A DNA stretch of 64,000 nt, from the NCBI GenBank assembly GCA_021775475.1, contig JAJFHS010000017.1:62001-126000 (forward strand), in the 5' to 3' direction. The notes below the pieces were generated by a model. That model did no database searches. It saw only the letters and a program-made list of their open reading frames with translations, and was not told where the DNA came from. This DNA comes from Hyphomicrobiales bacterium. Lineage in GTDB: Bacteria; Pseudomonadota; Alphaproteobacteria; Rhizobiales; JAJFHR01. Positions 1 to 64,000 of the stretch are shown here, piece by piece. Both the position numbers and the translations under genes were made by a program. The stretch's first letter is position 1, and each line of letters starts with the position of its first letter.

Positions 1-1
1 A

Positions 2-676
2 AACGGCCATTTATGGCATCTTCTGGCGGTGGGGCTTCCGAGTGATTTCACTCCGCCGGATGCGCCGCATTTTCGGCCGGTAAAAGGCTCGGAATCCGCA
101 CCGGACATTGCCCGTCGCGCGCGTGATGCAGGTGCATTTGTAGCTATTGCCCATCCGCACTGGTCCGGTTTGACCGAGGCTGATGCCCGCAGCATTACGG
201 CTGCCCATGCGGTGGAAATCTACAATCACGGTTGTGTCGTCGATAATGATCGCGGTGAAGGTTTCCTGACCCTTGAACATCTGTTGAATGAGGGCCGTCA
301 TCTAAATCTTATCGCCACCGACGATGCCCATTTTAATACGCCTGACTTTTTTGGCGGTTGGGTAATGGTCAAGGTGGAAAAAAACACCCCCGATGCACTC
401 CTTGAAGCCTTAAAAGAAGGCAGGTTCTATTCCTCGACCGGCCCGGAAATTCACGATATCCGGATCACCAAAGACAGCGTCGAAGTTGATTGCACTGCGG
501 CTGTCAACATTATAGTTCAAGGCTGCGGCTCGCCGATGGCAAATATGCGGGGCGAAGCAATGACCACAGGACAGATTTCACTGGAGCGTCTGACCGGTTC
601 GCCATGGATACGCATTACGATAATCGACCGTGCGGGTAAACGGGCATGGTCCAATCCATTTTGGCTTGATGGCTAG
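2..676 (+). CDS. PHP-domain metallohydrolase, 5'-truncated by the window edge
   Basis: The frame is already open at base 2 (reading NGHLWHLLAV before the first GTG at 29), so the N-terminus with the first PHP metal motif lies outside the window and about 224 residues remain. AIAHPHWSG (about residue 47 of the visible part) and TDDAH (about 105) match later metal-binding motifs of PHP phosphoesterases, in the style of CehA/McbA-type PHP proteins. The last 90 residues look like a small beta-rich C-terminal domain following the LKEGRFYSSTGPE segment that is common in this group. The family hydrolyses phosphoesters using a metal cluster; the substrate here is unknown. It precedes two oxidoreductase genes on the same strand, so a catabolic role is plausible but inferred. 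Confidence 0.75.
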   Translation, partial: NGHLWHLLAVGLPSDFTPPDAPHFRPVKGSESAPDIARRARDAGAFVAIAHPHWSGLTEADARSITAAHAVEIYNHGCVVDNDRGEGFLTLEHLLNEGRHLNLIATDDAHFNTPDFFGGWVMVKVEKNTPDALLEALKEGRFYSSTGPEIHDIRITKDSVEVDCTAAVNIIVQGCGSPMANMRGEAMTTGQISLERLTGSPWIRITIIDRAGKRAWSNPFWLDG

Positions 677-790
677 AGTTTCCGATCCAAAGATTTTCTG
701 CTTTTTGGAAGTTCTTGATAGTATTTAGTGAACTTGTTGGTAATTTGCTGTTTTGATACTAGAAAACGGTCAGGATATAGACATCAGATC

Positions 791-1831
791 ATGCTTGATA
801 CAATTATAGTCTGGGGTGCAGGTGCTATTGGCGCTACTGTCGGGGCATATCTGCAACGTGCCGACGTGCCGGTGATCTTTGTTGACAATGTGCGCGATCA
901 TGTTGCCGCCATCAATCGTGACGGCCTACACATTTCCGGGCCGATTGAGGAGTTCTTGGTTAAAGCGCAAGCTTTTTTACCGGAGGATTTGCCCGGCCAA
1001 TACCAAACAATTCTGTTATGTGTAAAAGCCCATCATACCCAGGCCGCGTGTGATCAGTTGCGCCCATATCTTCGCGATGATGGTTGCGTGGTTTCGCTGC
1101 AAAACGGTCTCAACGAACGCGTTATTGCCGGAGCTTTTGGAGCGCGGCGCACGATCGGTGCCTTTGTCAATTTTGGCGCGGATTATCATGGCCCTGGAAA
1201 TATTCATTTTGGCGGACGTGGCGCTGTTGTGGTCGGCGAGTTGGATGGTCGGATCACGGGCCGGGTAGAGCAATTGCACCGGCATCTTTTGAAATTCGAC
1301 GAAAAAGCCGTTGTGACACCCAATATATTGGGGTTTTTATGGGGCAAGATGAGTTATGGTGCCCTGTTGTATGCCACCGCACTTACCGATGCATCGATCG
1401 TCGACGTACTGGATGCAAAACAATATCGCGTCTGTCTGAGTGCGCTGGCGCAGGAGGTTCTCAGTGTGGCCACGGCTGAAAAAATCACACCGGAAAGATT
1501 TGACGGCTACGATCCCGCAGCCTTTCTTGGCACTGATGTATCAGCGATGCAGCGTTCCTTCGACGACATGGTCGTTCACAACGCCAAGTCGACCAAAACC
1601 CATAGTGGTATCTGGCGCGATCTGGCCGTGCGCAAACGCGTAACCGAGGTCGATGCCCAATTAGGTCCGGTGGTGGAGATAGGCGTTGAACACGGGCTGG
1701 CCACCCCGATCACCAAACGTCTTATTGAACTTATTCACGATATCGAAAATGAACGCCGCCCGCTCAGCTGGCAAACGCTCGATGAGCTGGCAGCTTCAAC
1801 AGGGCATAAAACCGGTCAGGAAAACATGTGA
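791..1831 (+). CDS. ketopantoate reductase (PanE/ApbA) family oxidoreductase
   Basis: A 346-residue NADP-dependent reductase of the 2-dehydropantoate 2-reductase family. The dinucleotide motif GAGAIGATVGAYL lies at residues 9-21, LQNGLNE carries the family Asn, and WGKMSYGA carries the probable catalytic Lys. The frame extends upstream to a GTG at 728, but the ATG at 791 puts the Rossmann fold at residue 4, as is usual, so I chose it. The following SDR overlaps it by four bases (ATGTGA), so the two are co-transcribed. Proteins of this family next to SDRs and ABC importers often act on catabolic hydroxy/keto acids rather than in pantothenate synthesis; no other pantothenate gene is nearby, so I leave the symbol empty. 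Confidence 0.8.
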   Translation: MLDTIIVWGAGAIGATVGAYLQRADVPVIFVDNVRDHVAAINRDGLHISGPIEEFLVKAQAFLPEDLPGQYQTILLCVKAHHTQAACDQLRPYLRDDGCVVSLQNGLNERVIAGAFGARRTIGAFVNFGADYHGPGNIHFGGRGAVVVGELDGRITGRVEQLHRHLLKFDEKAVVTPNILGFLWGKMSYGALLYATALTDASIVDVLDAKQYRVCLSALAQEVLSVATAEKITPERFDGYDPAAFLGTDVSAMQRSFDDMVVHNAKSTKTHSGIWRDLAVRKRVTEVDAQLGPVVEIGVEHGLATPITKRLIELIHDIENERRPLSWQTLDELAASTGHKTGQENM

Positions 1832-2583
1832 AAATCGATTTTACCAGCAAAACTGTCATGGTCACCGGTGCAGGACATGGGCTGGGTCGTTCAATTGCTC
1901 ACGCTTTTTGTGCCCGCGGAGCGGCAGTATGGGCGTGTGACATCAATGCTGCCGCCCTGGAAACAACCAGGCGCGAGGCTGAAGGCAAGTGCCGTGTGTG
2001 TACGATGGATATTACCGACCATCTGGCGATCAATACTGTCATTGAGGAAATCGCACATGATAAAGGCCACGTCGATATCCTGGTCAATTGTGCCGGCGGT
2101 GTTGGGGGCCAGGCCGCCCAACCGCTGGAACAGGTTACACCGGCACAGTGGCAGGCACTTTTTGATATCAATGTGACCGGAGCTTTCAACTGCATTCAGG
2201 CGATAACGCCGGGTATGAAAGCTGCTGGTGGCGGCAGGATAATCAATATTTCAAGCCGCGCAGGCATAACAACATCGCTTACCGGTATTCAGGCTTATGC
2301 TTCTGCCAAAGCAGCCCTGATAGGATTGACCCGGCAACTGGCGCAGGAACTGGGCACCCATAATATCAACGTCAACTCCATTGCACCGGGCTTCATCCGG
2401 TCCAATCCGTCGACCGAAAAACAATGGGATGCATACGGAGAAGATGGCCAGAAGGCTCTGGTTGAAAGCATAACCTTAAAGCGCCTTGGCACGCCTGATG
2501 ACATTTCCAATGCCGTCATGTTTTTTGCTTCTGATCATGCCGGCTGGATTACCGGGCAAACGCTTAGTGTGGCGGGGGGCTGA
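1828..2583 (+). CDS. short-chain dehydrogenase/reductase (SDR)
   Basis: A classical 251-residue SDR. TGAGHGLGRS at about residue 12 is the NAD(P)-binding glycine motif, NCAGG lies near 88, the catalytic Ser is in INISSRAG (about 138) and the YxxxK pair is in YASAKAAL (about 153). The C-terminus GWITGQTLSVAGG is typical of the family. The start is GTG at 1828, coupled to the upstream reductase stop. The FabG-like motifs do not define the substrate; the neighbours suggest oxidation of a sugar- or polyol-derived alcohol. The gene ends two bases before the convergent dehydratase gene, leaving no room for a separate terminator. Confidence 0.88.
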   Translation: MKIDFTSKTVMVTGAGHGLGRSIAHAFCARGAAVWACDINAAALETTRREAEGKCRVCTMDITDHLAINTVIEEIAHDKGHVDILVNCAGGVGGQAAQPLEQVTPAQWQALFDINVTGAFNCIQAITPGMKAAGGGRIINISSRAGITTSLTGIQAYASAKAALIGLTRQLAQELGTHNINVNSIAPGFIRSNPSTEKQWDAYGEDGQKALVESITLKRLGTPDDISNAVMFFASDHAGWITGQTLSVAGG

Positions 2584-2585
2584 AT

Positions 2586-3548
2586 TTATTCCGGTGCCAG
2601 TACGTTTACCAGTTTTTCAAGTGAAATATTGGCACCGCAGATGACGATAGCCACTGATTTGCCTTTCCACTGCGCGGCCGTTTTGGTAAAACCGGCAATG
2701 GCTGCTGCTGCAGCACCTTCAATCATCTGGTGGTGTAGGCCCATAAAATCTTTCAATTCCGTGGCGATTTCATCTTCGCTAACACTCACCCATTGATCAA
2801 CCAGATCACAGGCAAGTGGAAATGTTATCGTGCCTGGTTCAATGCCGCCGGCACTGCCGTCTGACAATGTATCCAAAGAGGGGATATCGAGGATTTCGCC
2901 CGCTTCTACCGATTTCATCATCACCGCAGAATTTTCAGGTGAAACGCCAATCATCTTCACGTCAGGCCACACCGATTTGAGGTAAGATGAAACACCGGAT
3001 ATCAACCCGCCGCCACCAACCGCTATAAACACGGCATCAAGTTTTTCATGTTGTGCAACAAGCTCAATGCCAATGGTGCCCTGTCCGCCGATGATTGTGG
3101 CATCATTGTAAGGTGAAACCCAGGTACGGTTGTTTTTTCTGGCAAATTCAATGGCGGCAAGTTCAGTTTTGCCGGAATCAGTACCATGAAAACGAATTTC
3201 CGCTCCCAGTCTGCGAATAGCATCAATTTTCGCCGGCGAAGCATTCTCCGGCAAAAACACGATACCGCTACAGTCGATTTGTGACAGGGCAAAGGAGGTT
3301 GCCGCACCATGATTGCCGCTGGAGGCTGTTACCACACCGCGTGCGCGTTCTTTTTCGCTCAACGACAGGATCTTGTTTAAGGCACCTCGCGCCTTGAAAG
3401 AGCCCGTATGTTGCAGGTTTTCCAGTTTGAAAAAAACATCGGCTCCGTTTTTTTCGCTATAGCTGGCTGAGTGTTCGAGATAGGTTTTTCGAATATGACC
3501 TTGGATGCGTTTGTTAGCCTGTTTTACTTCATTTACGATATCGATCAT
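2586..3548 (-). CDS. PLP-dependent threonine/serine dehydratase-like enzyme
   Basis: A 320-residue fold-type II PLP enzyme, the size of catabolic threonine dehydratases without an ACT regulatory domain. KLENLQHTGSFKARGA at about residue 41 carries the PLP-binding Lys, SSGNHGAATS is the substrate-binding loop, and GGGGLISG near 178 binds the PLP phosphate. It probably deaminates threonine, serine or a hydroxy-amino acid such as beta-hydroxyaspartate; the sequence cannot separate these. The start is an ATG. It is divergent from ugpB across a 204-base intergenic region and convergent with the SDR. Confidence 0.82.
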   Translation of the reverse strand: MIDIVNEVKQANKRIQGHIRKTYLEHSASYSEKNGADVFFKLENLQHTGSFKARGALNKILSLSEKERARGVVTASSGNHGAATSFALSQIDCSGIVFLPENASPAKIDAIRRLGAEIRFHGTDSGKTELAAIEFARKNNRTWVSPYNDATIIGGQGTIGIELVAQHEKLDAVFIAVGGGGLISGVSSYLKSVWPDVKMIGVSPENSAVMMKSVEAGEILDIPSLDTLSDGSAGGIEPGTITFPLACDLVDQWVSVSEDEIATELKDFMGLHHQMIEGAAAAAIAGFTKTAAQWKGKSVAIVICGANISLEKLVNVLAPE

Positions 3549-3752
3549 CTTGTTTTATTCCTGCAAAAAACACTTCAATCATGTGCACAATGGCCTTTTG
3601 GATCACAATGCCGAGATAAATCCCATCTACCTGAGCGTGCTGGTGTGAGGCTACTTGTAATATTCGATAGGCTTACATAGACTGCATCTAAAGATGGATA
3701 TTCAAGATTTGTCACTTTAATAAAGAAAATATTCAATGGGAGCGAATGTATC
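3549..3752. promoter_or_regulatory. divergent intergenic region between dehydratase and ugpB
   Basis: These 204 bases separate two divergent start codons, so promoters for both directions must lie here. The ugpB-proximal half is AT-rich. A GGGAG-like ribosome binding site lies about 10 bases before the ugpB ATG. I see no convincing Pho box or other recognisable operator. Confidence 0.4.
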
Positions 3753-5069
3753 ATGTACAAAAAAATAATATTAGCCACCACCGCACTAACCTTGAGCCTT
3801 GCTGCAGGTTCAGCATTTGCGGCCTCTGATGGTGCAACTGAAATTCAATGGTGGCACGCGATGGGTGGTGCCAATGGCGAACGGGTCAACAAAATCGCGG
3901 CTGATTTTAATGCGACGCAATCAGAATATAAAGTCGTACCTGTCTACAAGGGCAATTATACCGAAACCATGACGGCAGCCATTGCCGCCTTCCGCGCTAA
4001 AAAACAACCCAATATTGTTCAGGTATTTGAAGTCGGTACCGCTACCATGATGGCGGCCAAAGGTGCTGTCTATCCGATTGAAGATCTGATGAAAGATGCC
4101 GGCATTAAACTTGATAAATCGATCTACCTGCCTGCGGTTATCTCTTATTATCAGACCCCCAAGGGTGATCTCCTCTCCATGCCGTTCAATTCATCGACGC
4201 CGGTTTTATGGTACAACAAGGATGCTTTGGAAAAAGCCGGTGCTTCGGTGCCAACGACGTGGGATGAAATGAAAACCGCCTCAGAAAAAGTGTTGGCCTC
4301 CGGTGGCAAGTGCGGATTTTCGTTCGGTTGGCAATCGTGGGTGATGATTGAAAATTACTCCGCCTGGAACAATCTGGCAATCGGCACCAAAGAAAACGGC
4401 TTTGCCGGTCTCGATACCGAATTCACCTTCAACAACGATAAGGTCAAGGGCATTATCGGCAAGATCGCTTCTTGGCAGAAGGATAAAATTTTCGTCTATG
4501 GCGGTCGCCGCGGCGACAGCCTGCCAAAATTCACCAATGGTGAATGCGCCATGTGGATCAATTCTTCGGCTTATTACGGCTCGATCAAAAAACAGGCCAA
4601 ATTTAATTTTGGCCAGGCCATGCTGCCAGTTGATACGAGCGTTACCAAAAAAGCTCAAAATTCAATTATCGGTGGTGCCACCCTGTGGGTGCTCAAAGGT
4701 AAAAGCAAAGAAAGCTACAAAGGTACGGCAGAGTTCATGAGCTATCTGTCCAGCGCCAAGGTTCAGGCCTGGTGGCATCAGGAAACCGGCTATGTGCCGA
4801 TTACGACGCCAGCAGCAGTTTTGAGCAAGGAACAAGGGTTTTATGATAAAAATCCTGGTACCGACACAGCTATCAAACAGCTCAGCCTGAATACGCCAAC
4901 GCCCAATTCAAGAGGGTTGCGGTTTGGTAATTTTGTGCAAATCCGTGATATTATCAATGAAGAAATGGAAGCAATCTGGAACGGGTCAAAAACAGCTTCT
5001 CAAGGCCTCGATGACGCAGCTGCACGTGGCAACAAGCTGTTGCGCAAATTCGAAAAAGCCAACAAGTAA
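3753..5069 (+). CDS. ugpB: sn-glycerol-3-phosphate ABC importer, periplasmic binding protein
   Basis: A 438-residue solute-binding protein with a Sec signal peptide (MYKKIILATT to about GSAFA, residues 1-23). IQWWHAMGG, YKGNYTETM, QVFEVGTATMMAAKG and MPFNSSTPVLWYNKDAL match UgpB segments known from Enterobacteria. It delivers glycerol-3-phosphate or glycerophosphodiesters to the UgpA/UgpE channel. It is first in a ugpB-A-E-C order like that of E. coli but lacks ugpQ. A strong hairpin follows the gene, which usually allows more binding protein than permease to be made. Length and motifs are normal for the family. Confidence 0.93.
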   Translation: MYKKIILATTALTLSLAAGSAFAASDGATEIQWWHAMGGANGERVNKIAADFNATQSEYKVVPVYKGNYTETMTAAIAAFRAKKQPNIVQVFEVGTATMMAAKGAVYPIEDLMKDAGIKLDKSIYLPAVISYYQTPKGDLLSMPFNSSTPVLWYNKDALEKAGASVPTTWDEMKTASEKVLASGGKCGFSFGWQSWVMIENYSAWNNLAIGTKENGFAGLDTEFTFNNDKVKGIIGKIASWQKDKIFVYGGRRGDSLPKFTNGECAMWINSSAYYGSIKKQAKFNFGQAMLPVDTSVTKKAQNSIIGGATLWVLKGKSKESYKGTAEFMSYLSSAKVQAWWHQETGYVPITTPAAVLSKEQGFYDKNPGTDTAIKQLSLNTPTPNSRGLRFGNFVQIRDIINEEMEAIWNGSKTASQGLDDAAARGNKLLRKFEKANK

Positions 5070-5085
5070 CCACCCCTCACAAACG

Positions 5086-5115
5086 GCCGGAGGTGCGCAA
5101 TCGCACCTCCGGCCC
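5086..5115 (+). promoter_or_regulatory. intercistronic hairpin between ugpB and ugpA
   Basis: A perfect 13-bp stem (5086-5098 with 5103-5115, GGCCGGAGGTGCG against its complement) closes a CAAT loop in the 61-base gap. There is no T-tract, so it is more likely an mRNA-stabilising or partial-attenuation hairpin than a full terminator. That would explain an excess of binding protein over permease; the function is inferred from position. Confidence 0.7.
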
Positions 5116-5130
5116 GGGTGAGATTTCTTT

Positions 5131-6015
5131 ATGCTTAAACGCGTTCATTTCAAACCTTCATATCTACCTTATTTGCTGGTGACACCGCAGATAATTGTAA
5201 CTCTTGTGTTTTTCTTCTGGCCCGCCAGCCAGGCGCTTTACCAATCCCTGCTGGTTGAAGATGCCTTTGGCCTGAGCAGTAAATTCGTCTGGTTTGAAAA
5301 TTTTGAAGACCTTTTTTCCGACGACCTATATTTTGGTGCTTTCAAGCGCACCGCTTTTTTCTCGTTTATGGTAGCCGCCTCGTCAATGTCGATAGCGCTT
5401 GTCCTGGCGGGAATGGCCGACCGGGTGGTCAAAGCCACTTTAGCCTATCGCACCATGTTGATCTGGCCTTATGCGGTGGCCCCGGTTATTGCCGGTGCCT
5501 TGTGGCTGTTTATGTTTGATCCCACCCTTGGCATCATCGCTTATGTGCTCGATGCATTTGGCTATGACTGGAACCATAAGCTCAATGGTGGTGAGGCCAT
5601 GTTCCTGGTCATTGTGGCTGCTGCATGGAAACAGGTGAGTTATAATTTCCTGTTTTTTCTCGCCGCCATGCAATCGATTCCCAAGTCTCTTATTGAGGCA
5701 GCCGCCATTGACGGGGCGGGACCGGCGCGGCGGTTCTGGACAATCATTTTCCCGCTCATAACACCGACCACATTCTTTCTGCTGGTGGTCAATATTGTCT
5801 ATGCCTTCTTTGATACCTTCGGCATCATCCATGCCATAACTCAGGGCGGTCCGGCCAAGGCCACCGAAATCCTGGTTTACAAGGTGTTCAACGACGGCTT
5901 TATTGGCCTCGATCTTGGCGGCTCGGCAGCGCAATCCGTTATTTTAATGTTTATCGTCATTGTTATCACCGTCATTCAGTTCCGCTTTATTGAAAAGAAG
6001 GTGGAATACCAATGA
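5131..6015 (+). CDS. ugpA: glycerol-3-phosphate ABC importer permease UgpA
   Basis: A 294-residue inner-membrane permease with about six hydrophobic segments, the first at residues 13-33. The cytoplasmic EAA loop is clear: [18 protein letters not shown] near residue 188 contacts the UgpC ATPase. It pairs with UgpE to form the channel. The start ATG follows the intercistronic hairpin by about 15 bases. The stop overlaps the ugpE start by four bases (ATGA), so translation is coupled. Confidence 0.92.
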
Positions 6016-6860
6016 TCGAAAACCGCCCCATGGTCACGGTATTCTCCCACGTGGTGCTGATTTTAGGCGTGCTGCTGGTGGCTTTTCCAATCTGGATCAC
6101 CTTTGTTGCCGCCTCTCATGATGCAATCAGGGTAACCCAGGTACCGCTGCCGCTGTGGCCGGGAGATCAGTTTTTCATCAATCTTAAGGCCACTTTGATG
6201 AAAGGCGGCAATGGTGCAGCAGGGAGGCCCATTGGCCTGATGTTGATGAACTCGCTGGTGATGGCGATGATGATTTCAGTTGGCAAGATTGCTGTATCGC
6301 TTTTATCGGCCTTTGCCATTGTGTATTTCCGCTTTCCGTTTCGCATGGGCTTTTTCTGGATGATTTTCATCACCTTGATGTTGCCGGTAGAAGTGCGGAT
6401 TTTGCCGACGTATGAAGTGGTAGCCCAGCTTGGCATGCTCGATACCTACTGGGGTTTGAGTATTCCGCTGATAGCGTCAGCCACCGCCACTTTCATGTTC
6501 CGGCAAACGTTTTTAACCGTCCCCGATGAGTTGCTCGAGGCAGCCCGCATAGACGGGGCGGGACCCATGCGGTTTTTCTTTGATATTCTGTTGCCGATGT
6601 CGCGCACCAATATTGCCGCCCTGTTTGTCATCTTGTTCATCTACGGTTGGAACCAGTATCTGTGGCCGCTGTTAATCACCACGGACCAGTCCATGTATAC
6701 GGTGGTGATGGGGATTAAGGAAATGCTGGAAGATGCCGAGCAAACACCGGCCTGGCACATCATCATGATGACTTCGTTGCTGGCCATGCTGCCACCGGTC
6801 ATGGTGGTGATCTTTATGCAAAACCTGTTCGTCAAGGGCCTGACGGATACGGAAAAGTAA
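6012..6860 (+). CDS. ugpE: glycerol-3-phosphate ABC importer permease UgpE
   Basis: A 282-residue permease, the second half of the Ugp channel. It has about six membrane spans and an EAA loop, [17 protein letters not shown], near residue 177. Length is normal for UgpE. It starts inside the ugpA stop (ATGA). The coding end and the spacer after it are made of a 23-bp unit repeated three times, so the ugpE C-terminus and the ugpC ribosome binding site lie in a small tandem duplication. Confidence 0.92.
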
Positions 6861-6910
6861 AAGTGTCGGATACGGAAAAATAGAAATGTCGGGAACGGGG
6901 AAATAACCAT
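6842..6910 (+). repeat. three tandem 23-bp units spanning the ugpE stop and ugpC leader
   Basis: Units 6842-6864, 6865-6887 and 6888-6910 align without gaps (core GTCGGATACGGAAAAATAG), with a few substitutions each. The first encodes the last residues and stop of UgpE, the second is pure spacer, and the third carries the purine-rich ribosome binding site (ACGGGGAAATAA) and the first bases of the ugpC start. It is probably a replication-slippage duplication that lengthened the spacer. Confidence 0.8.
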
Positions 6911-7976
6911 GGGTAACGTTTCAATCCACAATATCAAAAAGAGCTACGGCAAGGTTGAAGTGCTGCATGGCATTGATATCGACATTGCCGATGGCGAGTT
7001 TGTGGTGATTGTCGGGCCGTCGGGCTGCGGCAAGTCTACCCTGTTGCGCATGGTGGCGGGCCTTGAGGCTATAACAAGTGGTGAAATTTCAATTGACGAC
7101 CGTATTGTCAATGAGGTTGAGCCCAAGGATCGCAACATTGCCATGGTGTTTCAGAACTATGCGCTGTACCCGCATATGAGCGTGTTTGACAACATGGCCT
7201 ATGGCTTGAAACTGCAAAAGATAGCCAAAGCTGAAATCAGGGCCCGCGTCGAAGAAGTTGCCAAAACCCTACAACTGGGAGAATTTCTCAAACGTAAACC
7301 GCGACAATTGTCAGGTGGCCAGCGCCAGCGCGTTGCCATGGGCAGGGCGATCGTGCGTGAGCCTTCGGTGTTTTTGTTTGACGAGCCCTTGTCCAATCTC
7401 GATGCCAAGCTGCGGGTGCAAATGCGTCTCGAAATCAAAAAACTGCAACGCCGTCTCGGTGTTACCTCTTTGTACGTCACCCATGATCAGATTGAAGCCA
7501 TGACCATGGCGGACCGCCTGATCGTGCTCAATGACGGCATTGCCGAACAGATCGGCACGCCGATGGAACTTTACGATGAGCCCGCCAGTCAATTTGTCGG
7601 TGGCTTTATCGGCTCACCGTCGATGAATTTTATTGCGGTTGAGTTGAAGAATGAGACCATTCACATTGGTAATACGACAATACCTTGCCCCGATCATCTT
7701 CTCTATACAGGTCCGGCAATTCTGGGAGTTCGTCCCGAAAATTTCAAACTTCCAGATTCCGGCTTTAGAGAAATGAACCTGAATATAGATGTGGTAGAAA
7801 AACTTGGAGCCGATACATTAGTTCACGGCAAAATTTCAGGTTGTGTGGAAGACATTGTGGTCAAGTTGCCAGGCAATGTGGAAATCGAAAATCAAAGCGC
7901 TCTGCGCATCGCTGTTGATCTGTCAAAACTATTGCTTTTTGACCCCGGGACAGGCAGGCGCGTGGGCCGGAATTAA
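6909..7976 (+). CDS. ugpC: glycerol-3-phosphate ABC importer ATPase UgpC
   Basis: A 355-residue MalK/UgpC-type ATPase that powers the Ugp importer. Walker A is GPSGCGKST at about residue 37, the signature is LSGGQRQRVAMGRAI near 134, and Walker B is VFLFDEPLSNLD near 155, followed by the H-loop VTHDQIEAMTMADR. The last 120 residues are the TOBE/OB-type regulatory domain (LGVRPENF). The last 48 bases overlap the convergent hydroxylase gene, which encodes protein on both strands there. Confidence 0.93.
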   Translation: MGNVSIHNIKKSYGKVEVLHGIDIDIADGEFVVIVGPSGCGKSTLLRMVAGLEAITSGEISIDDRIVNEVEPKDRNIAMVFQNYALYPHMSVFDNMAYGLKLQKIAKAEIRARVEEVAKTLQLGEFLKRKPRQLSGGQRQRVAMGRAIVREPSVFLFDEPLSNLDAKLRVQMRLEIKKLQRRLGVTSLYVTHDQIEAMTMADRLIVLNDGIAEQIGTPMELYDEPASQFVGGFIGSPSMNFIAVELKNETIHIGNTTIPCPDHLLYTGPAILGVRPENFKLPDSGFREMNLNIDVVEKLGADTLVHGKISGCVEDIVVKLPGNVEIENQSALRIAVDLSKLLLFDPGTGRRVGRN

Positions 7977-8771
7977 TACCGGAAACCAGTCTTCGCGCAA
8001 TATCTGACCGGCCTGCATATTGTGTCCGGGAAACGGTGGCGAGGTCGGGCCGGGCCGGGTTACGTATCTTGCGTCATCGCCAACCAGGCGCAGCGAAAAG
8101 GCCCGTCGGCGCCCGCTGGATTTATTGCCCCGCGCCCCGTGCAGGGTTTTATAATGAAAGGCTATAGCGTCACCCGGTTCCATCGGCCACTCAAGTACCT
8201 GATATTTGTCCAGCTCCCTATCCGGGTCAGGCACAGCCAGATAATCATCGCTTGAGGGGTAAAATTTATCTTCCGACAACCATCGTGTCGGCAATACCGG
8301 TTTTTCCCATTTGTGCGATCCTGCCACCAGCCGCAAAGAGGCTTCTTTTACCGGGTCTACCGGCACCCAAAAACTCAAAGTCTGGTTGCCATCGACAAAA
8401 TAGTATGGCGAATCCTGGTGCCAGGGCGTTGGTTTGGATGTGCCCGGCTCCTTGACCAGAACATGATCATGAAACATCTGCACCCGATCAGAACCCGTGA
8501 GGTGTGCTGCAGCACTGGCGGCGGGTGAGTTTTTTATAAATTCAACAAATTCCGGTATGCGTTGCCAATTGCAATAATCGTCAAAAAACCGGCCACTGTC
8601 GCCGGGTTTGAGGTTTTCAGCGGCATATGGGCCAGGCTCATCCATGTTGCGTTTAATGCCGACTGTCAAAACATCAACCCAGTCAGCAAACAAACCGGGG
8701 ATCAGCACAGCGCCATCGCGTTGATAGCTTTCAACCTGTGTGTGCGTTATGGGGTTATCTGACGTTGTCAT
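7929..8771 (-). CDS. phytanoyl-CoA dioxygenase (PhyH) family Fe(II)/2-oxoglutarate oxygenase
   Basis: A 280-residue PhyH-family hydroxylase. The iron-binding HxD is in TPWHQDSPYYF near residue 118, and the distal His and the 2-oxoglutarate-binding Arg lie in FHYKTLHGARGNKSSGRRR (about 205-223). Family members hydroxylate small acids, phosphonates, quaternary amines or lipids; the substrate here is unknown. The start is an ATG. It lies divergent to the class II aldolase, and its 3' end overlaps ugpC by 48 bases, so a link to the Ugp substrate is suggested only by proximity. Confidence 0.82.
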   Translation of the reverse strand: MTTSDNPITHTQVESYQRDGAVLIPGLFADWVDVLTVGIKRNMDEPGPYAAENLKPGDSGRFFDDYCNWQRIPEFVEFIKNSPAASAAAHLTGSDRVQMFHDHVLVKEPGTSKPTPWHQDSPYYFVDGNQTLSFWVPVDPVKEASLRLVAGSHKWEKPVLPTRWLSEDKFYPSSDDYLAVPDPDRELDKYQVLEWPMEPGDAIAFHYKTLHGARGNKSSGRRRAFSLRLVGDDARYVTRPGPTSPPFPGHNMQAGQILREDWFPVLIPAHAPACPGVKKQ

Positions 8772-8865
8772 TAGTCAATTTCTCTGCATTTTCGACAGTG
8801 TCACCTTGACTGTGAAGCGAAAAAGCCATCTTGTAAACAGGTGTTAAAAACGGGAGATGGTAAAA

Positions 8866-9633
8866 ATGTCGGTATCTCAGCTTTCTCAATCTCAAGGCAG
8901 TAATCTGGATTTTTATGAAGAACGCGTCGATCTTGCCTGCGCCTTTCGCTGGACTGTGCGCAATAACTGGCATGAGGCAGTGGCCAATCATTTTTCGCTC
9001 AGTGTTGATGATGATGGCAGCCGCTTTTTAATCAATCCCTACCTCAAGCATTTCTCATTGATCAAGGCCAGTGACCTGTTGTTGCTGGATGCCAATGACC
9101 CTGAAACCATGGATCGGCCTGATGCTCCTGAGGCGACAGCGTGGGGGCTGCATGGTGCCGTTCATCGCAATTGCCGCCATGCGCGCTGTGCACTGCACGT
9201 TCATTCAAAGTATGCGACCGTACTCGCCAGCCTCGCCGACAGCTCCCTGCCAGCGATTGATCAAAACACGGCGATGTTTCATAACCGTGTGGTCATCGAC
9301 GAAAATTACGGTGGTCTGGCACTTGATGACGAAGCCGAACGCGCCTGCGAATTGCTCGTTGATCCCAAATGTAAAGTCCTGATTATGGGCAATCACGGTG
9401 TTATGGTTGTCGGTGACAATGTGGCCGATACATTCAACCGGCTGTATTTTTTCGAACGCGCTGCCGAAACCCTGATTTGCGCTTATATGACGGGTCGTGA
9501 GTTGAGATATTTATCAGATGAAATTGCCGAAAAAACCGCGTCTCAAGTCGATCGCGGCTCTGATTTCGCGGCCTGCCACTTTGATAATCTCAAGCAGATA
9601 CTTGATGCCGAAGGCTCTGATTTCCGCAAATAA
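8866..9633 (+). CDS. class II aldolase/adducin family protein
   Basis: A 255-residue class II aldolase/adducin-head protein. HVHSKYATVLASL (about residue 111) and GNHGVMVVG (about 177) supply the His ligands of the catalytic zinc. The family includes fuculose-1-phosphate aldolases, ribulose-5-phosphate epimerases and decarboxylases, plus many uncharacterised members; this one is not typable further. An ATG at 8857 touches the GGGAG ribosome binding site (8852-8856), so the second ATG at 8866, nine bases downstream, is the better start. Confidence 0.83.
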   Translation: MSVSQLSQSQGSNLDFYEERVDLACAFRWTVRNNWHEAVANHFSLSVDDDGSRFLINPYLKHFSLIKASDLLLLDANDPETMDRPDAPEATAWGLHGAVHRNCRHARCALHVHSKYATVLASLADSSLPAIDQNTAMFHNRVVIDENYGGLALDDEAERACELLVDPKCKVLIMGNHGVMVVGDNVADTFNRLYFFERAAETLICAYMTGRELRYLSDEIAEKTASQVDRGSDFAACHFDNLKQILDAEGSDFRK

Positions 9634-9718
9634 TTGCAAATGTCGGCAACAGGCCTCACCGTGCCGTATTTCCGTTTGACTTGAGTGCCGGTGCACACCT
9701 ATGGTCATACCCATCGAC

Positions 9719-9833
9719 GGTGCCCCTTGAGGGGATGAAAAAGACTTTGGTGCGATTGACCCAAACAGGGGATCAAATCCAAAGCTGTCAGAGCAAATTG
9801 ACCTGCTGGTGCAGGTTTGCCGCGCTCTTTTTC
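9719..9833 (+). promoter_or_regulatory. probable cobalamin riboswitch with attenuator, leader of the B12 operon
   Basis: The leader carries cobalamin-aptamer-like blocks in order: GACGGTGCCCC...GGGG then GATGAAAAAGA, a CTTTGG/CCAAAG stem (9745-9750 with 9779-9784) enclosing a GAT..CCC/GGG..ATC arm, and AAAGCTGTCAGAGCAA resembling the GCTGCCCCCGCAACTG block. A hairpin follows: GCAAA and CCTGC (9793-9806) pair with GCAGG and TTTGC (9811-9820), then CTCTTTTTCT. That is a plausible terminator/expression platform. The usual GGGAA element is degenerate (AAGAC), and the 3' aptamer parts are not clear, so the call rests on the match plus its place before a B12 operon. Confidence 0.5.
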
Positions 9834-9876
9834 TCCTCCTTGCGCATCTGTCAAAACTATAGAGATGGGGAGAGAC

Positions 9877-10074
9877 ATGAAATCATTAATTTTAATTCAA
9901 AAATCTTTTGGCGCAGCCGTGATTATTGGCGCGTTGACCTCACCGACCTTTGCTGCTGCCGATGGTGCAAAAGATGCCGGGGTCGATAATATTTTTAACT
10001 ATATCCTCGGTGCTGGCAGTCTTGTTTTCGTAGGTATCGGTATCTGGGTTCTGTACACCAATATGAAGCGCTAG
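9877..10074 (+). CDS. small exported/membrane protein leading the cobalamin operon
   Basis: A 65-residue protein that I do not recognise. Residues 1-27 look like a signal peptide (positive start, then FGAAVIIGALTSPTFAAA). A short hydrophilic stretch follows, then one membrane helix (about 40-59, ILGAGSLVFVGIGIWVLY) ending in NMKR, which puts the C-terminus on the cytoplasmic side. A longer frame begins at 9817, but GGGGAGAG directly before the ATG at 9877 fixes this start. It lies between the probable riboswitch and cbiX (30-base gap), so it should be B12-regulated. A role in cobalt uptake or in anchoring an enzyme is possible but unproven. Confidence 0.68.
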   Translation: MKSLILIQKSFGAAVIIGALTSPTFAAADGAKDAGVDNIFNYILGAGSLVFVGIGIWVLYTNMKR

Positions 10075-10104
10075 AGCCTGCCTCTTTAAATACGGAAGAT
10101 TTAT

Positions 10105-11094
10105 ATGACAAGAAAAATTGGCATTATGGTGTGTGGCCATGGCTCGCGCGATGCAGGTGCTGTGCGCGAATTTGCGCAAGTTGGTGAAGGCCTCAAGAAA
10201 CTGTTTCCGCAATATCCGGTTGATTACGGCTATCTCGAGTTTGCCACGCCCATCATCCGCACCGGGCTGGACAATTTGCGCAGCGCCGGTGTCAGCCGCA
10301 TTCTGGCCGTTCCCGGCATGTTGTTTGCAGCCGGGCACGCCAAAAACGATATCCCTTCGGTGCTCAATACTTACGCCGCCAACCATCCCGATATCACAAT
10401 AGAATATGGCCGCGAACTGGGCATTGATCTGCGCATGATCAAAGCCGCCAGCGATCGCATTCAAGAAGCCATTGACGCCTGCGACACTGACGTTCCCCTG
10501 ACCGAAACCCTGCTCATGGTTGTGGGGCGCGGCGCGTCTGATCCCGATGCCAATTCCAACGCTGCCAAAGTCATGCGCATGTTATGGGAAGGTATGGGCT
10601 TTGGCTGGGGAGAGACGTGTTATTCCGGTGTCACTTTTCCGCTCGTTGCCCCCGGTCTCGAACATGCAGCAAAACTTGGCTACAAGCGCATTATTGTTTT
10701 TCCGTATTTCCTTTTTACCGGCATTTTGGTACAGCGGATTTATGATTATACCGACAAGGTTGCAGCCCTGCATCCAGAGATTGAATTCGTCAAGGCAGGC
10801 TATCTTAACGATCATCCTCTGGTGCTGGATGTGTTTAAACAGCGGGTCGAGGAAATTCTTACCGGCGACAACAATATGAACTGCCAGATGTGCAAATACC
10901 GCACACAAGTACTGGGGTTTGAAGCCGAAGTAGGTCTGCCCCAGGAAAGCCACCACCATCATGTGGAAGGCATAAACAATAGTGACCACAATCATGACCA
11001 CTCTCATGATCATGATCATGGCCATGACCACCACCACCATCCTTACCCCCACGCCGACCATCCCCTGGGGCCAAGAACCATGACAGAAGACTAG
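10105..11094 (+). CDS. cbiX: sirohydrochlorin cobaltochelatase CbiX, long form with metal-binding tail
   Basis: A 329-residue CbiX-type chelatase that inserts cobalt into sirohydrochlorin, the early-cobalt entry to cobalamin. Two chelatase-like halves are visible: GIMVCGHGSRDAGA at residues 5-18 with its metal-binding His, and MVVGRGASDPDANSN near 137. The tail has an exact MxCxxC motif (MNCQMC, about 256), as in the Fe-S-carrying long CbiX of Bacillus megaterium. A very His/Asp-rich stretch follows (about residues 277-315, with runs such as HHHH and HDHDHGHD), likely a cobalt-binding store. It is first of the enzyme genes and lies just upstream of cobH. Confidence 0.88.
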   Translation: MTRKIGIMVCGHGSRDAGAVREFAQVGEGLKKLFPQYPVDYGYLEFATPIIRTGLDNLRSAGVSRILAVPGMLFAAGHAKNDIPSVLNTYAANHPDITIEYGRELGIDLRMIKAASDRIQEAIDACDTDVPLTETLLMVVGRGASDPDANSNAAKVMRMLWEGMGFGWGETCYSGVTFPLVAPGLEHAAKLGYKRIIVFPYFLFTGILVQRIYDYTDKVAALHPEIEFVKAGYLNDHPLVLDVFKQRVEEILTGDNNMNCQMCKYRTQVLGFEAEVGLPQESHHHHVEGINNSDHNHDHSHDHDHGHDHHHHPYPHADHPLGPRTMTED

Positions 11095-11105
11095 GGAGGT
11101 TTTCG

Positions 11106-11741
11106 ATGTTCCTGCCGTATCTAAAAGATCCAGAAGCAATCTATGCAGCATCGTTCCAGACAATCGGTGACGAGGTTGATTTTTCATTGTTGCCTGAAAA
11201 TCTGGTGTCGGTGGCAACAAGGCTTATTCATGCCTGCGGCATGATTGATGTCATTGATGACCTTAGCTATTCGTCCACAGTGGTACAGGCGGCGACAACT
11301 GCGTTGGCCAATGGAGCCCCTGTTCTGGTCGACTGCGAAATGGTCAAGGCTGGAATTATTCCCAGATTTCTGAACCCGGACACCGAAGTTATCTGCACAC
11401 TTAACCGGGAAGATGTACCGGAACTGGCGCGGGCTTCAGGCACCACCAGATCAGCTGCCGCAGTTGATTTGTGGCAACCTTATTTAAAGGATGCCATCGT
11501 CGTCATTGGCAATGCGCCCACCGCCTTGTTCAGACTACTGGAATTGCTCGCAGACGGCTGTCCAAAGCCCGCAGCCATTCTGGGCTTTCCCGTGGGCTTC
11601 GTTGGTGCGGCTGAATCCAAGCAGGCATTGGCAACAAACCCACACAACGTGCCGTTTATTTGCTTGGCTGGCAGACGTGGCGGCAGTGCCATGGCGTCCG
11701 GTGCTTTTAATGCCATTGCCATTGAAGCGATGACATCATGA
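11106..11741 (+). CDS. cobH: precorrin-8X methylmutase
   Basis: A 211-residue CobH/CbiC enzyme that moves the C11 methyl to C12, giving (cobalt-)hydrogenobyrinate. LIHACGMIDV (about residue 41) carries the conserved catalytic His, and the GAPVLVDCEMVKAGI, VIGNAPTALF and GFPVGFVGAAESK segments are all characteristic. A strong GGGAGG ribosome binding site lies 6 bases before the ATG. It ends with a four-base overlap with cobL. Confidence 0.94.
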   Translation: MFLPYLKDPEAIYAASFQTIGDEVDFSLLPENLVSVATRLIHACGMIDVIDDLSYSSTVVQAATTALANGAPVLVDCEMVKAGIIPRFLNPDTEVICTLNREDVPELARASGTTRSAAAVDLWQPYLKDAIVVIGNAPTALFRLLELLADGCPKPAAILGFPVGFVGAAESKQALATNPHNVPFICLAGRRGGSAMASGAFNAIAIEAMTS

Positions 11742-12943
11742 ACAAATGGTTGTCTATCGTTGGAATTGGTGAAGATGGCATTGAGGCCTTGCCACCGGCT
11801 ACGCGCAGTCTGATAGAGGCAGCTGATATTCTCGTTGGCGGCAAGCGCCATCTGGCAATGGCAGGTTTGGATGCCCGACCACGCATCACCTGGGCAACGC
11901 CATTATCTGCAACTCTGGATGAAATTATCTCGCACAAGCACAAACGCATCTGTGTTCTGGCTACCGGTGACCCCCTGTGGTTTGGCATTGCCAACGCACT
12001 GGTCAAGCGTGTGCCTGTCGAAGAAATGACCATCGTGCCTTCACCCTCGGCATTTTCTCTTGCCTGTGCCAGATTAGGCTGGGCGCTGAACCAGGTTGAA
12101 TGCGTAACATTGCATGGCCGCCCGCTGGAACTTCTTCACTCAGCCCTTGCCCCAAAAGCACGTATTTTGATTTTAAGCCACGATCGCACCACCCCGGAAG
12201 CCGTTGCCGATATGTTGTGTGATCGCGGCTTTGGCAGCAGTAAAATGACGGTCCTCGAACATATGGGGGGCAACATCGAGCGCCGGGTTGAAGCCACAGC
12301 AGAAGATTGGGATGCCTCGGACATTGCTGATTTTAACACCATCGCCATAGAATGTATTGCCGGGACAAACGCCAGTATTCGCCCCGGAATTCCCGGACTG
12401 ACAGATGACGCATTTATCCATGATGGCCAACTGACCAAACGTGAAGTGCGCGCCATTACACTGGCAAACCTTGCACCTTTTAGTGGTGCGTTATTGTGGG
12501 ACGTGGGGGCGGGTTGCGGCTCTGTCGCCATTGAGTGGATGCGCGCTGCCAGAAACACCCGCGCCATTACCTTTGAACAAAATCAAACGCGCCTGCAGAT
12601 GATTGCTGACAATGCCAATGCCCTGGGGACACCTTTTTTGAAGATTGTTTCGGGTACAGCACCAAAATGTCTGGAAAATGCAAGCGCTCCCGATGCGATA
12701 TTTATCGGCGGTGGTATCACCACACTGGGGCTGTTTGATCATTGCTGGAATGTATTGCCAGCGCAGGGCCGTCTGGTGGCGAATGCCGTAACACTTGAAG
12801 GTGAAGCCCGATTAAATGAGCTTTCTCATGTCCATGGCGGTGAACTCACCCGGATCAGCATTTCGCGCGCGCAACCTATTGGGCAATATCGTAGCTGGCG
12901 ATCTTTGAGGCCGGTAACTCAATGGAGTATCGTCAAGCCATGA
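11738..12943 (+). CDS. cobL: precorrin-6Y C5,15-methyltransferase (decarboxylating), CbiE-CbiT fusion
   Basis: A 401-residue bifunctional enzyme. Residues 1-200 are the CbiE-type tetrapyrrole methylase (VGIGEDGIEALPPATRSLI, with ATGDPLWFGI near 82). Residues 215-401 are the CbiT-type class I methyltransferase/decarboxylase (LLWDVGAGCGSVAIEWM near 252). It methylates C5 and C15 and removes the acetate carboxyl on ring C. The start is the ATG at 11738 inside the cobH stop; the end overlaps the cobI ATG by ATGA. Confidence 0.93.
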   Translation: MNKWLSIVGIGEDGIEALPPATRSLIEAADILVGGKRHLAMAGLDARPRITWATPLSATLDEIISHKHKRICVLATGDPLWFGIANALVKRVPVEEMTIVPSPSAFSLACARLGWALNQVECVTLHGRPLELLHSALAPKARILILSHDRTTPEAVADMLCDRGFGSSKMTVLEHMGGNIERRVEATAEDWDASDIADFNTIAIECIAGTNASIRPGIPGLTDDAFIHDGQLTKREVRAITLANLAPFSGALLWDVGAGCGSVAIEWMRAARNTRAITFEQNQTRLQMIADNANALGTPFLKIVSGTAPKCLENASAPDAIFIGGGITTLGLFDHCWNVLPAQGRLVANAVTLEGEARLNELSHVHGGELTRISISRAQPIGQYRSWRSLRPVTQWSIVKP

Positions 12944-13647
12944 CCGCAACGCTTTATGGATTGGGTGTCGGACCGGGAGATCCCGAATTGATGACACTCA
13001 AGGCGCACGGAATTCTGAAGTCTGCAAAAATTATCGCCTACCCGGCCCCCGATACCGGTGCCAGTTTTGCCCGTGAAATTGTCACTGAATATATCCGGGA
13101 AGATGCAACCGAAATTCCCATTATTATCCCCATGCGCACACAGCGATTTCCGGCGCAGGAAATTTATGATGAGGCCGCGAGGACAATCGCCCACCACCTT
13201 GACCGTGGCGAGGATGTTGTAGTTTTGTGCGAGGGGGATCCGTTTTTCTACGGCTCGTTCATGTATCTCTATGCCCGCCTTAATGCGCAGTATACGATTG
13301 AAGTCGTTCCCGGTGTGTCCTCGCTGATGGCCTGCGCGGCTGAATTCGGGCGTCCCCTGGCTGCCCGTAATGATGTCTTGACCATTATCCCGGCCCCTTT
13401 GGCACCTGAGCAGATTAAACGGCAGCTGGAAAAAACAGATGCCGCAGCCATTATTAAAATCGGCAGGCATTACGACAAGATCTATTCTATTCTCGATGAA
13501 CTTGGTTTGCTCGAGCGGGCGGGATATGTAGAAAGAGCCAGTTTGCCCAACCAGAAAATTGCCCGGTTGTCGCAAACCAACATTGATAAAGCGCCTTATT
13601 TTTCCATGATTTTAGTTTATCGCGGTGGTGAGACATGGATGAGTTAA
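12940..13647 (+). CDS. cobI: precorrin-2 C20-methyltransferase
   Basis: A 235-residue SAM-dependent tetrapyrrole methylase (CobI/CbiL). LYGLGVGPGDPELMTLKA opens the protein, VVVLCEGDPFFYGSFMYL is the second SAM-binding segment, and VVPGVSSLMACAA the third. An ATG at 12922 is also in frame, but the ATG at 12940 gives the ATGA coupling with cobL seen elsewhere in this operon, so I prefer it. In an early-cobalt route the true substrate would be cobalt-factor II/cobalt-precorrin-2. Confidence 0.93.
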   Translation: MTATLYGLGVGPGDPELMTLKAHGILKSAKIIAYPAPDTGASFAREIVTEYIREDATEIPIIIPMRTQRFPAQEIYDEAARTIAHHLDRGEDVVVLCEGDPFFYGSFMYLYARLNAQYTIEVVPGVSSLMACAAEFGRPLAARNDVLTIIPAPLAPEQIKRQLEKTDAAAIIKIGRHYDKIYSILDELGLLERAGYVERASLPNQKIARLSQTNIDKAPYFSMILVYRGGETWMS

Positions 13648-15449
13648 AAGCCCCGATAATTATTGTTTTGAACCAAAGCGGTCTCAAACTGGCGCAAAAA
13701 ATTAAACCACATTTTCACGGTATGAAAATTCATGGCCGCGTTGCCGGATGCGATGTTGAATTCGATCAAACGATGGAACATATCCGCACCCTGTTCAAGG
13801 CTGGCCATGCTCTCATCGGGATTTGCGCCGCGGGTATTCTCATCAGGGCGACAGTCAGCGCCTTGTCAGACAAACTGAATGAACCGCCTGTGGTGGCGCT
13901 GTCACCGGACGGGGTCAGTTGCGTGCCCCTGCTTGGCGGCCATCATGGTGCCAATCGTCTGGCCCGGGAATTGGCCGAGCTCCTCGGCGGACACGCCGCC
14001 ATCACCACGGCCAGTGACGTTAGTCTCGATGTGGCACTTGATGATCCGCCAGACGGCTGGATATTGGCCAATCCGCAAAATATGAAACCTGTAACGGTTG
14101 CCTTGCTCGACGGTGAGACTGCTGAATTGACGGGTTCGGCTCCCTGGCTCGAAGCCTCATCAATACCATTTTCATCAACGGGTAAAGTGCAACTCACTGT
14201 CACGCACCATACCCGTCAACCGGCAGTAAACGAACTGGTCTATCATTCCCGGCAACTGGTGTTGGGGGTCGGGTGTGAGCGCGGCTGTTCGGCCGACGAA
14301 CTCATTTCCTTGTGTGAAAACACTCTGGATCAGCATCAACTGGCGCCGCAATCCTTAGCCGCTATCACATCAATCGACCTCAAGGCCGATGAAGCCTGCA
14401 TATTGGCACTGGCCGATCATTTCGGTGTCGAGGCGCGCTTTTTTAATGCCGGAGAACTTGAATCCCAGACACCACGGCTTGAAAACCCGTCTGATATTGT
14501 GTTTGCCGAGGTCGGCTGTCACGGAGTTTGCGAAGGCGCCGCTCTTGCGGCTGCGGGAACGGCTGGCGAGCTGATTGTACCAAAGCAAAAATCAAATCGT
14601 GCCACCTGTGCTGTAGCTTTGGCCCCGGAGCCGATCGACGCGAAAGAGGTCGGAAAAATGGCGGGAGAGCTCTATGTAATCGGCATCGGCCCGGGACAAA
14701 GTGCCTGGCGCACGCCTGAGGCTGATCATTTGATTTGCCGCGCTGATCACCTTATCGGTTATTCGCTTTATCTCGACCTTTTAGGCGCAGTGACGGATGG
14801 CAAATCACGTCATGATTTTCCCCTCGGTGCGGAAACAGAACGTTGCCGCGAAGCTCTGGAACTCGCTGGTAAAGGTAACCGCGTTGCCCTGATCTGTTCG
14901 GGAGATGCCGGTATTTATGCCATGGCAGCGCTGGTGTATGAGTTGCTGGATCGCACACCTGAACAAGAAGGTGTGAGTAATGCGGCAAAACGGGTAAAAA
15001 TCATTAATGCGCCGGGGATTTCAGCGCTTCAGGCGGCAGCGGCACGTGCCGGTGCACCTTTGGGGCATGATTTTTGTACGATCTCCCTGTCTGATCTTCT
15101 CACCCCGTGGCAGACGATTGAACAACGCATTACAGCTGCCGCCCAGGGTGATTTTGTTATAGCTTTTTATAACCCGGTGTCGCAACGCCGCCGCACACAA
15201 CTTGAAGCTGCACGTCAGATACTGTTGCAACACCGCCCCAAAGATACCCCCGTTATTCTGGCAACGAACCTGGGCCGCGCCCAGGAAAATATACGCACGG
15301 TGACGTTACACAATCTTGATATCAATGATGTCGACATGTTGACGGTTGTCATTGTCGGCTCATCGCAATCAAAGGTTTTTTTGCGCGGCAACGGCAAGAT
15401 GTCGGTCTACACACCGCGCGGTTATTCAAAGAAGATTTCTCAACCATGA
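13635..15449 (+). CDS. cobJ: CbiG-CobJ fusion: cobalt-precorrin-5A hydrolase / precorrin-3B C17-methyltransferase
   Basis: A 604-residue two-enzyme fusion. Residues 1 to about 330 are CbiG: the central core has ICAAGILIRAT and LLGGHHGANRLARELA, and the CobE/CbiG-C domain has LGVGCERGCSADEL and EVGCHGVCEGAALAAAG. This part opens the C20-containing lactone and releases acetaldehyde in the cobalt-first pathway. Residues about 345-604 are CobJ/CbiH, which methylates C17 and contracts the ring (LYVIGIGPGQSAWRTPEA, LICSGDAGIYAMAALV, INAPGISALQAAAARAGAP). Such fusions are known in proteobacteria. It overlaps cobI by 13 bases and cobM by four. The presence of CbiG argues against a CobG-type oxygen-dependent route. 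Confidence 0.9.
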   Translation: MDELKAPIIIVLNQSGLKLAQKIKPHFHGMKIHGRVAGCDVEFDQTMEHIRTLFKAGHALIGICAAGILIRATVSALSDKLNEPPVVALSPDGVSCVPLLGGHHGANRLARELAELLGGHAAITTASDVSLDVALDDPPDGWILANPQNMKPVTVALLDGETAELTGSAPWLEASSIPFSSTGKVQLTVTHHTRQPAVNELVYHSRQLVLGVGCERGCSADELISLCENTLDQHQLAPQSLAAITSIDLKADEACILALADHFGVEARFFNAGELESQTPRLENPSDIVFAEVGCHGVCEGAALAAAGTAGELIVPKQKSNRATCAVALAPEPIDAKEVGKMAGELYVIGIGPGQSAWRTPEADHLICRADHLIGYSLYLDLLGAVTDGKSRHDFPLGAETERCREALELAGKGNRVALICSGDAGIYAMAALVYELLDRTPEQEGVSNAAKRVKIINAPGISALQAAAARAGAPLGHDFCTISLSDLLTPWQTIEQRITAAAQGDFVIAFYNPVSQRRRTQLEAARQILLQHRPKDTPVILATNLGRAQENIRTVTLHNLDINDVDMLTVVIVGSSQSKVFLRGNGKMSVYTPRGYSKKISQP

Positions 15450-16231
15450 CAGTTCATTTTATAGGTGCCGGCCCCGGCGATCCCGATCTGATTACAGTAC
15501 GCGGGCAACGATTGATTGAAACCTGCGAGGTGTGTCTTTATGCGGGCTCATTGGTTCCTGAAGCGATAATTGCGTCTGCCCCCAAAGGAGCAAGGGTCAT
15601 TGACACCGCCCCCTTAACGCTTGGCGATATTATTGCAGAAATAAAACAGGCCCACGCAAAAGGCCTCGATATCGCCCGGGTTCATTCCGGTGATCCAGCC
15701 CTTTATGGTGCTATTGCTGAACAGATCCGACACTTGAAAGCCCTTGATATCCCCTATGATGTGACACCGGGTGTATCAGCCTATTCGGCAGCAGCGGCAG
15801 CGTTAGGCATGGAGCTCACCATACCCGAAATCTGCCAGAGCATAATCCTCACACGCACCGCAATGAAATCGTCAAAAATGCCTGAGGGTGAAGAACTAAC
15901 CACGCTGGGAAAATCAGGCGCAACGCTTGTTATCCACCTCTCGGTCAGAAACCTGAAAAAGATCGAGGAGGATTTAAGCCCGCTTTACGGTGAAGATTGC
16001 CCGGTCATCATCGCTTATCGCGTTGGCTGGCCCGATCAGATGTTCATTCACGGCACACTGAAAGACATCCGCAAAAAGGTGCGTAAAGAAAAACTCACCC
16101 GCACCGCGCTTGTATTCGTCGGCCCGGCACTGGATGCAGAAGGCTTCAGGGATTCAGCCCTGTATCACGCTGACCATGTTCATGTGTTGCGGCCAGCCAA
16201 GAAAAAGAAAAAAAGCACGGTAAAACCCTAA
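15446..16231 (+). CDS. cobM: precorrin-4 C11-methyltransferase
   Basis: A 261-residue CobM/CbiF methylase that adds the C11 methyl. VHFIGAGPGDPDLITVRGQ is the N-terminal SAM loop, RVHSGDPALYGAIAEQI the second, and VTPGVSAYSAAAAALGMEL the third; TRTAMKSSKMP is also typical of CobM. The last ten residues are Lys-rich (KKKKKSTVKP). It is the last gene of the rightward cbiX operon. It ends in a shared CTAA with the convergent cobK gene. Confidence 0.94.
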   Translation: MTVHFIGAGPGDPDLITVRGQRLIETCEVCLYAGSLVPEAIIASAPKGARVIDTAPLTLGDIIAEIKQAHAKGLDIARVHSGDPALYGAIAEQIRHLKALDIPYDVTPGVSAYSAAAAALGMELTIPEICQSIILTRTAMKSSKMPEGEELTTLGKSGATLVIHLSVRNLKKIEEDLSPLYGEDCPVIIAYRVGWPDQMFIHGTLKDIRKKVRKEKLTRTALVFVGPALDAEGFRDSALYHADHVHVLRPAKKKKKSTVKP

Positions 16232-16962
16232 CGGTTTAGCAGCCATCGTTCCGCCGCCTCCACCGTTTCCACTACATCTCCCGCTGGCACCTGTGGACGC
16301 TGGATCATCATGATTCTGAGCCCCAGTTCCCGCGCAGCCTCGAGTTTGGCCGCAGACAGATTGCCACCGCTGTTTTTCGTTATCAGCGTGTCAATCTTGT
16401 GTGTCTGTATCAGGTTTTTTTCATTGCTGACGCTTGTCTGGGGCAGACCGGTAATCGCTTCGTGGCGGGCCAAAGGCAGGGGCGTTGTAGGTGCATCAAT
16501 CATCCGCACTAAAAACCACACATCATCGCGATTTTTAAAAGCTCCAAGTTCCTGCCGCCCGATGGTCAGGAAGCAGCGCGAGTTGGGCTTCAGGTTTGCG
16601 GCTGCGGCCTTCAAATCAGGAAATACTTCCCAATTATCATCCGCACTCGCCTGCCACGGTGGCCTTTGCAGCATGATCCGAGGAATGTTTGCCAATGCAG
16701 CGGCTTCGGCGGTATTCCTGGAGATTGTGGCGGCGAAGGGATGGGTGGCATCGACTATGATGTCGATGTTTTCCGACACCAAATAATCAGCCAGAGCCTT
16801 GGCACCACCAAACCCGCCAACACGTAATTCGCCAGCAGGCATTTTCGGCGATTTTGTGCGACCGGCAAGCGAAGTGATGGTTCTGTAATCCGGGTTTAGC
16901 GCTGCCGCCAGATCAAGTGCTTCTCGCGTGCCGCCTAGGATGAGGATGGTTTTAGTAGGCAC
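16228..16962 (-). CDS. cobK: precorrin-6A reductase
   Basis: A 244-residue CobK/CbiJ NADPH-dependent reductase that reduces the C18-C19 double bond of (cobalt-)precorrin-6A. ILILGGTREALDLAAAL at the N-terminus, DATHPFAATISRNTAEA near 76 and LITKNSGGNLSAAKLEAARELG near the C-terminus are hallmark segments. A longer frame from a TTG at 16989 exists, but the GTG at 16962 puts the ILGGTREA motif near residue 8 and overlaps the upstream cbiD end by 11 bases. The pair forms a small leftward operon opposing the main B12 operon. Confidence 0.9.
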   Translation of the reverse strand: MPTKTILILGGTREALDLAAALNPDYRTITSLAGRTKSPKMPAGELRVGGFGGAKALADYLVSENIDIIVDATHPFAATISRNTAEAAALANIPRIMLQRPPWQASADDNWEVFPDLKAAAANLKPNSRCFLTIGRQELGAFKNRDDVWFLVRMIDAPTTPLPLARHEAITGLPQTSVSNEKNLIQTHKIDTLITKNSGGNLSAAKLEAARELGLRIMMIQRPQVPAGDVVETVEAAERWLLNR

Positions 16963-18037
16963 GGCCAACAATCCCGCCGTTGCGATCAATCACGATCACC
17001 TCGACTTCAACAGGTGCATCGCGCAAGGTTTCCATCGCAGTTGCACTGGCTTTTTTCGCCACATATTGCGCCAGTGGTAACTTGTGTTTTTCCGCCATCG
17101 TCAATACTTCCATAGCCGTGTTGGCCCGCCTTGTCTGCTCCTGAATTTCGGGACTTCCACCAACGTGCTCAACCGCATCGGCCAACCAGTCAAATGACAC
17201 TTGAGAGCGGCCCGAATGTAAATCGAGATAGCCTTGTGCGAGCTTGGTAAGTTTGCCAAAGCCACCGGCGATGGTCACTTTTGGCACCGGGTTTCGGCGT
17301 AGATATTTCAACATGCCACCGGCAAAATCACCCATGTCTATCAGGGCAAAATCAGGCAGATTGTAGAGCTTTTTTATCACGGCTTCAGACGTCGAACCGG
17401 TAGCTCCGGCCACATGGTTAAAGCCATTGGCGCGCGCCACATCAATGCCGCTGTGAATGGAGTGTATCCAGGCTGAGCATGAAAATGGATGAACAATTCC
17501 CGTTGTGCCCAGAATAGATATTCCTCCGATGATACCCAGCCGCGGGTTCCAGGTTTTCAGCGCAAGTTTTTCTCCGTCTGCCACAGAAATCTCAATTTCC
17601 ACATCGCCTGAGACACCATGTTTCAGTGCAATTTCCCCAATAACCTGTTCCATCATCAAGCGCGGCACCGGGTTTATGGCGGGCTGTCCCGGCGCTATTG
17701 GCAAACCGGCCTTGGTTACCATGCCCACCCCTTGGCCCGCCTTGAACAAGATGCCACTGCCCGCTTCGCCGAACCGCACAGTCGACGTAATCAATGCCTG
17801 ATGGGTGACATCGGGATCATCTCCTGCATCTTTAACGATGCTGGCGCTGGCCCAATCCTTACTTTTTTCCTCCCGCGCAAGAGCAAATGCGGGCGTCTGG
17901 CCTTTGGGCAGGGTGATGGTGACCGGGTCGGGAAACTCACCGGTTATGAGGGCTGTTAAAGCTGCGCGGGTGGCCGCCGTTGCGCACGCCCCCGTTGTCC
18001 ATCCCTGACGTAATTTTTGTTGTGGCTTGCGGCTCAT
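16952..18037 (-). CDS. cbiD: cobalt-precorrin-5B C1-methyltransferase
   Basis: A 361-residue CbiD, the C1-methyltransferase of the cobalt-early (anaerobic-type) pathway that replaces CobF. LRQGWTTGACATAATRAAL at residues 9-27 and the GTTGIVHPFSCSAW and VAGATGSTSEA segments are diagnostic. Upstream alternatives begin with a GTG at 18043, but the ATG at 18037 is simpler. It is divergent from cobA across 64 bases and co-transcribed with cobK. Together with CbiG and CbiX it shows that cobalt is inserted first. Confidence 0.93.
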   Translation of the reverse strand: MSRKPQQKLRQGWTTGACATAATRAALTALITGEFPDPVTITLPKGQTPAFALAREEKSKDWASASIVKDAGDDPDVTHQALITSTVRFGEAGSGILFKAGQGVGMVTKAGLPIAPGQPAINPVPRLMMEQVIGEIALKHGVSGDVEIEISVADGEKLALKTWNPRLGIIGGISILGTTGIVHPFSCSAWIHSIHSGIDVARANGFNHVAGATGSTSEAVIKKLYNLPDFALIDMGDFAGGMLKYLRRNPVPKVTIAGGFGKLTKLAQGYLDLHSGRSQVSFDWLADAVEHVGGSPEIQEQTRRANTAMEVLTMAEKHKLPLAQYVAKKASATAMETLRDAPVEVEVIVIDRNGGIVGRAY

Positions 18038-18101
18038 AACCACTGTTATAGATCATCAAAGCTAGGTCACAAACGAGAATATAGTGTAGTGTAATCGCAT
18101 A

Positions 18102-18917
18102 ATGATTGATCCTTTTGACAATATGCCACCCTTCGAGCCGGGCTGGGTCTGGCTTGCCGGTGCTGGCCCCGGAAATCCGGGCCTGGTGACGCTGTTGGCT
18201 CTGCATGGCTTGCGCCACGCAGACGTGGTAATTCATGATGCTCTGGTCAATCCTGAAATTCTGAAATTTGCCCGCGATGGAGCAATTATCGAATATGCCG
18301 GCAAGCGCGGTGGCAAGCCTTCACCCAAACAGCGCGATATCTCTTTGAGGTTGATTGAGCTAGCACGCGAAAACAAACGCGTGTTGCGCCTCAAGGGCGG
18401 AGATCCTTTTGTCTTTGGCCGCGGCGGCGAAGAAGCTTTAAGTCTGGTTGAAAGTAATATCCCCTTTCGCATCGTCCCGGGCATTTCCGCTGGCATTGGC
18501 GGGCTGGCCTATGCCGGTATTCCGGTCACCCACCGCGACACCAACCAGACGGTGACTTTTATTACCGGTCATGATTCACAAGGCCAGGTACCCCATGGTG
18601 TCGATTGGGCGCAGATTGCCCGCGGCTCGCAGGTTCTGGTGATCTATATGGCGCTTAAACACGCCCCCCAGATTGCCCGGAAATTGCTGGATGGCGGACG
18701 CTCAGGCGATGAACCGGCAGCCATTGTGGCCGACGCCAGCCTGCCCGGCCAGCAGGTGGTCGAAACTACTTTGGCACAATTGCCGCAAGCGATTGAGGAA
18801 AGCGGCATAGCGCCACCGGCAATTGTTGTTATTGGTGAGGTGGTACGCTTTAGAACCGCATTGAACTGGCTCGAAAAAGCGCGTGAAGCCGCTGGCCGAA
18901 ACGCTGGTGAGGATTGA
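18102..18917 (+). CDS. cobA: uroporphyrinogen-III C-methyltransferase
   Basis: A 271-residue SUMT that methylates uroporphyrinogen III at C2 and C7 to give precorrin-2, the branch point to sirohydrochlorin, the CbiX substrate. LAGAGPGNPGLVTLLALHGL (about 19-38), VLRLKGGDPFVFGRGGEEAL and VVPGISAGIGGLAYAGIP-like segments are all present. No CysG-type oxidase/ferrochelatase domain is fused, so oxidation to sirohydrochlorin must be done elsewhere. The ATG at 18102 was chosen; an internal Met at residue 8 is possible. It overlaps cobB (TGATG). Confidence 0.94.
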   Translation: MIDPFDNMPPFEPGWVWLAGAGPGNPGLVTLLALHGLRHADVVIHDALVNPEILKFARDGAIIEYAGKRGGKPSPKQRDISLRLIELARENKRVLRLKGGDPFVFGRGGEEALSLVESNIPFRIVPGISAGIGGLAYAGIPVTHRDTNQTVTFITGHDSQGQVPHGVDWAQIARGSQVLVIYMALKHAPQIARKLLDGGRSGDEPAAIVADASLPGQQVVETTLAQLPQAIEESGIAPPAIVVIGEVVRFRTALNWLEKAREAAGRNAGED

Positions 18918-20233
18918 TGCGCGGCCTGTTGATAGCAGCGCCAGCCAGTGGCTGTGGCAAGACCACGGTGACGCTGGGGTTTATCAGAGCACTGATTGAG
19001 GCCGGACACAAAGTCGCCTCAGCCAAAGCTGGACCGGATTATATCGACCCCCGGTTTCATCTCGCCGCAGGTGCCAACAGGTGTTTCAACCTCGACCCCT
19101 GGGCCATGCGAGAACAAACCCTGATGTCGTTGGCGAACCTTGCGACTGATACAAATGACCTGCTGATTGTGGAAGGCATGATGGGCCTGTTCGATGGTGC
19201 GCGTGATGGCACCGGATCAAGTGCTGATTTGGCCGAAATGCTCAATCTGCCGGTTATTCTGGTTATGGATGCAGCTTCGCAGTCTCACTCTATTGCCGCT
19301 GTTGCCAGCGGTTTTGCCAGCCATCGTCAGAAATGCCAAATTGCCGGAATTATCCTCAATTCCGTCGGCAGCGCTGCCCACGAAAAAATGCTGCGCGAGG
19401 CACTGGCTCCGCTTGAAATTCCAGTGATTGGGGCGCTTCGGCGCGATGATGCCCTCAGTTTGCCCCATCGCCATCTTGGCCTTGTGCAGGCTGGCGAACA
19501 TGAAAACCTTGAGGATTTTGTTGCCAGCGTGGCAGCGCACATTAGTGAAAATCTCGATCTTGATCTGTTGGTTAAGTTGGCACAGCCATTAAAACCGGGG
19601 CCACTTGAACCCTGCAATAATTCCCTGCCGCCACTGGGGCAGAATATTGCTATTGCCCGCGACATAGCCTTTGAATTCACCTACCCGCATTTTTTGCAAC
19701 ACTGGCGAAGTGCCGGGGCCGGGATTTCCTTTTTCTCGCCCCTTGCCAATGAGGCTCCTGCCAAAGACAGCGATGCAGTTTTTCTGCCCGGCGGCTATCC
19801 CGAACTTCATGCCGGTCGCCTTGGTGCCAATGAGATTTTTCTCGATGGTCTGCGCGAGGCGGCAAATTCAAACGTGCTGATCTATGGTGAGTGTGGCGGC
19901 TATATGGTTTTAGGCGAAGGTTTGACAGATGCACAAGGCGTTGGTTATGCCATGGCTGGATTGTTACCGGTCAGCACCAGCTTTGCCGAGCGCAAGCTGC
20001 ATCTGGGCTATCGCAGGCTTACACCTTGTGACAGTGACACCCCATGGTCGCAGGAATTATCAGCGCACGAATTTCATTATGCCAGGGTAACGACACAGCA
20101 AGAAGGTGGTCGTTTGTTTGAAGCAGTTGATGCAACCGGAAGTTCTCTTGGTGCCATGGGGCACAGGCGCGGGTGCGTCATGGGCTCGTTTGCACATATT
20201 ATCGATTACCGTCCAAAAGCCTCATTGTCATGA
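18917..20233 (+). CDS. cobB: cobyrinate a,c-diamide synthase
   Basis: A 438-residue CobB/CbiA glutamine-dependent amidase. The N-terminal ATP-grasping half starts with [20 protein letters not shown] (P-loop at about 10-17) and has AKAGPDYIDPRFH and VEGMMGLFDG. The C-terminal class I-like GATase half has FLPGGYPELHAG and YGECGGYMVLGEGL (catalytic Cys about 325). It amidates the a and c acetates of (cobalt-)cobyrinate. The family name is CbiA in early-cobalt organisms. The start ATG overlaps the cobA stop, and the stop overlaps the cobD ATG. Confidence 0.93.
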   Translation: MRGLLIAAPASGCGKTTVTLGFIRALIEAGHKVASAKAGPDYIDPRFHLAAGANRCFNLDPWAMREQTLMSLANLATDTNDLLIVEGMMGLFDGARDGTGSSADLAEMLNLPVILVMDAASQSHSIAAVASGFASHRQKCQIAGIILNSVGSAAHEKMLREALAPLEIPVIGALRRDDALSLPHRHLGLVQAGEHENLEDFVASVAAHISENLDLDLLVKLAQPLKPGPLEPCNNSLPPLGQNIAIARDIAFEFTYPHFLQHWRSAGAGISFFSPLANEAPAKDSDAVFLPGGYPELHAGRLGANEIFLDGLREAANSNVLIYGECGGYMVLGEGLTDAQGVGYAMAGLLPVSTSFAERKLHLGYRRLTPCDSDTPWSQELSAHEFHYARVTTQQEGGRLFEAVDATGSSLGAMGHRRGCVMGSFAHIIDYRPKASLS

Positions 20234-21198
20234 GTTTTCATTTTTCAACTCTGTTTTTAGCCCTGATAATAGATACAATCATCGGCGACCCCGACTGGCT
20301 TTGGCGCAAGGTATCTCATCCGGTGGTGTGGATAGGTTATGTTATCAGCAAACTGGATGAGCGCTTTAACATCTCAACGGATGACCAAACGCAGCGGCAG
20401 CAAAAAGGCGTGTATGCACTGATTTTTCTCATAATTCTTGGGTCAGCCTTTGGGTTATTATTGCAATTTTTTATTGAAGGACTGACTTTGTCCTGGGGTA
20501 TTGAAGCCGTCGTGGTGGCGATCTTTTTGTCGGGCCGCAGTCTTTATGATCATGTGGCTCGCGTCGCCGTAAAGCTTGAAAATGCTGATTTGAGTGAAGC
20601 GCGTGAGGCGGTGGCGCAGATTGTTGGTCGCAACCCGAAAACCCTTGATCAAGCTGGTGTTGCGCGTGCGGCAATTGAAAGTCTGGCTGAAAATTTTTCC
20701 GACGGTGTGGTTGCCCCGGCATTCTGGTATCTCGTTGCCGGACTGCCCGGTCTGATTGTCTACAAGATGATCAATACAGCCGATTCGATGATTGGCCATA
20801 AAACCGATCGCTACCTTGACTTTGGCAAAGCCACAGCCCGCCTCGATGATCTTGTCAACCTCCTAGCGTCGAGAATTACGGCAATACTTTGTGTTATCGC
20901 CATCGCTTTTATTCATGGTGTCGGGGCAGCAAAATACGCCTGGAGCGCTATTGGCAAAGATGCTGCAAAACATCGTTCTCCCAATGCCGGATGGCCCGAA
21001 GCTGCCATGGCGGGCGGGCTTGATATTGCGCTTTCAGGGCCACGTACCTACGAGGAGAAATCAGATAATGAGCCCTGGATAAATCAAAACGGGCGCAAAA
21101 AAATTGATCATAAGGATATCAAAATGGCTTTGCGCCTTTACATCACTGGCCTACTGATCCTGGCTGTTGTTGTCGGATTTTATGGAATTATCTTTTAA
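20230..21198 (+). CDS. cobD: adenosylcobinamide-phosphate synthase, membrane protein
   Basis: A 322-residue CobD/CbiB membrane enzyme that attaches aminopropanol (phosphate) to adenosylcobyrate. LALIIDTIIGDPDWLWRKVSHPVVWIG near the N-terminus, RAAIESLAENFSDGVVAPAFWYLVAG in the middle, NTADSMIGHKTDRY and the SPNAGWPEAAMAGGLD loop are characteristic, with about five hydrophobic segments. Longer frames begin at 20173, but the ATG at 20230 couples to the cobB stop (ATGA) and matches family N-termini. It ends in TTAA shared with the convergent bluB gene. Confidence 0.93.
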   Translation: MSFHFSTLFLALIIDTIIGDPDWLWRKVSHPVVWIGYVISKLDERFNISTDDQTQRQQKGVYALIFLIILGSAFGLLLQFFIEGLTLSWGIEAVVVAIFLSGRSLYDHVARVAVKLENADLSEAREAVAQIVGRNPKTLDQAGVARAAIESLAENFSDGVVAPAFWYLVAGLPGLIVYKMINTADSMIGHKTDRYLDFGKATARLDDLVNLLASRITAILCVIAIAFIHGVGAAKYAWSAIGKDAAKHRSPNAGWPEAAMAGGLDIALSGPRTYEEKSDNEPWINQNGRKKIDHKDIKMALRLYITGLLILAVVVGFYGIIF

Positions 21199-21872
21199 CG
21201 CTTGTGCAAAATGCGCGCAGCATTATCGCGGTCCTGCCAGCCCTGGCGTACCAGTTCGGGCACAGCGTGTTCCTCTACAGGATAACCCACACACAAGTAC
21301 CCAACCAGTTCCCAGCTGTCGGGAACATCCAACACCGCGCGTACTTCTTCAGGGTCAAGGATCGACACCCAGCCGACACCAATGCCGCGGGCGCGCGCAG
21401 CCAGCCACAGGGTATGAACCGCCAGCACGGTGGAGTATTGCAAAGTTTCCGGCATGGTTTTGCGGCCAAGCCCTGATCCGGTTTGTGTTGATGTATCAAC
21501 AAAAACTGCCAGATGAACCGGGGCCTGCTTTAGGCCAGCTAACTTGAGGGAGGCATAAAGCTTGGCCTTTTCGCCGCGATAATCTTCCAGTGCTTCGCGA
21601 TTACAGCTAGCAAAAATACCGCGTATTTGTTCGCGCCGCTCATCTTGTTCCACACTGACAAAGCGCCACGGTTGAGAATTGCCTACTGAAGGCGCTAATG
21701 CGGCTGCATCCAGTAATTCGTCAATTAGTTCATCGGAGACTGGATCGGTTCGAAAATTACGCACATCACGACGCCAGACAAACAGATCATCCAGTTTGCC
21801 CTGAAAATCATCATCAAAGTCAGGGGTGTCCTGAGCTTCGTTGTTTCCATCATTTTTATCGTGCACAGACAT
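21195..21872 (-). CDS. bluB: 5,6-dimethylbenzimidazole synthase
   Basis: A 225-residue BluB, a flavin-destroying nitroreductase-fold enzyme that uses oxygen to turn FMNH2 into DMB, the lower ligand of cobalamin. WRRDVRNFRTDPVS near residue 33, APSVGNSQPWRFV (about 59) and ARARGIGVGWVSILDP (about 158) are typical, including the Asp-Arg-Arg-like N-terminal patch. The first 25 residues are acidic and low-complexity (NDGNNEAQDTPDFDDDF). It is convergent with cobD and 54 bases downstream of the DadA-like gene, with which it may be co-transcribed. Confidence 0.92.
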   Translation of the reverse strand: MSVHDKNDGNNEAQDTPDFDDDFQGKLDDLFVWRRDVRNFRTDPVSDELIDELLDAAALAPSVGNSQPWRFVSVEQDERREQIRGIFASCNREALEDYRGEKAKLYASLKLAGLKQAPVHLAVFVDTSTQTGSGLGRKTMPETLQYSTVLAVHTLWLAARARGIGVGWVSILDPEEVRAVLDVPDSWELVGYLCVGYPVEEHAVPELVRQGWQDRDNAARILHKR

Positions 21873-21914
21873 CGTATCACTATGTTTTTGTAATCGCTGA
21901 AGCTCTTATACCAC

Positions 21915-21926
21915 AGTATCGATACT
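21915..21926. promoter_or_regulatory. 12-bp palindrome between DadA-like gene and bluB
   Basis: AGTATCGATACT is a perfect palindrome directly after the stop codon of the DadA-like gene and 42 bases before the bluB start. It could be an operator for bluB or chance; nothing else supports a function. Confidence 0.25.
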
Positions 21927-23171
21927 CTAAAACCGATCAACGCGAAAGGGGGATAAATCTATATTGGGTTTTCTGCCCGCTATCAGATCGGCTATCAGCC
22001 TACCGGTCTTGGGTCCTATGGTGAGGCCAAGATGCTGGTGGCCGAAGGCGAAATAAACATTGTCGAAATGGGGTGAGCCGCCAATCACCGGCAGGCTGTC
22101 AGGCAGTGTTGGCCGCTGTCCCATCCACATGGTATATTCTTTTGTCTGAACGCCCGGAAACAGGGTTTTTGCGTGTTTTAAAAAGGTCTCGGCGCGGGCA
22201 TAATCGGGTGGTGCATCAAGTTTGCCAAATTCAACCAGTCCGGCCAACCGCAGCCCCATCGACATGGGCGTTGCGATAAACTTGCCGAAGGTGGCCATCA
22301 CCGGCCCGGTGGGCATGATACCGGGATCAGTCAGCGTTATGTGATAGCCGCGTTCAGCTTCCAGCGGCACGATGCTACCCAGCTTTTTAGCAAGCTTTGC
22401 CGACCACGCCCCTGCGGCAATAACCACCTGGGTAAATTCCAGTGTATCGCCGCTGAGAACCAGACGCCGAGGCTTGCCGTCTACAATTTCGATGTCTTTG
22501 ACTTCCGCGGTTAGGATTTTACCCCCAAGGGCCGTAAAGCCTTGCGCCAATCCCTTTACCACCAATGCGGGATCAAGCACATAACCATAATCTTCCATCA
22601 GGACGCCAAACGAAAATTCACCCGACAGTATCGGGTCATAATCCGCCAGCATCTTTCCCTGAATTATGGTCGTGCGGGCATTATGTTTGCGGCGAATTTT
22701 CCAACCGTATTCATCGGCATTGTAGGCAGCTTCATCGCGATAAAGGTTAAGTGTTGGCGCTGGCTTTATCAGTTTTTCAGCAGCTGTACCTTTGGCCAAA
22801 TCCAAGTGTTGCTCAACTGTATCAAGCGTCAACAAGGCAAGGGCATTTGATATGTGCTCAATTCTGTCGGGCGAAGCATTGCGCAAAAACTGCCAGAACC
22901 ACGGCAACATACGCGCAGCATAAGGCCAGCGCAGCGACAGTGGCCCCATGGGATCGAGCAGCATTTTGGGGATTTTGGCAACAATCCCCGGTGTTGCCGC
23001 TGGTACCATACCGTGTGACGCCAACACGCCGGCATTGCCGAACGAAGTGGCGTCACCGGGTTCGAGACGATCAACCAGGGTTACGTTAAAACCGGCGCGT
23101 TGCAGATGTAGAGCGCACGATACCCCTACAATTCCGGCCCCAATGACTGCAATGGCACCTGATCTAGTCAC
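21927..23171 (-). CDS. DadA-like FAD-dependent D-amino acid dehydrogenase
   Basis: A 414-residue flavin oxidoreductase of the DAO/DadA family. AIAVIGAGIVGVSCALHLQR at residues 6-25 binds FAD, TSFGNAGVLA (about 45) follows as in DadA, and HQHLGLTIGPKTGRLIADL closes the C-terminal FAD site. It would oxidatively deaminate D-amino acids or similar imino/amino acids to keto acids in the membrane or cytoplasm. The start is GTG at 23171, five bases after the aminotransferase stop, so the two are one operon for amine or amino-acid use. The substrate is not decided by sequence. Confidence 0.85.
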   Translation of the reverse strand: MTRSGAIAVIGAGIVGVSCALHLQRAGFNVTLVDRLEPGDATSFGNAGVLASHGMVPAATPGIVAKIPKMLLDPMGPLSLRWPYAARMLPWFWQFLRNASPDRIEHISNALALLTLDTVEQHLDLAKGTAAEKLIKPAPTLNLYRDEAAYNADEYGWKIRRKHNARTTIIQGKMLADYDPILSGEFSFGVLMEDYGYVLDPALVVKGLAQGFTALGGKILTAEVKDIEIVDGKPRRLVLSGDTLEFTQVVIAAGAWSAKLAKKLGSIVPLEAERGYHITLTDPGIMPTGPVMATFGKFIATPMSMGLRLAGLVEFGKLDAPPDYARAETFLKHAKTLFPGVQTKEYTMWMGQRPTLPDSLPVIGGSPHFDNVYFAFGHQHLGLTIGPKTGRLIADLIAGRKPNIDLSPFRVDRF

Positions 23172-23176
23172 TGGCT

Positions 23177-24487
23177 TTAGGTCAAGGACTCGCGCAAAAT
23201 ATCGACCATACTGTCAACATTTTCCCGCGTGGCAATAAACTGCGGTGCAAGAATGCCGGTATCTCCGGTGAACTTCACATGGAGGCCATTCCAGAACAGC
23301 TCTTTCTGCAATGCCGTGCCAAATGCACCGGGTGCACCTTCAGGTTTAAGATCAATACCAGCCATCAGGCCATAGCCTCTGATGCCAACGATTTTGTCGA
23401 GGCTTTCGAGCTCAAACATCTTGTCGAGGAAATATTCGGAAAGCTTGGCTGCTTTATCAAACAATCCTTCGTTTTTGTAGATATCCTGCGTGGCAATGCC
23501 AGCGGCACAGGCGGCGGGATGACCTGAATATGTATAGCCATGGAAAAACTCAATGGCACTTTGCGGCGAAGCTTCGGTCACGGTTTCGTAAACCATATCC
23601 TTGACGCCAACTGCTCCCATGGGCTGACAGCCGTTGGTCAGGGCTTTGGCCATAGTCATGATATCGGGAACAACACCAAAGGCGTCAGCGGCGAATGGTG
23701 TGCCAAGGCGGCCAAATCCAGTAATCACTTCATCAAACACCAGCAAAATACCGTGGGCATCGCAAATTTCACGCAAGCGCTCGAGATATCCTTTTGGCGG
23801 CACCAGACACCCGGTAGAACCGGCAATCGGCTCAACAAAACATGCTGCAATTGTGCTGCCACCATAGGTCTGGGCGAAACGTTCGAGATCATCAGCAAGT
23901 TCGACGCCTTTTTCAGGTTGCCCGCGCAAATAGGGCTCATCGCCGCTCATAGTATGGCGCAGGCACACAACATTAGGCATCACACTGGTAAAGGTTTCGC
24001 GGTTTTTCACCATGCCGGCCAGCGAAACCCCACCCATATTTACACCGTGATAAGCGCGGTCACGCGAGACAAAGCGGGTGCGTTGTCCTTCGCCACGGGC
24101 GCGATGATAGGCCATGACAATTTTCAAGGCCGTATCAATCGATTCCGAGCCTGAATTTGTGAAAAACACATGGTTGATATCTTCAGGCGTGATGGCAGCA
24201 ATCTTGCGGGCCAGCTCAAACGAGCCTGGATGGGAAACTTGGAAGGGAGCGGCATAATCATTGCTGAGCAACTGGGCATGCACTGCATCGGCTATTTCTG
24301 TACGGCCATGACCGGCGGGCACGCAAAACAGACCGGATGATCCATCCAGTATTTGACCGCCGCGATGATCCCAAAGATGAACGCCTGAACTTTTTACCAC
24401 CAGGCGGGGGTCTTTCTTGAACTCGCGATTTGCCGTAAACGGCATCCAGTGTTCTTCCAACGAATTGGGAAATGACAGATCATCCAT
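23177..24487 (-). CDS. omega-amino acid:pyruvate aminotransferase (class III)
   Basis: A 436-residue class III PLP aminotransferase that closely resembles beta-alanine:pyruvate transaminases. EHWMPFTANREFKKDPRLV at the N-terminus, NSGSESIDTALK (about 113), LVFDEVITGFGRLG (about 253) and the PLP-Lys in MTMAKALTNGCQPMGA (about 285) are present. It transfers the amino group of beta-alanine, taurine-like or other omega-amines to pyruvate. The ATG at 24487 is preferred over a TTG just upstream because AAGGAGAG sits 6 bases before it. It is divergent from a MocR regulator that likely controls it, and it heads the operon with the DadA-like gene. Confidence 0.88.
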   Translation of the reverse strand: MDDLSFPNSLEEHWMPFTANREFKKDPRLVVKSSGVHLWDHRGGQILDGSSGLFCVPAGHGRTEIADAVHAQLLSNDYAAPFQVSHPGSFELARKIAAITPEDINHVFFTNSGSESIDTALKIVMAYHRARGEGQRTRFVSRDRAYHGVNMGGVSLAGMVKNRETFTSVMPNVVCLRHTMSGDEPYLRGQPEKGVELADDLERFAQTYGGSTIAACFVEPIAGSTGCLVPPKGYLERLREICDAHGILLVFDEVITGFGRLGTPFAADAFGVVPDIMTMAKALTNGCQPMGAVGVKDMVYETVTEASPQSAIEFFHGYTYSGHPAACAAGIATQDIYKNEGLFDKAAKLSEYFLDKMFELESLDKIVGIRGYGLMAGIDLKPEGAPGAFGTALQKELFWNGLHVKFTGDTGILAPQFIATRENVDSMVDILRESLT

Positions 24488-24567
24488 CAAAATCTCTCCT
24501 TCTTAAGGAACAGCGTAAATATTGTTGCACCTTACCATAAATCAAACTTGACCCTAGTGTTTTTCCA

Positions 24568-24605
24568 GTCTCATAGTAGGGCCAGATATAGCTATAACTT
24601 GAGAC
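24568..24605. promoter_or_regulatory. inverted repeat and palindrome in the aminotransferase/MocR divergent region
   Basis: GTCTCA (24568-24573) is mirrored by TGAGAC (24600-24605), with the palindrome TATAGCTATA (24587-24596) between them. The site sits just before the MocR-type gene at 24612 and faces the divergent aminotransferase promoter. MocR/GabR proteins bind spaced half-sites in such regions, so this is a candidate operator; the match is by position only. Confidence 0.4.
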
Positions 24606-24611
24606 CAAAAT

Positions 24612-26090
24612 ATGCGTGATTCACTCTTTCAATTAAGCCGCTCGGGACGTATTAATTTGCAGACCGAAATACGTCAGGTGCTGGTTTCAGCTATTTTAAC
24701 CGGACATCTTCCGGCTAACGAACGCGTACCTTCCAGTCGAAAAATGGCTCAAAACATGGGTGTTTCGCGCAATACCGTGGTTTTGGCCTATCAGGGCCTG
24801 CTTGATGATGGTTATCTGGTGGCACATGAACGCAGCGGATACTACGTCAACGGTAAAATCCTCGAAGGCCGGATTATTCCGGCACCAGGTGATCACGTTA
24901 CCAAAATCGACGATGAAAGTACGATAGATTGGTCCAGTCGATTTCGCGTGAGGCCGAGCGAACAGGACAATATTTCCAAACCAAAAGACTGGCGCGAGTA
25001 TCCTTATCCATTTATCAGCGGGCAGGTTGATCCGGGATTATTCCCCATTGCCGAATGGCGCGAGTGTTCACGTCAGGTGCTGGGCAAAAGATGGCTTGAT
25101 ATTTCCACGGCTGATGCATACGGCAGCGATGATGAAATGCTGATCGAACAAATCAGAACTCATATTCTGCCCAGACGCGGTATTCTGGCTGATCATGACG
25201 AAATTCTGGTGACTTTAGGCACGCAAAATGCACTTTACTTGCTGGCCAGTCTTCTGGTGTCGCCGGAAACGACTGTGGGTTTTGAAGAGCCCGGATACCC
25301 CGATGCCCGAAATATTTTTCGCCTCAAATCCAGCAGATTGGAGTTTCTCGATGTTGATGAGCACGGATTAACTCTGGGACCTGCATTTCAAAACTGCAAC
25401 ATCATATTCACAACACCGAGCTATCAGGCGCCAACGACGGTAATCATGCCACCGGAGCGGCGACGGGAATTACTTGAAGCGGCTGAGAAATTTGATTGCC
25501 TGATTATCGAAGACGATTATGAATTCGACACTAATTTCAGCGCTCAACCCAGTCCGGCACTTAAATCGCAAGACAAATATGGGCGCGTCATCTATGTCGG
25601 CAGCCTGTCCAAGACGTTGTTTCCCGGCTTGCGTCTGGGTTATCTTGTCGGTCCGCGCGAGTTGGTGCGTGAAGCCCGTCAGCTGCGCCGCCTCATGGTT
25701 CGCCATCCCCCCAACAACAATCAGCGTACCACAGCATTGTTTTTGTCATTGGGGCATCATGATGCGCTGGTCCATAGGCTGCACCGCACCTATCATGCTC
25801 GCGGCATGGAAATGGGTCGCGCACTCTCGCGCTATTTTCCCTATACACCTGAAATTTCACGCTCTGGCGGTTCGAGTTTCTGGGTTCGGGGGCCGAAAAA
25901 CGTTAATGCCGATGAACTCTGCGCCCTCGCTTTGAAAAGTGGCATTATTATCGAGCCGGGAACCATATGGTTTGGTCGCCAACCTGCGCCGGAAAATTAT
26001 ATTCGCCTGGGGATTTCTTCCATCGAAATTGACAAAATTTTTCCCGGCATTGAATTATTGGCGCAGTTAATTGATCAGTTGAAATCTTGA
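24612..26090 (+). CDS. MocR-type transcriptional regulator (GntR wHTH + aminotransferase-like domain)
   Basis: A 492-residue MocR/GabR/PdxR-type regulator. Residues 1-85 are a GntR winged helix (SRSGRINLQTEIRQVL, VPSSRKMAQNMGVSRNTVVLAYQGL). Residues about 125-490 are a fold-type I aminotransferase-like sensor, with the PLP Lys in YVGSLSKTLFPGLRLGYLVG (about 329). Members sense PLP-linked ligands such as GABA, taurine or PLP itself. Its position divergent from an omega-aminotransferase suggests it senses the amine substrate and activates that operon. It is a regulator rather than an enzyme, judging by the fused wHTH. Confidence 0.9.
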   Translation: MRDSLFQLSRSGRINLQTEIRQVLVSAILTGHLPANERVPSSRKMAQNMGVSRNTVVLAYQGLLDDGYLVAHERSGYYVNGKILEGRIIPAPGDHVTKIDDESTIDWSSRFRVRPSEQDNISKPKDWREYPYPFISGQVDPGLFPIAEWRECSRQVLGKRWLDISTADAYGSDDEMLIEQIRTHILPRRGILADHDEILVTLGTQNALYLLASLLVSPETTVGFEEPGYPDARNIFRLKSSRLEFLDVDEHGLTLGPAFQNCNIIFTTPSYQAPTTVIMPPERRRELLEAAEKFDCLIIEDDYEFDTNFSAQPSPALKSQDKYGRVIYVGSLSKTLFPGLRLGYLVGPRELVREARQLRRLMVRHPPNNNQRTTALFLSLGHHDALVHRLHRTYHARGMEMGRALSRYFPYTPEISRSGGSSFWVRGPKNVNADELCALALKSGIIIEPGTIWFGRQPAPENYIRLGISSIEIDKIFPGIELLAQLIDQLKS

Positions 26091-26163
26091 CAAGGAACCG
26101 GATCAGATCCAAGTTTTCAACTCCGGCAACCAATTGTTCGGTTTTATATTTTGGAGAGTGTCG

Positions 26164-27033
26164 ATGAGCGTTCAGAAAAACGATGATCAATCGGAGTTTG
26201 TGCAGTTCTGGAACGAGGTGCTGGTGCCAAAATTTGTCAAGTACAAACATGTGCTGGTGGGCGGATTGAGCCAGCACAGCGAAGCTATTTTTCCAAAACT
26301 TGAGGTTAATTCGGGTGACAGGATTGTTGATGCCGGTGCGGGTTTTGGCGATACGGCGATCATGCTGGCTGAACGCACTGGTGATGGCGGTCATGTGATG
26401 GCAACGGATTGCTGTGACGGCTTTTTAGAGTATGGTCGCAGGGAGGCTGATGAAAAGGGTGTGAAAAACATCTCCTTTGTCGTTGCGGATATTCAAAGAC
26501 AGACGTTTGAGCCCGTTCACGACATGATGTTTTCGCGCTTTGGCACCATGTTTTTTGAAAACCCGGTGGTGGCTTTTAAAAATATGCGCACAGCACTGAA
26601 ACCGGACGGCCGTTTGACGATGATTGTCTGGCGCACAATGGAAGACAACCCCTGGCTTGGAGCTGCCAAGGCGGTTGCGCTCAAACATCTGCCGCCGCCG
26701 GGTGAAGATGCCGACACCTGCGGGCCCGGGCCGTTTTCGATGGCAGGCCAGGATATGGTAACCGGACAATTGCGTGCGGCCGGTTATGACAGAATAGAAT
26801 TTGAACGCGTGGATGCGCCCGTGCGCATGGGAGATTCAATCGAAGATGCCATCGCGTTTCAACTGGCTCTTGGCCCGGCCGGTGAGGTTTTTCGCGAAGC
26901 CGGTGAACTGGGCGAACAAAAACGTGAGCAGATAGAAGCGGACTTACGTAACTTGCTCGAACCTCATGTCACCGATGATGGCGTGGTGATGGCTTCAAGT
27001 TCATGGGTAATCACAGCCAGAAACCCGGCTTAG
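26164..27033 (+). CDS. class I SAM-dependent methyltransferase
   Basis: A 289-residue methyltransferase of the UbiE/arsenite-methyltransferase-like type. DRIVDAGAGFGDTAIMLAERTG (about 50-71) is the SAM motif I, VMATDCCDGFLEYGRR motif II, and PDGRLTMIVWRTMEDNPWLG a later segment. The frame extends to 26134, but GGAG just before the ATG at 26164 makes that the start. The substrate is unknown; family members often modify small molecules or lipids. It ends in a TTAG shared with the convergent GST gene. Confidence 0.82.
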   Translation: MSVQKNDDQSEFVQFWNEVLVPKFVKYKHVLVGGLSQHSEAIFPKLEVNSGDRIVDAGAGFGDTAIMLAERTGDGGHVMATDCCDGFLEYGRREADEKGVKNISFVVADIQRQTFEPVHDMMFSRFGTMFFENPVVAFKNMRTALKPDGRLTMIVWRTMEDNPWLGAAKAVALKHLPPPGEDADTCGPGPFSMAGQDMVTGQLRAAGYDRIEFERVDAPVRMGDSIEDAIAFQLALGPAGEVFREAGELGEQKREQIEADLRNLLEPHVTDDGVVMASSSWVITARNPA

Positions 27034-27638
27034 CTGCTGGCGCGAACCATGGGCACAAATCCGGGCAATGCCTCCACATCCTTGAGCCAGCGCTGTATAT
27101 TGGGGTAATTGTCAAGATACACTTCGCCCTCATCAGACACCGTCACATAGGCGTAACTGGCAATGTCTGCGATGGTCGGGCGCGAAGCTGCCAGCCACTG
27201 GTTTTGATGCAGGTGCGGCTCCATGACATCGGTGAAAAGCTGGTGGGCCAGGCTTTGAGCTTCTTGCAAGTCAAATGGCCTGCCAAAGAGCTTTATCGCC
27301 CGTGCGCGCGCCGGTCCATACATCATTTCGCGCGCTGCCGTCGACAACCACTCCTGAATATGGGCTTTTTCCTCAGCGGTTTTCCCACTCCAGTTGCCGG
27401 AACTGTCGTATTTATCGCTGAGGTAAATCAGGATGGCGCACGAATCGCGAATAACTTCACCATCATCCACCAGTGTTGGCACCTGTCCCAGAGGATTGAG
27501 CTTTAAAAATTCTGCATCCTTATGTTGACCCTGCCTGAGGTCAATCGGGGAATTTTCATACTCCAGCCCCAGTAGGTTCAAAAACAGGCGCGCTCGATAA
27601 GAATTTCCAGACGGGGAAAAATCATAAAGTGTAATCAT
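27030..27638 (-). CDS. glutathione S-transferase family protein
   Basis: A 202-residue soluble GST. The thioredoxin-like N-terminal half has YDFSPSGNSYRARLFLNLLG (Ser/Tyr-type active-site region about 5-10) and NPLGQVPTLVDDGEVIRDS with the glutathione-binding cis-Pro and Ser. The helical C-terminal half has RPTIADIASYAYV (about 154). It probably conjugates or reduces small electrophiles with glutathione. ATG start; no operon partner is evident, as the next upstream gene is 151 bases away. Confidence 0.88.
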   Translation of the reverse strand: MITLYDFSPSGNSYRARLFLNLLGLEYENSPIDLRQGQHKDAEFLKLNPLGQVPTLVDDGEVIRDSCAILIYLSDKYDSSGNWSGKTAEEKAHIQEWLSTAAREMMYGPARARAIKLFGRPFDLQEAQSLAHQLFTDVMEPHLHQNQWLAASRPTIADIASYAYVTVSDEGEVYLDNYPNIQRWLKDVEALPGFVPMVRASS

Positions 27639-27789
27639 TGGTTTGACTTTCTATTAGTGAAATAAATTTACCAGACGATATACAATGACAATCCGCCGCG
27701 CCAGAGCTGTGACCTATCAATTTGTCGCAAGACCCCACAAATGCAAATGGGACCACCGGATTGTGGCCCCAAATTGTTGCGGACAGGGA

Positions 27790-28779
27790 TCAGGCTTTTT
27801 GCACGTTGCTTCCGAAATACATAAATTCACGATCCATTTTAGCCACATCTGTCGCGGCCAGATTTAAGGTTGAGCTATCCAGCATCTTGAAGCTTTTCTG
27901 GCTTTTGACCCACTCATCTGCCGGTTGCAGTGTCGATAGCGTGTAAGTTGTGGTCTCGTTAAGATAGTGAGTGGGAATGACCACCTTGGGCTTGAGACGC
28001 TCAACGATGGCATTGCCCATATCGTAGGAAAGAATGTGCTGAGAGCCATCAACCGGCATGGTCAAAACATCGACCTCGCCAACCGTATCCCAGAAGCTGT
28101 CTGCCGGGTTGTGACGATTGTCCCCCCAGATCAAGGTTCTGATGCCGCCGGTTTCAACAAGATAAACCACCATATCCATGTGGCCGACATTATTGGGCGG
28201 GCAGGCACGAACGCCAAACTCCTTGAGCGCATCTGTCCACTTGTACCAGCCCGGCGCCACGCAGGCATGCTTGTCGGCAAAGCCGGTAATTTTTAAATCG
28301 GCAAATTCAAAATTACCCACCATACGGTCCAGAACCATGGTCGATTGCGGCCGGTCTATGGCGTCATGATCGAAATGTGTGTGCGTCGACATGGTGATAT
28401 CAACCAGGGTTTCGGGGAACTTGTTCTTGAACCACAGGCCCCAGGCGCCTGAAGGATCATCACGCCAGGGATCAAACAAAATTGTGGCTCCCCCGGGCGA
28501 CGTTATTTTGAAGGCGCAATGACCATAATACTCAATGCCAACAGAACCATCGGCAAAGCTGGTTTTGCCCTGCAGTTCAATGACATGCTTGTTGTTGCCG
28601 GGCTGTGTCCAGTCGGTGGATTGAGCTTGAGCTGGCGTTGTACCCAGACTTGTGGCCGCTGCGGCAGCCCCGACACCGGCAGCCCCGGCAGCCATAAAAA
28701 ATGAACGCCGGGAAAGTCCCGGAGCGGTTTTGTCCTTGGCGCCATTTATAAGTGTGGGCTTAAGATCTTTTCTATCCAT
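27790..28779 (-). CDS. Tat-exported MBL-fold metallohydrolase (UlaG-like)
   Basis: A 329-residue metallo-beta-lactamase-fold protein with a twin-arginine signal: SRRSFFMAAGAAGVGAAAAA at about 23-42, cleavage near AQAQ (about 53). STHTHFDHDAIDRP (about 131) is the zinc-binding HxHxDH-type motif, IEYYGHCAFKI and TILFDPW are UlaG-like. The mature enzyme should act in the periplasm already folded with metal. The substrate is unknown. A strong GGAGGA ribosome binding site lies before the ATG. It is followed by no linked gene; the regulator behind it is upstream on the same strand. Confidence 0.86.
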   Translation of the reverse strand: MDRKDLKPTLINGAKDKTAPGLSRRSFFMAAGAAGVGAAAAATSLGTTPAQAQSTDWTQPGNNKHVIELQGKTSFADGSVGIEYYGHCAFKITSPGGATILFDPWRDDPSGAWGLWFKNKFPETLVDITMSTHTHFDHDAIDRPQSTMVLDRMVGNFEFADLKITGFADKHACVAPGWYKWTDALKEFGVRACPPNNVGHMDMVVYLVETGGIRTLIWGDNRHNPADSFWDTVGEVDVLTMPVDGSQHILSYDMGNAIVERLKPKVVIPTHYLNETTTYTLSTLQPADEWVKSQKSFKMLDSSTLNLAATDVAKMDREFMYFGSNVQKA

Positions 28780-28885
28780 CGTATCCTCCTAGATGCAATT
28801 ATCCAGACCGGAGCAGATCTCCAGCCTCCCTCAAAAGCCTAACATCGGCTTTGATTAATTCCAGTATTGGAAAAATAGGAGGATA

Positions 28886-28908
28886 ATAGGGGGGAAATCC
28901 CCATATTA
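28886..28908 (-). terminator. weak terminator-like hairpin after the GAF-LuxR gene
   Basis: On the minus strand the stop codon TAA opens TAATATGGGGATTTCCCCCCTATTA-type pairing: TAATA with TATTA and GGGG with CCCC around an ATTT loop, with a small bulge. A U-rich run appears only about 12 bases further on, so termination strength is doubtful. Confidence 0.35.
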
Positions 28909-29952
28909 GTGCAGCGACAGAAGGTGGGTGCGCAAATCTCTCGAACGGTTTTCAATGCGGAGTTTCTTGCGGATATTATTGCGATGGAAATCGACGGTGC
29001 TTTTTTCCCGCGACAGAATATTGGCGATGTCCTTGGTTGAATTACCACTCATCACCAGTTGGGCAATCTCCACTTCCGTCGACGTCAAGCCGTCCAGTGC
29101 CTGCGAAAGTTGACCGGCAAAGGACGAAGTGATCTGCCGTAGATTTCCTTCAAGCAACTCGAGATAGTTAAAAAGGTTATCTTCAGGTGGAATACTTTGT
29201 TTGATTTTCTCGACGTGCGGCAAAACCAGATCATTGATGCGTTTCAAAATCTGTTTTTCAAACTCCCCGCGCGAAGCTTCGAGTTGCGTCAGGAGCACCC
29301 GCAACGCTGTATTGACTTCTTCCAGTTCTTTTTCGCGTCGACCAAGTGCCTGTTGGGTTTTTTTACGACGGGTAATTTCATCGCGCAAAGACTGGTTGGC
29401 CTCACTCAAATCCCGGGTACGCTCGGCCACGCGCACCTCAAGAACATCGTGTGAATGTTGAAGTCTATTCTCGAGCCTACGGCGCTCGCGAATTTCGATC
29501 ATCAAAGCCAGATCGGTTTCAATAACGCTGCGAAATTCTTTCAACAGATCCTTATAGAGCAGCGCTTTTTTGTTTTCACAGTGATCAAGCACACAAATGG
29601 TGCCAAACAGACTGCCATCGGGCCACTGCAAAGGATAACCGATATAAAATGACATACCGTGTTTCAGGTCTTCATTATCATTCCAGTCTGGATCTGAATG
29701 GGCATCACACACCACAAGTTCATCGCGACCCTCAAGCACGGCGTGACAGTACAGCTTGGGGCTGAGTTCAAACGATTGACCAACGAAATAGGGATTATCA
29801 TCGCCTTGGCTCGATACCAGTACGGCATGATCGGGCGCATCTGTTTTCATCACCAGACTTGCCGGCACGTCAACAATGCGAGCCGTTAAATCAACAATAT
29901 TCTGCCATTTGGTTATGGTCTCTTTTTGTATAGCCGGTTTTTTTTCTGCCAT
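28906..29952 (-). CDS. GAF-coiled-coil-LuxR DNA-binding regulator
   Basis: A 348-residue regulator. Residues about 15-165 form a GAF-like sensor (LVMKTDAPDHAVLVS, FYIGYPLQWPDGSLFGTICVLD), like those that precede two-component domains. A coiled coil runs from about 160 to 235, rich in RE(R)RR and E/K heptads. The C-terminal LuxR-type HTH is at about 285-340 (LTSTEVEIAQLVMSGNSTKDIA, STVDFHRNNIRKKL). No receiver or kinase domain is present, so the GAF domain should sense a small molecule, light or redox cue directly. Targets are unknown; the Tat-exported hydrolase lies downstream on the same strand. Confidence 0.85.
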   Translation of the reverse strand: MAEKKPAIQKETITKWQNIVDLTARIVDVPASLVMKTDAPDHAVLVSSQGDDNPYFVGQSFELSPKLYCHAVLEGRDELVVCDAHSDPDWNDNEDLKHGMSFYIGYPLQWPDGSLFGTICVLDHCENKKALLYKDLLKEFRSVIETDLALMIEIRERRRLENRLQHSHDVLEVRVAERTRDLSEANQSLRDEITRRKKTQQALGRREKELEEVNTALRVLLTQLEASRGEFEKQILKRINDLVLPHVEKIKQSIPPEDNLFNYLELLEGNLRQITSSFAGQLSQALDGLTSTEVEIAQLVMSGNSTKDIANILSREKSTVDFHRNNIRKKLRIENRSRDLRTHLLSLH

Positions 29953-30062
29953 CTGCCCGATCCCTTTTCCCCTTCAGGCTTTTTTCTTGATGGCAATACC
30001 ATAGCTGGAATTCCAACCGTTGCCAAACCGGGTTCAAATCAGAATGTTATCTGGCGGAAAAA

Positions 30063-30437
30063 CTATTCCAGGCTGAATTCGGGATTGTAGATTAAACCAA
30101 TGGCGTTTCCCCACGGGTCAATAACACTGGCAACCATGATTTCACCACCTACATTGGCAGGCTCTGTATCTTTTTTTGCACCCAGTTTGATAAATCTGGC
30201 CACCTCCTCGGCAATGTTCTCAACCCCCCAATAAGACAAAACATTTGTAGTTTTGCTCTCAATTGGAGCGTCGTCAACCAGCAGGCCAAGCTCAAATCCC
30301 GCAATATTAAATCCGACATAAAAAGGTTCGTCAAAGTAAGGCTCTGTCTGGAAGGCCTTGGCGTACCACTCTTTGGCAGCATCCAGATCGTTGACTTTAT
30401 AGATCGTTGTTCTGAGGCCAAGCATTGATGTCTTCAT
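30063..30437 (-). CDS. VOC/glyoxalase-fold protein
   Basis: A 124-residue single-module vicinal-oxygen-chelate protein. LRTTIYKVNDLDAAKEWYAKAF at the start and VIDPWGNAIGLIYNPEF at the end are the usual two halves of the betaalphabetabetabeta fold. With one module it should dimerise. Function (isomerase, dioxygenase or antibiotic binding) cannot be told; the expected metal-ligand Glu/His are only partly visible. It sits 29 bases downstream of the cyclase gene on the same strand and may share its transcript. Confidence 0.8.
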   Translation of the reverse strand: MKTSMLGLRTTIYKVNDLDAAKEWYAKAFQTEPYFDEPFYVGFNIAGFELGLLVDDAPIESKTTNVLSYWGVENIAEEVARFIKLGAKKDTEPANVGGEIMVASVIDPWGNAIGLIYNPEFSLE

Positions 30438-30466
30438 CGCAATTATTATCCTGTTGACTAAAACCT

Positions 30467-32938
30467 CTACCGAAACCGTCTGTCCCAGACACCGTCCCAG
30501 TCATCTCCCGGAGGTTTTTGGCGATAAAAGGCGCATCGCGATACATATAAGCTGGCGACTTTATCGTTTGGGTAAGCGGCCAGAAATTCTTCAAATCCCT
30601 CACCTGCTTCTTTCCAGCGTTGATCGCGGTAAAGCTTCATTGCATCGTCAAAGCGCGGCAGTGCTTCAAGCATCTGTGCCTGCTCTTTTTCGAGATAATA
30701 CCCCAGAGGTTCATACACTCTTATCGGCCTGTTTTTGCCTCTGACCCGCAGGAAATCAATCTCTCGAAGACCGTTGCGTGATTTCATCTTGGCAACCGTT
30801 GTCTCACTCACCAGTATCGATGTTCCAAAGAATTTATTGGCATCTTCAAGCCGCGCTGCCAGATTAACATGATCGCCAATCACGGTGTAATCCATACGCT
30901 TTTCAGAGCCGACATTTCCGGCGACAACTTCTCCGGTGCTGATACCAATGCCTATTTCAATTGGCGATCTGCCACCCTGTTTCCTTACCAGATTAAGCTG
31001 GCGCAGGGCCTGGAGCATTTCTATGGCGACTTTAACGGCATTATCAGCATCATCGGGAGTGGACATTGGTGCGCCAAACACCGCCATAATGGCATCGCCA
31101 ATATACTTATCCAAGAGCCCGTTATTGCGCAAAACCACTTCAACCATTTCAGTGAAATAATTGTTGAGCATTTCCACGGTTTCCCCGGCCCCGAGGTTTT
31201 CTGTCATGCTGGTGAAACCGCGAATGTCGGAAAACAACATGGTTGCTTCCTGGGCGGTAGCGATAAAGGGCTGGTCAGCGCTGTGCAACACCTTGTCCAT
31301 AACTTCTTTGGCGAGGTAGCGCGCCATGGTTGTGCGAAAACGCTTTTCATCGGTTATATCTTCGATTTCAACCATAAAGCCCAGGCGTGTGCCATCGATA
31401 TCCACCAATGACGCGATTGTCACATTAACTGCAATCTCCTCGCCGTCGCTGCGCAGAAAGTCGGTGTCGGCGTGGTAATCAGAACCACCCGATTTTGCCA
31501 CATAACCCAGACTGTCAATAACCCAGCGGTTTTTGTCGGAAAATATCTCACCCGCTTTTTTGCCGACAAGCTGTTTTTCCGGCAGGCCAATATTGCGGAT
31601 GGCAGCTTCATTGACCTTGGTGATTGTCAACCTGCTGTCCAGGGTGACAACACCATTGCTCAAAGATTTGAGGATGGCTTCATTATAATTCTTCAACTGC
31701 CGCATATCCTGGAAAAGAGCAGCATTTTCCAGGGCGACGGCCACTTGGGCTGAAAAAGCATGCAGGCGTTTTTCATCCAGCGAATTAAAGCTGCCGCCAA
31801 TCTTGTTCAACACCTGAATGACAGCGATCGGTGAGCCTTGCTTGTTGAGTATCGGGAAACACAGGATGTTGCGGGTGGTAAAGCCTGTCGTGCGATCAAC
31901 TTCCCGGTTAAATCGCAAATCAATCTGGGCATCCGCTATATTGAGCACCTTGCCGGTTGTGAATGTTTCTCCGGCAATTCCCCTGTCACAGGGTATTCTT
32001 ATTTCTTTGGTGTCAATTCCCTGGGCGACTTTTGACCAGAGTTCATTACTGCTGGCATCATGAATGAACAGCGTGCTGCGTTCAGCACAGAGTAATTTTG
32101 ACGTTGCTGTCATTATTTTGGCAAGCAGATCGTCAAGATCAATGTTCCCTGAAATTTCGCTGACAACTTCCAGCATTGCCAATTCATTATCATGTGAGAT
32201 TTTTAGCTTTTCAAACATCTGGGCATGTTCAAGTACGGCTGCAACCTGTGAGGTCATGGTCGCCAACGCTTGAGAATCAGCCCGACTGAAAGTGCCTTCA
32301 ACCTTGTTCAACAATTGGGTTACACCGATGATTTTCTGATCTTTATTGCGCAAAGGCACACACAGAATATTGCGAGTGCGAAAGCTGGTGTTGTCATCAA
32401 CCTCGCGATTGAAGCGTGGGTCGTTGTAGGCATCGGCAATGACGAGCGCTTCACCGGTGGTAAAAACACAACCCGCAATGCCGGCATCATCTGAAATGCG
32501 GATTTCACTGATGGTGTCGCCCTGGGCCAGTCGCGAAAACAACTCGCCGGTTTCATCATCATGAAGAAACAGTGTTGCGCGTTCGAAATTCAGGGTGTTC
32601 TTTATGACGTCAATCAGGCGTGGCAGCAATTCATCGAGAGAGCTATATTGTGCCGTTGTTTTATTGACTTCGAGCAGAACTGAAAAGCGCTGCAGAAGCT
32701 GTGCAGCTTCGTCCGCAAGATCACCACTGTCGGGGCTGGACAAAGCACTGACTATCCGGCCAATTTCACTATCCTGCAAAGGCGCATCAAAAATTTTTAC
32801 AAAAGGTGCAAAGGTTTTGCCAGACATAGGCATGCGCTTTTGAACTGCGAATGTATCAAACGCTACCGTTTCTTTTCCAAACTTATTCATCTTGCAATTC
32901 AAATTTTGGTCAATGACACCATATCGAAAGCCCATCAT
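30467..32938 (-). CDS. GAF-GAF-PAS class III adenylate cyclase
   Basis: An 823-residue soluble signalling enzyme. Two GAF domains lie at about 105-240 and 265-410 (each with a TRNILC(V/F)P core), a PAS domain at about 420-535 (LKSLSNGVVTLDSRLTI), and a class III cyclase at about 565-740. The metal Asp residues are in MLFSDIRGFTSM and DKYIGDAIMAVFGAP. DYTVIGDHVNLAARLE gives the Lys/Thr pair typical of adenylate rather than guanylate cyclases. The tail resembles a TPR-like cap. The twin GAF domains may bind cyclic nucleotides or redox signals. Several in-frame Met codons (32935, 32890, 32827) make the exact start uncertain. It is divergent from rsmJ. Confidence 0.88.
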   Translation of the reverse strand: MMGFRYGVIDQNLNCKMNKFGKETVAFDTFAVQKRMPMSGKTFAPFVKIFDAPLQDSEIGRIVSALSSPDSGDLADEAAQLLQRFSVLLEVNKTTAQYSSLDELLPRLIDVIKNTLNFERATLFLHDDETGELFSRLAQGDTISEIRISDDAGIAGCVFTTGEALVIADAYNDPRFNREVDDNTSFRTRNILCVPLRNKDQKIIGVTQLLNKVEGTFSRADSQALATMTSQVAAVLEHAQMFEKLKISHDNELAMLEVVSEISGNIDLDDLLAKIMTATSKLLCAERSTLFIHDASSNELWSKVAQGIDTKEIRIPCDRGIAGETFTTGKVLNIADAQIDLRFNREVDRTTGFTTRNILCFPILNKQGSPIAVIQVLNKIGGSFNSLDEKRLHAFSAQVAVALENAALFQDMRQLKNYNEAILKSLSNGVVTLDSRLTITKVNEAAIRNIGLPEKQLVGKKAGEIFSDKNRWVIDSLGYVAKSGGSDYHADTDFLRSDGEEIAVNVTIASLVDIDGTRLGFMVEIEDITDEKRFRTTMARYLAKEVMDKVLHSADQPFIATAQEATMLFSDIRGFTSMTENLGAGETVEMLNNYFTEMVEVVLRNNGLLDKYIGDAIMAVFGAPMSTPDDADNAVKVAIEMLQALRQLNLVRKQGGRSPIEIGIGISTGEVVAGNVGSEKRMDYTVIGDHVNLAARLEDANKFFGTSILVSETTVAKMKSRNGLREIDFLRVRGKNRPIRVYEPLGYYLEKEQAQMLEALPRFDDAMKLYRDQRWKEAGEGFEEFLAAYPNDKVASLYVSRCAFYRQKPPGDDWDGVWDRRFR

Positions 32939-33045
32939 AGCCAGTTGAATGTAAAAGTTTCGTTATGTTGTGGGTTATTTAGAACATAAGTTTTCACCGG
33001 TCGTGATATTATGATCCTGGTTCAGATTACCTGAAATCAACACTC

Positions 33046-33062
33046 AAGGAGTTAAGAGTATC
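33046..33062 (+). promoter_or_regulatory. ribosome binding site fixing a non-canonical ATC start of rsmJ
   Basis: AAGGAG at 33046-33051 is a full Shine-Dalgarno sequence, and the codon at the ideal 8-base distance in the rsmJ frame is ATC (33060-33062). No ATG, GTG or TTG occurs in frame between the upstream stop at 33012 and the SAM-binding motif. Confidence 0.7.
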
Positions 33063-33665
33063 CCGGAAACTTCAAATCCAGCGTTATTTTGCGATTTTAC
33101 CTCAGGTGCCATTGCCCATCGCCTGAAATTTGGCGGCGGCCGCAACCAGGCTCTGCCAAAAGCTGCGGGTTTTTCGCGCGGGCGAACCCCGAAAATTATC
33201 GATGCCACGGCAGGTCTGGGGCGCGATGCTTTTTTACTGGCCTCTTTGGGCGCGCAAGTAACATTGATTGAGCGTTCGCCAGCTGTTCACAAAGCCCTGG
33301 CCACAGCTTTGACAAAGGCTCTGGCAGGACCGGCAGAGATTGCCGCCATCACCGCACGCATGAAACTAATCCATGGTGACGCCAGAGATATTCTTGGTGA
33401 TCTTGAAGCAGAAGTTATTGTTGTCGATCCCATGCACCCGCCACGGCGCAACTCGGCACTGGTTAAACAGGAAATGCGCCTGCTGCGCGATCTGGTGGGG
33501 GCAGACCTTGATAGTCTGGAGCTTATGCAAGCAGCCCTTAAAGTTGCAACCAATCGGGTGGTTCTCAAATGGCCGTCGCGCGCAGCCCCCATGCCGGGGC
33601 TTCAATTGCCCTCACACCAGATAGGCGGCAAGACCACACGCTATGATGTTTTTATGACTTTCTAA
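33060..33665 (+). CDS. rsmJ: 16S rRNA m2G1516 methyltransferase RsmJ, apparent ATC start
   Basis: A 201-residue RsmJ-like SAM methyltransferase that should methylate G1516 of 16S rRNA. The family segments FTSGAIAHRLKFGGGRNQAL (about 14-33), IIDATAGLGRDAFLLASLG (SAM motif), IHGDARDIL and VVDPMHPPRRNSALVKQEMR are all present in one frame. The only NTG codon in frame (TTG at 33246) would delete the SAM site, so initiation at ATC 33060 behind AAGGAG is the best reading. It is shorter than the E. coli protein because the N-terminal extension is missing. It overlaps the convergent dehydrogenase by 14 bases. Confidence 0.8.
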   Translation: MPETSNPALFCDFTSGAIAHRLKFGGGRNQALPKAAGFSRGRTPKIIDATAGLGRDAFLLASLGAQVTLIERSPAVHKALATALTKALAGPAEIAAITARMKLIHGDARDILGDLEAEVIVVDPMHPPRRNSALVKQEMRLLRDLVGADLDSLELMQAALKVATNRVVLKWPSRAAPMPGLQLPSHQIGGKTTRYDVFMTF

Positions 33666-35076
33666 TCTCATCGGTTTTGCCAAATTTTTCCCAATAGGCA
33701 CCGAATAATTCTTCCTCCGACGGCTTGTCTTCGGCAATTGTTGTCACCAGGTGGGTGATGTTGATGAAATTGCGATAGTTGAGATTTTCCGATATCGAGT
33801 TGCCGGCCCAGGTGCCACAACCCATCGACAGGGTGAAATTGAGGCCATTGTCAAAACTGCCGCCATTGCCAAACGTATGCGCCTGATTGACCAGAACCCT
33901 TACCACTTTTAAATCCTGCGCCAGTTCACGTGCATGCGTCAAATCGCTGGTGTGGATACCGCAGGAATGGCCAATACCGTTGACCTCTAAAATGCGTCTG
34001 ACTTTATCTTTGGCACCCTCAAAATCGCGTGCCCGATAGACCGTCAGCACCAGTGACAGTTTTTCATCTGACAAAGGCTCATCTGCCCCGATGCCGTCAT
34101 GTTCAACAATGAAAAATTTTGCAGTCTTTGCGTCTTCACCAAGACCGGCAACGGTTGCAAATACATCGGCATCCTTGGCAATCACATGGCGGTTGAGATG
34201 ACCATCCACCCACAAAGTGTCAACCAGCTTCACTTTGTCGTCTGAACTGGCACGATATCCGCCAGCACGCTCTAGTGCTGCAATGGCGTCTTCATAAATG
34301 TCATCAACAATCACCAGTGAATTTTCAGACGAGCACGAGGTTGAATTATCGAATATTTTGGAGGCGCAGATTTTGGCCGCCGCATCATCCAGATCAGCGC
34401 TTTTATCGATAATCACCGGCACGTTGCCCGCACCGACACCAATGGCAACTGAGCCGCTGGAATAGGCGCGACGCACGTTGTTTTGCGATCCCGTAACCAC
34501 CACGAGATCAACAGCTTCCATCAAGCTTTGGGTTAATTCCTTCGATACCGGGCTGGGCAGAATTTGCACCAGATCGAGCGGTGCCCCGCATCTCCCGAGT
34601 TCTGCACGCATATGATCCACCGTGCGCAATGTGGTGCTGTATCCAGCTGGTGAGGGCGCAATAATAACCGCATTGCCGCCTTTCAGCGCCATCATGGCTT
34701 TGTTGACCGGGGTGGCGGCGGGATTGGTTGAAGGGCAGATAGCTGCCACAACACCCACCGGTTTGGCGTATTTAACCAGCCCTTTTTCGGGAATTTCTTC
34801 GATAATTCCGGTTGTTTTAACCCGCAGTAAATCGCGTAGAGTGCCAAATGTTTTGCGGGTGTTTTTGGTGATTTTTGAAGCAACATCGCCCAGGCCGGTA
34901 TCGGCAACGGCCTGTACGGCAAGTTCTTTGGCCCGGTCCGGTTCATAAATCGACCAGGCAAGTGCGGTCACCGCCTCATCAATCTTTTCCTGATCCTCAT
35001 TTTCGAATGCCGCCATAGCCTTTCGGCCACGCGCGACGAGTTCAGAAATGGTGGAAGAGATATTGTTGTTATTCAT
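33652..35076 (-). CDS. CoA-acylating aldehyde dehydrogenase (SauS-like)
   Basis: A 474-residue acylating ALDH that oxidises an aldehyde to an acyl-CoA with NAD. AAICPSTNPAATPVNKAMMAL (about 112), GVGAGNVPVIIDKSADLDDAA (about 212) and the catalytic Cys in DNSTSCSSENSLVIVD (about 248) fit the AdhE-N/EutE/SauS branch. Resemblance to sulfoacetaldehyde dehydrogenases (SauS) is my impression from the C-terminal MGCGTWAGNSISENLNYRN stretch; acetaldehyde or other aldehydes remain possible. No sulfoacetate ligase or exporter is nearby. ATG start; the upstream region holds the REP-like pair. Confidence 0.78.
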   Translation of the reverse strand: MNNNNISSTISELVARGRKAMAAFENEDQEKIDEAVTALAWSIYEPDRAKELAVQAVADTGLGDVASKITKNTRKTFGTLRDLLRVKTTGIIEEIPEKGLVKYAKPVGVVAAICPSTNPAATPVNKAMMALKGGNAVIIAPSPAGYSTTLRTVDHMRAELGRCGAPLDLVQILPSPVSKELTQSLMEAVDLVVVTGSQNNVRRAYSSGSVAIGVGAGNVPVIIDKSADLDDAAAKICASKIFDNSTSCSSENSLVIVDDIYEDAIAALERAGGYRASSDDKVKLVDTLWVDGHLNRHVIAKDADVFATVAGLGEDAKTAKFFIVEHDGIGADEPLSDEKLSLVLTVYRARDFEGAKDKVRRILEVNGIGHSCGIHTSDLTHARELAQDLKVVRVLVNQAHTFGNGGSFDNGLNFTLSMGCGTWAGNSISENLNYRNFINITHLVTTIAEDKPSEEELFGAYWEKFGKTDEIRKS

Positions 35077-35128
35077 GATTTTGAATCCTGAGCCTTATGC
35101 GTGTCATGCTCAACCAGTTTTCCCCCTT

Positions 35129-35160
35129 CCGTCATCCTCGGGCTTGACCCGAGGATCCAT
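35129..35160. repeat. REP-like palindromic element, left copy
   Basis: Thirty-two bases (CCGTCATCCTCGGG... to ...GAGGATCCAT) with an internal hairpin TCCTCGGG/CCCGAGGA around CTTGA. The element is the exact reverse complement of 35215-35246. This type of sequence occurs dispersed in alphaproteobacterial genomes. It lies in the 380-base gap between the aldehyde dehydrogenase and the LOG gene, which has no further gene. Confidence 0.8.
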
Positions 35161-35214
35161 ACCGCTGCGCTGAACCAGAACATGAAATTATCTTAATGTT
35201 GAGAATTCAGAGGA

Positions 35215-35246
35215 ATGGATCCTCGGGTCAAGCCCGAGGATGACGG
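35215..35246. repeat. REP-like palindromic element, right (inverted) copy
   Basis: Perfect inverted copy of 35129-35160, separated by 54 bases. The pair could fold as two small hairpins or one long cruciform with a 32-bp stem, like a bipartite interspersed mosaic element. The rest of the gap to 35456 is AT-rich and must hold the promoter of the LOG gene; I see no further motif in it. Confidence 0.8.
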
Positions 35247-35456
35247 TCGGATGAGTTATCAATCCAATTAAGCGCATTATGATTTAATATGACTGATAAG
35301 CGCTTCAGGCGTCAACTGGTCAACAGTACCTACTTTTCAATTTTCAGCATACCAAAACGAAATGTTGATAAACCATGAGGTCACCCAAAGACAGCGTTAA
35401 CACCTTTCAGAGTAATTTATGGAATTGTTGTCTCCGTAGAATTTTAGGGAACTTTT

Positions 35457-36023
35457 ATGCGTATCTGTGTTTTTTGCGGTTCCAGTCCGGGCAATCTTCC
35501 ATCTTATCAGGACGCCGCCGTTGAGGTCGGCGAATTGTTGGCACGAGAAGGTATTGAACTGGTTTATGGCGGTGGCAATGTCGGCCTAATGGGTATTGTT
35601 GCAGACGCAGCTCTTGACGCTGGCGGTGAAGTAACCGGGGTGATGCCGCGGCACCTGGTGGAAAGTGAAATCAGCCACAAGGGTCTGACAACGCTTGAAG
35701 TTGTTGAAGACATGCATGAGCGCAAAATGAAAATGTCGGAGCTGTCGGACGCGTTTTTAACCTTGCCCGGTGGGGCCGGAACACTGGAAGAGATCACCGA
35801 ACAATGGACCTGGGCGCAGCTTGGCATCCACACCAAACCGTGTGCATTCTACAATGTTGGCGGCTACTATGATCATCTGCGTGCTATGATTGACAAGATA
35901 GTCGAAGCTGGTTTCATGAAGGCGTCTTATGCTGACATGCTGATTTATGGTGAGGATGCAAAATCAATTCTTGCGGCGTTTAAAGCCTATAAAGCCCCGG
36001 CAAGAAAATGGCTTAAAGAATAA
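35457..36023 (+). CDS. LOG-family phosphoribohydrolase (TIGR00730 type)
   Basis: A 188-residue Rossmann-fold LOG protein, the family that cleaves ribose-5-phosphate from cytokinin nucleotides or purine nucleotides. ICVFCGSSPGN at residues 2-12, VYGGGNVGLMG (about 38) and the catalytic LPGGAGTLEEITEQWTWAQLG (about 101, PGGxGTxxE) are complete. In bacteria the usual role is nucleotide salvage or cytokinin-like activity; which applies here is unknown. AGGGA precedes the ATG by seven bases. The end runs into a 102-base gap before the HNH gene. Confidence 0.9.
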   Translation: MRICVFCGSSPGNLPSYQDAAVEVGELLAREGIELVYGGGNVGLMGIVADAALDAGGEVTGVMPRHLVESEISHKGLTTLEVVEDMHERKMKMSELSDAFLTLPGGAGTLEEITEQWTWAQLGIHTKPCAFYNVGGYYDHLRAMIDKIVEAGFMKASYADMLIYGEDAKSILAAFKAYKAPARKWLKE

Positions 36024-36125
36024 AATCAAACGCCTCTTTTTGCCTTCACCCTTCACAAAAACCAAAACCTGCCTATAGTATCGCTCTCGTGGATTTGAAA
36101 AACCCCTGATGCAGGAGCGTTTCAA

Positions 36126-36689
36126 GTGAATATTCTGGCCGCAGTGCCTCTGGAGAACTGCCCGGCATTGGTGTTGAATGCCGACTACCGACCGTTGAGT
36201 TATTACCCCTTGTCTTTGTGGTCATGGCAAAATGCGGTCAAGGCGGTGTTTCTGGATCGCGTCAATACGGTGTGCCGGTATGAACGCTTGATTTCCAGCC
36301 CCACAGTTTCTTTTCAGTTGCCAAGCGTCGTTAGCCTTAAAACCTACGTAAAGCCACCAACGCACCCGGCGTTTACCCGGTTTAACGTGTTCCTGCGCGA
36401 TGGATTTACCTGTCAATATTGTGGCATCAAGCACGAATTGACCTTTGATCACCTGATCCCGCGTTCAAAAGGCGGACTGACAACCTGGGAAAATGTGGTA
36501 ACCGCATGTTCATCGTGCAATCTGCGCAAAGGCGGACAGATGCCGGAAATTGCCAGAATGAAACCGATGCAACATCCCCGCAGACCCACAGTTTATGATT
36601 TGCACACAAACGGCCGCTCCTTCCCGCCCAATTACCTGCATGAAAGCTGGCAGGATTATCTCTATTGGGATATCGAACTTGAGCCTTGA
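36126..36689 (+). CDS. HNH endonuclease-fold protein of the conserved alphaproteobacterial type
   Basis: A 187-residue protein with a C-terminal HNH site: FTCQYCGIKHELTFDHLIPRSKGG (about 98-121) with the first CxxC, then ENVVTACSSCNLRKGG (about 126-141) with the second CxxC. The N-terminal half (ALVLNADYRPLSYYPLSLWSWQNAVKAVFLDRV) is strongly conserved in alphaproteobacteria. It has no linked methyltransferase, so a restriction role is unlikely and a housekeeping nucleic-acid function is more probable. The start is GTG with AGGAG 7 bases upstream. The stop codon TGA is the first part of a 45-bp inverted repeat. Confidence 0.85.
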   Translation: MNILAAVPLENCPALVLNADYRPLSYYPLSLWSWQNAVKAVFLDRVNTVCRYERLISSPTVSFQLPSVVSLKTYVKPPTHPAFTRFNVFLRDGFTCQYCGIKHELTFDHLIPRSKGGLTTWENVVTACSSCNLRKGGQMPEIARMKPMQHPRRPTVYDLHTNGRSFPPNYLHESWQDYLYWDIELEP

Positions 36690-36795
36690 CCTGACAAGCC
36701 CTGAAGCCAGCCCGCTCCCCCGCCCAACCACCCCCAAGGTATCCTTATCGGGTGGTTGGGCGGGGGAGCGGGCTGGCTTCAGGGCTTGTCAGGTC
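36688..36795. repeat. perfect 45-bp inverted repeat (giant hairpin) between HNH and dsbB genes
   Basis: Arms 36688-36732 and 36751-36795 are exact complements of 45 bases with an 18-base loop (36733-36750). The left arm starts within the HNH stop codon, the right arm ends seven bases before the dsbB stop side. The arms are GC-rich (GCCCGCTCCCCCGCCC type) and lack a T-tract. It can act as a bidirectional terminator for these convergent genes, but it is much longer than a normal one, so a duplication or small mobile-element origin is possible. Confidence 0.85.
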
Positions 36796-36802
36796 ATATG
36801 CC

Positions 36803-37309
36803 TTAGGCTTTTTTCAGCCGCATAAAAGTGATGACGCTTAATGCTGCGATAACGATAGAAATAATCACATTATAACCGGCAAGCGAAAGCCCCAGAAAAC
36901 GCCAGGCGGCATCGACACAGCTTACCACTTTGGCACTGCTTAATTCCTGCAGCAGATTACCCACATTAGCACTTAATTCTTCCCCGCCCGAGCACCCGGC
37001 GGGCCCTTCCCACAGACGCCATTCAACGCCGGAGTGATACGCGCCGTAAATTGCCCCGGCAACAAACAGTAATGTCGTTGCAGCCAAAAATATCTGGCTC
37101 AAAGTTTTGCTGCTGTTTTTGATCATTATCAAAGCCAGAGCCAGGATCGGCAATCCGATATAATAAGGCCAACGCTGGGTCAGGCACATGGGACAGGGGG
37201 CAAGACCAATAACGAGTTCAAAAAACCAGGCACCGGCAATTGTAACCGTACCCAGAACAAGTGCTGCAATGGCGGGTAAAGAGGGGGAATTTAGGGATTT
37301 TTGACTCAT
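36803..37309 (-). CDS. dsbB: disulfide bond formation protein DsbB-like
   Basis: A 168-residue inner-membrane protein with four hydrophobic helices (about 12-32, 43-61, 68-88, 143-163). The first redox pair is in APCPMCLTQRWPYY (about 37-40, CxxC) and the second in the periplasmic loop (Cys in PAGCSGG about 109 and VVSCVDAAW about 131). These pass electrons from DsbA to quinone. ATG start. It lies in the same direction as, and 12 bases after, the upstream DedA/YqaA-type gene, which suggests an operon of membrane proteins. Confidence 0.88.
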   Translation of the reverse strand: MSQKSLNSPSLPAIAALVLGTVTIAGAWFFELVIGLAPCPMCLTQRWPYYIGLPILALALIMIKNSSKTLSQIFLAATTLLFVAGAIYGAYHSGVEWRLWEGPAGCSGGEELSANVGNLLQELSSAKVVSCVDAAWRFLGLSLAGYNVIISIVIAALSVITFMRLKKA

Positions 37310-37321
37310 CTTCTGTCCAGT

Positions 37322-37909
37322 TTAAGTTGGAAAAACAAATTTAACTAATGCAAAGCCTGCAACCAGTATGACCACAAATATGATGGTGAGGAGGCCGAGA
37401 TATTTTTCGATAAACCGGCGAATGGGTTGGCCAAACCAATATAGCAGGCCAGCGACGAAAAAGAATCGTAATCCCCGTGCAGCAATACTTGCGACGCCAA
37501 AGATAACCGGATCAAGAGCCGTGACGCCACTGGCAATAGTGATCACTTTATAAGGAAAGGGGGTTACGCCCGCGATAAAGACAATCCAGGCACCATAGGT
37601 GTTGTAGCGTGCTGCAAAATCATCAAAAGCACCACTATAGCCATAGAGGTCGAGCAGAGGTTTTCCGATTGCATCAAACAGATAAAATCCGATCAGATAG
37701 CCGGCAAAACCACCAACGATTGAGGCTATTGTTGAGATTGATGCATAGATCCAGGCTTTGGCTTTATTGGCCAGAACCATGGGAATAAGAATAATGTCGG
37801 GCGGGATCGGGAAAAACGAGCTTTCGGCAAAAGCAACACCTGCCAAAGCCAGCCTGGCGTGACGATGGGCGGCCATCGACATTGTCCAATCATATAATCT
37901 ACGCAACAT
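37322..37909 (-). CDS. DedA/YqaA-type (SNARE-associated) membrane protein
   Basis: A 195-residue polytopic membrane protein. AESSFFPIPPDIILIPMVLANK (about 28-49) and the glycine-rich SIVGGFAGYLIGFYLFDAIG (about 63-82) segments, plus FIAGVTPFPYKVITIASG (about 116), match the YqaA branch of the DedA/VTT superfamily, which is linked to undecaprenyl-phosphate or phospholipid flipping. The Arg/Glu pair expected for DedA appears as the ES/R positions but is not strictly decided. ATG start; operon with dsbB. Confidence 0.82.
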   Translation of the reverse strand: MLRRLYDWTMSMAAHRHARLALAGVAFAESSFFPIPPDIILIPMVLANKAKAWIYASISTIASIVGGFAGYLIGFYLFDAIGKPLLDLYGYSGAFDDFAARYNTYGAWIVFIAGVTPFPYKVITIASGVTALDPVIFGVASIAARGLRFFFVAGLLYWFGQPIRRFIEKYLGLLTIIFVVILVAGFALVKFVFPT

Positions 37910-37992
37910 ATGGCCCTTAACGACAAAAAAGTTGTTTGAAGCAATTTGAGATATTGACCTTGAGGATTCTGGCCCTATGATCGCAGCTCAGT

Positions 37993-38078
37993 GCCCCTGT
38001 GGCGGAATTGGTAGACGCGACAGATTCAAAATCTGTTGTCCTATGGATGTGCCTGTTCGAGTCAGGCCAGGGGCACCA
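37993..38078 (+). tRNA. tRNA-Leu (anticodon CAA)
   Basis: An 86-base tRNA with acceptor stem GCCCCTG/CAGGGGC, a G18-G19-type D loop (GGCGGAATTGGTAGACGCG), anticodon stem ACAGA/TCTGT around TTCAAAA with anticodon CAA (reads UUG), a long variable arm and T arm GTTCGAGTC. The discriminator A and CCA are encoded. The long variable loop fits leucine. Confidence 0.95.
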
Positions 38079-38179
38079 TTCAATTCCCATTTGTTGAAAT
38101 ATCACAGCGTTGATCTTTGCCTTAAATTGCTTCTGATGTAATTCTGATATCCCTAATAGCGCTAGAGCGCAAGCACGCT

Positions 38180-39361
38180 TTAGGCTGGTGACAGGGTGGT
38201 CAGGCGATCTGGTCCGTGGGCGTCATGCATAAATTCTTTTAGAATTCTCGCCGTTTCAAAAGCACCATTTAAATTTGGTATCTGAGTGGACAAAGGCGGA
38301 GCCATTTCACCGGCTTTATCAATTGCTGCAGCAAGCGTTTTGGCGGTCATGTCAACCTGGCTGAGTTGTACCGCGAGACCGCGTTGTTCAAACAATGTGG
38401 CTCTGTCGGTTTGCTCGGTCAGACCTTCGCGTACATAAGGCACCAGGACTGAACGGCAGCGCGCACGTAAGATATCCGAAGATGTATTATAGCCACTCTG
38501 GGAGACCAGCACTTTGGTATCTTTCAACATGGCGGAAAAATCACTCCTGAAATGCTCGACCATAAGATTTGGCCGGGCGGCATCTTCAAGCAATTTGACG
38601 GTTTCTTCGGGCAAATTGGGCCCGGTGATAAAGCCCCATTTGTCTTTTGCATAGCGTGTCAGGGGCATCGCTTGTAATGCAGCTTCAAACAAAGGCTTGC
38701 CGACAGCACCACCGCCAGCCGAAACCACCACATCGTAAGCCTTGCCGGTGCGTTGTTCACCAGCGTCGGGCGTAACCAGGCCGGTATAATGTGTCAGGTC
38801 TGAAATCTCATCGGCAAATCTGAAGGTTCCCCCCAGATCGGCAAAATCCGGGTCCGCATGAAGGAAGACAAAATCATAGTACCGGCGTAATAATTCAACG
38901 GTTCTTTCATCGCGGCCGGGTGCCACTTTTTTGTGCAGAAGATCGCGCACCGAACAGGCGACATATGGTTTCGGGTTCATTTGTTGAGCTGCATCCAGCA
39001 GGGGCAAAAACTCAAAACCGAGTTGGTGGCGGGCAAAGGGAAAGGCTTCAGTAAAGATAATATCGGGCGCGCGCGATTTCAGCAGTGCCAGCAACTGCTT
39101 CAGACGATCTTGCTTGTAGTTTTCGTCAACGGGTGTGTTGTTTTCATCAACAAGGTCAGAAAAACCGCCAGGGCCAGCTTTATAGGGGCTGAGCTGAAAG
39201 CATTTGGCGCCTTCGGGAAACGTTGCCGGTGTCTGGGTGCCGCCAAGGATAATATCAACCTCAAAACCGGCATCCAGCAAGGCCTTGGTGATGCGTTTGG
39301 AGCGCATAACATGACCTATGCCCAACAAGTGTTGAACAATGAAAAAGATACGATGTGTCAC
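38180..39361 (-). CDS. glycosyltransferase, MurG-like GT-B fold
   Basis: A 393-residue GT-B protein. The N-terminal FIVQHLLGIGHVMRSKRITKAL segment is a nucleotide-sugar glycosyltransferase-like start (GxGHxxR), and the C-terminal half has VVVSAGGGAVGKPLFEAAL and VSQSGYNTSSDILRARCRSVLVPY, matching the UDP-sugar-binding region of GT28. The donor and acceptor are unknown. The start is GTG at 39361. No polysaccharide cluster surrounds it, and it stands alone between tRNA-Leu and the ABC importer operon. Confidence 0.8.
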   Translation of the reverse strand: MTHRIFFIVQHLLGIGHVMRSKRITKALLDAGFEVDIILGGTQTPATFPEGAKCFQLSPYKAGPGGFSDLVDENNTPVDENYKQDRLKQLLALLKSRAPDIIFTEAFPFARHQLGFEFLPLLDAAQQMNPKPYVACSVRDLLHKKVAPGRDERTVELLRRYYDFVFLHADPDFADLGGTFRFADEISDLTHYTGLVTPDAGEQRTGKAYDVVVSAGGGAVGKPLFEAALQAMPLTRYAKDKWGFITGPNLPEETVKLLEDAARPNLMVEHFRSDFSAMLKDTKVLVSQSGYNTSSDILRARCRSVLVPYVREGLTEQTDRATLFEQRGLAVQLSQVDMTAKTLAAAIDKAGEMAPPLSTQIPNLNGAFETARILKEFMHDAHGPDRLTTLSPA

Positions 39362-39521
39362 CCGAGTTACCTTGCTCTTTCCGCATAATCACCAGGTTCA
39401 GATGGTAAGACTATGCCGCATTTCAATTAAAGTTGCCCAAATTCGACCCTGTGCACACCATTGTGACCGGCTGGGAATTTCTATCAACTTTCTGCGCTTT
39501 TTCGTGTAAAACTGCTCCGCC

Positions 39522-40700
39522 TTATTTGTAAGGATCTGCGGCATCCCTGAGACCATCGCCAAAGAAATTGAAGGCGAGGATGGTCAGGATTACCGGAACT
39601 ACGGGAAACATCAACCACGGATAAAGGGCGACAACGGAAATATTCTGCGCTTCTGCCAGCAATACTCCCCAACTGGTTATGGGCGGCCTCAAGCCAAGCC
39701 CGAGAAAAGAAAGTGCGGTTTCACCCAAAACCATTGTCGGGATGGAAATTGTAGCCGACGCAATGAGATGGCTCATAAAACCGGGCACCAGATGCCGTCC
39801 TATAATCCGGCTGGGAGTAGCCCCCATAAGCTGGGCTGAGACCACATAGTCTTCTTCACGCAACGATAACAGCTTGGAGCGCACGGCGCGCGCCAGCCCG
39901 GTCCAGTCGAGCAGGCCGAGAATGACGGTAATACCGAAATAAACCAGAATGGGGCTCCAGGTAATCGGTATGATGGCAGCCAGTGCCAGCCACAACGGGA
40001 TTGCGGGGATAGATTGCAACACCTCGATTACCCGCTGGACCAAAAGGTCGAGCAGCCCGCCATAATATCCGGCCATGCCACCGATGATGATGCCAAGAGT
40101 AAAGGAAATAAAGATACCAAGCAGGCCGATTGTCAGCGATATGCGCGAGCCGATGATGATGCGTGACAACACATCACGCCCGAGCCTGTCAGTGCCAAGC
40201 AGGAACATGGTGCTGTTTTCGGCGGCGCAGACCAGATGCAGGTTGGAAGAACCACCGAGCCAATAGTCGTATTTATCGCCGCGACAGAAAAACCGCAGCG
40301 GGTAAACCTCATCGCGATTTTCACTATACTCGCGTTTCAGATTTTCCATGTTTAATCGGTAATTGGTACCATAAACAAACGGACCGACGAATTTGCCCTT
40401 GTCAAACAGATGGATTGATTGCGGCGGCATGAAAATAGCATCCACATTGCGGCTTTGCAGGTCATAAGGTGCTAGAAACTCACTGATAAAAATGGCCAGA
40501 TACATCAGCGCCAAAAATATGGCAGAAGCAACAGCGACGCGGTGACGTTTGAATTTCCACCACATCAATTTCCATTGTGACGCAAGATAAAGACGCTCTT
40601 GCGCCGGGGTCAGTTTTTCAATCGAATGGGGATCAAACGGTGCCGGATTGACATAATGGTTAATGGGCGCACCTTCTGGCGGCAGGGGAGTGTCGGTCAT
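39522..40700 (-). CDS. peptide/oligosaccharide ABC importer permease (OppC type)
   Basis: A 392-residue permease of the DppC/OppC family. The N-terminal KRHRVAVASAIFLALMYLAIFIS helix (about 50-72) is followed by a large periplasmic loop and then the conserved transmembrane core (RISLTIGLLGIFISFTLGIIIG). The cytoplasmic loop VSAQLMGATPSRIIGRHLVPG (about 291) contacts the ATPase. The N-terminal extension is longer than in ordinary OppC, as in the YejE branch. It overlaps the OppB-type gene upstream by four bases (ATGA). It is last in the operon, with a gap of 160 bases to the glycosyltransferase. Confidence 0.88.
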   Translation of the reverse strand: MTDTPLPPEGAPINHYVNPAPFDPHSIEKLTPAQERLYLASQWKLMWWKFKRHRVAVASAIFLALMYLAIFISEFLAPYDLQSRNVDAIFMPPQSIHLFDKGKFVGPFVYGTNYRLNMENLKREYSENRDEVYPLRFFCRGDKYDYWLGGSSNLHLVCAAENSTMFLLGTDRLGRDVLSRIIIGSRISLTIGLLGIFISFTLGIIIGGMAGYYGGLLDLLVQRVIEVLQSIPAIPLWLALAAIIPITWSPILVYFGITVILGLLDWTGLARAVRSKLLSLREEDYVVSAQLMGATPSRIIGRHLVPGFMSHLIASATISIPTMVLGETALSFLGLGLRPPITSWGVLLAEAQNISVVALYPWLMFPVVPVILTILAFNFFGDGLRDAADPYK

Positions 40701-41698
40701 TTGATAGCACCTCCCTGCAGCCTTATTCGCGGATCAAGGAAGGCGAGCGCGATATCGGATATTAATACGCCAAAGACGGTCAGTGAAGCCAGAAAGATCA
40801 AAAACGATCCCGCCAGGTACATATCCTGACTTTGCAACGCAGCAATCAATACCGGGCCGGTGGTCTCCAGCGACAGCACCACCGCAACAATCTCGGCTCC
40901 TGAAATCATCGCCGGTAACATCGAGCCAATGTCGGCAATAAAGAAGTTCAGTGCCGAGCGTAACGGATACTTCAGCAAAGCCCTGACCGGCGGCACGCCC
41001 TTGGCCCGGGCGGTGACGACATATTGCTTTTGCAACTCATCGAGGAGGTTGGCACGAAGGCGCCTGATCATGGCGGCTGTTCCCGAGGTGCCGATGACGA
41101 TCACCGGAATCCACAAGTGTTCGAGAATTGATATTGCCTTGTCCCAGCTCATCGGTTGATTGAGATATTTAACATCCATAAGACCGCCGATAGAGGTGCC
41201 AAACCACAGGTTGGCAAAGTAGATCATCACCAGAGCCAGCAGAAAATTGGGCGTGGCCAAGCCTAAAAGACCAATAAAAGTGAGACCATAATCACCCCAG
41301 CTATACTGGTGGGTGGCCGAATAAATGCCGATTGGGAAAGCCAGAGCCCAGGTAAAAATAATGGTGGTGAAGGAAACCAATATGGTCAGGAACATTCTGT
41401 CGCCGACAACTTCGCTTACCGGCAGGCGATACTCGAACGAATAGCCAAAATCACCGTGCAATATTCCCCAGAGCCAGAACAGATAACGCTCGACCAAAGA
41501 CTTGTCGAAACCATATTCGGTCCTCAGAAATTCAATCTGGGCAAGGTCAACAGATTCGCCCTGCGCTTTTAATTCAGCAATATAGCTCTCGATATAATCC
41601 CCGGGGGGAAGTTCAATAATCAGGAATACCAGAGCGCTGATCACCAACAATGTCGGGATCATTATCAAAATTCGGCCGATAATATACCGCAACATCAT
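40697..41698 (-). CDS. peptide/oligosaccharide ABC importer permease (OppB type)
   Basis: A 333-residue DppB/OppB-like permease. The first helix (IIGRILIMIPTLLVISALVFLII, about 5-27) and the EAA-like loop VVTARAKGVPPVRALLKYPLRSAL (about 228-251) are typical. It pairs with the OppC-type protein to form the channel. It is coupled by four-base overlaps to both neighbours. Substrate class is set by the large binding protein upstream. Confidence 0.9.
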   Translation of the reverse strand: MMLRYIIGRILIMIPTLLVISALVFLIIELPPGDYIESYIAELKAQGESVDLAQIEFLRTEYGFDKSLVERYLFWLWGILHGDFGYSFEYRLPVSEVVGDRMFLTILVSFTTIIFTWALAFPIGIYSATHQYSWGDYGLTFIGLLGLATPNFLLALVMIYFANLWFGTSIGGLMDVKYLNQPMSWDKAISILEHLWIPVIVIGTSGTAAMIRRLRANLLDELQKQYVVTARAKGVPPVRALLKYPLRSALNFFIADIGSMLPAMISGAEIVAVVLSLETTGPVLIAALQSQDMYLAGSFLIFLASLTVFGVLISDIALAFLDPRIRLQGGAIK

Positions 41699-43638
41699 TT
41701 GGCTGCCCCCTCAATCCAGAAAGTTCCCATCATATACTGGCCAAAATAAGCACCCGGCTCCCAGGTGTAAATGCCTTTGACGGGGACATTTCTCAACTTG
41801 TTGGCGACAACAACCGGCTGCTGGGTGCGGTTGACGATACCAATCGAATAGACCTGCTCGGCGGAAATTTTCAACATCTTGTGCCAGATTTCAGTGCGGT
41901 CTTCTTCATCGTTTGCAACGCGCCAGGATTGATAGAGATCGAGGAGCTTTTGGGCCAGGGGGTCCGTAATTTCCTGACCGGATTTGCCGCCACTTTGAAC
42001 GTATCTGCCCCATAAAGGCCACTGTAACTGCTCACCGGATGTGGGCGCAAATTCGGTCGGGCTCATGTTTGGATTGGCAATGGCATTTTCGACTCCTGAC
42101 CACACCGACATCAATGTCTGACCCGATTGAATGCGGGCGCGAAAAACATCACGCTGAGAGGCCCGGGTGAAGAGCTCGATGCCGATTTTGGCCCAGCTAT
42201 CGCGGATTAATTCTAAAACGTCAGTCTGTTCGGTATCCTCACCGGCAGTCTCAACTACCAGCTGGGCTGGTGTGCCGTCCGGTAAAAGTCGTAGATTGTT
42301 TTCGTTGCGTTTGGTCAATCCAATGTCATCCAGCAGCTTGTTGGCCGCTTTGAGATCAAACTGCGTCCAGGCATTTTGATATTCCGGCTTGTACAGGGGA
42401 AATCCGGGCAGCATGGTGTTGGCGCTTTCGTTGGCCAGCCCGTAATAAATCACCTGGTTTATTTCGCGGCGATTAACCGCCAGAGACAAGGCGCGCCTGA
42501 AGCGTACATCACGCAGCAAGGGCCCCCAGACTTTATCTTCTGCATTAAGGTTTGGGAACAGGGCAATCTGCGCGCCAATAGCCTTGCTCCACAATCGCAC
42601 CTTGTAATCGTTGCGTTTTTCGCCCTGCTTGAGGAAAGTATAATTATCAAACCGCAAATAACGCGCCTGCAGATCAGATTCGCCCGCCCCGGTTTTAGTG
42701 GAGATTATTTTTGCCGATCCCAGATCAATCGTTACCCTGTCTATATAGGGAAGTTGCTGACCTATGGTATCGACACGATGATAGAAAGGGTTGCGCACAA
42801 AAGTAAATCGATTTGCCGGGGGCTTGGTCGAATTTACCCAGGGTTGCAAACTGGGCAAATCGGGGTTTTCTGGGCGATACATGCGGCTGATGCGACGATG
42901 GTAAGCGGCCCAGTCGCGACTGCCATTGGCTTTGGCTTGGGCGTTGAGCTTGTCAACGTCACCATATTTGGCATGAAAGCGCTTCAAATAATGTGCAGGT
43001 CGGTAAATATACAAAGGCCGTGTGCCCGCCAGAGCCGGTAAAAATTCCGGGTTGGGGGCATCCCACGTATAGCGCACCGTCAATTCATCGATAACTTCAA
43101 AGCGCGGCGGCTTATTATTTGCCATCAGATTTTTGTTCATTGTTCCGCGTGAAAGCGCGTCGTTAGTGGCAACATCTTCCCAAAAATAACGAAAATCTTC
43201 AGACGTAAACGGCTCTCCGTCGGACCACCTGTGACCAGGGCGCAGACGCAGGGTGAATATGCGATTGTCTTCAACTTCAAAACTCTCGAGAATATCCGGC
43301 ACAATATCAAGATTTTCATCGTAGATAACCAGCCGGGCATAGCCGTAAACCGTCATCATGCGAATGTCTTTTTGCTTGCCCATCAACAGCTTCAGGGTGC
43401 CGCCATGTTTTCCCGGCGAGCGGTTGGATAGGCCAAGATCTATAATGCGTGGGGCTTTCGGCAATCTCTCTGCCACCGGGGGCAGGATTTTAGCTGCGAC
43501 AGCCGCTTCCAGCGACGGTGTTTCTTTTAATGTTGCATGAGTTGCCGCCGTCGCACCGTTTCCGGTAAAAATCAGAGACAGGGCAAGAAGCACATATGTG
43601 GGCAGGTTGCGGAATATGATCCGTTTCAACGCGTTCAT
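41695..43638 (-). CDS. family 5 extracellular solute-binding protein, large form
   Basis: A 647-residue periplasmic binding protein of the SBP_bac_5 type with a Sec signal ([24 protein letters not shown], cleaved before about residue 33). It is about 100 residues larger than OppA-type proteins, as in YejA-like or alpha-galactoside-type importers. RLRPGHRWSDGEPFTSEDFRYFW (about 132-154) is the family hallmark. SNRSPGKHGGTLKLLMGKQKD lies near the mature N-terminus. It binds oligopeptides, oligosaccharides or similar; not resolvable. Four-base overlap at both ends. Confidence 0.88.
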   Translation of the reverse strand: MNALKRIIFRNLPTYVLLALSLIFTGNGATAATHATLKETPSLEAAVAAKILPPVAERLPKAPRIIDLGLSNRSPGKHGGTLKLLMGKQKDIRMMTVYGYARLVIYDENLDIVPDILESFEVEDNRIFTLRLRPGHRWSDGEPFTSEDFRYFWEDVATNDALSRGTMNKNLMANNKPPRFEVIDELTVRYTWDAPNPEFLPALAGTRPLYIYRPAHYLKRFHAKYGDVDKLNAQAKANGSRDWAAYHRRISRMYRPENPDLPSLQPWVNSTKPPANRFTFVRNPFYHRVDTIGQQLPYIDRVTIDLGSAKIISTKTGAGESDLQARYLRFDNYTFLKQGEKRNDYKVRLWSKAIGAQIALFPNLNAEDKVWGPLLRDVRFRRALSLAVNRREINQVIYYGLANESANTMLPGFPLYKPEYQNAWTQFDLKAANKLLDDIGLTKRNENNLRLLPDGTPAQLVVETAGEDTEQTDVLELIRDSWAKIGIELFTRASQRDVFRARIQSGQTLMSVWSGVENAIANPNMSPTEFAPTSGEQLQWPLWGRYVQSGGKSGQEITDPLAQKLLDLYQSWRVANDEEDRTEIWHKMLKISAEQVYSIGIVNRTQQPVVVANKLRNVPVKGIYTWEPGAYFGQYMMGTFWIEGAAK

Positions 43639-45584
43639 GAGTGAAGTTCCGATGGTTCAGCGCTTTCATTGGCGAGGACAAAATGCCCGTCCCCCATTTT
43701 TATATGCCGTAGCAAACTGCCATCTTCACCGGTCCTGAATTTTGCATCCCAATTGTTGGAATTTTTGGCACCACTCAACTCAGGGCTGGAAAAATCTAGC
43801 GGCCGGTTGAGGTCGGCATAAGGTACGGCGGTCAGCAGCTGTCTTGTATAGGGGTGAATGGGATTGTGAAACAGAGATTTGCGCGGCGCAATTTCGACAA
43901 TGCGACCTGAGCACATAACAGCAATCCGGTCGGCCACATAATCGACCACGGCCAGATTGTGGGAGATAAACAAAAAAGTCAGGCCCATGCCCGATTGCAG
44001 ATCTTTCAGCAAATTGAGAATTTGCGCCTGCACAGAAACATCCAGAGCCGAAACCGGTTCATCGCAAATGATCAGTTCCGGGTTAAGGGCAAGAGCGCGG
44101 GCAATACCAATGCGCTGACGTTGTCCGCCGGAAAAACTGTGCGGGTAGCGATTTAAAAATCGCGGGTCGAGACCAACGACGCGCATAAGTTCCTGTATCG
44201 CTTCCATCTGTTCGGCCAGCTTGCCGTGATTATGAATGATCAAAGGTTCGCGCAGGATGTCAGCAACCGTCATCCGCGGGCTTAACGAGCCAAACGGATC
44301 CTGGAATATCATTTGAATGCGCGGGCGAAACTTCTTCAGGTCATCTTCTTTAAGGTTGAGAATATCAGTTTTTTCAGAGCCGTTGTTGAATTCTATGACA
44401 CCTTCGTTAGGTGAAACAGCGCGCATTATGACTTTGCTCACCGTGGTTTTGCCACACCCGCTTTCACCGACAAGGCCTAAGCATTCACCGCGCTTGATAT
44501 CAAAACTGACGTTGTCAATAGCCACCAGTTCGCTCTTGTTTTTATTGCCTAAAAACCCGCCTTTGGAAGTTGTGAAAACCTTTTTCAGCCCCTGCACAGA
44601 CAACAGGACTTCGCCCTTGCTCTGTATGCGGGCCTCAAGTTGATCGCTTTGCAATGACATTACGCCCTTGTCGGGGCTTGCGGTGTCACCAGCCGCAGTC
44701 TCCTCAGCACTTATATCGCGCAAGGATACCAGACGCTCACCGGGCTTCATGTCAAAATGCGGTACCGCCTTGAGCAAGGCTTGCAAATAAGGATGCCCGG
44801 GCTGGTTGAATATGTGTTCCGCACTGCCGCTTTCAGTAATTTCGCCGTGGTAAATCACCACAACCTCATCAGCCATATTGGCAACCACGCCAAGGTCATG
44901 CGTGATGAGCAGTACAGCCATATTGAGATGCTGTTGCAGATCTTTCAGAAGTTTTAGAATTTGCGCCTGCACCGTTACATCAAGTGCGGTGGTCGGTTCA
45001 TCGGCAATCAGCAGGGCGGGGTGGCAAATTAAAGCCATGGCGATCATAGCGCGTTGGCGCAGGCCACCGGAAAGTTCAAACGGATAACTGTCGTACGCAC
45101 GTGCAGGATCCGGAAATCCCACCAGAGCAAGCATTTCTTCGGTTAATCTGCGTTGATCTTTACGGGCCACATCGCTGTGCAGAACCAGGGCTTCTTCTAC
45201 CTGGTTGCCGATAGTGTGCAGCGCCGACATCGACGTCATTGGTTCTTGAAATATCATCGAAATGCGCCCGCCTCTGAGACCGCGCATTTTACGACCGTCA
45301 GTGTTTAAAGCAGCTATATCAATAATTTCATCAGGCGCCCTGGGGTCACGAAAGAGAATTTCCCCCCCCGTGATCGAACCGGTTTTGGGCAATATTCCCA
45401 GAATTGACTGGGAGATAACAGATTTGCCCGAACCACTTTCACCAACCAGCGCAACAATTGAGCCGGGACGAACCCGAAAGCTCACCCCTTTGACAACTTC
45501 AAGCTGGCTGCCGTGCAGTTCAAAACAAACACGCAAATTCTCAACACGCAGTAAATCGCGCTCATCCATCAGCGCATCAGACAT
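43635..45584 (-). CDS. ABC importer double ATPase (OppD-OppF fusion, YejF-like)
   Basis: A 649-residue protein with two complete ATPase domains. Domain 1: Walker [12 protein letters not shown] (about 50), signature [15 protein letters not shown], Walker [15 protein letters not shown]. Domain 2: Walker [12 protein letters not shown] (about 375), signature [16 protein letters not shown], Walker [15 protein letters not shown]. The oligopeptide-binding C-terminal extension motif [11 protein letters not shown] follows. It drives the family-5 importer whose other three genes follow in the same direction. It is first in the four-gene operon, whose promoter is in the long gap to its right. Confidence 0.92.
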
Positions 45585-46030
45585 ATTTTACAGACATATA
45601 AGGCAGACATCCCCTGAAAACACCGGCGTTCATTTAAGCGCAAGTGTTTCTATCCTCATTAACTTGGCCAAACCCGGTGCAAAAAATCAACAGGTTCCGT
45701 CCACTATTTACTATTCCCAAAGCCAGTTTACAAAATCCTGGCACCAATTAAAACACTTCAATCTCATAAGTGCTGGGTTGGCTACCTAAATTTCAGTGTT
45801 GACGTGACATTAATGTAACTAATTGACCAATTTTCCAAAAATTTACCAAACCACACCAAGCTTCACACCATTTTGCCAGGCTATGATATAAAGGTTATTG
45901 CGCTTGCATAATGTTAACACATTGTTAATAATTGGGCCGACGGTACGTGGTAGCGTTACCGGGAGTGGGCAGGTCCGCTGATTGAAAAAAATAATTGCTG
46001 TATAAATACAGTGATCGGGGAGTAGCAGAA
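45585..46030. promoter_or_regulatory. 446-base divergent region between ABC importer and secretion operon
   Basis: No credible gene is seen. It must hold promoters for the leftward importer operon and the rightward secretion operon. The right half is AT-rich and contains the TTAA-N7-TTAA box at 45914-45928. GGGGAG at 46017-46022 is the ribosome binding site of the TolC-like gene. Confidence 0.5.
45914..45928. promoter_or_regulatory. CtrA-type box TTAA-N7-TTAA upstream of the type I secretion operon
   Basis: The exact sequence TTAACACATTGTTAA matches the full CtrA response-regulator site TTAA-N7-TTAA of alphaproteobacteria. It lies about 103 bases before the TTG start of the secretion operon. 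A match of this length is expected by chance less than once per 446 bases, but AT-richness raises that chance. Confidence 0.55.
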
Positions 46031-47404
46031 TTGAAATTGCTTGAAGTATCAGCGGCTGCAGTCGTTATATTGCTGGCCACTCAGGCTCATGCCGTCTCCC
46101 TGCGTGATGCTGTGCGCAATGCTGTCCAGAATAATCCGGAAATCCAGGGCGTGATGGCCGCGCGCAGAGCTTCTGACTATCAATTGCGACAGGCCCAGGG
46201 GTCTTTGCTTCCCCGTGTTGATCTGACAGCTGATTTTGGTGCCCAGCGCATTGACAGGCCGTCGAGCCTGATCGGTTCCCAGAACCGCAACTGGCGCAAT
46301 CGCAAGCAGGCCAACGTGACCATCCGCCAAATTCTTTTCGATGGCTGGTACCGCGCCAATGACATTTATAAAAATGCAGCCCGCGTCGATGCAGGCGCAT
46401 TACGCGTTCTGGAAAGATCCGAAGCGTTGGGTTTGAGTGCGGTTGAGGCTTATATTGACGTCCGGCGATTAAATATTTTGCTGAAGATTTCTCAAGAAAA
46501 CGCCAATCGTCACGAAGCAATATTAAAACTTATCCGGTTGCGAAAAAAAGGCGGCAAGTCGCCTGCCAGTGAACTGGATCAAACGCTGGAACGTGTTGCC
46601 GGTGCCAGGGCTATCGTTGCGGAAATCAAACAGTCGTCATTGGAAGCCAACGCCAAATTCAAACGCGTTGTCGGCTTGAAACCCGGTCGGACCAGTCCGG
46701 TGAAGTTCCCCAGGGGACTGCCTCGCTCTGAGCGCCGGGCGGTGCAAAAAGGACTGACTCAAAATCCTGCCATCAAAGCGGCTGAAGCAGATATTGATGC
46801 GGCAAAGTTTGAGCGCGAACAAGTTACGAGCTCTTATTATCCTGAAGTTGCACTGGAAGGCAGTGCCACTTTTGGATCAGACGTATCAGGCATTCAGGGT
46901 AGAGACAACGATCTTACCGGGCGTGTGGTGATGTCGTGGAATGTTTTTGATGGCCTGATAACAACCAACAAACGGCGCGAGCTGTCAGAACGCTGGTACC
47001 AGGCTAAAGCTGTGCGCGATACGCAAAACCGTCAGGTGACAGAAGCCGTGGAGCGCTCCTGGGCGGCCTACACTATTGGCGCAAAACGAGTGGCCGAATT
47101 GCAGCGTCAGGTTGATTTGAACAAACGCGTTGTACGTACGTATCTCGAGGAATACAGGTTGTCCAAGCGCTCATTGCTGGATTTGCTGGATTCCGAAAGC
47201 TCCCTGTTCAACAGCCGGTTTCAGCTTTCCAGCATCCGGTCAGTGCATTTGTTTTCAGCCCACCAATTGCTGGCCAGCATGGGAATTTTACTTGATAGCC
47301 TGGGCGTATCCGCACCCAAAGAAGGATCAGCGCAACTGCGGGCCAAAACCCAGCGCAGTCTGGGCGTGTTCAATATCAATATTGAACCCTTGCGCAAACA
47401 ATAG
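46031..47404 (+). CDS. TolC-family outer-membrane factor of the type I secretion system
   Basis: A 457-residue TolC-like protein. A signal peptide (MKLLEVSAAAVVILLATQAHA, cleaved before VSLRDAV) precedes the two outer-membrane efflux repeats: VSLRDAVRNAVQNNPEIQG at the start, SWNVFDGLITTNKRRELSER in the second half. It forms the outer-membrane exit for the large secreted protein downstream. A TTG at 45995 opens the frame, but GGGGAG eight bases before the TTG at 46031 and the signal peptide fix that start. It is first of the secretion operon (38 bases before the ABC gene). Confidence 0.86.
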   Translation: MKLLEVSAAAVVILLATQAHAVSLRDAVRNAVQNNPEIQGVMAARRASDYQLRQAQGSLLPRVDLTADFGAQRIDRPSSLIGSQNRNWRNRKQANVTIRQILFDGWYRANDIYKNAARVDAGALRVLERSEALGLSAVEAYIDVRRLNILLKISQENANRHEAILKLIRLRKKGGKSPASELDQTLERVAGARAIVAEIKQSSLEANAKFKRVVGLKPGRTSPVKFPRGLPRSERRAVQKGLTQNPAIKAAEADIDAAKFEREQVTSSYYPEVALEGSATFGSDVSGIQGRDNDLTGRVVMSWNVFDGLITTNKRRELSERWYQAKAVRDTQNRQVTEAVERSWAAYTIGAKRVAELQRQVDLNKRVVRTYLEEYRLSKRSLLDLLDSESSLFNSRFQLSSIRSVHLFSAHQLLASMGILLDSLGVSAPKEGSAQLRAKTQRSLGVFNINIEPLRKQ

Positions 47405-47442
47405 CCGACACTCTCAGGTGGCGGGCTGGTTATAGGTAAGAA

Positions 47443-49695
47443 ATGGAGAAGTCAGAAAACGCAACCGGCCTCTCCGCTGAATCAGTTGGAATTTCTGATT
47501 TCAGCCTGGAAAAGCCTGTGGTATCGCCAGACACATTTATTGAAAACCCTGACGAAGATCCGTTGTTGGCCTGTCTGAAATACGTAGCCCTTCATTTCGG
47601 CAAACCCTTTTCGCGAATTTCTGTTTTAAGTGGCCTGCCCATTCGCCAAGGACGAATTTCTGTTGATCTTGTGCCACGAGCCGCTGCCAAACTGGGATTA
47701 AGCGCCCGTCTGGTTCGCCGCCGTATATCGCAGGTCCCGGCCATTGTTCAGCCCTTCATTGTTCTGTTTGAGAGCGGTGATGCATGCGTTGTTATTTCAA
47801 AATCGGCCGATAATAATGTCACCGTCATCTTTCCCTCTATATCGAACGACCGTCAGGTTTTGTCGAGCGATGCATTGCAGGAAGATTCGACCGGTTATGT
47901 ATTTTACGTCACTGTTGATGACCGCGAAGAAGTGGCGGCTGCACGCAAAACCGGCGGTGGTGAAAAAGACGGGCACTGGCTGTGGTCAGCTGTAGGTGAT
48001 TTCTGGCCCTCATGGATGCAGATCATTCTTGCCGCTCTGATTATTAATCTGCTCGGCCTGGCCTTGCCCCTGTTTGTTATGAATGTGTATGACCGGGTTA
48101 TTCCCAATCTGGCGATCCCGACCTTGTGGGCGCTGGCGGCCGGGGTGTCTTTAGCTGTCTTTTTCGACATTGCACTCAAGCAATTGCGCACAGTGGTGCT
48201 GGATTTAGCCGGGCGCCGGGTCGATATGCGCGTTGCGTCTTCGCTGTATGAACATGCCCTTGGCATTTCGATGGAAGAACGACCGGGCGCTGCTGGAGCC
48301 ATTGCCAATCAGATCCGCGAATTTGAAAGCGTGCGTGATTTTTTCACCTCTTCCAGTATTGTCGCTGCAACCGATCTTTTGTTTATCGGCGTGTTTATTT
48401 TTGTCCTCTGGTTGATTGTCGGGCCGCTGGCTTTTGTCCCACTTGCCGCCGTTCCAATTGTGCTGGCAGTGACCTTGTTGACCCAAATCCCACTCGCACG
48501 TTCGGTAAAACTTACCCAGATACAGGCCGCCCGTCGACATTCTATTCTGGTGGAGGGCCTTATCGGGGTTGAAGCGATAAAGACCATCGGCGGCGAAAGT
48601 GTTATGCAACGGCGCTGGGAAGATTCTGTTGCCGCCACTGCCCGGGCAAATTCATCGACAAAGTTCTGGGCGTCAATGGCTATGCATTTCACCGCCCTAG
48701 TGCAACAGGTGGTGAGTATTGCGATTATCGTGTGGGGAGTTTTTCTTGTCGCGGGAGGTGAAATAACCGTAGGCGCACTGATTGCGGCTAACATTCTCGC
48801 AGGACGCGCCTTGGCCCCGTTGGGTAGCATTGCCATGACGGTTGCACGCGCACAGAATTCCTTTGTCGCCATGGCCGGCATAACCGCTTTCATGAAGCTT
48901 AAAACAGAACACTCTCATGCAGTTGCTGGCGGGTTGACTGTGGAAAATGGTGAACTTGAATTCCGCAATGTATCCTTCACTTACCCGGATGAATCGGAAG
49001 CGGCACTGGATGGAATTTCCTTTAAAATTGCACCGGGTGAGCGCATCGGCATTATTGGCCGCGTCGGCTCAGGCAAAACCACACTTGGCAAACTTATTGC
49101 CAGATTGTACGCGCCAAGCAATGGGTCGATTTTGATTGATGGAACAGATGCGCGGCAATACGAAATTCCCGAACTCAGAGCCGGCGTTGGCTATGTGTCA
49201 CAGGAACCTGAACTGTTTGCCGGCAGCTTGCGCGACAATATCATTCTGGGCAAACCCTCAGCCAGCGAAGAGGAGATTGCGCAAGCGGTCAATATCTCAG
49301 GCGTAAAAGATTTTATTGCCAATCATCCGTTGGGTATGGGGATGATGATTGGCGAGCGCGGGCGCGGCCTGTCGGGTGGCCAGCGCCATGCGGTAACTCT
49401 GGCACGCATGCTCCTGCGGCAACCAAAAATCCTTTTTCTTGATGAGCCTTCAGGCTCCATGGATACGACAACCGAGGCAGCACTGGTCCGGCAGCTGGAC
49501 CAGTGGTCTAAAGGCGGTCGCACGTTGATTGTCTGCACCCATCGTGGATCTTTTATCAATCTGGTTGACCGGATTTTGGTTATCGAACGCGGTCGACTGG
49601 TGGTAGACGGGCCGCGTGATGTTGTTTTGAATGCCCTGAAAAACAAATCACTTGGTGCCCAGACTGGTTCAGGTGGCGGGGGGGTGGAACCTTAA
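47443..49695 (+). CDS. type I secretion ABC exporter (LapB/RtxB-like)
   Basis: A 750-residue exporter. The N-terminal 150 residues form a C39-peptidase-like but probably inactive domain (DPLLACLKYVALHFGKPFS), as in exporters of RTX adhesins. The membrane domain spans about 185-460. The ATPase has Walker A GRVGSGKTTLGK (about 540), signature LSGGQRHAVTLARML and Walker B ILFLDEPSGSMD. It recognises C-terminal secretion signals and moves the unfolded substrate through HlyD- and TolC-like partners. The HlyD gene starts at its stop codon. Confidence 0.92.
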   Translation: MEKSENATGLSAESVGISDFSLEKPVVSPDTFIENPDEDPLLACLKYVALHFGKPFSRISVLSGLPIRQGRISVDLVPRAAAKLGLSARLVRRRISQVPAIVQPFIVLFESGDACVVISKSADNNVTVIFPSISNDRQVLSSDALQEDSTGYVFYVTVDDREEVAAARKTGGGEKDGHWLWSAVGDFWPSWMQIILAALIINLLGLALPLFVMNVYDRVIPNLAIPTLWALAAGVSLAVFFDIALKQLRTVVLDLAGRRVDMRVASSLYEHALGISMEERPGAAGAIANQIREFESVRDFFTSSSIVAATDLLFIGVFIFVLWLIVGPLAFVPLAAVPIVLAVTLLTQIPLARSVKLTQIQAARRHSILVEGLIGVEAIKTIGGESVMQRRWEDSVAATARANSSTKFWASMAMHFTALVQQVVSIAIIVWGVFLVAGGEITVGALIAANILAGRALAPLGSIAMTVARAQNSFVAMAGITAFMKLKTEHSHAVAGGLTVENGELEFRNVSFTYPDESEAALDGISFKIAPGERIGIIGRVGSGKTTLGKLIARLYAPSNGSILIDGTDARQYEIPELRAGVGYVSQEPELFAGSLRDNIILGKPSASEEEIAQAVNISGVKDFIANHPLGMGMMIGERGRGLSGGQRHAVTLARMLLRQPKILFLDEPSGSMDTTTEAALVRQLDQWSKGGRTLIVCTHRGSFINLVDRILVIERGRLVVDGPRDVVLNALKNKSLGAQTGSGGGGVEP

Positions 49696-51011
49696 TGCGC
49701 CAGGATGAATTTGATTTTGCCAACGACATAAAAGCCGCCCACCTTGAGCGTGCGCCCAGTCTTGCATGGCTGACACTGGCCATCATCTTCGTCATAATTC
49801 TTGCTGGCCTCATTTGGGCGCAACTGGCCGTCCTCGATGAAGTTACGACCGGCTCGGGCCGCGTCATACCTTCGAGCCAAATGCAGGTTGTACAGACTCT
49901 GGAAGGCGGTATTGTTAGTGAAATCCTTATTCGCGAAGGCGACACGGTCGAAAAAAACCAGGTAATCATGCAAATTGATGATACCGGTTTTGCCTCGCGA
50001 CTGGGGGAGATCAAGCAACGCAGATGGGCGCGACAGGCAGAAGTGGCGCGGCTGGAAGCCGAGGCAACAGGTGCTGAAGAACTGACCCTGGATTCTGTCC
50101 TACTGAGCCAGGCTCCGCAATCCGTATTGTCGGAACAACAATCTTTTCGCGCCCGGCGGACCAAGCTGAACGATGAGATATCTGTGTTAAGGCAGCAACT
50201 TATTCAACGCCGCTCCGAACTTATTGAATTACGCGCCCGCGAGACCAAACTGACGGCGACGCAAAAGCCGTTGCAGCGCGAATTGGCCTTGACGACAAAT
50301 CTATATAAAAAGGGCGCCGTTCCAGAAGTCGAGCTGTTGCGGTTGCAGCGTCAGGCGATAGAGTTGGGCGGTGATGTCGAGATTATCCAGGCGTCTATCC
50401 CACGCATTGAATCGAGTATTCTCGAAGCCGAAAACCGGGTCAAAACGGCGCATGCCACTTTCCGTGCCCAGGCGCGTGAACGTCTTTCCATCGCCCGTTC
50501 TGAACTTGCCGTGGTAGAAGAATCAATCAAGGCTGCCACCGACAGAGTATTCAGAACATCTTTAAAAGCCCCGGTTCGCGGCATTGTTAACAAATTGAAC
50601 GTCACCACTATCGGGGCTGTGGTTCAGCCGGGAAAAGACGTTGTTGAAATTGTCCCGCTTGACGATACCTTGCTTATCGAAGCGCAAATTCGTCCACAGG
50701 ATGTAGCTTTTATCACCAAGGGCCAGTCAGCGAGTGTGAAACTTACCGCTTATGATTATTCGATATACGGTGCGCTTAAAGGTAAGGTTGAGCGCATCAG
50801 CGCCAATACGATAACAGATGAGCGCTCCGAAACCTTTTATCGCGTTATCATTCGCACAAAAAACAGCACTTTGGAAAAAGGTGGCAAAAAACTGCCGATA
50901 ATACCAGGTATGGTGGCCTCCGTAGACATCTTGACGGGGAACAAAACCGTCCTTGATTATTTGCTAAAACCGGTAAAACGGGTGCGCAATGAGGCTTTTC
51001 GCGAGCGCTAG
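49695..51011 (+). CDS. HlyD-family membrane fusion protein of the type I secretion system
   Basis: A 438-residue LapC/HlyD-like adaptor. One N-terminal membrane helix (LAWLTLAIIFVIILAGLIWA, about 23-42), then a lipoyl half (VVQTLEGGIVSEILIREGDTV), a long coiled coil (about 100-290), and the second lipoyl and beta-barrel halves (RTSLKAPVRGIVNKLNVTTIGAVVQPGKDV). It links the exporter to the TolC-like pore. The gap of 172 bases to the adhesin gene is AT-rich and could hold an extra promoter. Confidence 0.92.
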   Translation: MRQDEFDFANDIKAAHLERAPSLAWLTLAIIFVIILAGLIWAQLAVLDEVTTGSGRVIPSSQMQVVQTLEGGIVSEILIREGDTVEKNQVIMQIDDTGFASRLGEIKQRRWARQAEVARLEAEATGAEELTLDSVLLSQAPQSVLSEQQSFRARRTKLNDEISVLRQQLIQRRSELIELRARETKLTATQKPLQRELALTTNLYKKGAVPEVELLRLQRQAIELGGDVEIIQASIPRIESSILEAENRVKTAHATFRAQARERLSIARSELAVVEESIKAATDRVFRTSLKAPVRGIVNKLNVTTIGAVVQPGKDVVEIVPLDDTLLIEAQIRPQDVAFITKGQSASVKLTAYDYSIYGALKGKVERISANTITDERSETFYRVIIRTKNSTLEKGGKKLPIIPGMVASVDILTGNKTVLDYLLKPVKRVRNEAFRER

Positions 51012-51183
51012 AACCAACACATGTTTTGATTTTTTTTGAAACAGCTTCAGTCCTGATCAAAATGCGATTAAGCAAACCATCCCAAAATACGTATTTTCCT
51101 GTTTCTGCTCTTTATAAAAAATTTAAAATAGTGTAAACTTTTCAAAAATTTAGTTCTAGATCAATTCCGATAAGGATTTAGAG

Positions 51184-54100
51184 TTGGCAAAAATAATTGA
51201 TGGGGGCGGAGCGTTTGGTTCGGTCCCGCCTCTAACAATAAATGCAGGCGGCGAGAGGGTTGAGATACCTGATGCCGCGCTGTTGTTTAATGCTGATTTC
51301 TCTCGTTCGGGCAATGATCTTGTGCTTGTCGGTGCGGATGGCAAGACAATCATCATTATCGATTATTTTGCCACAGGTGAAGGGGCCGATCTTGTCTCGC
51401 CGCAAGGGGCTGTTTTGTCTGCCGATGTGGTTGCCGCATTGGCGGGGCCTTTGGCTCCGGGGCAATACGCCCAGGTCGGTGTGCCAGAAGGCGGTGTGCC
51501 CATTGGTCAGGTGGAAAGTCTCTCCGGCACCGCCACGGCTACCCGTGTTGACGGCACGGTAGTAGAGCTAAAAATTGGTTCCAAAGTTTTCAAGGGCGAC
51601 GTTGTTCAGACCGGCGATGACTCATCTCTGGGCGTCACGTTTCTGGATGAATCAGTATTCTCCCTTTCCGACAATGCCCGCATGATTTTGAACGAGTTGG
51701 TCTATGATCCCGGCGGCTCATCCAACTCGATGCTGATAAATCTGGTGCAGGGCGGATTTGTTTTTGTCGCCGGCCAGATTGCGCCAACCGGCGATATGAA
51801 GGTCCAGACACCTGTGGCCACCATGGGTATTCGCGGCACGTCGCCGACGACCTTTATCGCGGCAGATGGCACTGTGTCATTTTCCATTATCCCCGATCCC
51901 GGCCCTGATGGCAAAATCGGTAAATATGTTCTTTTTGACAATACCACCGGCGCGATTATCGGCAACGTCACCGACACCGGAACAAAGCTGGTTCTGACCA
52001 GCGCTGGTGGACAGGTTTTGGAACTCGCCAAAACCACAGCTGATTTTGCCCAGGACCAGCAAAGTCAGGCTGAAGTTTACTCAGCTTTCAACACCCTGCA
52101 ATCGCGTAAGGACAGTGGCCAGCCCGCCGTACAACCAGACAGCTCACAAACCGATGGCGCTGAAGGTGATCCGGCCGAAGGCGACCCGGCAGAGGGTGAT
52201 CCGGCCGAAGGCGATCCAGCAGAGGGTGATCCGGCCGAAGGCGACCCGGCAGAGGGTGATCCGGCCGAAGGCGATCCGGCAGCAGGCGATCCAGCAGCAG
52301 GGGATCCTGCCACAGGAGATTCCGCCGATGGCAATACGGGGACAGAGCCAACTGATGGTGAGGCACCCGCCAGCGATGGCTCTTCAGGCGATACCACCTC
52401 AACAACTTCCACTGATACTGCTGGCAGTCTTGATGGTGATACGTCAAGCTCAGCCGAAGCAGCGCCACCGCCACCGCCACCGCCACCGCCTCCACCACCA
52501 CCGCCGCCACCACCGTCGCCGCCGCCTCCACCTCCACCTCCACCTCCACCTCCACCTCCACCGCCTCCCGTTGTCAATGAGGCCCCTGTTGCCGGTGCGG
52601 TGACGCTTGCCGCTTTTGAAGACGGTGCCGACGTAACGCAAAATTTTTCTGCGACTGATACAGATGGCACAGTGGTGAGTTTTGATATTGTAAACCAGCC
52701 TGTTGGTGGCGGGGTGGAGAACAACAATGATGGTACGTTTACCTACACTCCAAGTGCCGCTTTGCAGCCCCTTGCTGCCGGAGTTGTTCAACAGCTGGTG
52801 TTCACCTTCACCGCAACCGATGATGACGGTGCGGTTTCTGCCGCCGGCAACGCAACAATTACCGTTACCGGCGTCAATGATATCCCGATAGCTAATGATG
52901 ATGACGTTGATGCATTTGAAAATGCTATCCTCAATGGCGATGTGTTTGCCGCCAACGGCAACGGTATTGATCGAGACATCGATATCACCGATACGTTTGA
53001 CGTCACTCTGGTTGAGGGTGGAGCGAATGTTGGTAGCCAGATAGCGCTCGGCTCAGGTGCGCTGCTGACGCTCAATGCCGATGGTACGTTTGCCTATGAT
53101 CCCAACGGCCAGTTTAATTTCCTTGCCCCCAATCAAACTGACACCGACAGCTTCACCTACACCATTGAGGACAGCCAGGGCGCCGCATCTACTGCAACGG
53201 TAACCGTGACAGTTACCGGGGTGAATATCCCGCCGGTGCTTGATCTTGATGGCGATGATTCTGTTACAGCCGGTACGGGCTTTGCTGCAACCTTCACTGA
53301 AGGTGGCGCCTCCGTGGCTATCGCTGATATAGACACAAGTATCACTGATGTTGACAGCGCCAACATCCAGAGCGCGACGGTTGTGGTGACCAATGTTCAG
53401 GATGGTGCAGCTGAAACCCTGACGGTGACCAATGCCTTGGGTCTTTCAATCAACGGCAATGGCACCAGTTCGATAAGCATCGTCGGGGCTGCAACGCTGG
53501 CAACCTATGAAACGGTGATTGAAAGCATCCAGTATAACAACGGCTCGCAAAACCCGACCGTGGGCAATCGCACGATCAATGTTGTGGTTAATGATGGCGG
53601 CTCCAATTCCAATACGGCTGTTAGCACGATCACTGTTGTCGCCACCAATGATGCGCCTGTTGTGGATCTTGATGCTAATGATTCCGCAGCGGTGGGCAGG
53701 GGATTTGCCGCGACTTTCAGCGAAGGCGGCGGTTCGGTTGCCATTTCCGATGTCGATACGCTGATTACCGATGTTGATGATACCAATATCGAGAGCGCGA
53801 CAATCACGCTGACCAATGCCTCTGACGGTATTGCTGAAAGCCTGACGGTGGGCAATGCTTCGGGCCTTACAGTTGTCGGTAATGGCACTGGCACGGTGAC
53901 CCTCACGGGTTCGGCAAGCCTTGCCGTCTATCAATCTGTAATCGAAAGCATCGAATATAACAACACCTCGCTAAACCCGACTGCGGGTAACCGCCTCATC
54001 GATGTGATAGTCAATGACGGCGATGCCAATTCCGACACGGCGACAAGCACAATTAACGTGGTTCCGGTCAATAGTGCTCCCGTACTTGATCTTGATTCCA

Positions 54101-57100
54101 CACTTGGCGGCACCGGATTTGCCAGTACTTTCACCGAAGGCTTCGGTGTCGTTAACATCGCTAACGGTAATGTTTCCATAACCGATGTTGATGACAGCAA
54201 TATCGAAAGTGCAACAATAACCTTGGTAAGCCCGCCTGATGGTGGAGTTGAAACCCTGACGCCACAGCTTACCGGCTTTGGCCTGGTCATAACAGGCGGG
54301 GGCTCCAGTACAATAACCATTACCGGTTCGGCCTCTCTGGCAAACTATCAAACCATCATCCAGGGCATTCAGTACAACAACACATCGCAAGATCCAACTG
54401 CGGGCAATCGCACCATTAATGTGGTGGTCAATGATGGTGATGATAATTCCAATATTGCCGTAAGCACGATCAATGTAATTGCCGTCAATGATGCACCTGC
54501 ACTTGATCTTGATGTAAATGACTCCACTACGTCAGGCACGGACTTTGTCGGTGCGTTTGTCGAAGATGCCGGCGGCGTTGCCATTGCTGATACTGACACA
54601 GCTATCACGGACGTTGACGACACCAATATCGCCAGCGCCACCATAACATTGACCAACCGGCCTGATGGCGACGGGGTGGAGAGCCTTTCGGTTCTTGACA
54701 ACCTGCCCGCGGGCATTAGCACGACCGGGTACAATGCATCGACCGGTGTTTTGGTGTTGACGGGCTCGGCATCAATTGCGGATTATCAAGCCGCCATCGA
54801 ACAGGTCCGTTACAACAACACCAGCGACACTCCCAATGTTGCCAATCGCATCATCAACGTGGTGGTCAGTGATGGTACTGCTGGCTCCAACGTCGCCACA
54901 AGCACAATCTCGATAACCCCGGCCAATGATGCGCCGGTTCTCAGCGGGCTGGACAATGCAACTTTTCCTGAAAATACCGTCAATGCGGCAGCCCAGATCA
55001 TCGACACAGATGTGGTCGTCAGTGATGTTGATACCACCGATTTTGCGGGCGGGACCCTGACTGTCTCCGGCTTCGTCAATGGCGAAGATACCATTGGGGT
55101 TAGTGGTCTGGGCACGATCGGCGTTAGCGGCAGCGACGTATCTTTTGGCGGCACCGTCTTTGCCACGTTTGTCGGCGGCAGCGGCGCCAGCAATCTGGTG
55201 GTCACCTTTAACAACAGTGGTGCAGCTACTCCAGCAGCAATTGAAGCGCTGGTAGAAAATCTCACCTTTGCCAATTCATCAGACACGCCAACCCTCACCC
55301 GCACTTTAAATGTCGCCATCACTGACGGACAGGGCGGCACCACAAATGCTAACAGTATTGTTACCGTAAACGCTCAACCGGAAGCCGTCATAGAACTCTC
55401 CGCCCTTAACGGCACCGATGGTTTTGTCATCAATGGTATTAATGGCTTCGACTATAGCGGTCGCTCGGTTTCCTCGGCTGGTGACATCAATGGTGATGGT
55501 TTTGATGACTTTATCATTGGCGCCTATGGTGCCGATCCAAACAGTAATGCTCAGGCCGGTGCAAGCTACGTGGTGTTCGGACAGGCAGGCAGCTTTGGTC
55601 TCAGCTTCAATCTTTCCACCCTTAACGGCACCAACGGCTTTGTTCTCAATGGTATTGACGCCAATGATTACAGTGGGTTTTCCGTGTCGGGGGCGGGTGA
55701 CATCAATGGCGATGGCTTCAGTGATGTGATCGTTGGAGCCTTTCAGGCCGGCACCTATGGCGTCAATGCTTACGCCGGTGAAAGCTATGTGGTCTTCGGT
55801 CAGGCCAGTGGCTTTGGTGCCAGCATCAATCTGTCCGCCCTCAACGGTACTGACGGCTTTGTTATCAACGGTGTCGATGCCGGTGATCGCAGCGGTTTGT
55901 CAGTATCATCAGCCGGGGACATCAATGGCGATGGCTTTGATGATTTCATCATTGGTGCGTATGCAGCCAACCCCAACAGCATCAACGGTGCCGGTGAAAC
56001 CTATGTGGTCTTCGGCCAGGCGGCGAGCTTTGGTGCCAGCTTTGACCTTTCGACGCTCAACGGTGCCAACGGTTTTATTCTCAATGGTATTGATGGCGAC
56101 GATCAAAGCGGTTTTTCCGTATCCTCAGCTGGTGACATAAACAACGATGGCTTTGATGATTTGATCATCGGGGCAAAATTAGCCGATCCAAATGGCAACC
56201 TTTCCGGTGAAAGCTATGTGGTGTTCGGCAAGGCCAGTGCCTTTAACACCAGCCTTAATCTTTCCACGCTTGCCCTCGGCAGCGGCACCGATGGTTTTGT
56301 TCTCAATGGTGTGGCCATTGGCGATGAAAGCGGCTTTTCGGTTTCTTCCGCAGGCGACGTCAATGGCGATGGTTTTGGTGATTTAATCATTGGTGCAAAC
56401 AGGGCTGATCCAAACTACAGCAATGCCGGAGCAAGCTATGTGGTGTTCGGCCAGGCGGCGGGTTTTGGTGCCAGCTTCAATCTTTCCACGCTTGCCCTCG
56501 GCAACGGGACAACAGGTTTTGTTGTTAATGGTATCAATTTAGAGGACTTTAGCGGTACTTCGGTGTCCTCGGCAGGGGACTTTAACGGTGATGGCTTTGA
56601 CGATTTAATTGTTGGAGCACCCAATGTCGCTCTGGGTGGGTATAACTATGTTGGTCAATCTTATGTCGTGTTCGGCAAGGCCAGTGGTTTTGCCGCCAGC
56701 CTCGAGCTCTCTAACCTTGATAGCACCAACGGCTTTGCTCTTAATGGCGTCGGTTATAACGATTATACCGGGTTTTCGGTGTCCTCGGCAGGGGACGTTA
56801 ACGGTGATGGCTTTGACGATTTAATTGTTGGTGCACGGTATGGTTATGGTGTTGGTGATGGTAAAAGTTACATCATTTTCGGCTCAGCCTTTGGAGCAGG
56901 CAACACACCGGTAAACTTCACCGGTAGTGGAGTAGCTGAAATCATTATCGGCGGGCTGGGCAATGACACGCTTGTTGGCCTTGGCGGGGCTGATGTTATT
57001 CGCGGTGGTGCTGGCGATGATATTATTGCCATCAGTGATGCTACTTTCGTCAGCCTTGATGGCGGCACCGGTATTGATACCTTGCGCATTGATGGCGCGG

Positions 57101-60100
57101 GATTTGTTGGGGCCGCTTTTGACAACGGCACCATCAGCAATTTCGAAGTTCTTGACCTCACCGGGTCAGGCGACAATCTGATTGAGTTAACCCGGCTTGA
57201 TATTTTCAACGAATCGCCTGAACGCAGCGGCGGCATCGCCAGGCTTACGGTTCTCGGCAATGCCGGTGACACAGTGAGCTTTGCCGAACTGGGCTGGTCT
57301 CTCAGCGGCCAGGTCACCGTCGGTACCGATACTTTCAACCGCATTGTCAACGGCAATGCCGAAGTGCTGGTGCAGGATACTGTCGCCACCCTCATCCCCG
57401 GTGCGCAAACCGCCATCATAGAACTTTCCTCCCTCAATGGCGGCAATGGATTTGTGCTTAATGGGATTACTGCCGGTGATGAAAGCGGTGATTTTGTATC
57501 ATCGGCAGGCGACATCAACGGCGATGGATTTGATGATTTTATTATTGGCGCACCTTTAGGTGATCCAAATGCCAATGATGCTTCCGGTGAAACCTATGTT
57601 GTCTTCGGTCAGGCGGGCGGGTTTGGCGCCAGCTTTGATCTCTCCACGCTTAATGGCGCCAACGGTTTTGTTATCAATGGTATCAGTGCCACCGATGAAA
57701 GCGGCACTTCTGTATCTTCAGCCGGTGATATTAATGGTGATGGCATTGATGATTTGATCATTGGTGCACCGTTTGGCGATCCAAATGCCAATGGTGATGC
57801 CGGTGAAACCTATGTGGTGTTCGGTCAGACGACAGGTTTTGGTGCCAGCCTCAACCTTTCGACACTGAATGGCACCAACGGGTTTGTCATCAATGGTGTT
57901 GATGCAAACGATTTCAGCGGCACATCCGCATCTTCAGCCGGTGATGTCAATGGCGATGGTTTTGATGACATAATCATCGGTGCCTATGGTGCCGCCCAGG
58001 GTGCCAACGCAACTGCCGGTGAAAGCTATGTGGTATTTGGTCAGGCAAGCAGCTTTGGCGCCAGCTTCAATCTCTCAAGTCTTACCGGCGCAAACGGCTT
58101 TATAATCACCGGTATTGCAACCGGTGACTCAAGTGGTTATTCGGTATCATCAGCAGGCGACATCAATGGCGATGGTTTTGCCGATGTGATCATTGGCGCC
58201 AACCGTGCAGATTCTGCTAATGCTGACGCCGGTGACAGCTATGTGATTTTTGGTCAGGAGACAGGATTTACCGTCACCCTGGATCTCAGCACCCTTAACG
58301 GCACCAATGGTTTCGTTCTCAATGGTATTGATGCCGGTGACCGCAGTGGTGTTTCGGTATCCTCGGCGGGCGATTTCAATGGCGATGGCTTTGATGATCT
58401 GATCATTGGTGCATCTGATGCCGATCCAGGCGCTAACAGCAACGCCGGGGAAAGCTATATCGTGTTCGGCAAGGCAACAGCCTTTAGCGCCAGCTTCGAT
58501 CTCTCTACTCTTAGCGGCACCGACGGTTTTGTCATAAATGGCATTGATACGGGAGACCGCAGCGGCTATTCGGTGTCCTCAGCCGGTGACGTCAATGGTG
58601 ATGGTTTTGACGATCTGCTTATCGACGCATATGCAGCCGATACAAATGGCTTCACTTCGGGTGAAACCTATGTGGTGTTTGGCCAGGCGGCGAGTTTTGG
58701 CGCCAGCTTTAATCTTACCTCCCTTAACGGCACCAACGGCTTTGTCATCAATGGTATTGACGGCAACGACCAGAGCGCTACTTCGGTGTCCTCAGCTGGC
58801 GACATCAATGGTGATGGCTTTGACGATCTGATTGTTGGAGCACCTTATGGAGATCCCAACAGTATTGCTGATGCCGGCGAAAGCTACATCATCTTCGGTG
58901 CAGCCTTTGGCTCAAGCTCAACCCCGGTTAACACCACCGGCACCGCCGGGGCGGATGTCATAATCGGCGGGCTGGGTGATGATACGCTTGTGGGCGCTGG
59001 CGGGGCTGATGTTATTCGTGGTGGTGCCGGCGATGATGTTATTGCCATTAGTGATGATTTCTTTGCTCGCATTGATGGCGGCACCGGCATTGATACCTTG
59101 CGCCTTGATGGTGCAGGTTTCAGCCCGACCTCGGCTGGCGGCGATGGTGTCATTACCGGAATTGAACGCATTGATATAACCGGCTCTGGCGATAATACCA
59201 TTGCCCTGACCAAACTCGATGTCTTCAGCGCAACATCTGAACGCAGTGGCGGCATTGCCAGCATCACCGTTGTTGGTAACGCCGGTGACGCCGTCAGTTT
59301 CGAAGATCTGGGCTGGTCGATTGCCGGTCAGGTGACCATCGGTGCCAATACCTTCAACCGCCTTGTCAACGGCAATGCCCAGGTTCTGGTGCAGGATACG
59401 GTAGGAACCATCATTCCCGGCGCTCTGTCTGCCACAATCGAACTTGGCACTTTAAATGGTGGTAATGGCTTTGTCATAAATGGCGTGGCGGCAAATGATC
59501 AGGCCGGGGTTTCGGTATCATCAGCGGGCGACATCAATAATGATGGTATTGACGATTTAATTATTGGTGCGCGCTTTGCCGATCCCGGTGGCAGGGCCTC
59601 TGCCGGGGAAACCTATGTGGTATTCGGCCAGGCCAATGCCGGTGATCTTAGCTTTAATCTTTCCACCCTTAACGGTACCAACGGCTTTGTCCTCAATGGT
59701 ATTGACGCGGGCGATCGCAGCGGTCGCTCTGTATCTTCTGCCGGTGACATTAATGATGACGGTATTGACGATTTGATTATCGGTGCGTTTTTAGGCGATG
59801 GCGGTGGCGGTTCATCGGGCGAAAGCTATGTGGTATTTGGTAAAAACGGCGGATTTAGCGCCAGCCTCGATCTCTCCACCCTGACCGGCACCAATGGCTT
59901 TGTTATCAATGGTGTAGCTGCGGGTGACAACAGCGGTATTTCAGTTTCGAATGCCGGTGATATCAATGGCGATAACATTGATGATTTGATCATTGGCGCT
60001 AATAGCGCCGGAAGTGGTGCCGGTGCAAGTTACGTGGTGTTTGGCACGGGCGCTGGTTTTGCTGCCAGTATAAATCTTTCCGGGCTTACCGGTGCCAACG

Positions 60101-62472
60101 GTTTTGTTCTTAATGGTATCAATGGCGCTGATAACAGCGGAGTTTCGGTGGCAGCTGCCGGTGATGTCAATGGCGATGGCATAGGTGATTTGATCATTGG
60201 TGCAGATAAAGCTGATCCCAATAGCTCAACATCGGGCGAAAGCTACGTGGTGTTTGGCAAGAACACGAGCTTCACCGCCTCTCTCAACCTCTCCACGCTT
60301 AATGGCACCAACGGCTTTACCATCAATGGCATCGATATCGGTGATGAAAGCGGTGGCTCGGTAGCCTCAGCCGGTGACTTCAATGGCGACGGTTTTGCTG
60401 ATATAATCATCGGCGCTGAATATGGTGAATCTACTCTCTTCGACCAGGGCGAATCTTATATTATTTTTGGTCAGGCAGGCGGTTTTAGCGCTACCCTTGA
60501 ACTCTCCACTCTCAACGGTACCAACGGTTTTCGTATCGATGGGGTTGCCGTGAGTGATCGAAGCGGTATTTCAGTGTCGTCGGCTGGAGATGTGAATGGT
60601 GATGGCTTTGATGATGTCATCATTGGCGCAATTTCCGCCGACCCCAATGGTGTTACCAGTGCCGGTGCAAGCTATGTGGTGTTTGGTGCAGCCACCGGGT
60701 TTGGAGCAAGTTTCGATCTTGCCAATCTCAATGGCACCAACGGCTTTGTTATCAATGGTATCGATACAAGCGATCAAAGCGGTATTTCGGTGTCGTCGGC
60801 AGGCGATGTCAATGGCGATGGCTTTGCCGACATACTTGTTGGTGCAGAACTGGGTGATCCAAATGCCCTCACCAATTCCGGCGAAACCTATGTGATATTT
60901 GGTGCAGCTTTCGGCAATGGCGTAATTCTCGGCACGGCGGCGGCTGAGACCCTCACCGGCACGGCCGGGGCTGACAATATTCGCGGGCTTGGTGGTATCG
61001 ATACGCTCACCGGGCTTGGCGGTAATGACCGGCTCGAAGGCGGTGCCGATAATGATACACTCACCGGTGGTGCTGGCCTTGATACCTTTGTGTTCGGTAA
61101 TGACGGCAGCTTTGATACGGTGACGGATTTCTCTCTCACAGATGATACAGTTGATGTTGCCGGATTTTTTGCCCCCGGTGTTACAAATTCAAACGCATTT
61201 GAATTTGTTCAGATTGTCAATACCGGCGTGGTGCTGGTAGATAGCGATGGCGCTGCCAACGGTATTGATTTTACCAACCCCGGTGTCGCAAGTCTCACCG
61301 GATTGGCAGTCGGAAACGTCGTCAACGTAATCGTAGACGAAATTGGCACCGTTGCAACCGTCCCGGTCAGATCCAACTTCACCGGCAGCGCTGGAGGCGA
61401 GACCATCAGCGGCTCGGCCGCAACCGATCTGATCCAGGGTCTGGCTGGTAACGATACCTTAAACGGTCTCGCTGGTGGTGATGTGTTGCTGGGCGGTGCC
61501 GGGATTGATACCCTCAATGGTGGTGACAATGATGATATCCTCGTTGGCGGTGCTGATGGTGATACTCTTGATGGCGGCAATGGAGGTGACCTCTTGCGTG
61601 GCAGCAGTGGCACCAACAGCTTAACCGGCGGTATTGGTAACGATAGTTTCTTCTTCGAAGATACCAACGGCGTATCGCGATTTGACACTGTCACTGATTT
61701 TAGCCTGACAGACGATGTGATCAATCTGTCTGATATTCTCGACGCCAGTTTCACTCTTGGCACTCAGGCTGAATTTATTGAGTTACGGGAACTCGGCGCC
61801 AGTGGCGTGGCATTGGTTCGCATCGATAGTGATGGCTCTGCCAATGGCGTGAATTTTGTCGACATTGCAGACCTGAATGGCATCGCTCAAGGTAACAGTG
61901 TTAATTTCCTGTTTAATAACAGCACCAGCGCAGGCTCTGTAACGGTCACAGCCTTTAATGAAATTACCGGAACAGCAGGTAACGATACTCTGCCGGGAAC
62001 AGCCGGGGATGATTTGATCACCGGACTGGCGGGTATTGATACTCTGACAGGGTTGGGCGGTAACGATATTTTGGACGGTGGTGATGGCAACGACACTCTG
62101 GACGGCGGCATTGGCAATGATACGCTGGAAGGCGGGCTTGGCACCAACACATTAACCGGCGGCACCGGCAGCGATAAATTTGTGCTCACTGATACTTTGG
62201 CTTTCGATACCATCACCGATTTTGCCCTTGCTGATGACCTGCTCGATGTGTCTGCTCTGCTCGACGCCAACTTTACTGTTGCCAATCAGGCAACCTACAT
62301 CCAGGCGGTTGATGATGCCTCCGGCAACACGGATATCAACATTGATCCTGATGGTGTCGCTGGTGGCGTCAATTTCGTAAATGTTGCGTCTTTAACAGGC
62401 ATAACTGCCAGTGATACGATTAATTTCATCTTTGATGATGTCGGCAGTCAAAGCAGCGTTGTCTCGGTCTAG
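51184..62472 (+). CDS. giant type I secreted adhesin-like protein: FecR-like, cadherin-like, FG-GAP propellers, RTX
   Basis: A 3,762-residue, acidic, Gly/Asp/Asn-rich protein without a Sec signal. In order: an N-terminal region with a FecR-like domain (about 110-260, VESLSGTATATRVDGTVVEL, FSLSDNARMILNELVYD, TPVATMGIRGT); AEGDP tandem repeats (about 326-380); a proline tract (428-462); cadherin/VCBS-like modules (about 463-1400); three FG-GAP arrays (1402-3242) with DxNxDGxxD calcium motifs; and a C-terminus with RTX nonapeptides (GGNDTL type) and DTVTDFSL target domains (about 3245-3762). The start is TTG behind AAGGAT. It is the likely cargo of the exporter upstream. Surface adhesion or biofilm matrix is the likely role; LapG/LapD-type retention genes are not in the window. 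Confidence 0.9.
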   Translation: MAKIIDGGGAFGSVPPLTINAGGERVEIPDAALLFNADFSRSGNDLVLVGADGKTIIIIDYFATGEGADLVSPQGAVLSADVVAALAGPLAPGQYAQVGVPEGGVPIGQVESLSGTATATRVDGTVVELKIGSKVFKGDVVQTGDDSSLGVTFLDESVFSLSDNARMILNELVYDPGGSSNSMLINLVQGGFVFVAGQIAPTGDMKVQTPVATMGIRGTSPTTFIAADGTVSFSIIPDPGPDGKIGKYVLFDNTTGAIIGNVTDTGTKLVLTSAGGQVLELAKTTADFAQDQQSQAEVYSAFNTLQSRKDSGQPAVQPDSSQTDGAEGDPAEGDPAEGDPAEGDPAEGDPAEGDPAEGDPAEGDPAAGDPAAGDPATGDSADGNTGTEPTDGEAPASDGSSGDTTSTTSTDTAGSLDGDTSSSAEAAPPPPPPPPPPPPPPPPPSPPPPPPPPPPPPPPPPPVVNEAPVAGAVTLAAFEDGADVTQNFSATDTDGTVVSFDIVNQPVGGGVENNNDGTFTYTPSAALQPLAAGVVQQLVFTFTATDDDGAVSAAGNATITVTGVNDIPIANDDDVDAFENAILNGDVFAANGNGIDRDIDITDTFDVTLVEGGANVGSQIALGSGALLTLNADGTFAYDPNGQFNFLAPNQTDTDSFTYTIEDSQGAASTATVTVTVTGVNIPPVLDLDGDDSVTAGTGFAATFTEGGASVAIADIDTSITDVDSANIQSATVVVTNVQDGAAETLTVTNALGLSINGNGTSSISIVGAATLATYETVIESIQYNNGSQNPTVGNRTINVVVNDGGSNSNTAVSTITVVATNDAPVVDLDANDSAAVGRGFAATFSEGGGSVAISDVDTLITDVDDTNIESATITLTNASDGIAESLTVGNASGLTVVGNGTGTVTLTGSASLAVYQSVIESIEYNNTSLNPTAGNRLIDVIVNDGDANSDTATSTINVVPVNSAPVLDLDSTLGGTGFASTFTEGFGVVNIANGNVSITDVDDSNIESATITLVSPPDGGVETLTPQLTGFGLVITGGGSSTITITGSASLANYQTIIQGIQYNNTSQDPTAGNRTINVVVNDGDDNSNIAVSTINVIAVNDAPALDLDVNDSTTSGTDFVGAFVEDAGGVAIADTDTAITDVDDTNIASATITLTNRPDGDGVESLSVLDNLPAGISTTGYNASTGVLVLTGSASIADYQAAIEQVRYNNTSDTPNVANRIINVVVSDGTAGSNVATSTISITPANDAPVLSGLDNATFPENTVNAAAQIIDTDVVVSDVDTTDFAGGTLTVSGFVNGEDTIGVSGLGTIGVSGSDVSFGGTVFATFVGGSGASNLVVTFNNSGAATPAAIEALVENLTFANSSDTPTLTRTLNVAITDGQGGTTNANSIVTVNAQPEAVIELSALNGTDGFVINGINGFDYSGRSVSSAGDINGDGFDDFIIGAYGADPNSNAQAGASYVVFGQAGSFGLSFNLSTLNGTNGFVLNGIDANDYSGFSVSGAGDINGDGFSDVIVGAFQAGTYGVNAYAGESYVVFGQASGFGASINLSALNGTDGFVINGVDAGDRSGLSVSSAGDINGDGFDDFIIGAYAANPNSINGAGETYVVFGQAASFGASFDLSTLNGANGFILNGIDGDDQSGFSVSSAGDINNDGFDDLIIGAKLADPNGNLSGESYVVFGKASAFNTSLNLSTLALGSGTDGFVLNGVAIGDESGFSVSSAGDVNGDGFGDLIIGANRADPNYSNAGASYVVFGQAAGFGASFNLSTLALGNGTTGFVVNGINLEDFSGTSVSSAGDFNGDGFDDLIVGAPNVALGGYNYVGQSYVVFGKASGFAASLELSNLDSTNGFALNGVGYNDYTGFSVSSAGDVNGDGFDDLIVGARYGYGVGDGKSYIIFGSAFGAGNTPVNFTGSGVAEIIIGGLGNDTLVGLGGADVIRGGAGDDIIAISDATFVSLDGGTGIDTLRIDGAGFVGAAFDNGTISNFEVLDLTGSGDNLIELTRLDIFNESPERSGGIARLTVLGNAGDTVSFAELGWSLSGQVTVGTDTFNRIVNGNAEVLVQDTVATLIPGAQTAIIELSSLNGGNGFVLNGITAGDESGDFVSSAGDINGDGFDDFIIGAPLGDPNANDASGETYVVFGQAGGFGASFDLSTLNGANGFVINGISATDESGTSVSSAGDINGDGIDDLIIGAPFGDPNANGDAGETYVVFGQTTGFGASLNLSTLNGTNGFVINGVDANDFSGTSASSAGDVNGDGFDDIIIGAYGAAQGANATAGESYVVFGQASSFGASFNLSSLTGANGFIITGIATGDSSGYSVSSAGDINGDGFADVIIGANRADSANADAGDSYVIFGQETGFTVTLDLSTLNGTNGFVLNGIDAGDRSGVSVSSAGDFNGDGFDDLIIGASDADPGANSNAGESYIVFGKATAFSASFDLSTLSGTDGFVINGIDTGDRSGYSVSSAGDVNGDGFDDLLIDAYAADTNGFTSGETYVVFGQAASFGASFNLTSLNGTNGFVINGIDGNDQSATSVSSAGDINGDGFDDLIVGAPYGDPNSIADAGESYIIFGAAFGSSSTPVNTTGTAGADVIIGGLGDDTLVGAGGADVIRGGAGDDVIAISDDFFARIDGGTGIDTLRLDGAGFSPTSAGGDGVITGIERIDITGSGDNTIALTKLDVFSATSERSGGIASITVVGNAGDAVSFEDLGWSIAGQVTIGANTFNRLVNGNAQVLVQDTVGTIIPGALSATIELGTLNGGNGFVINGVAANDQAGVSVSSAGDINNDGIDDLIIGARFADPGGRASAGETYVVFGQANAGDLSFNLSTLNGTNGFVLNGIDAGDRSGRSVSSAGDINDDGIDDLIIGAFLGDGGGGSSGESYVVFGKNGGFSASLDLSTLTGTNGFVINGVAAGDNSGISVSNAGDINGDNIDDLIIGANSAGSGAGASYVVFGTGAGFAASINLSGLTGANGFVLNGINGADNSGVSVAAAGDVNGDGIGDLIIGADKADPNSSTSGESYVVFGKNTSFTASLNLSTLNGTNGFTINGIDIGDESGGSVASAGDFNGDGFADIIIGAEYGESTLFDQGESYIIFGQAGGFSATLELSTLNGTNGFRIDGVAVSDRSGISVSSAGDVNGDGFDDVIIGAISADPNGVTSAGASYVVFGAATGFGASFDLANLNGTNGFVINGIDTSDQSGISVSSAGDVNGDGFADILVGAELGDPNALTNSGETYVIFGAAFGNGVILGTAAAETLTGTAGADNIRGLGGIDTLTGLGGNDRLEGGADNDTLTGGAGLDTFVFGNDGSFDTVTDFSLTDDTVDVAGFFAPGVTNSNAFEFVQIVNTGVVLVDSDGAANGIDFTNPGVASLTGLAVGNVVNVIVDEIGTVATVPVRSNFTGSAGGETISGSAATDLIQGLAGNDTLNGLAGGDVLLGGAGIDTLNGGDNDDILVGGADGDTLDGGNGGDLLRGSSGTNSLTGGIGNDSFFFEDTNGVSRFDTVTDFSLTDDVINLSDILDASFTLGTQAEFIELRELGASGVALVRIDSDGSANGVNFVDIADLNGIAQGNSVNFLFNNSTSAGSVTVTAFNEITGTAGNDTLPGTAGDDLITGLAGIDTLTGLGGNDILDGGDGNDTLDGGIGNDTLEGGLGTNTLTGGTGSDKFVLTDTLAFDTITDFALADDLLDVSALLDANFTVANQATYIQAVDDASGNTDINIDPDGVAGGVNFVNVASLTGITASDTINFIFDDVGSQSSVVSV
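52159..52323 (+). repeat. 15-bp tandem repeat encoding AEGDP/AAGDP units
   Basis: Eleven 15-base units encode AEGDP eight times, AAGDP twice and ATGDS once. The synonymous third bases alternate (GATCCG/GACCCG, GAA/GAG), suggesting expansion of a two-unit block. It makes a flexible acidic linker between the FecR-like region and the proline tract, and it is prone to length change. Confidence 0.92.
52465..52569 (+). repeat. 35-codon proline tract interrupted by one serine
   Basis: Two runs of 17 Pro codons (CCA/CCG/CCT/CCC mixed) flank a single Ser. It is a stiff polyproline spacer between the N-terminal region and the first repeat module. The codon mixture argues against a simple one-codon slippage run. 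Confidence 0.92.
53230..55386 (+). repeat. five tandem cadherin-like modules of about 140 residues
   Basis: Module starts at about 53230, 53656, 54079, 54496 and 54934 give spacings of 142, 141, 139 and 146 codons. The first four share PVLDLD at the start, SITDVDD-like and IESATITLT cores, GSASLANYQTIIQ-like segments, then NPTAGNRTINVVVND. The fifth is divergent (LDNATFPENTVNAAAQIIDTD). Modules before 53230 are VCBS/cadherin-like but differ. Confidence 0.85.
55387..60912 (+). repeat. 674-aa super-repeat with three arrays of seven FG-GAP units
   Basis: Arrays begin at 55387, 57412 and 59431 (spacing 675 and 673 codons). Each array has exactly seven FG-GAP units of about 70 residues, each with SSAGDINGDGFDDLIIGA-like cores, and ends with a variant unit (IIFGSAFG/IIFGAAFG/VIFGAAFG). 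Arrays 1 and 2 are followed by a 170-aa RTX-plus-linker module (VIRGGAGDD..., SERSGGIA, FNR(I/L)VNGNA). Seven units fit a closed integrin-like beta-propeller. Confidence 0.88.
60913..62469 (+). repeat. triplicated RTX repeats and secretion-target domains
   Basis: Three consecutive blocks each carry RTX nonapeptides (TLTGLGGNDRLEGGADNDTL style) followed by a DTVTDFSLTDD-type target domain (near 61117, 61687 and 62209) and a beta-rich tail. Normally one such domain ends an RTX cargo; here three occur in series, the last ending the protein. Confidence 0.85.
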
Positions 62473-62486
62473 ATGCGCTGCCAGTA

Positions 62487-64000
62487 ATGTTTCAGAGAAT
62501 AACAGCAAAATTAATAGACCTTGCCACGCGATCAGGATTTGCTCGCCTGGTTGGCTTCGCACTCCTGATATTTTTTGTCTTTTTTCGCATCTGGGATCCG
62601 GCACCACTTGAATCATTCCGGCTCAAGGTATTTGATTATTATCAAACGCTTTACCCGCGCCCGCAAGGCCCCTTGCCGGTTACCATCATCGATATTGACG
62701 AACGCAGCCTGCAGGCACTGGGGCAATGGCCGTGGCCGCGCACCCGGCTGGCGGAACTGGTGCGGCGCACCACCAGGCTCGGCGGTGTCGCCATCGGCTT
62801 TGACGTATTGTTTGCCGAACCCGACAGACTGTCTCCGGCGTTGTTTGCAAAATCAGTGGGCACTCTCGACAGGGATACAAAAGAAAAACTGTTGAAACTG
62901 CCCAGCAATGACCAGGTGTTTGCAGCAGCCATCAAGCGCTCGCGCGTGATATTGGGCCAATCAGGCTATAATGAGAAACTTGCTTCTGCTGACGAGAAAA
63001 ATGCCGCCTACACGTCCTTTGCCACGCTTGGCAAAGACCCAAACCCTTATCTCATCAGTTTTCCCGGCCTGCGCCGCAATGTGTCCGAGCTGGAAAAGGC
63101 GGCTCTGGGACGTGGGCTAATCACCATTCTGCCGGAAAGCGATGGCATCATCAGGCGTATTCCGCTGGTGATGAAGGCACAAGGCAGGATTGTTCCCTCA
63201 TTGACATCGGAGTTGCTGCGGGTGGCGACCGGGTCCAATGCCATTTTGATCAAGACCAATGATGCCGGCATTTCCAGCGTGGTGCTGGGCGGGGTTGAAA
63301 TCCCGACAGATCAAAACGGTCAGTTGTGGTTGCACTTCAACACGCATAATCCCGACCGGTATGTTTCGGCAAAAGACATTCTTGATGGTTCCGTCGACCA
63401 GCGCAAACTGGCCGGCAAGCTGGTGTTGCTGGGAACGTCTGCCATCGGATTATTCGACATAAAAACAACCCCGGTTGATGCCGCCATCCCCGGAGTTGAG
63501 GTTCATGCCCAGATACTTGAATCAATCCTGTCCAAATCCTTTTTGACCCGGCCCAATTTTGCCATCGCAGCGGAAGTTACTGTAGCCATTCTGTTTGGGC
63601 TGATCCTCATCATTCTGGTTCCCATGATGTCGGTTTTGAGTGTCTTTTTGCTCGGCGGCACAATAGCCGCTGCTCTTGTTGGCATGTCGTGGTATCTGTT
63701 TATCCGGCAATCCATGCTGATCGATGTGGCTTATCCGCTGATTTCAAGTCTGGTGATATTTCTGATCCTGGTGTTTATCAACTATTTCCGCGAAGAACAG
63801 GAACGCTCAAAGGTGCGCAGCGCTTTTGGCCAGTATCTTTCTCCTGACCTGGTTGAACAACTGGCGGAACACCCGGAAAAACTCGTTCTTGGCGGTGAAA
63901 CCCGTGAATTGTCGATCCTGTTCAGTGACGTGCGTGGGTTCACGACAATTTCTGAAACCTATAAGTCTGACCCTCAAGGGCTTACCGCCTTGATAAACCG
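62487..64000 (+). CDS. CHASE2-domain adenylate/guanylate cyclase, 3'-truncated by the window edge
   Basis: The frame starts at ATG 62487, 14 bases after the adhesin stop, and runs off the window after about 504 codons. An N-terminal membrane helix (about 19-34) is followed by a CHASE2 extracellular sensor (TIIDIDERSLQALGQWPWPR near 69, GFDVLFAEPDR, ALGRGLITILPESDGIIRRIPLV), three membrane helices (about 360-435), and a class III cyclase starting with SAFGQYLSPDLVEQL and LSILFSDVRGFTTISETY (about 474-491), where the first metal Asp is present. CHASE2 senses an extracellular or periplasmic signal. Its close linkage to the adhesin suggests cAMP control of adhesion; the second metal Asp is beyond the window. 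Confidence 0.87.
   Translation, partial: MFQRITAKLIDLATRSGFARLVGFALLIFFVFFRIWDPAPLESFRLKVFDYYQTLYPRPQGPLPVTIIDIDERSLQALGQWPWPRTRLAELVRRTTRLGGVAIGFDVLFAEPDRLSPALFAKSVGTLDRDTKEKLLKLPSNDQVFAAAIKRSRVILGQSGYNEKLASADEKNAAYTSFATLGKDPNPYLISFPGLRRNVSELEKAALGRGLITILPESDGIIRRIPLVMKAQGRIVPSLTSELLRVATGSNAILIKTNDAGISSVVLGGVEIPTDQNGQLWLHFNTHNPDRYVSAKDILDGSVDQRKLAGKLVLLGTSAIGLFDIKTTPVDAAIPGVEVHAQILESILSKSFLTRPNFAIAAEVTVAILFGLILIILVPMMSVLSVFLLGGTIAAALVGMSWYLFIRQSMLIDVAYPLISSLVIFLILVFINYFREEQERSKVRSAFGQYLSPDLVEQLAEHPEKLVLGGETRELSILFSDVRGFTTISETYKSDPQGLTALIN

Follow-up and report, generated by a model that had tools for sequence, protein, structure and literature searches.

The window analyzed here is a 64,000-nucleotide stretch of a contig from an uncultured Hyphomicrobiales bacterium. 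On its plus strand it carries an rsmJ-like methyltransferase gene at 33060..33665, encoding 201 amino acids and ending in TAA (33663-33665). The open frame is bounded upstream by an in-frame TGA (33012..33014). The region ahead of the gene reads TCAACACTC, followed by a Shine-Dalgarno (SD) sequence, AAGGAG (33046..33051), an 8-nt spacer, TTAAGAGT, and ATC (33060..33062), after which the codons CCG and GAA follow. A first-pass annotation proposed this ATC as the start codon of rsmJ and described a perfect AAGGAG 8 bases before it, a description that the sequence bears out in full.

A tentative extended −10 promoter element (TG-A-TATTAT; plus strand, 33007..33012) was recognized by eye, and TTATGATCC is conserved in the congener described below. 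A consensus scan for a sigma-70 type promoter returned no match, and mRNA folding around the start shows nothing unusual (z 0.15 and 1.58). Elsewhere in the window, at 51160-62469, an exceptionally long frame stays open for 3770 codons.

Identity of the encoded protein

The protein scores 218 bits against the Pfam family PF04445 (SAM_MT), for which the gathering cut-off is 26 (E = 1.3e-64), and its closest match in the PDB is E. coli YhiQ/RsmJ (8e-45). RsmJ (YhiQ) of E. coli is the methyltransferase that forms m2G1516 in 16S rRNA. The two proteins belong to the same Pfam family and share the conserved DATAGLGRDAF and DPM.P motifs; however, the ~46 residues at the N terminus of the E. coli enzyme have no counterpart in the window protein, which also has a probable ATC start. 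With the NCBIfam RsmJ equivalog model NF008012, the score is 174 bits against a cut-off of 422, and the first 53 positions of the model are uncovered. This shortfall is consistent with the missing N-terminal residues. The name rsmJ, assigned in the first pass, is thus well founded at the level of the PF04445 family but falls short at that of the equivalog, and by sequence similarity the gene encodes a short relative of PF04445/RsmJ proteins and a putative m2G1516 methyltransferase.

Matches to the RsmJ family were found in 26 of 397 genomes of the order and 22 of 385 of the class, although a number of these matches are weak and probably reflect unrelated proteins. Strong matches are patchy across Alphaproteobacteria, in contrast to the account in PMC7056703, where RsmJ orthologues are said to be specific to Enterobacteria.

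Evidence for initiation at ATC

Reading on from the TGA, the frame reaches its first ATG, GTG, or TTG at TTG 33246, which is codon 77 of the open frame, 62 codons past ATC, and lies beyond the SAM-binding motif IDATAGLGRDAF. The claim that no NTG precedes this motif therefore holds for these three codons but not for CTG, which the frame contains twice, at 33123 and 33153. Neither CTG can start an intact protein, because both are inside the conserved HRLKFGGGRNQAL core. An ATG, GTG, or TTG able to produce the protein is absent upstream of the conserved core, which places the gene among candidates for natural ATN starts. No other open frame surveyed in the window has its first NTG so late; the runner-up has it at codon 39. 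Because a run of 61 codons without NTG is expected by chance at ~0.9%, given local codon usage, its absence is by itself weak evidence and not decisive.

More informative is comparison with relatives. A congener search among 61 relatives matched locus L003 of genome G002, a sequence found unchanged within record JAJRTY010000042.1 (L006), a separately assembled metagenome-assembled genome (MAG). The L006 protein is 78% identical to the window protein, and the genes flanking it on either side match at 71-96% identity. At the corresponding place, L006 carries TCAACACTCAAGGAGTTAAGA..ATCCCG, with the same SD, the same spacing, and the same ATC CCG; the start region reads TCAACACTCAAGGAGTTAAGAcgATCCCG in L006 versus TCAACACTCAAGGAGTTAAGAgtATCCCG in the window. 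The SD lies within a 21-nt block identical in both, and the L006 frame is likewise free of NTG before codon 62. At the ~75% local identity of the two sequences, three conserved bases by themselves are not significant. ATC is, in addition, the sole ATN or NTG codon at SD distance in both sequences, and no ATG, GTG, or TTG occurs in any frame within 28 nt downstream of it in either. AAGGAG occurs 10 times in the window over both strands (7.8e-5 per base); from this rate, and allowing about six spacings, the chance that any particular codon has one suitably spaced from it is ~5e-4.

The start codon is not uniform within the genus. ATC recurs in L006, whereas the third congener (G001, 73%) uses an ATG located five codons further upstream, and the gene context upstream of it is different. 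Among 79 homologues gathered from searches, 76 have an in-frame ATG, GTG, or TTG before the conserved Asp-Phe (DF), the exceptions being the window gene, L006, and L014. At the aligned position, several homologues carry ATG or GTG, in some cases with a Pro codon next, as in ATG CCC (L038), GTG CCC (L025), and GTG GCC (L008). L014 (2955-3050), a PF04445 homologue from an unrelated, Caulobacter-type MAG, has only a CTG at −3 before the conserved core, possibly a CTG start or an assembly error.

Codon-position analysis locates where protein constraint begins. Between the window and L006, changes at the first, second, and third codon positions after ATC number 27, 24, and 77, and the Nei-Gojobori dN/dS of 0.17 indicates purifying selection. 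In the 15 codons upstream of ATC, the corresponding numbers are 4, 4, and 3, and 10 of 11 changes would be non-synonymous, revealing no amino-acid constraint. On this pattern of substitution, the stretch after ATC is coding and the upstream extension is not, and the start is therefore placed near ATC. The congener comparison, the homologue survey, and the codon-change analysis uphold the first-pass proposal: translation of the rsmJ-like gene most likely starts at ATC 33060.

This placement leaves little room for initiation at another nearby in-frame codon, such as an upstream AAG or GTT, or the ACG found at −1 in L006. Weak initiation is possible at many codons in E. coli, according to PMC12350097. 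However, AAG is just 2 nt from the SD, the ACG is replaced by AGT in the window, and the upstream extension shows no protein constraint, whereas ATC is conserved and well spaced from the SD. We regard a neighboring start codon as unlikely. Gene decay, in which a poorly translated gene would have lost its start codon as an early step, is in keeping with the patchy occurrence of RsmJ-family genes in the class. It is nevertheless very unlikely, given a dN/dS of 0.17 between two species that both have ATC, intact motifs, and a perfect, conserved SD.

Still less probable is a short upstream open reading frame, from ATG 33011 to TGA 33034, whose ribosomes would pass on to rsmJ through re-initiation or by shifting +1. 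Its seven codons have the ATG and TGA at like positions in the window and L006, but three-base matches are expected at such identity, and the peptide is unconserved (MILVQIT versus MIRDQIL). Moreover, ATG 33011 lacks an SD, overlaps the possible −10 element, and may not be transcribed, and no slippery sequence is common to the two species. An assembly or sequencing error, with ATG as the real codon or an indel concealing an upstream start, is scarcely credible: the only two genomes carrying ATC are both fragmented assemblies, the second a MAG, but the frame is open with no sign of an indel, and two species at 78% protein identity, assembled separately, share ATC, frame, and spacing, so the identical odd codon would need independent errors in both. 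The refutation by sequencing error that the first pass had named is, in effect, closed.

Probable non-canonical initiation and its possible consequences

Initiation at ATC 33060 is very probable and would belong to a class of non-canonical starts that is infrequent but already recognized. Natural ATC starts are seldom documented; one in bacteria is that of Myxococcus xanthus dsg, which encodes IF3 and uses AUC. It has the start codon in common with the rsmJ-like gene but differs in gene and phylum. A literature search for RsmJ start codons found no paper. In E. coli, AUC ranks within the top seven codons by measured initiation strength, as stated in PMC12350097, which cites Hecht 2017.

The same organisms provide a positive control. 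In 3/3 members of the genus, infC begins ATA GCA CGT AGA behind a conserved AAGGAG (L078 in G000, L076 in G001, and L079 in G002), and recovery of this ATA indicates that the approach picks up a known type of non-canonical start. A similarly placed ATA is present in infC of G052 (L077), which reads AAGGAG..ATA GCC CGC AGA. The infC and rsmJ-like genes both pair a strong SD with an ATN start other than ATG, and both products act, putatively in the rsmJ-like case, on the 30S subunit near the 3′ end of 16S rRNA. They differ in that the infC ATA is found in all three species and in G052, whereas the rsmJ-like ATC is found in two species. Autoregulation is established for infC, whereas for the rsmJ-like gene it is an analogy. 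The infC of this genus does have a non-canonical start, but the throttling proposed in the first pass, like its parallel to infC, is still an argument by analogy. The 16S 3′ end was looked for in G000 and G002 and was not recovered, and a pattern match for the initiator tRNA was rejected because it turned out to be no tRNA.

These observations suggest how the start might work. We infer the use of ATC itself, a low output, and any regulatory role. Initiator fMet-tRNA would decode ATC 33060 despite the third-position mismatch, aided by the perfect AAGGAG 8 nt upstream. The simplest origin for the codon would be an ATG whose G changed to C in an ancestor shared by the two species, with the ATC kept since then. 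Reduced output is expected because IF3 discriminates against such codons, and the ATC start probably limits the amount of enzyme. PMC10158994 reports that IF3 in vitro disfavors weak pairing at the third position, AUU/CAU being one example, and that AUC mismatches behaved likewise when tested with anticodons other than CAU. A reduced output could reflect either regulation or drift compensated by the strong SD. By analogy with infC, throttled or feedback-controlled expression of the rsmJ-like gene is plausible.

A specific form of feedback, in which the gene senses its own product, can also be envisaged. The m2G1516 site adjoins both the region where IF3 binds and the sites modified by KsgA. 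PMC7949028 states that losing methylations at 1518/1519 (RsmA/KsgA) and 966/967 (RsmB/D) relaxes initiation fidelity. Because the RsmJ target adjoins 1518/1519, 30S subunits without m2G1516 could conceivably be more permissive for ATC and yield more methyltransferase in an infC-like loop, a proposal that we consider unlikely.

For annotation, gene callers restricted to ATG, GTG, and TTG would cut this protein after the SAM-binding motif or miss the gene. For the biology of the family, an ATC start in an rRNA methyltransferase that would target a site near that of IF3 offers a test case for infC-style control of ribosome-modification genes.
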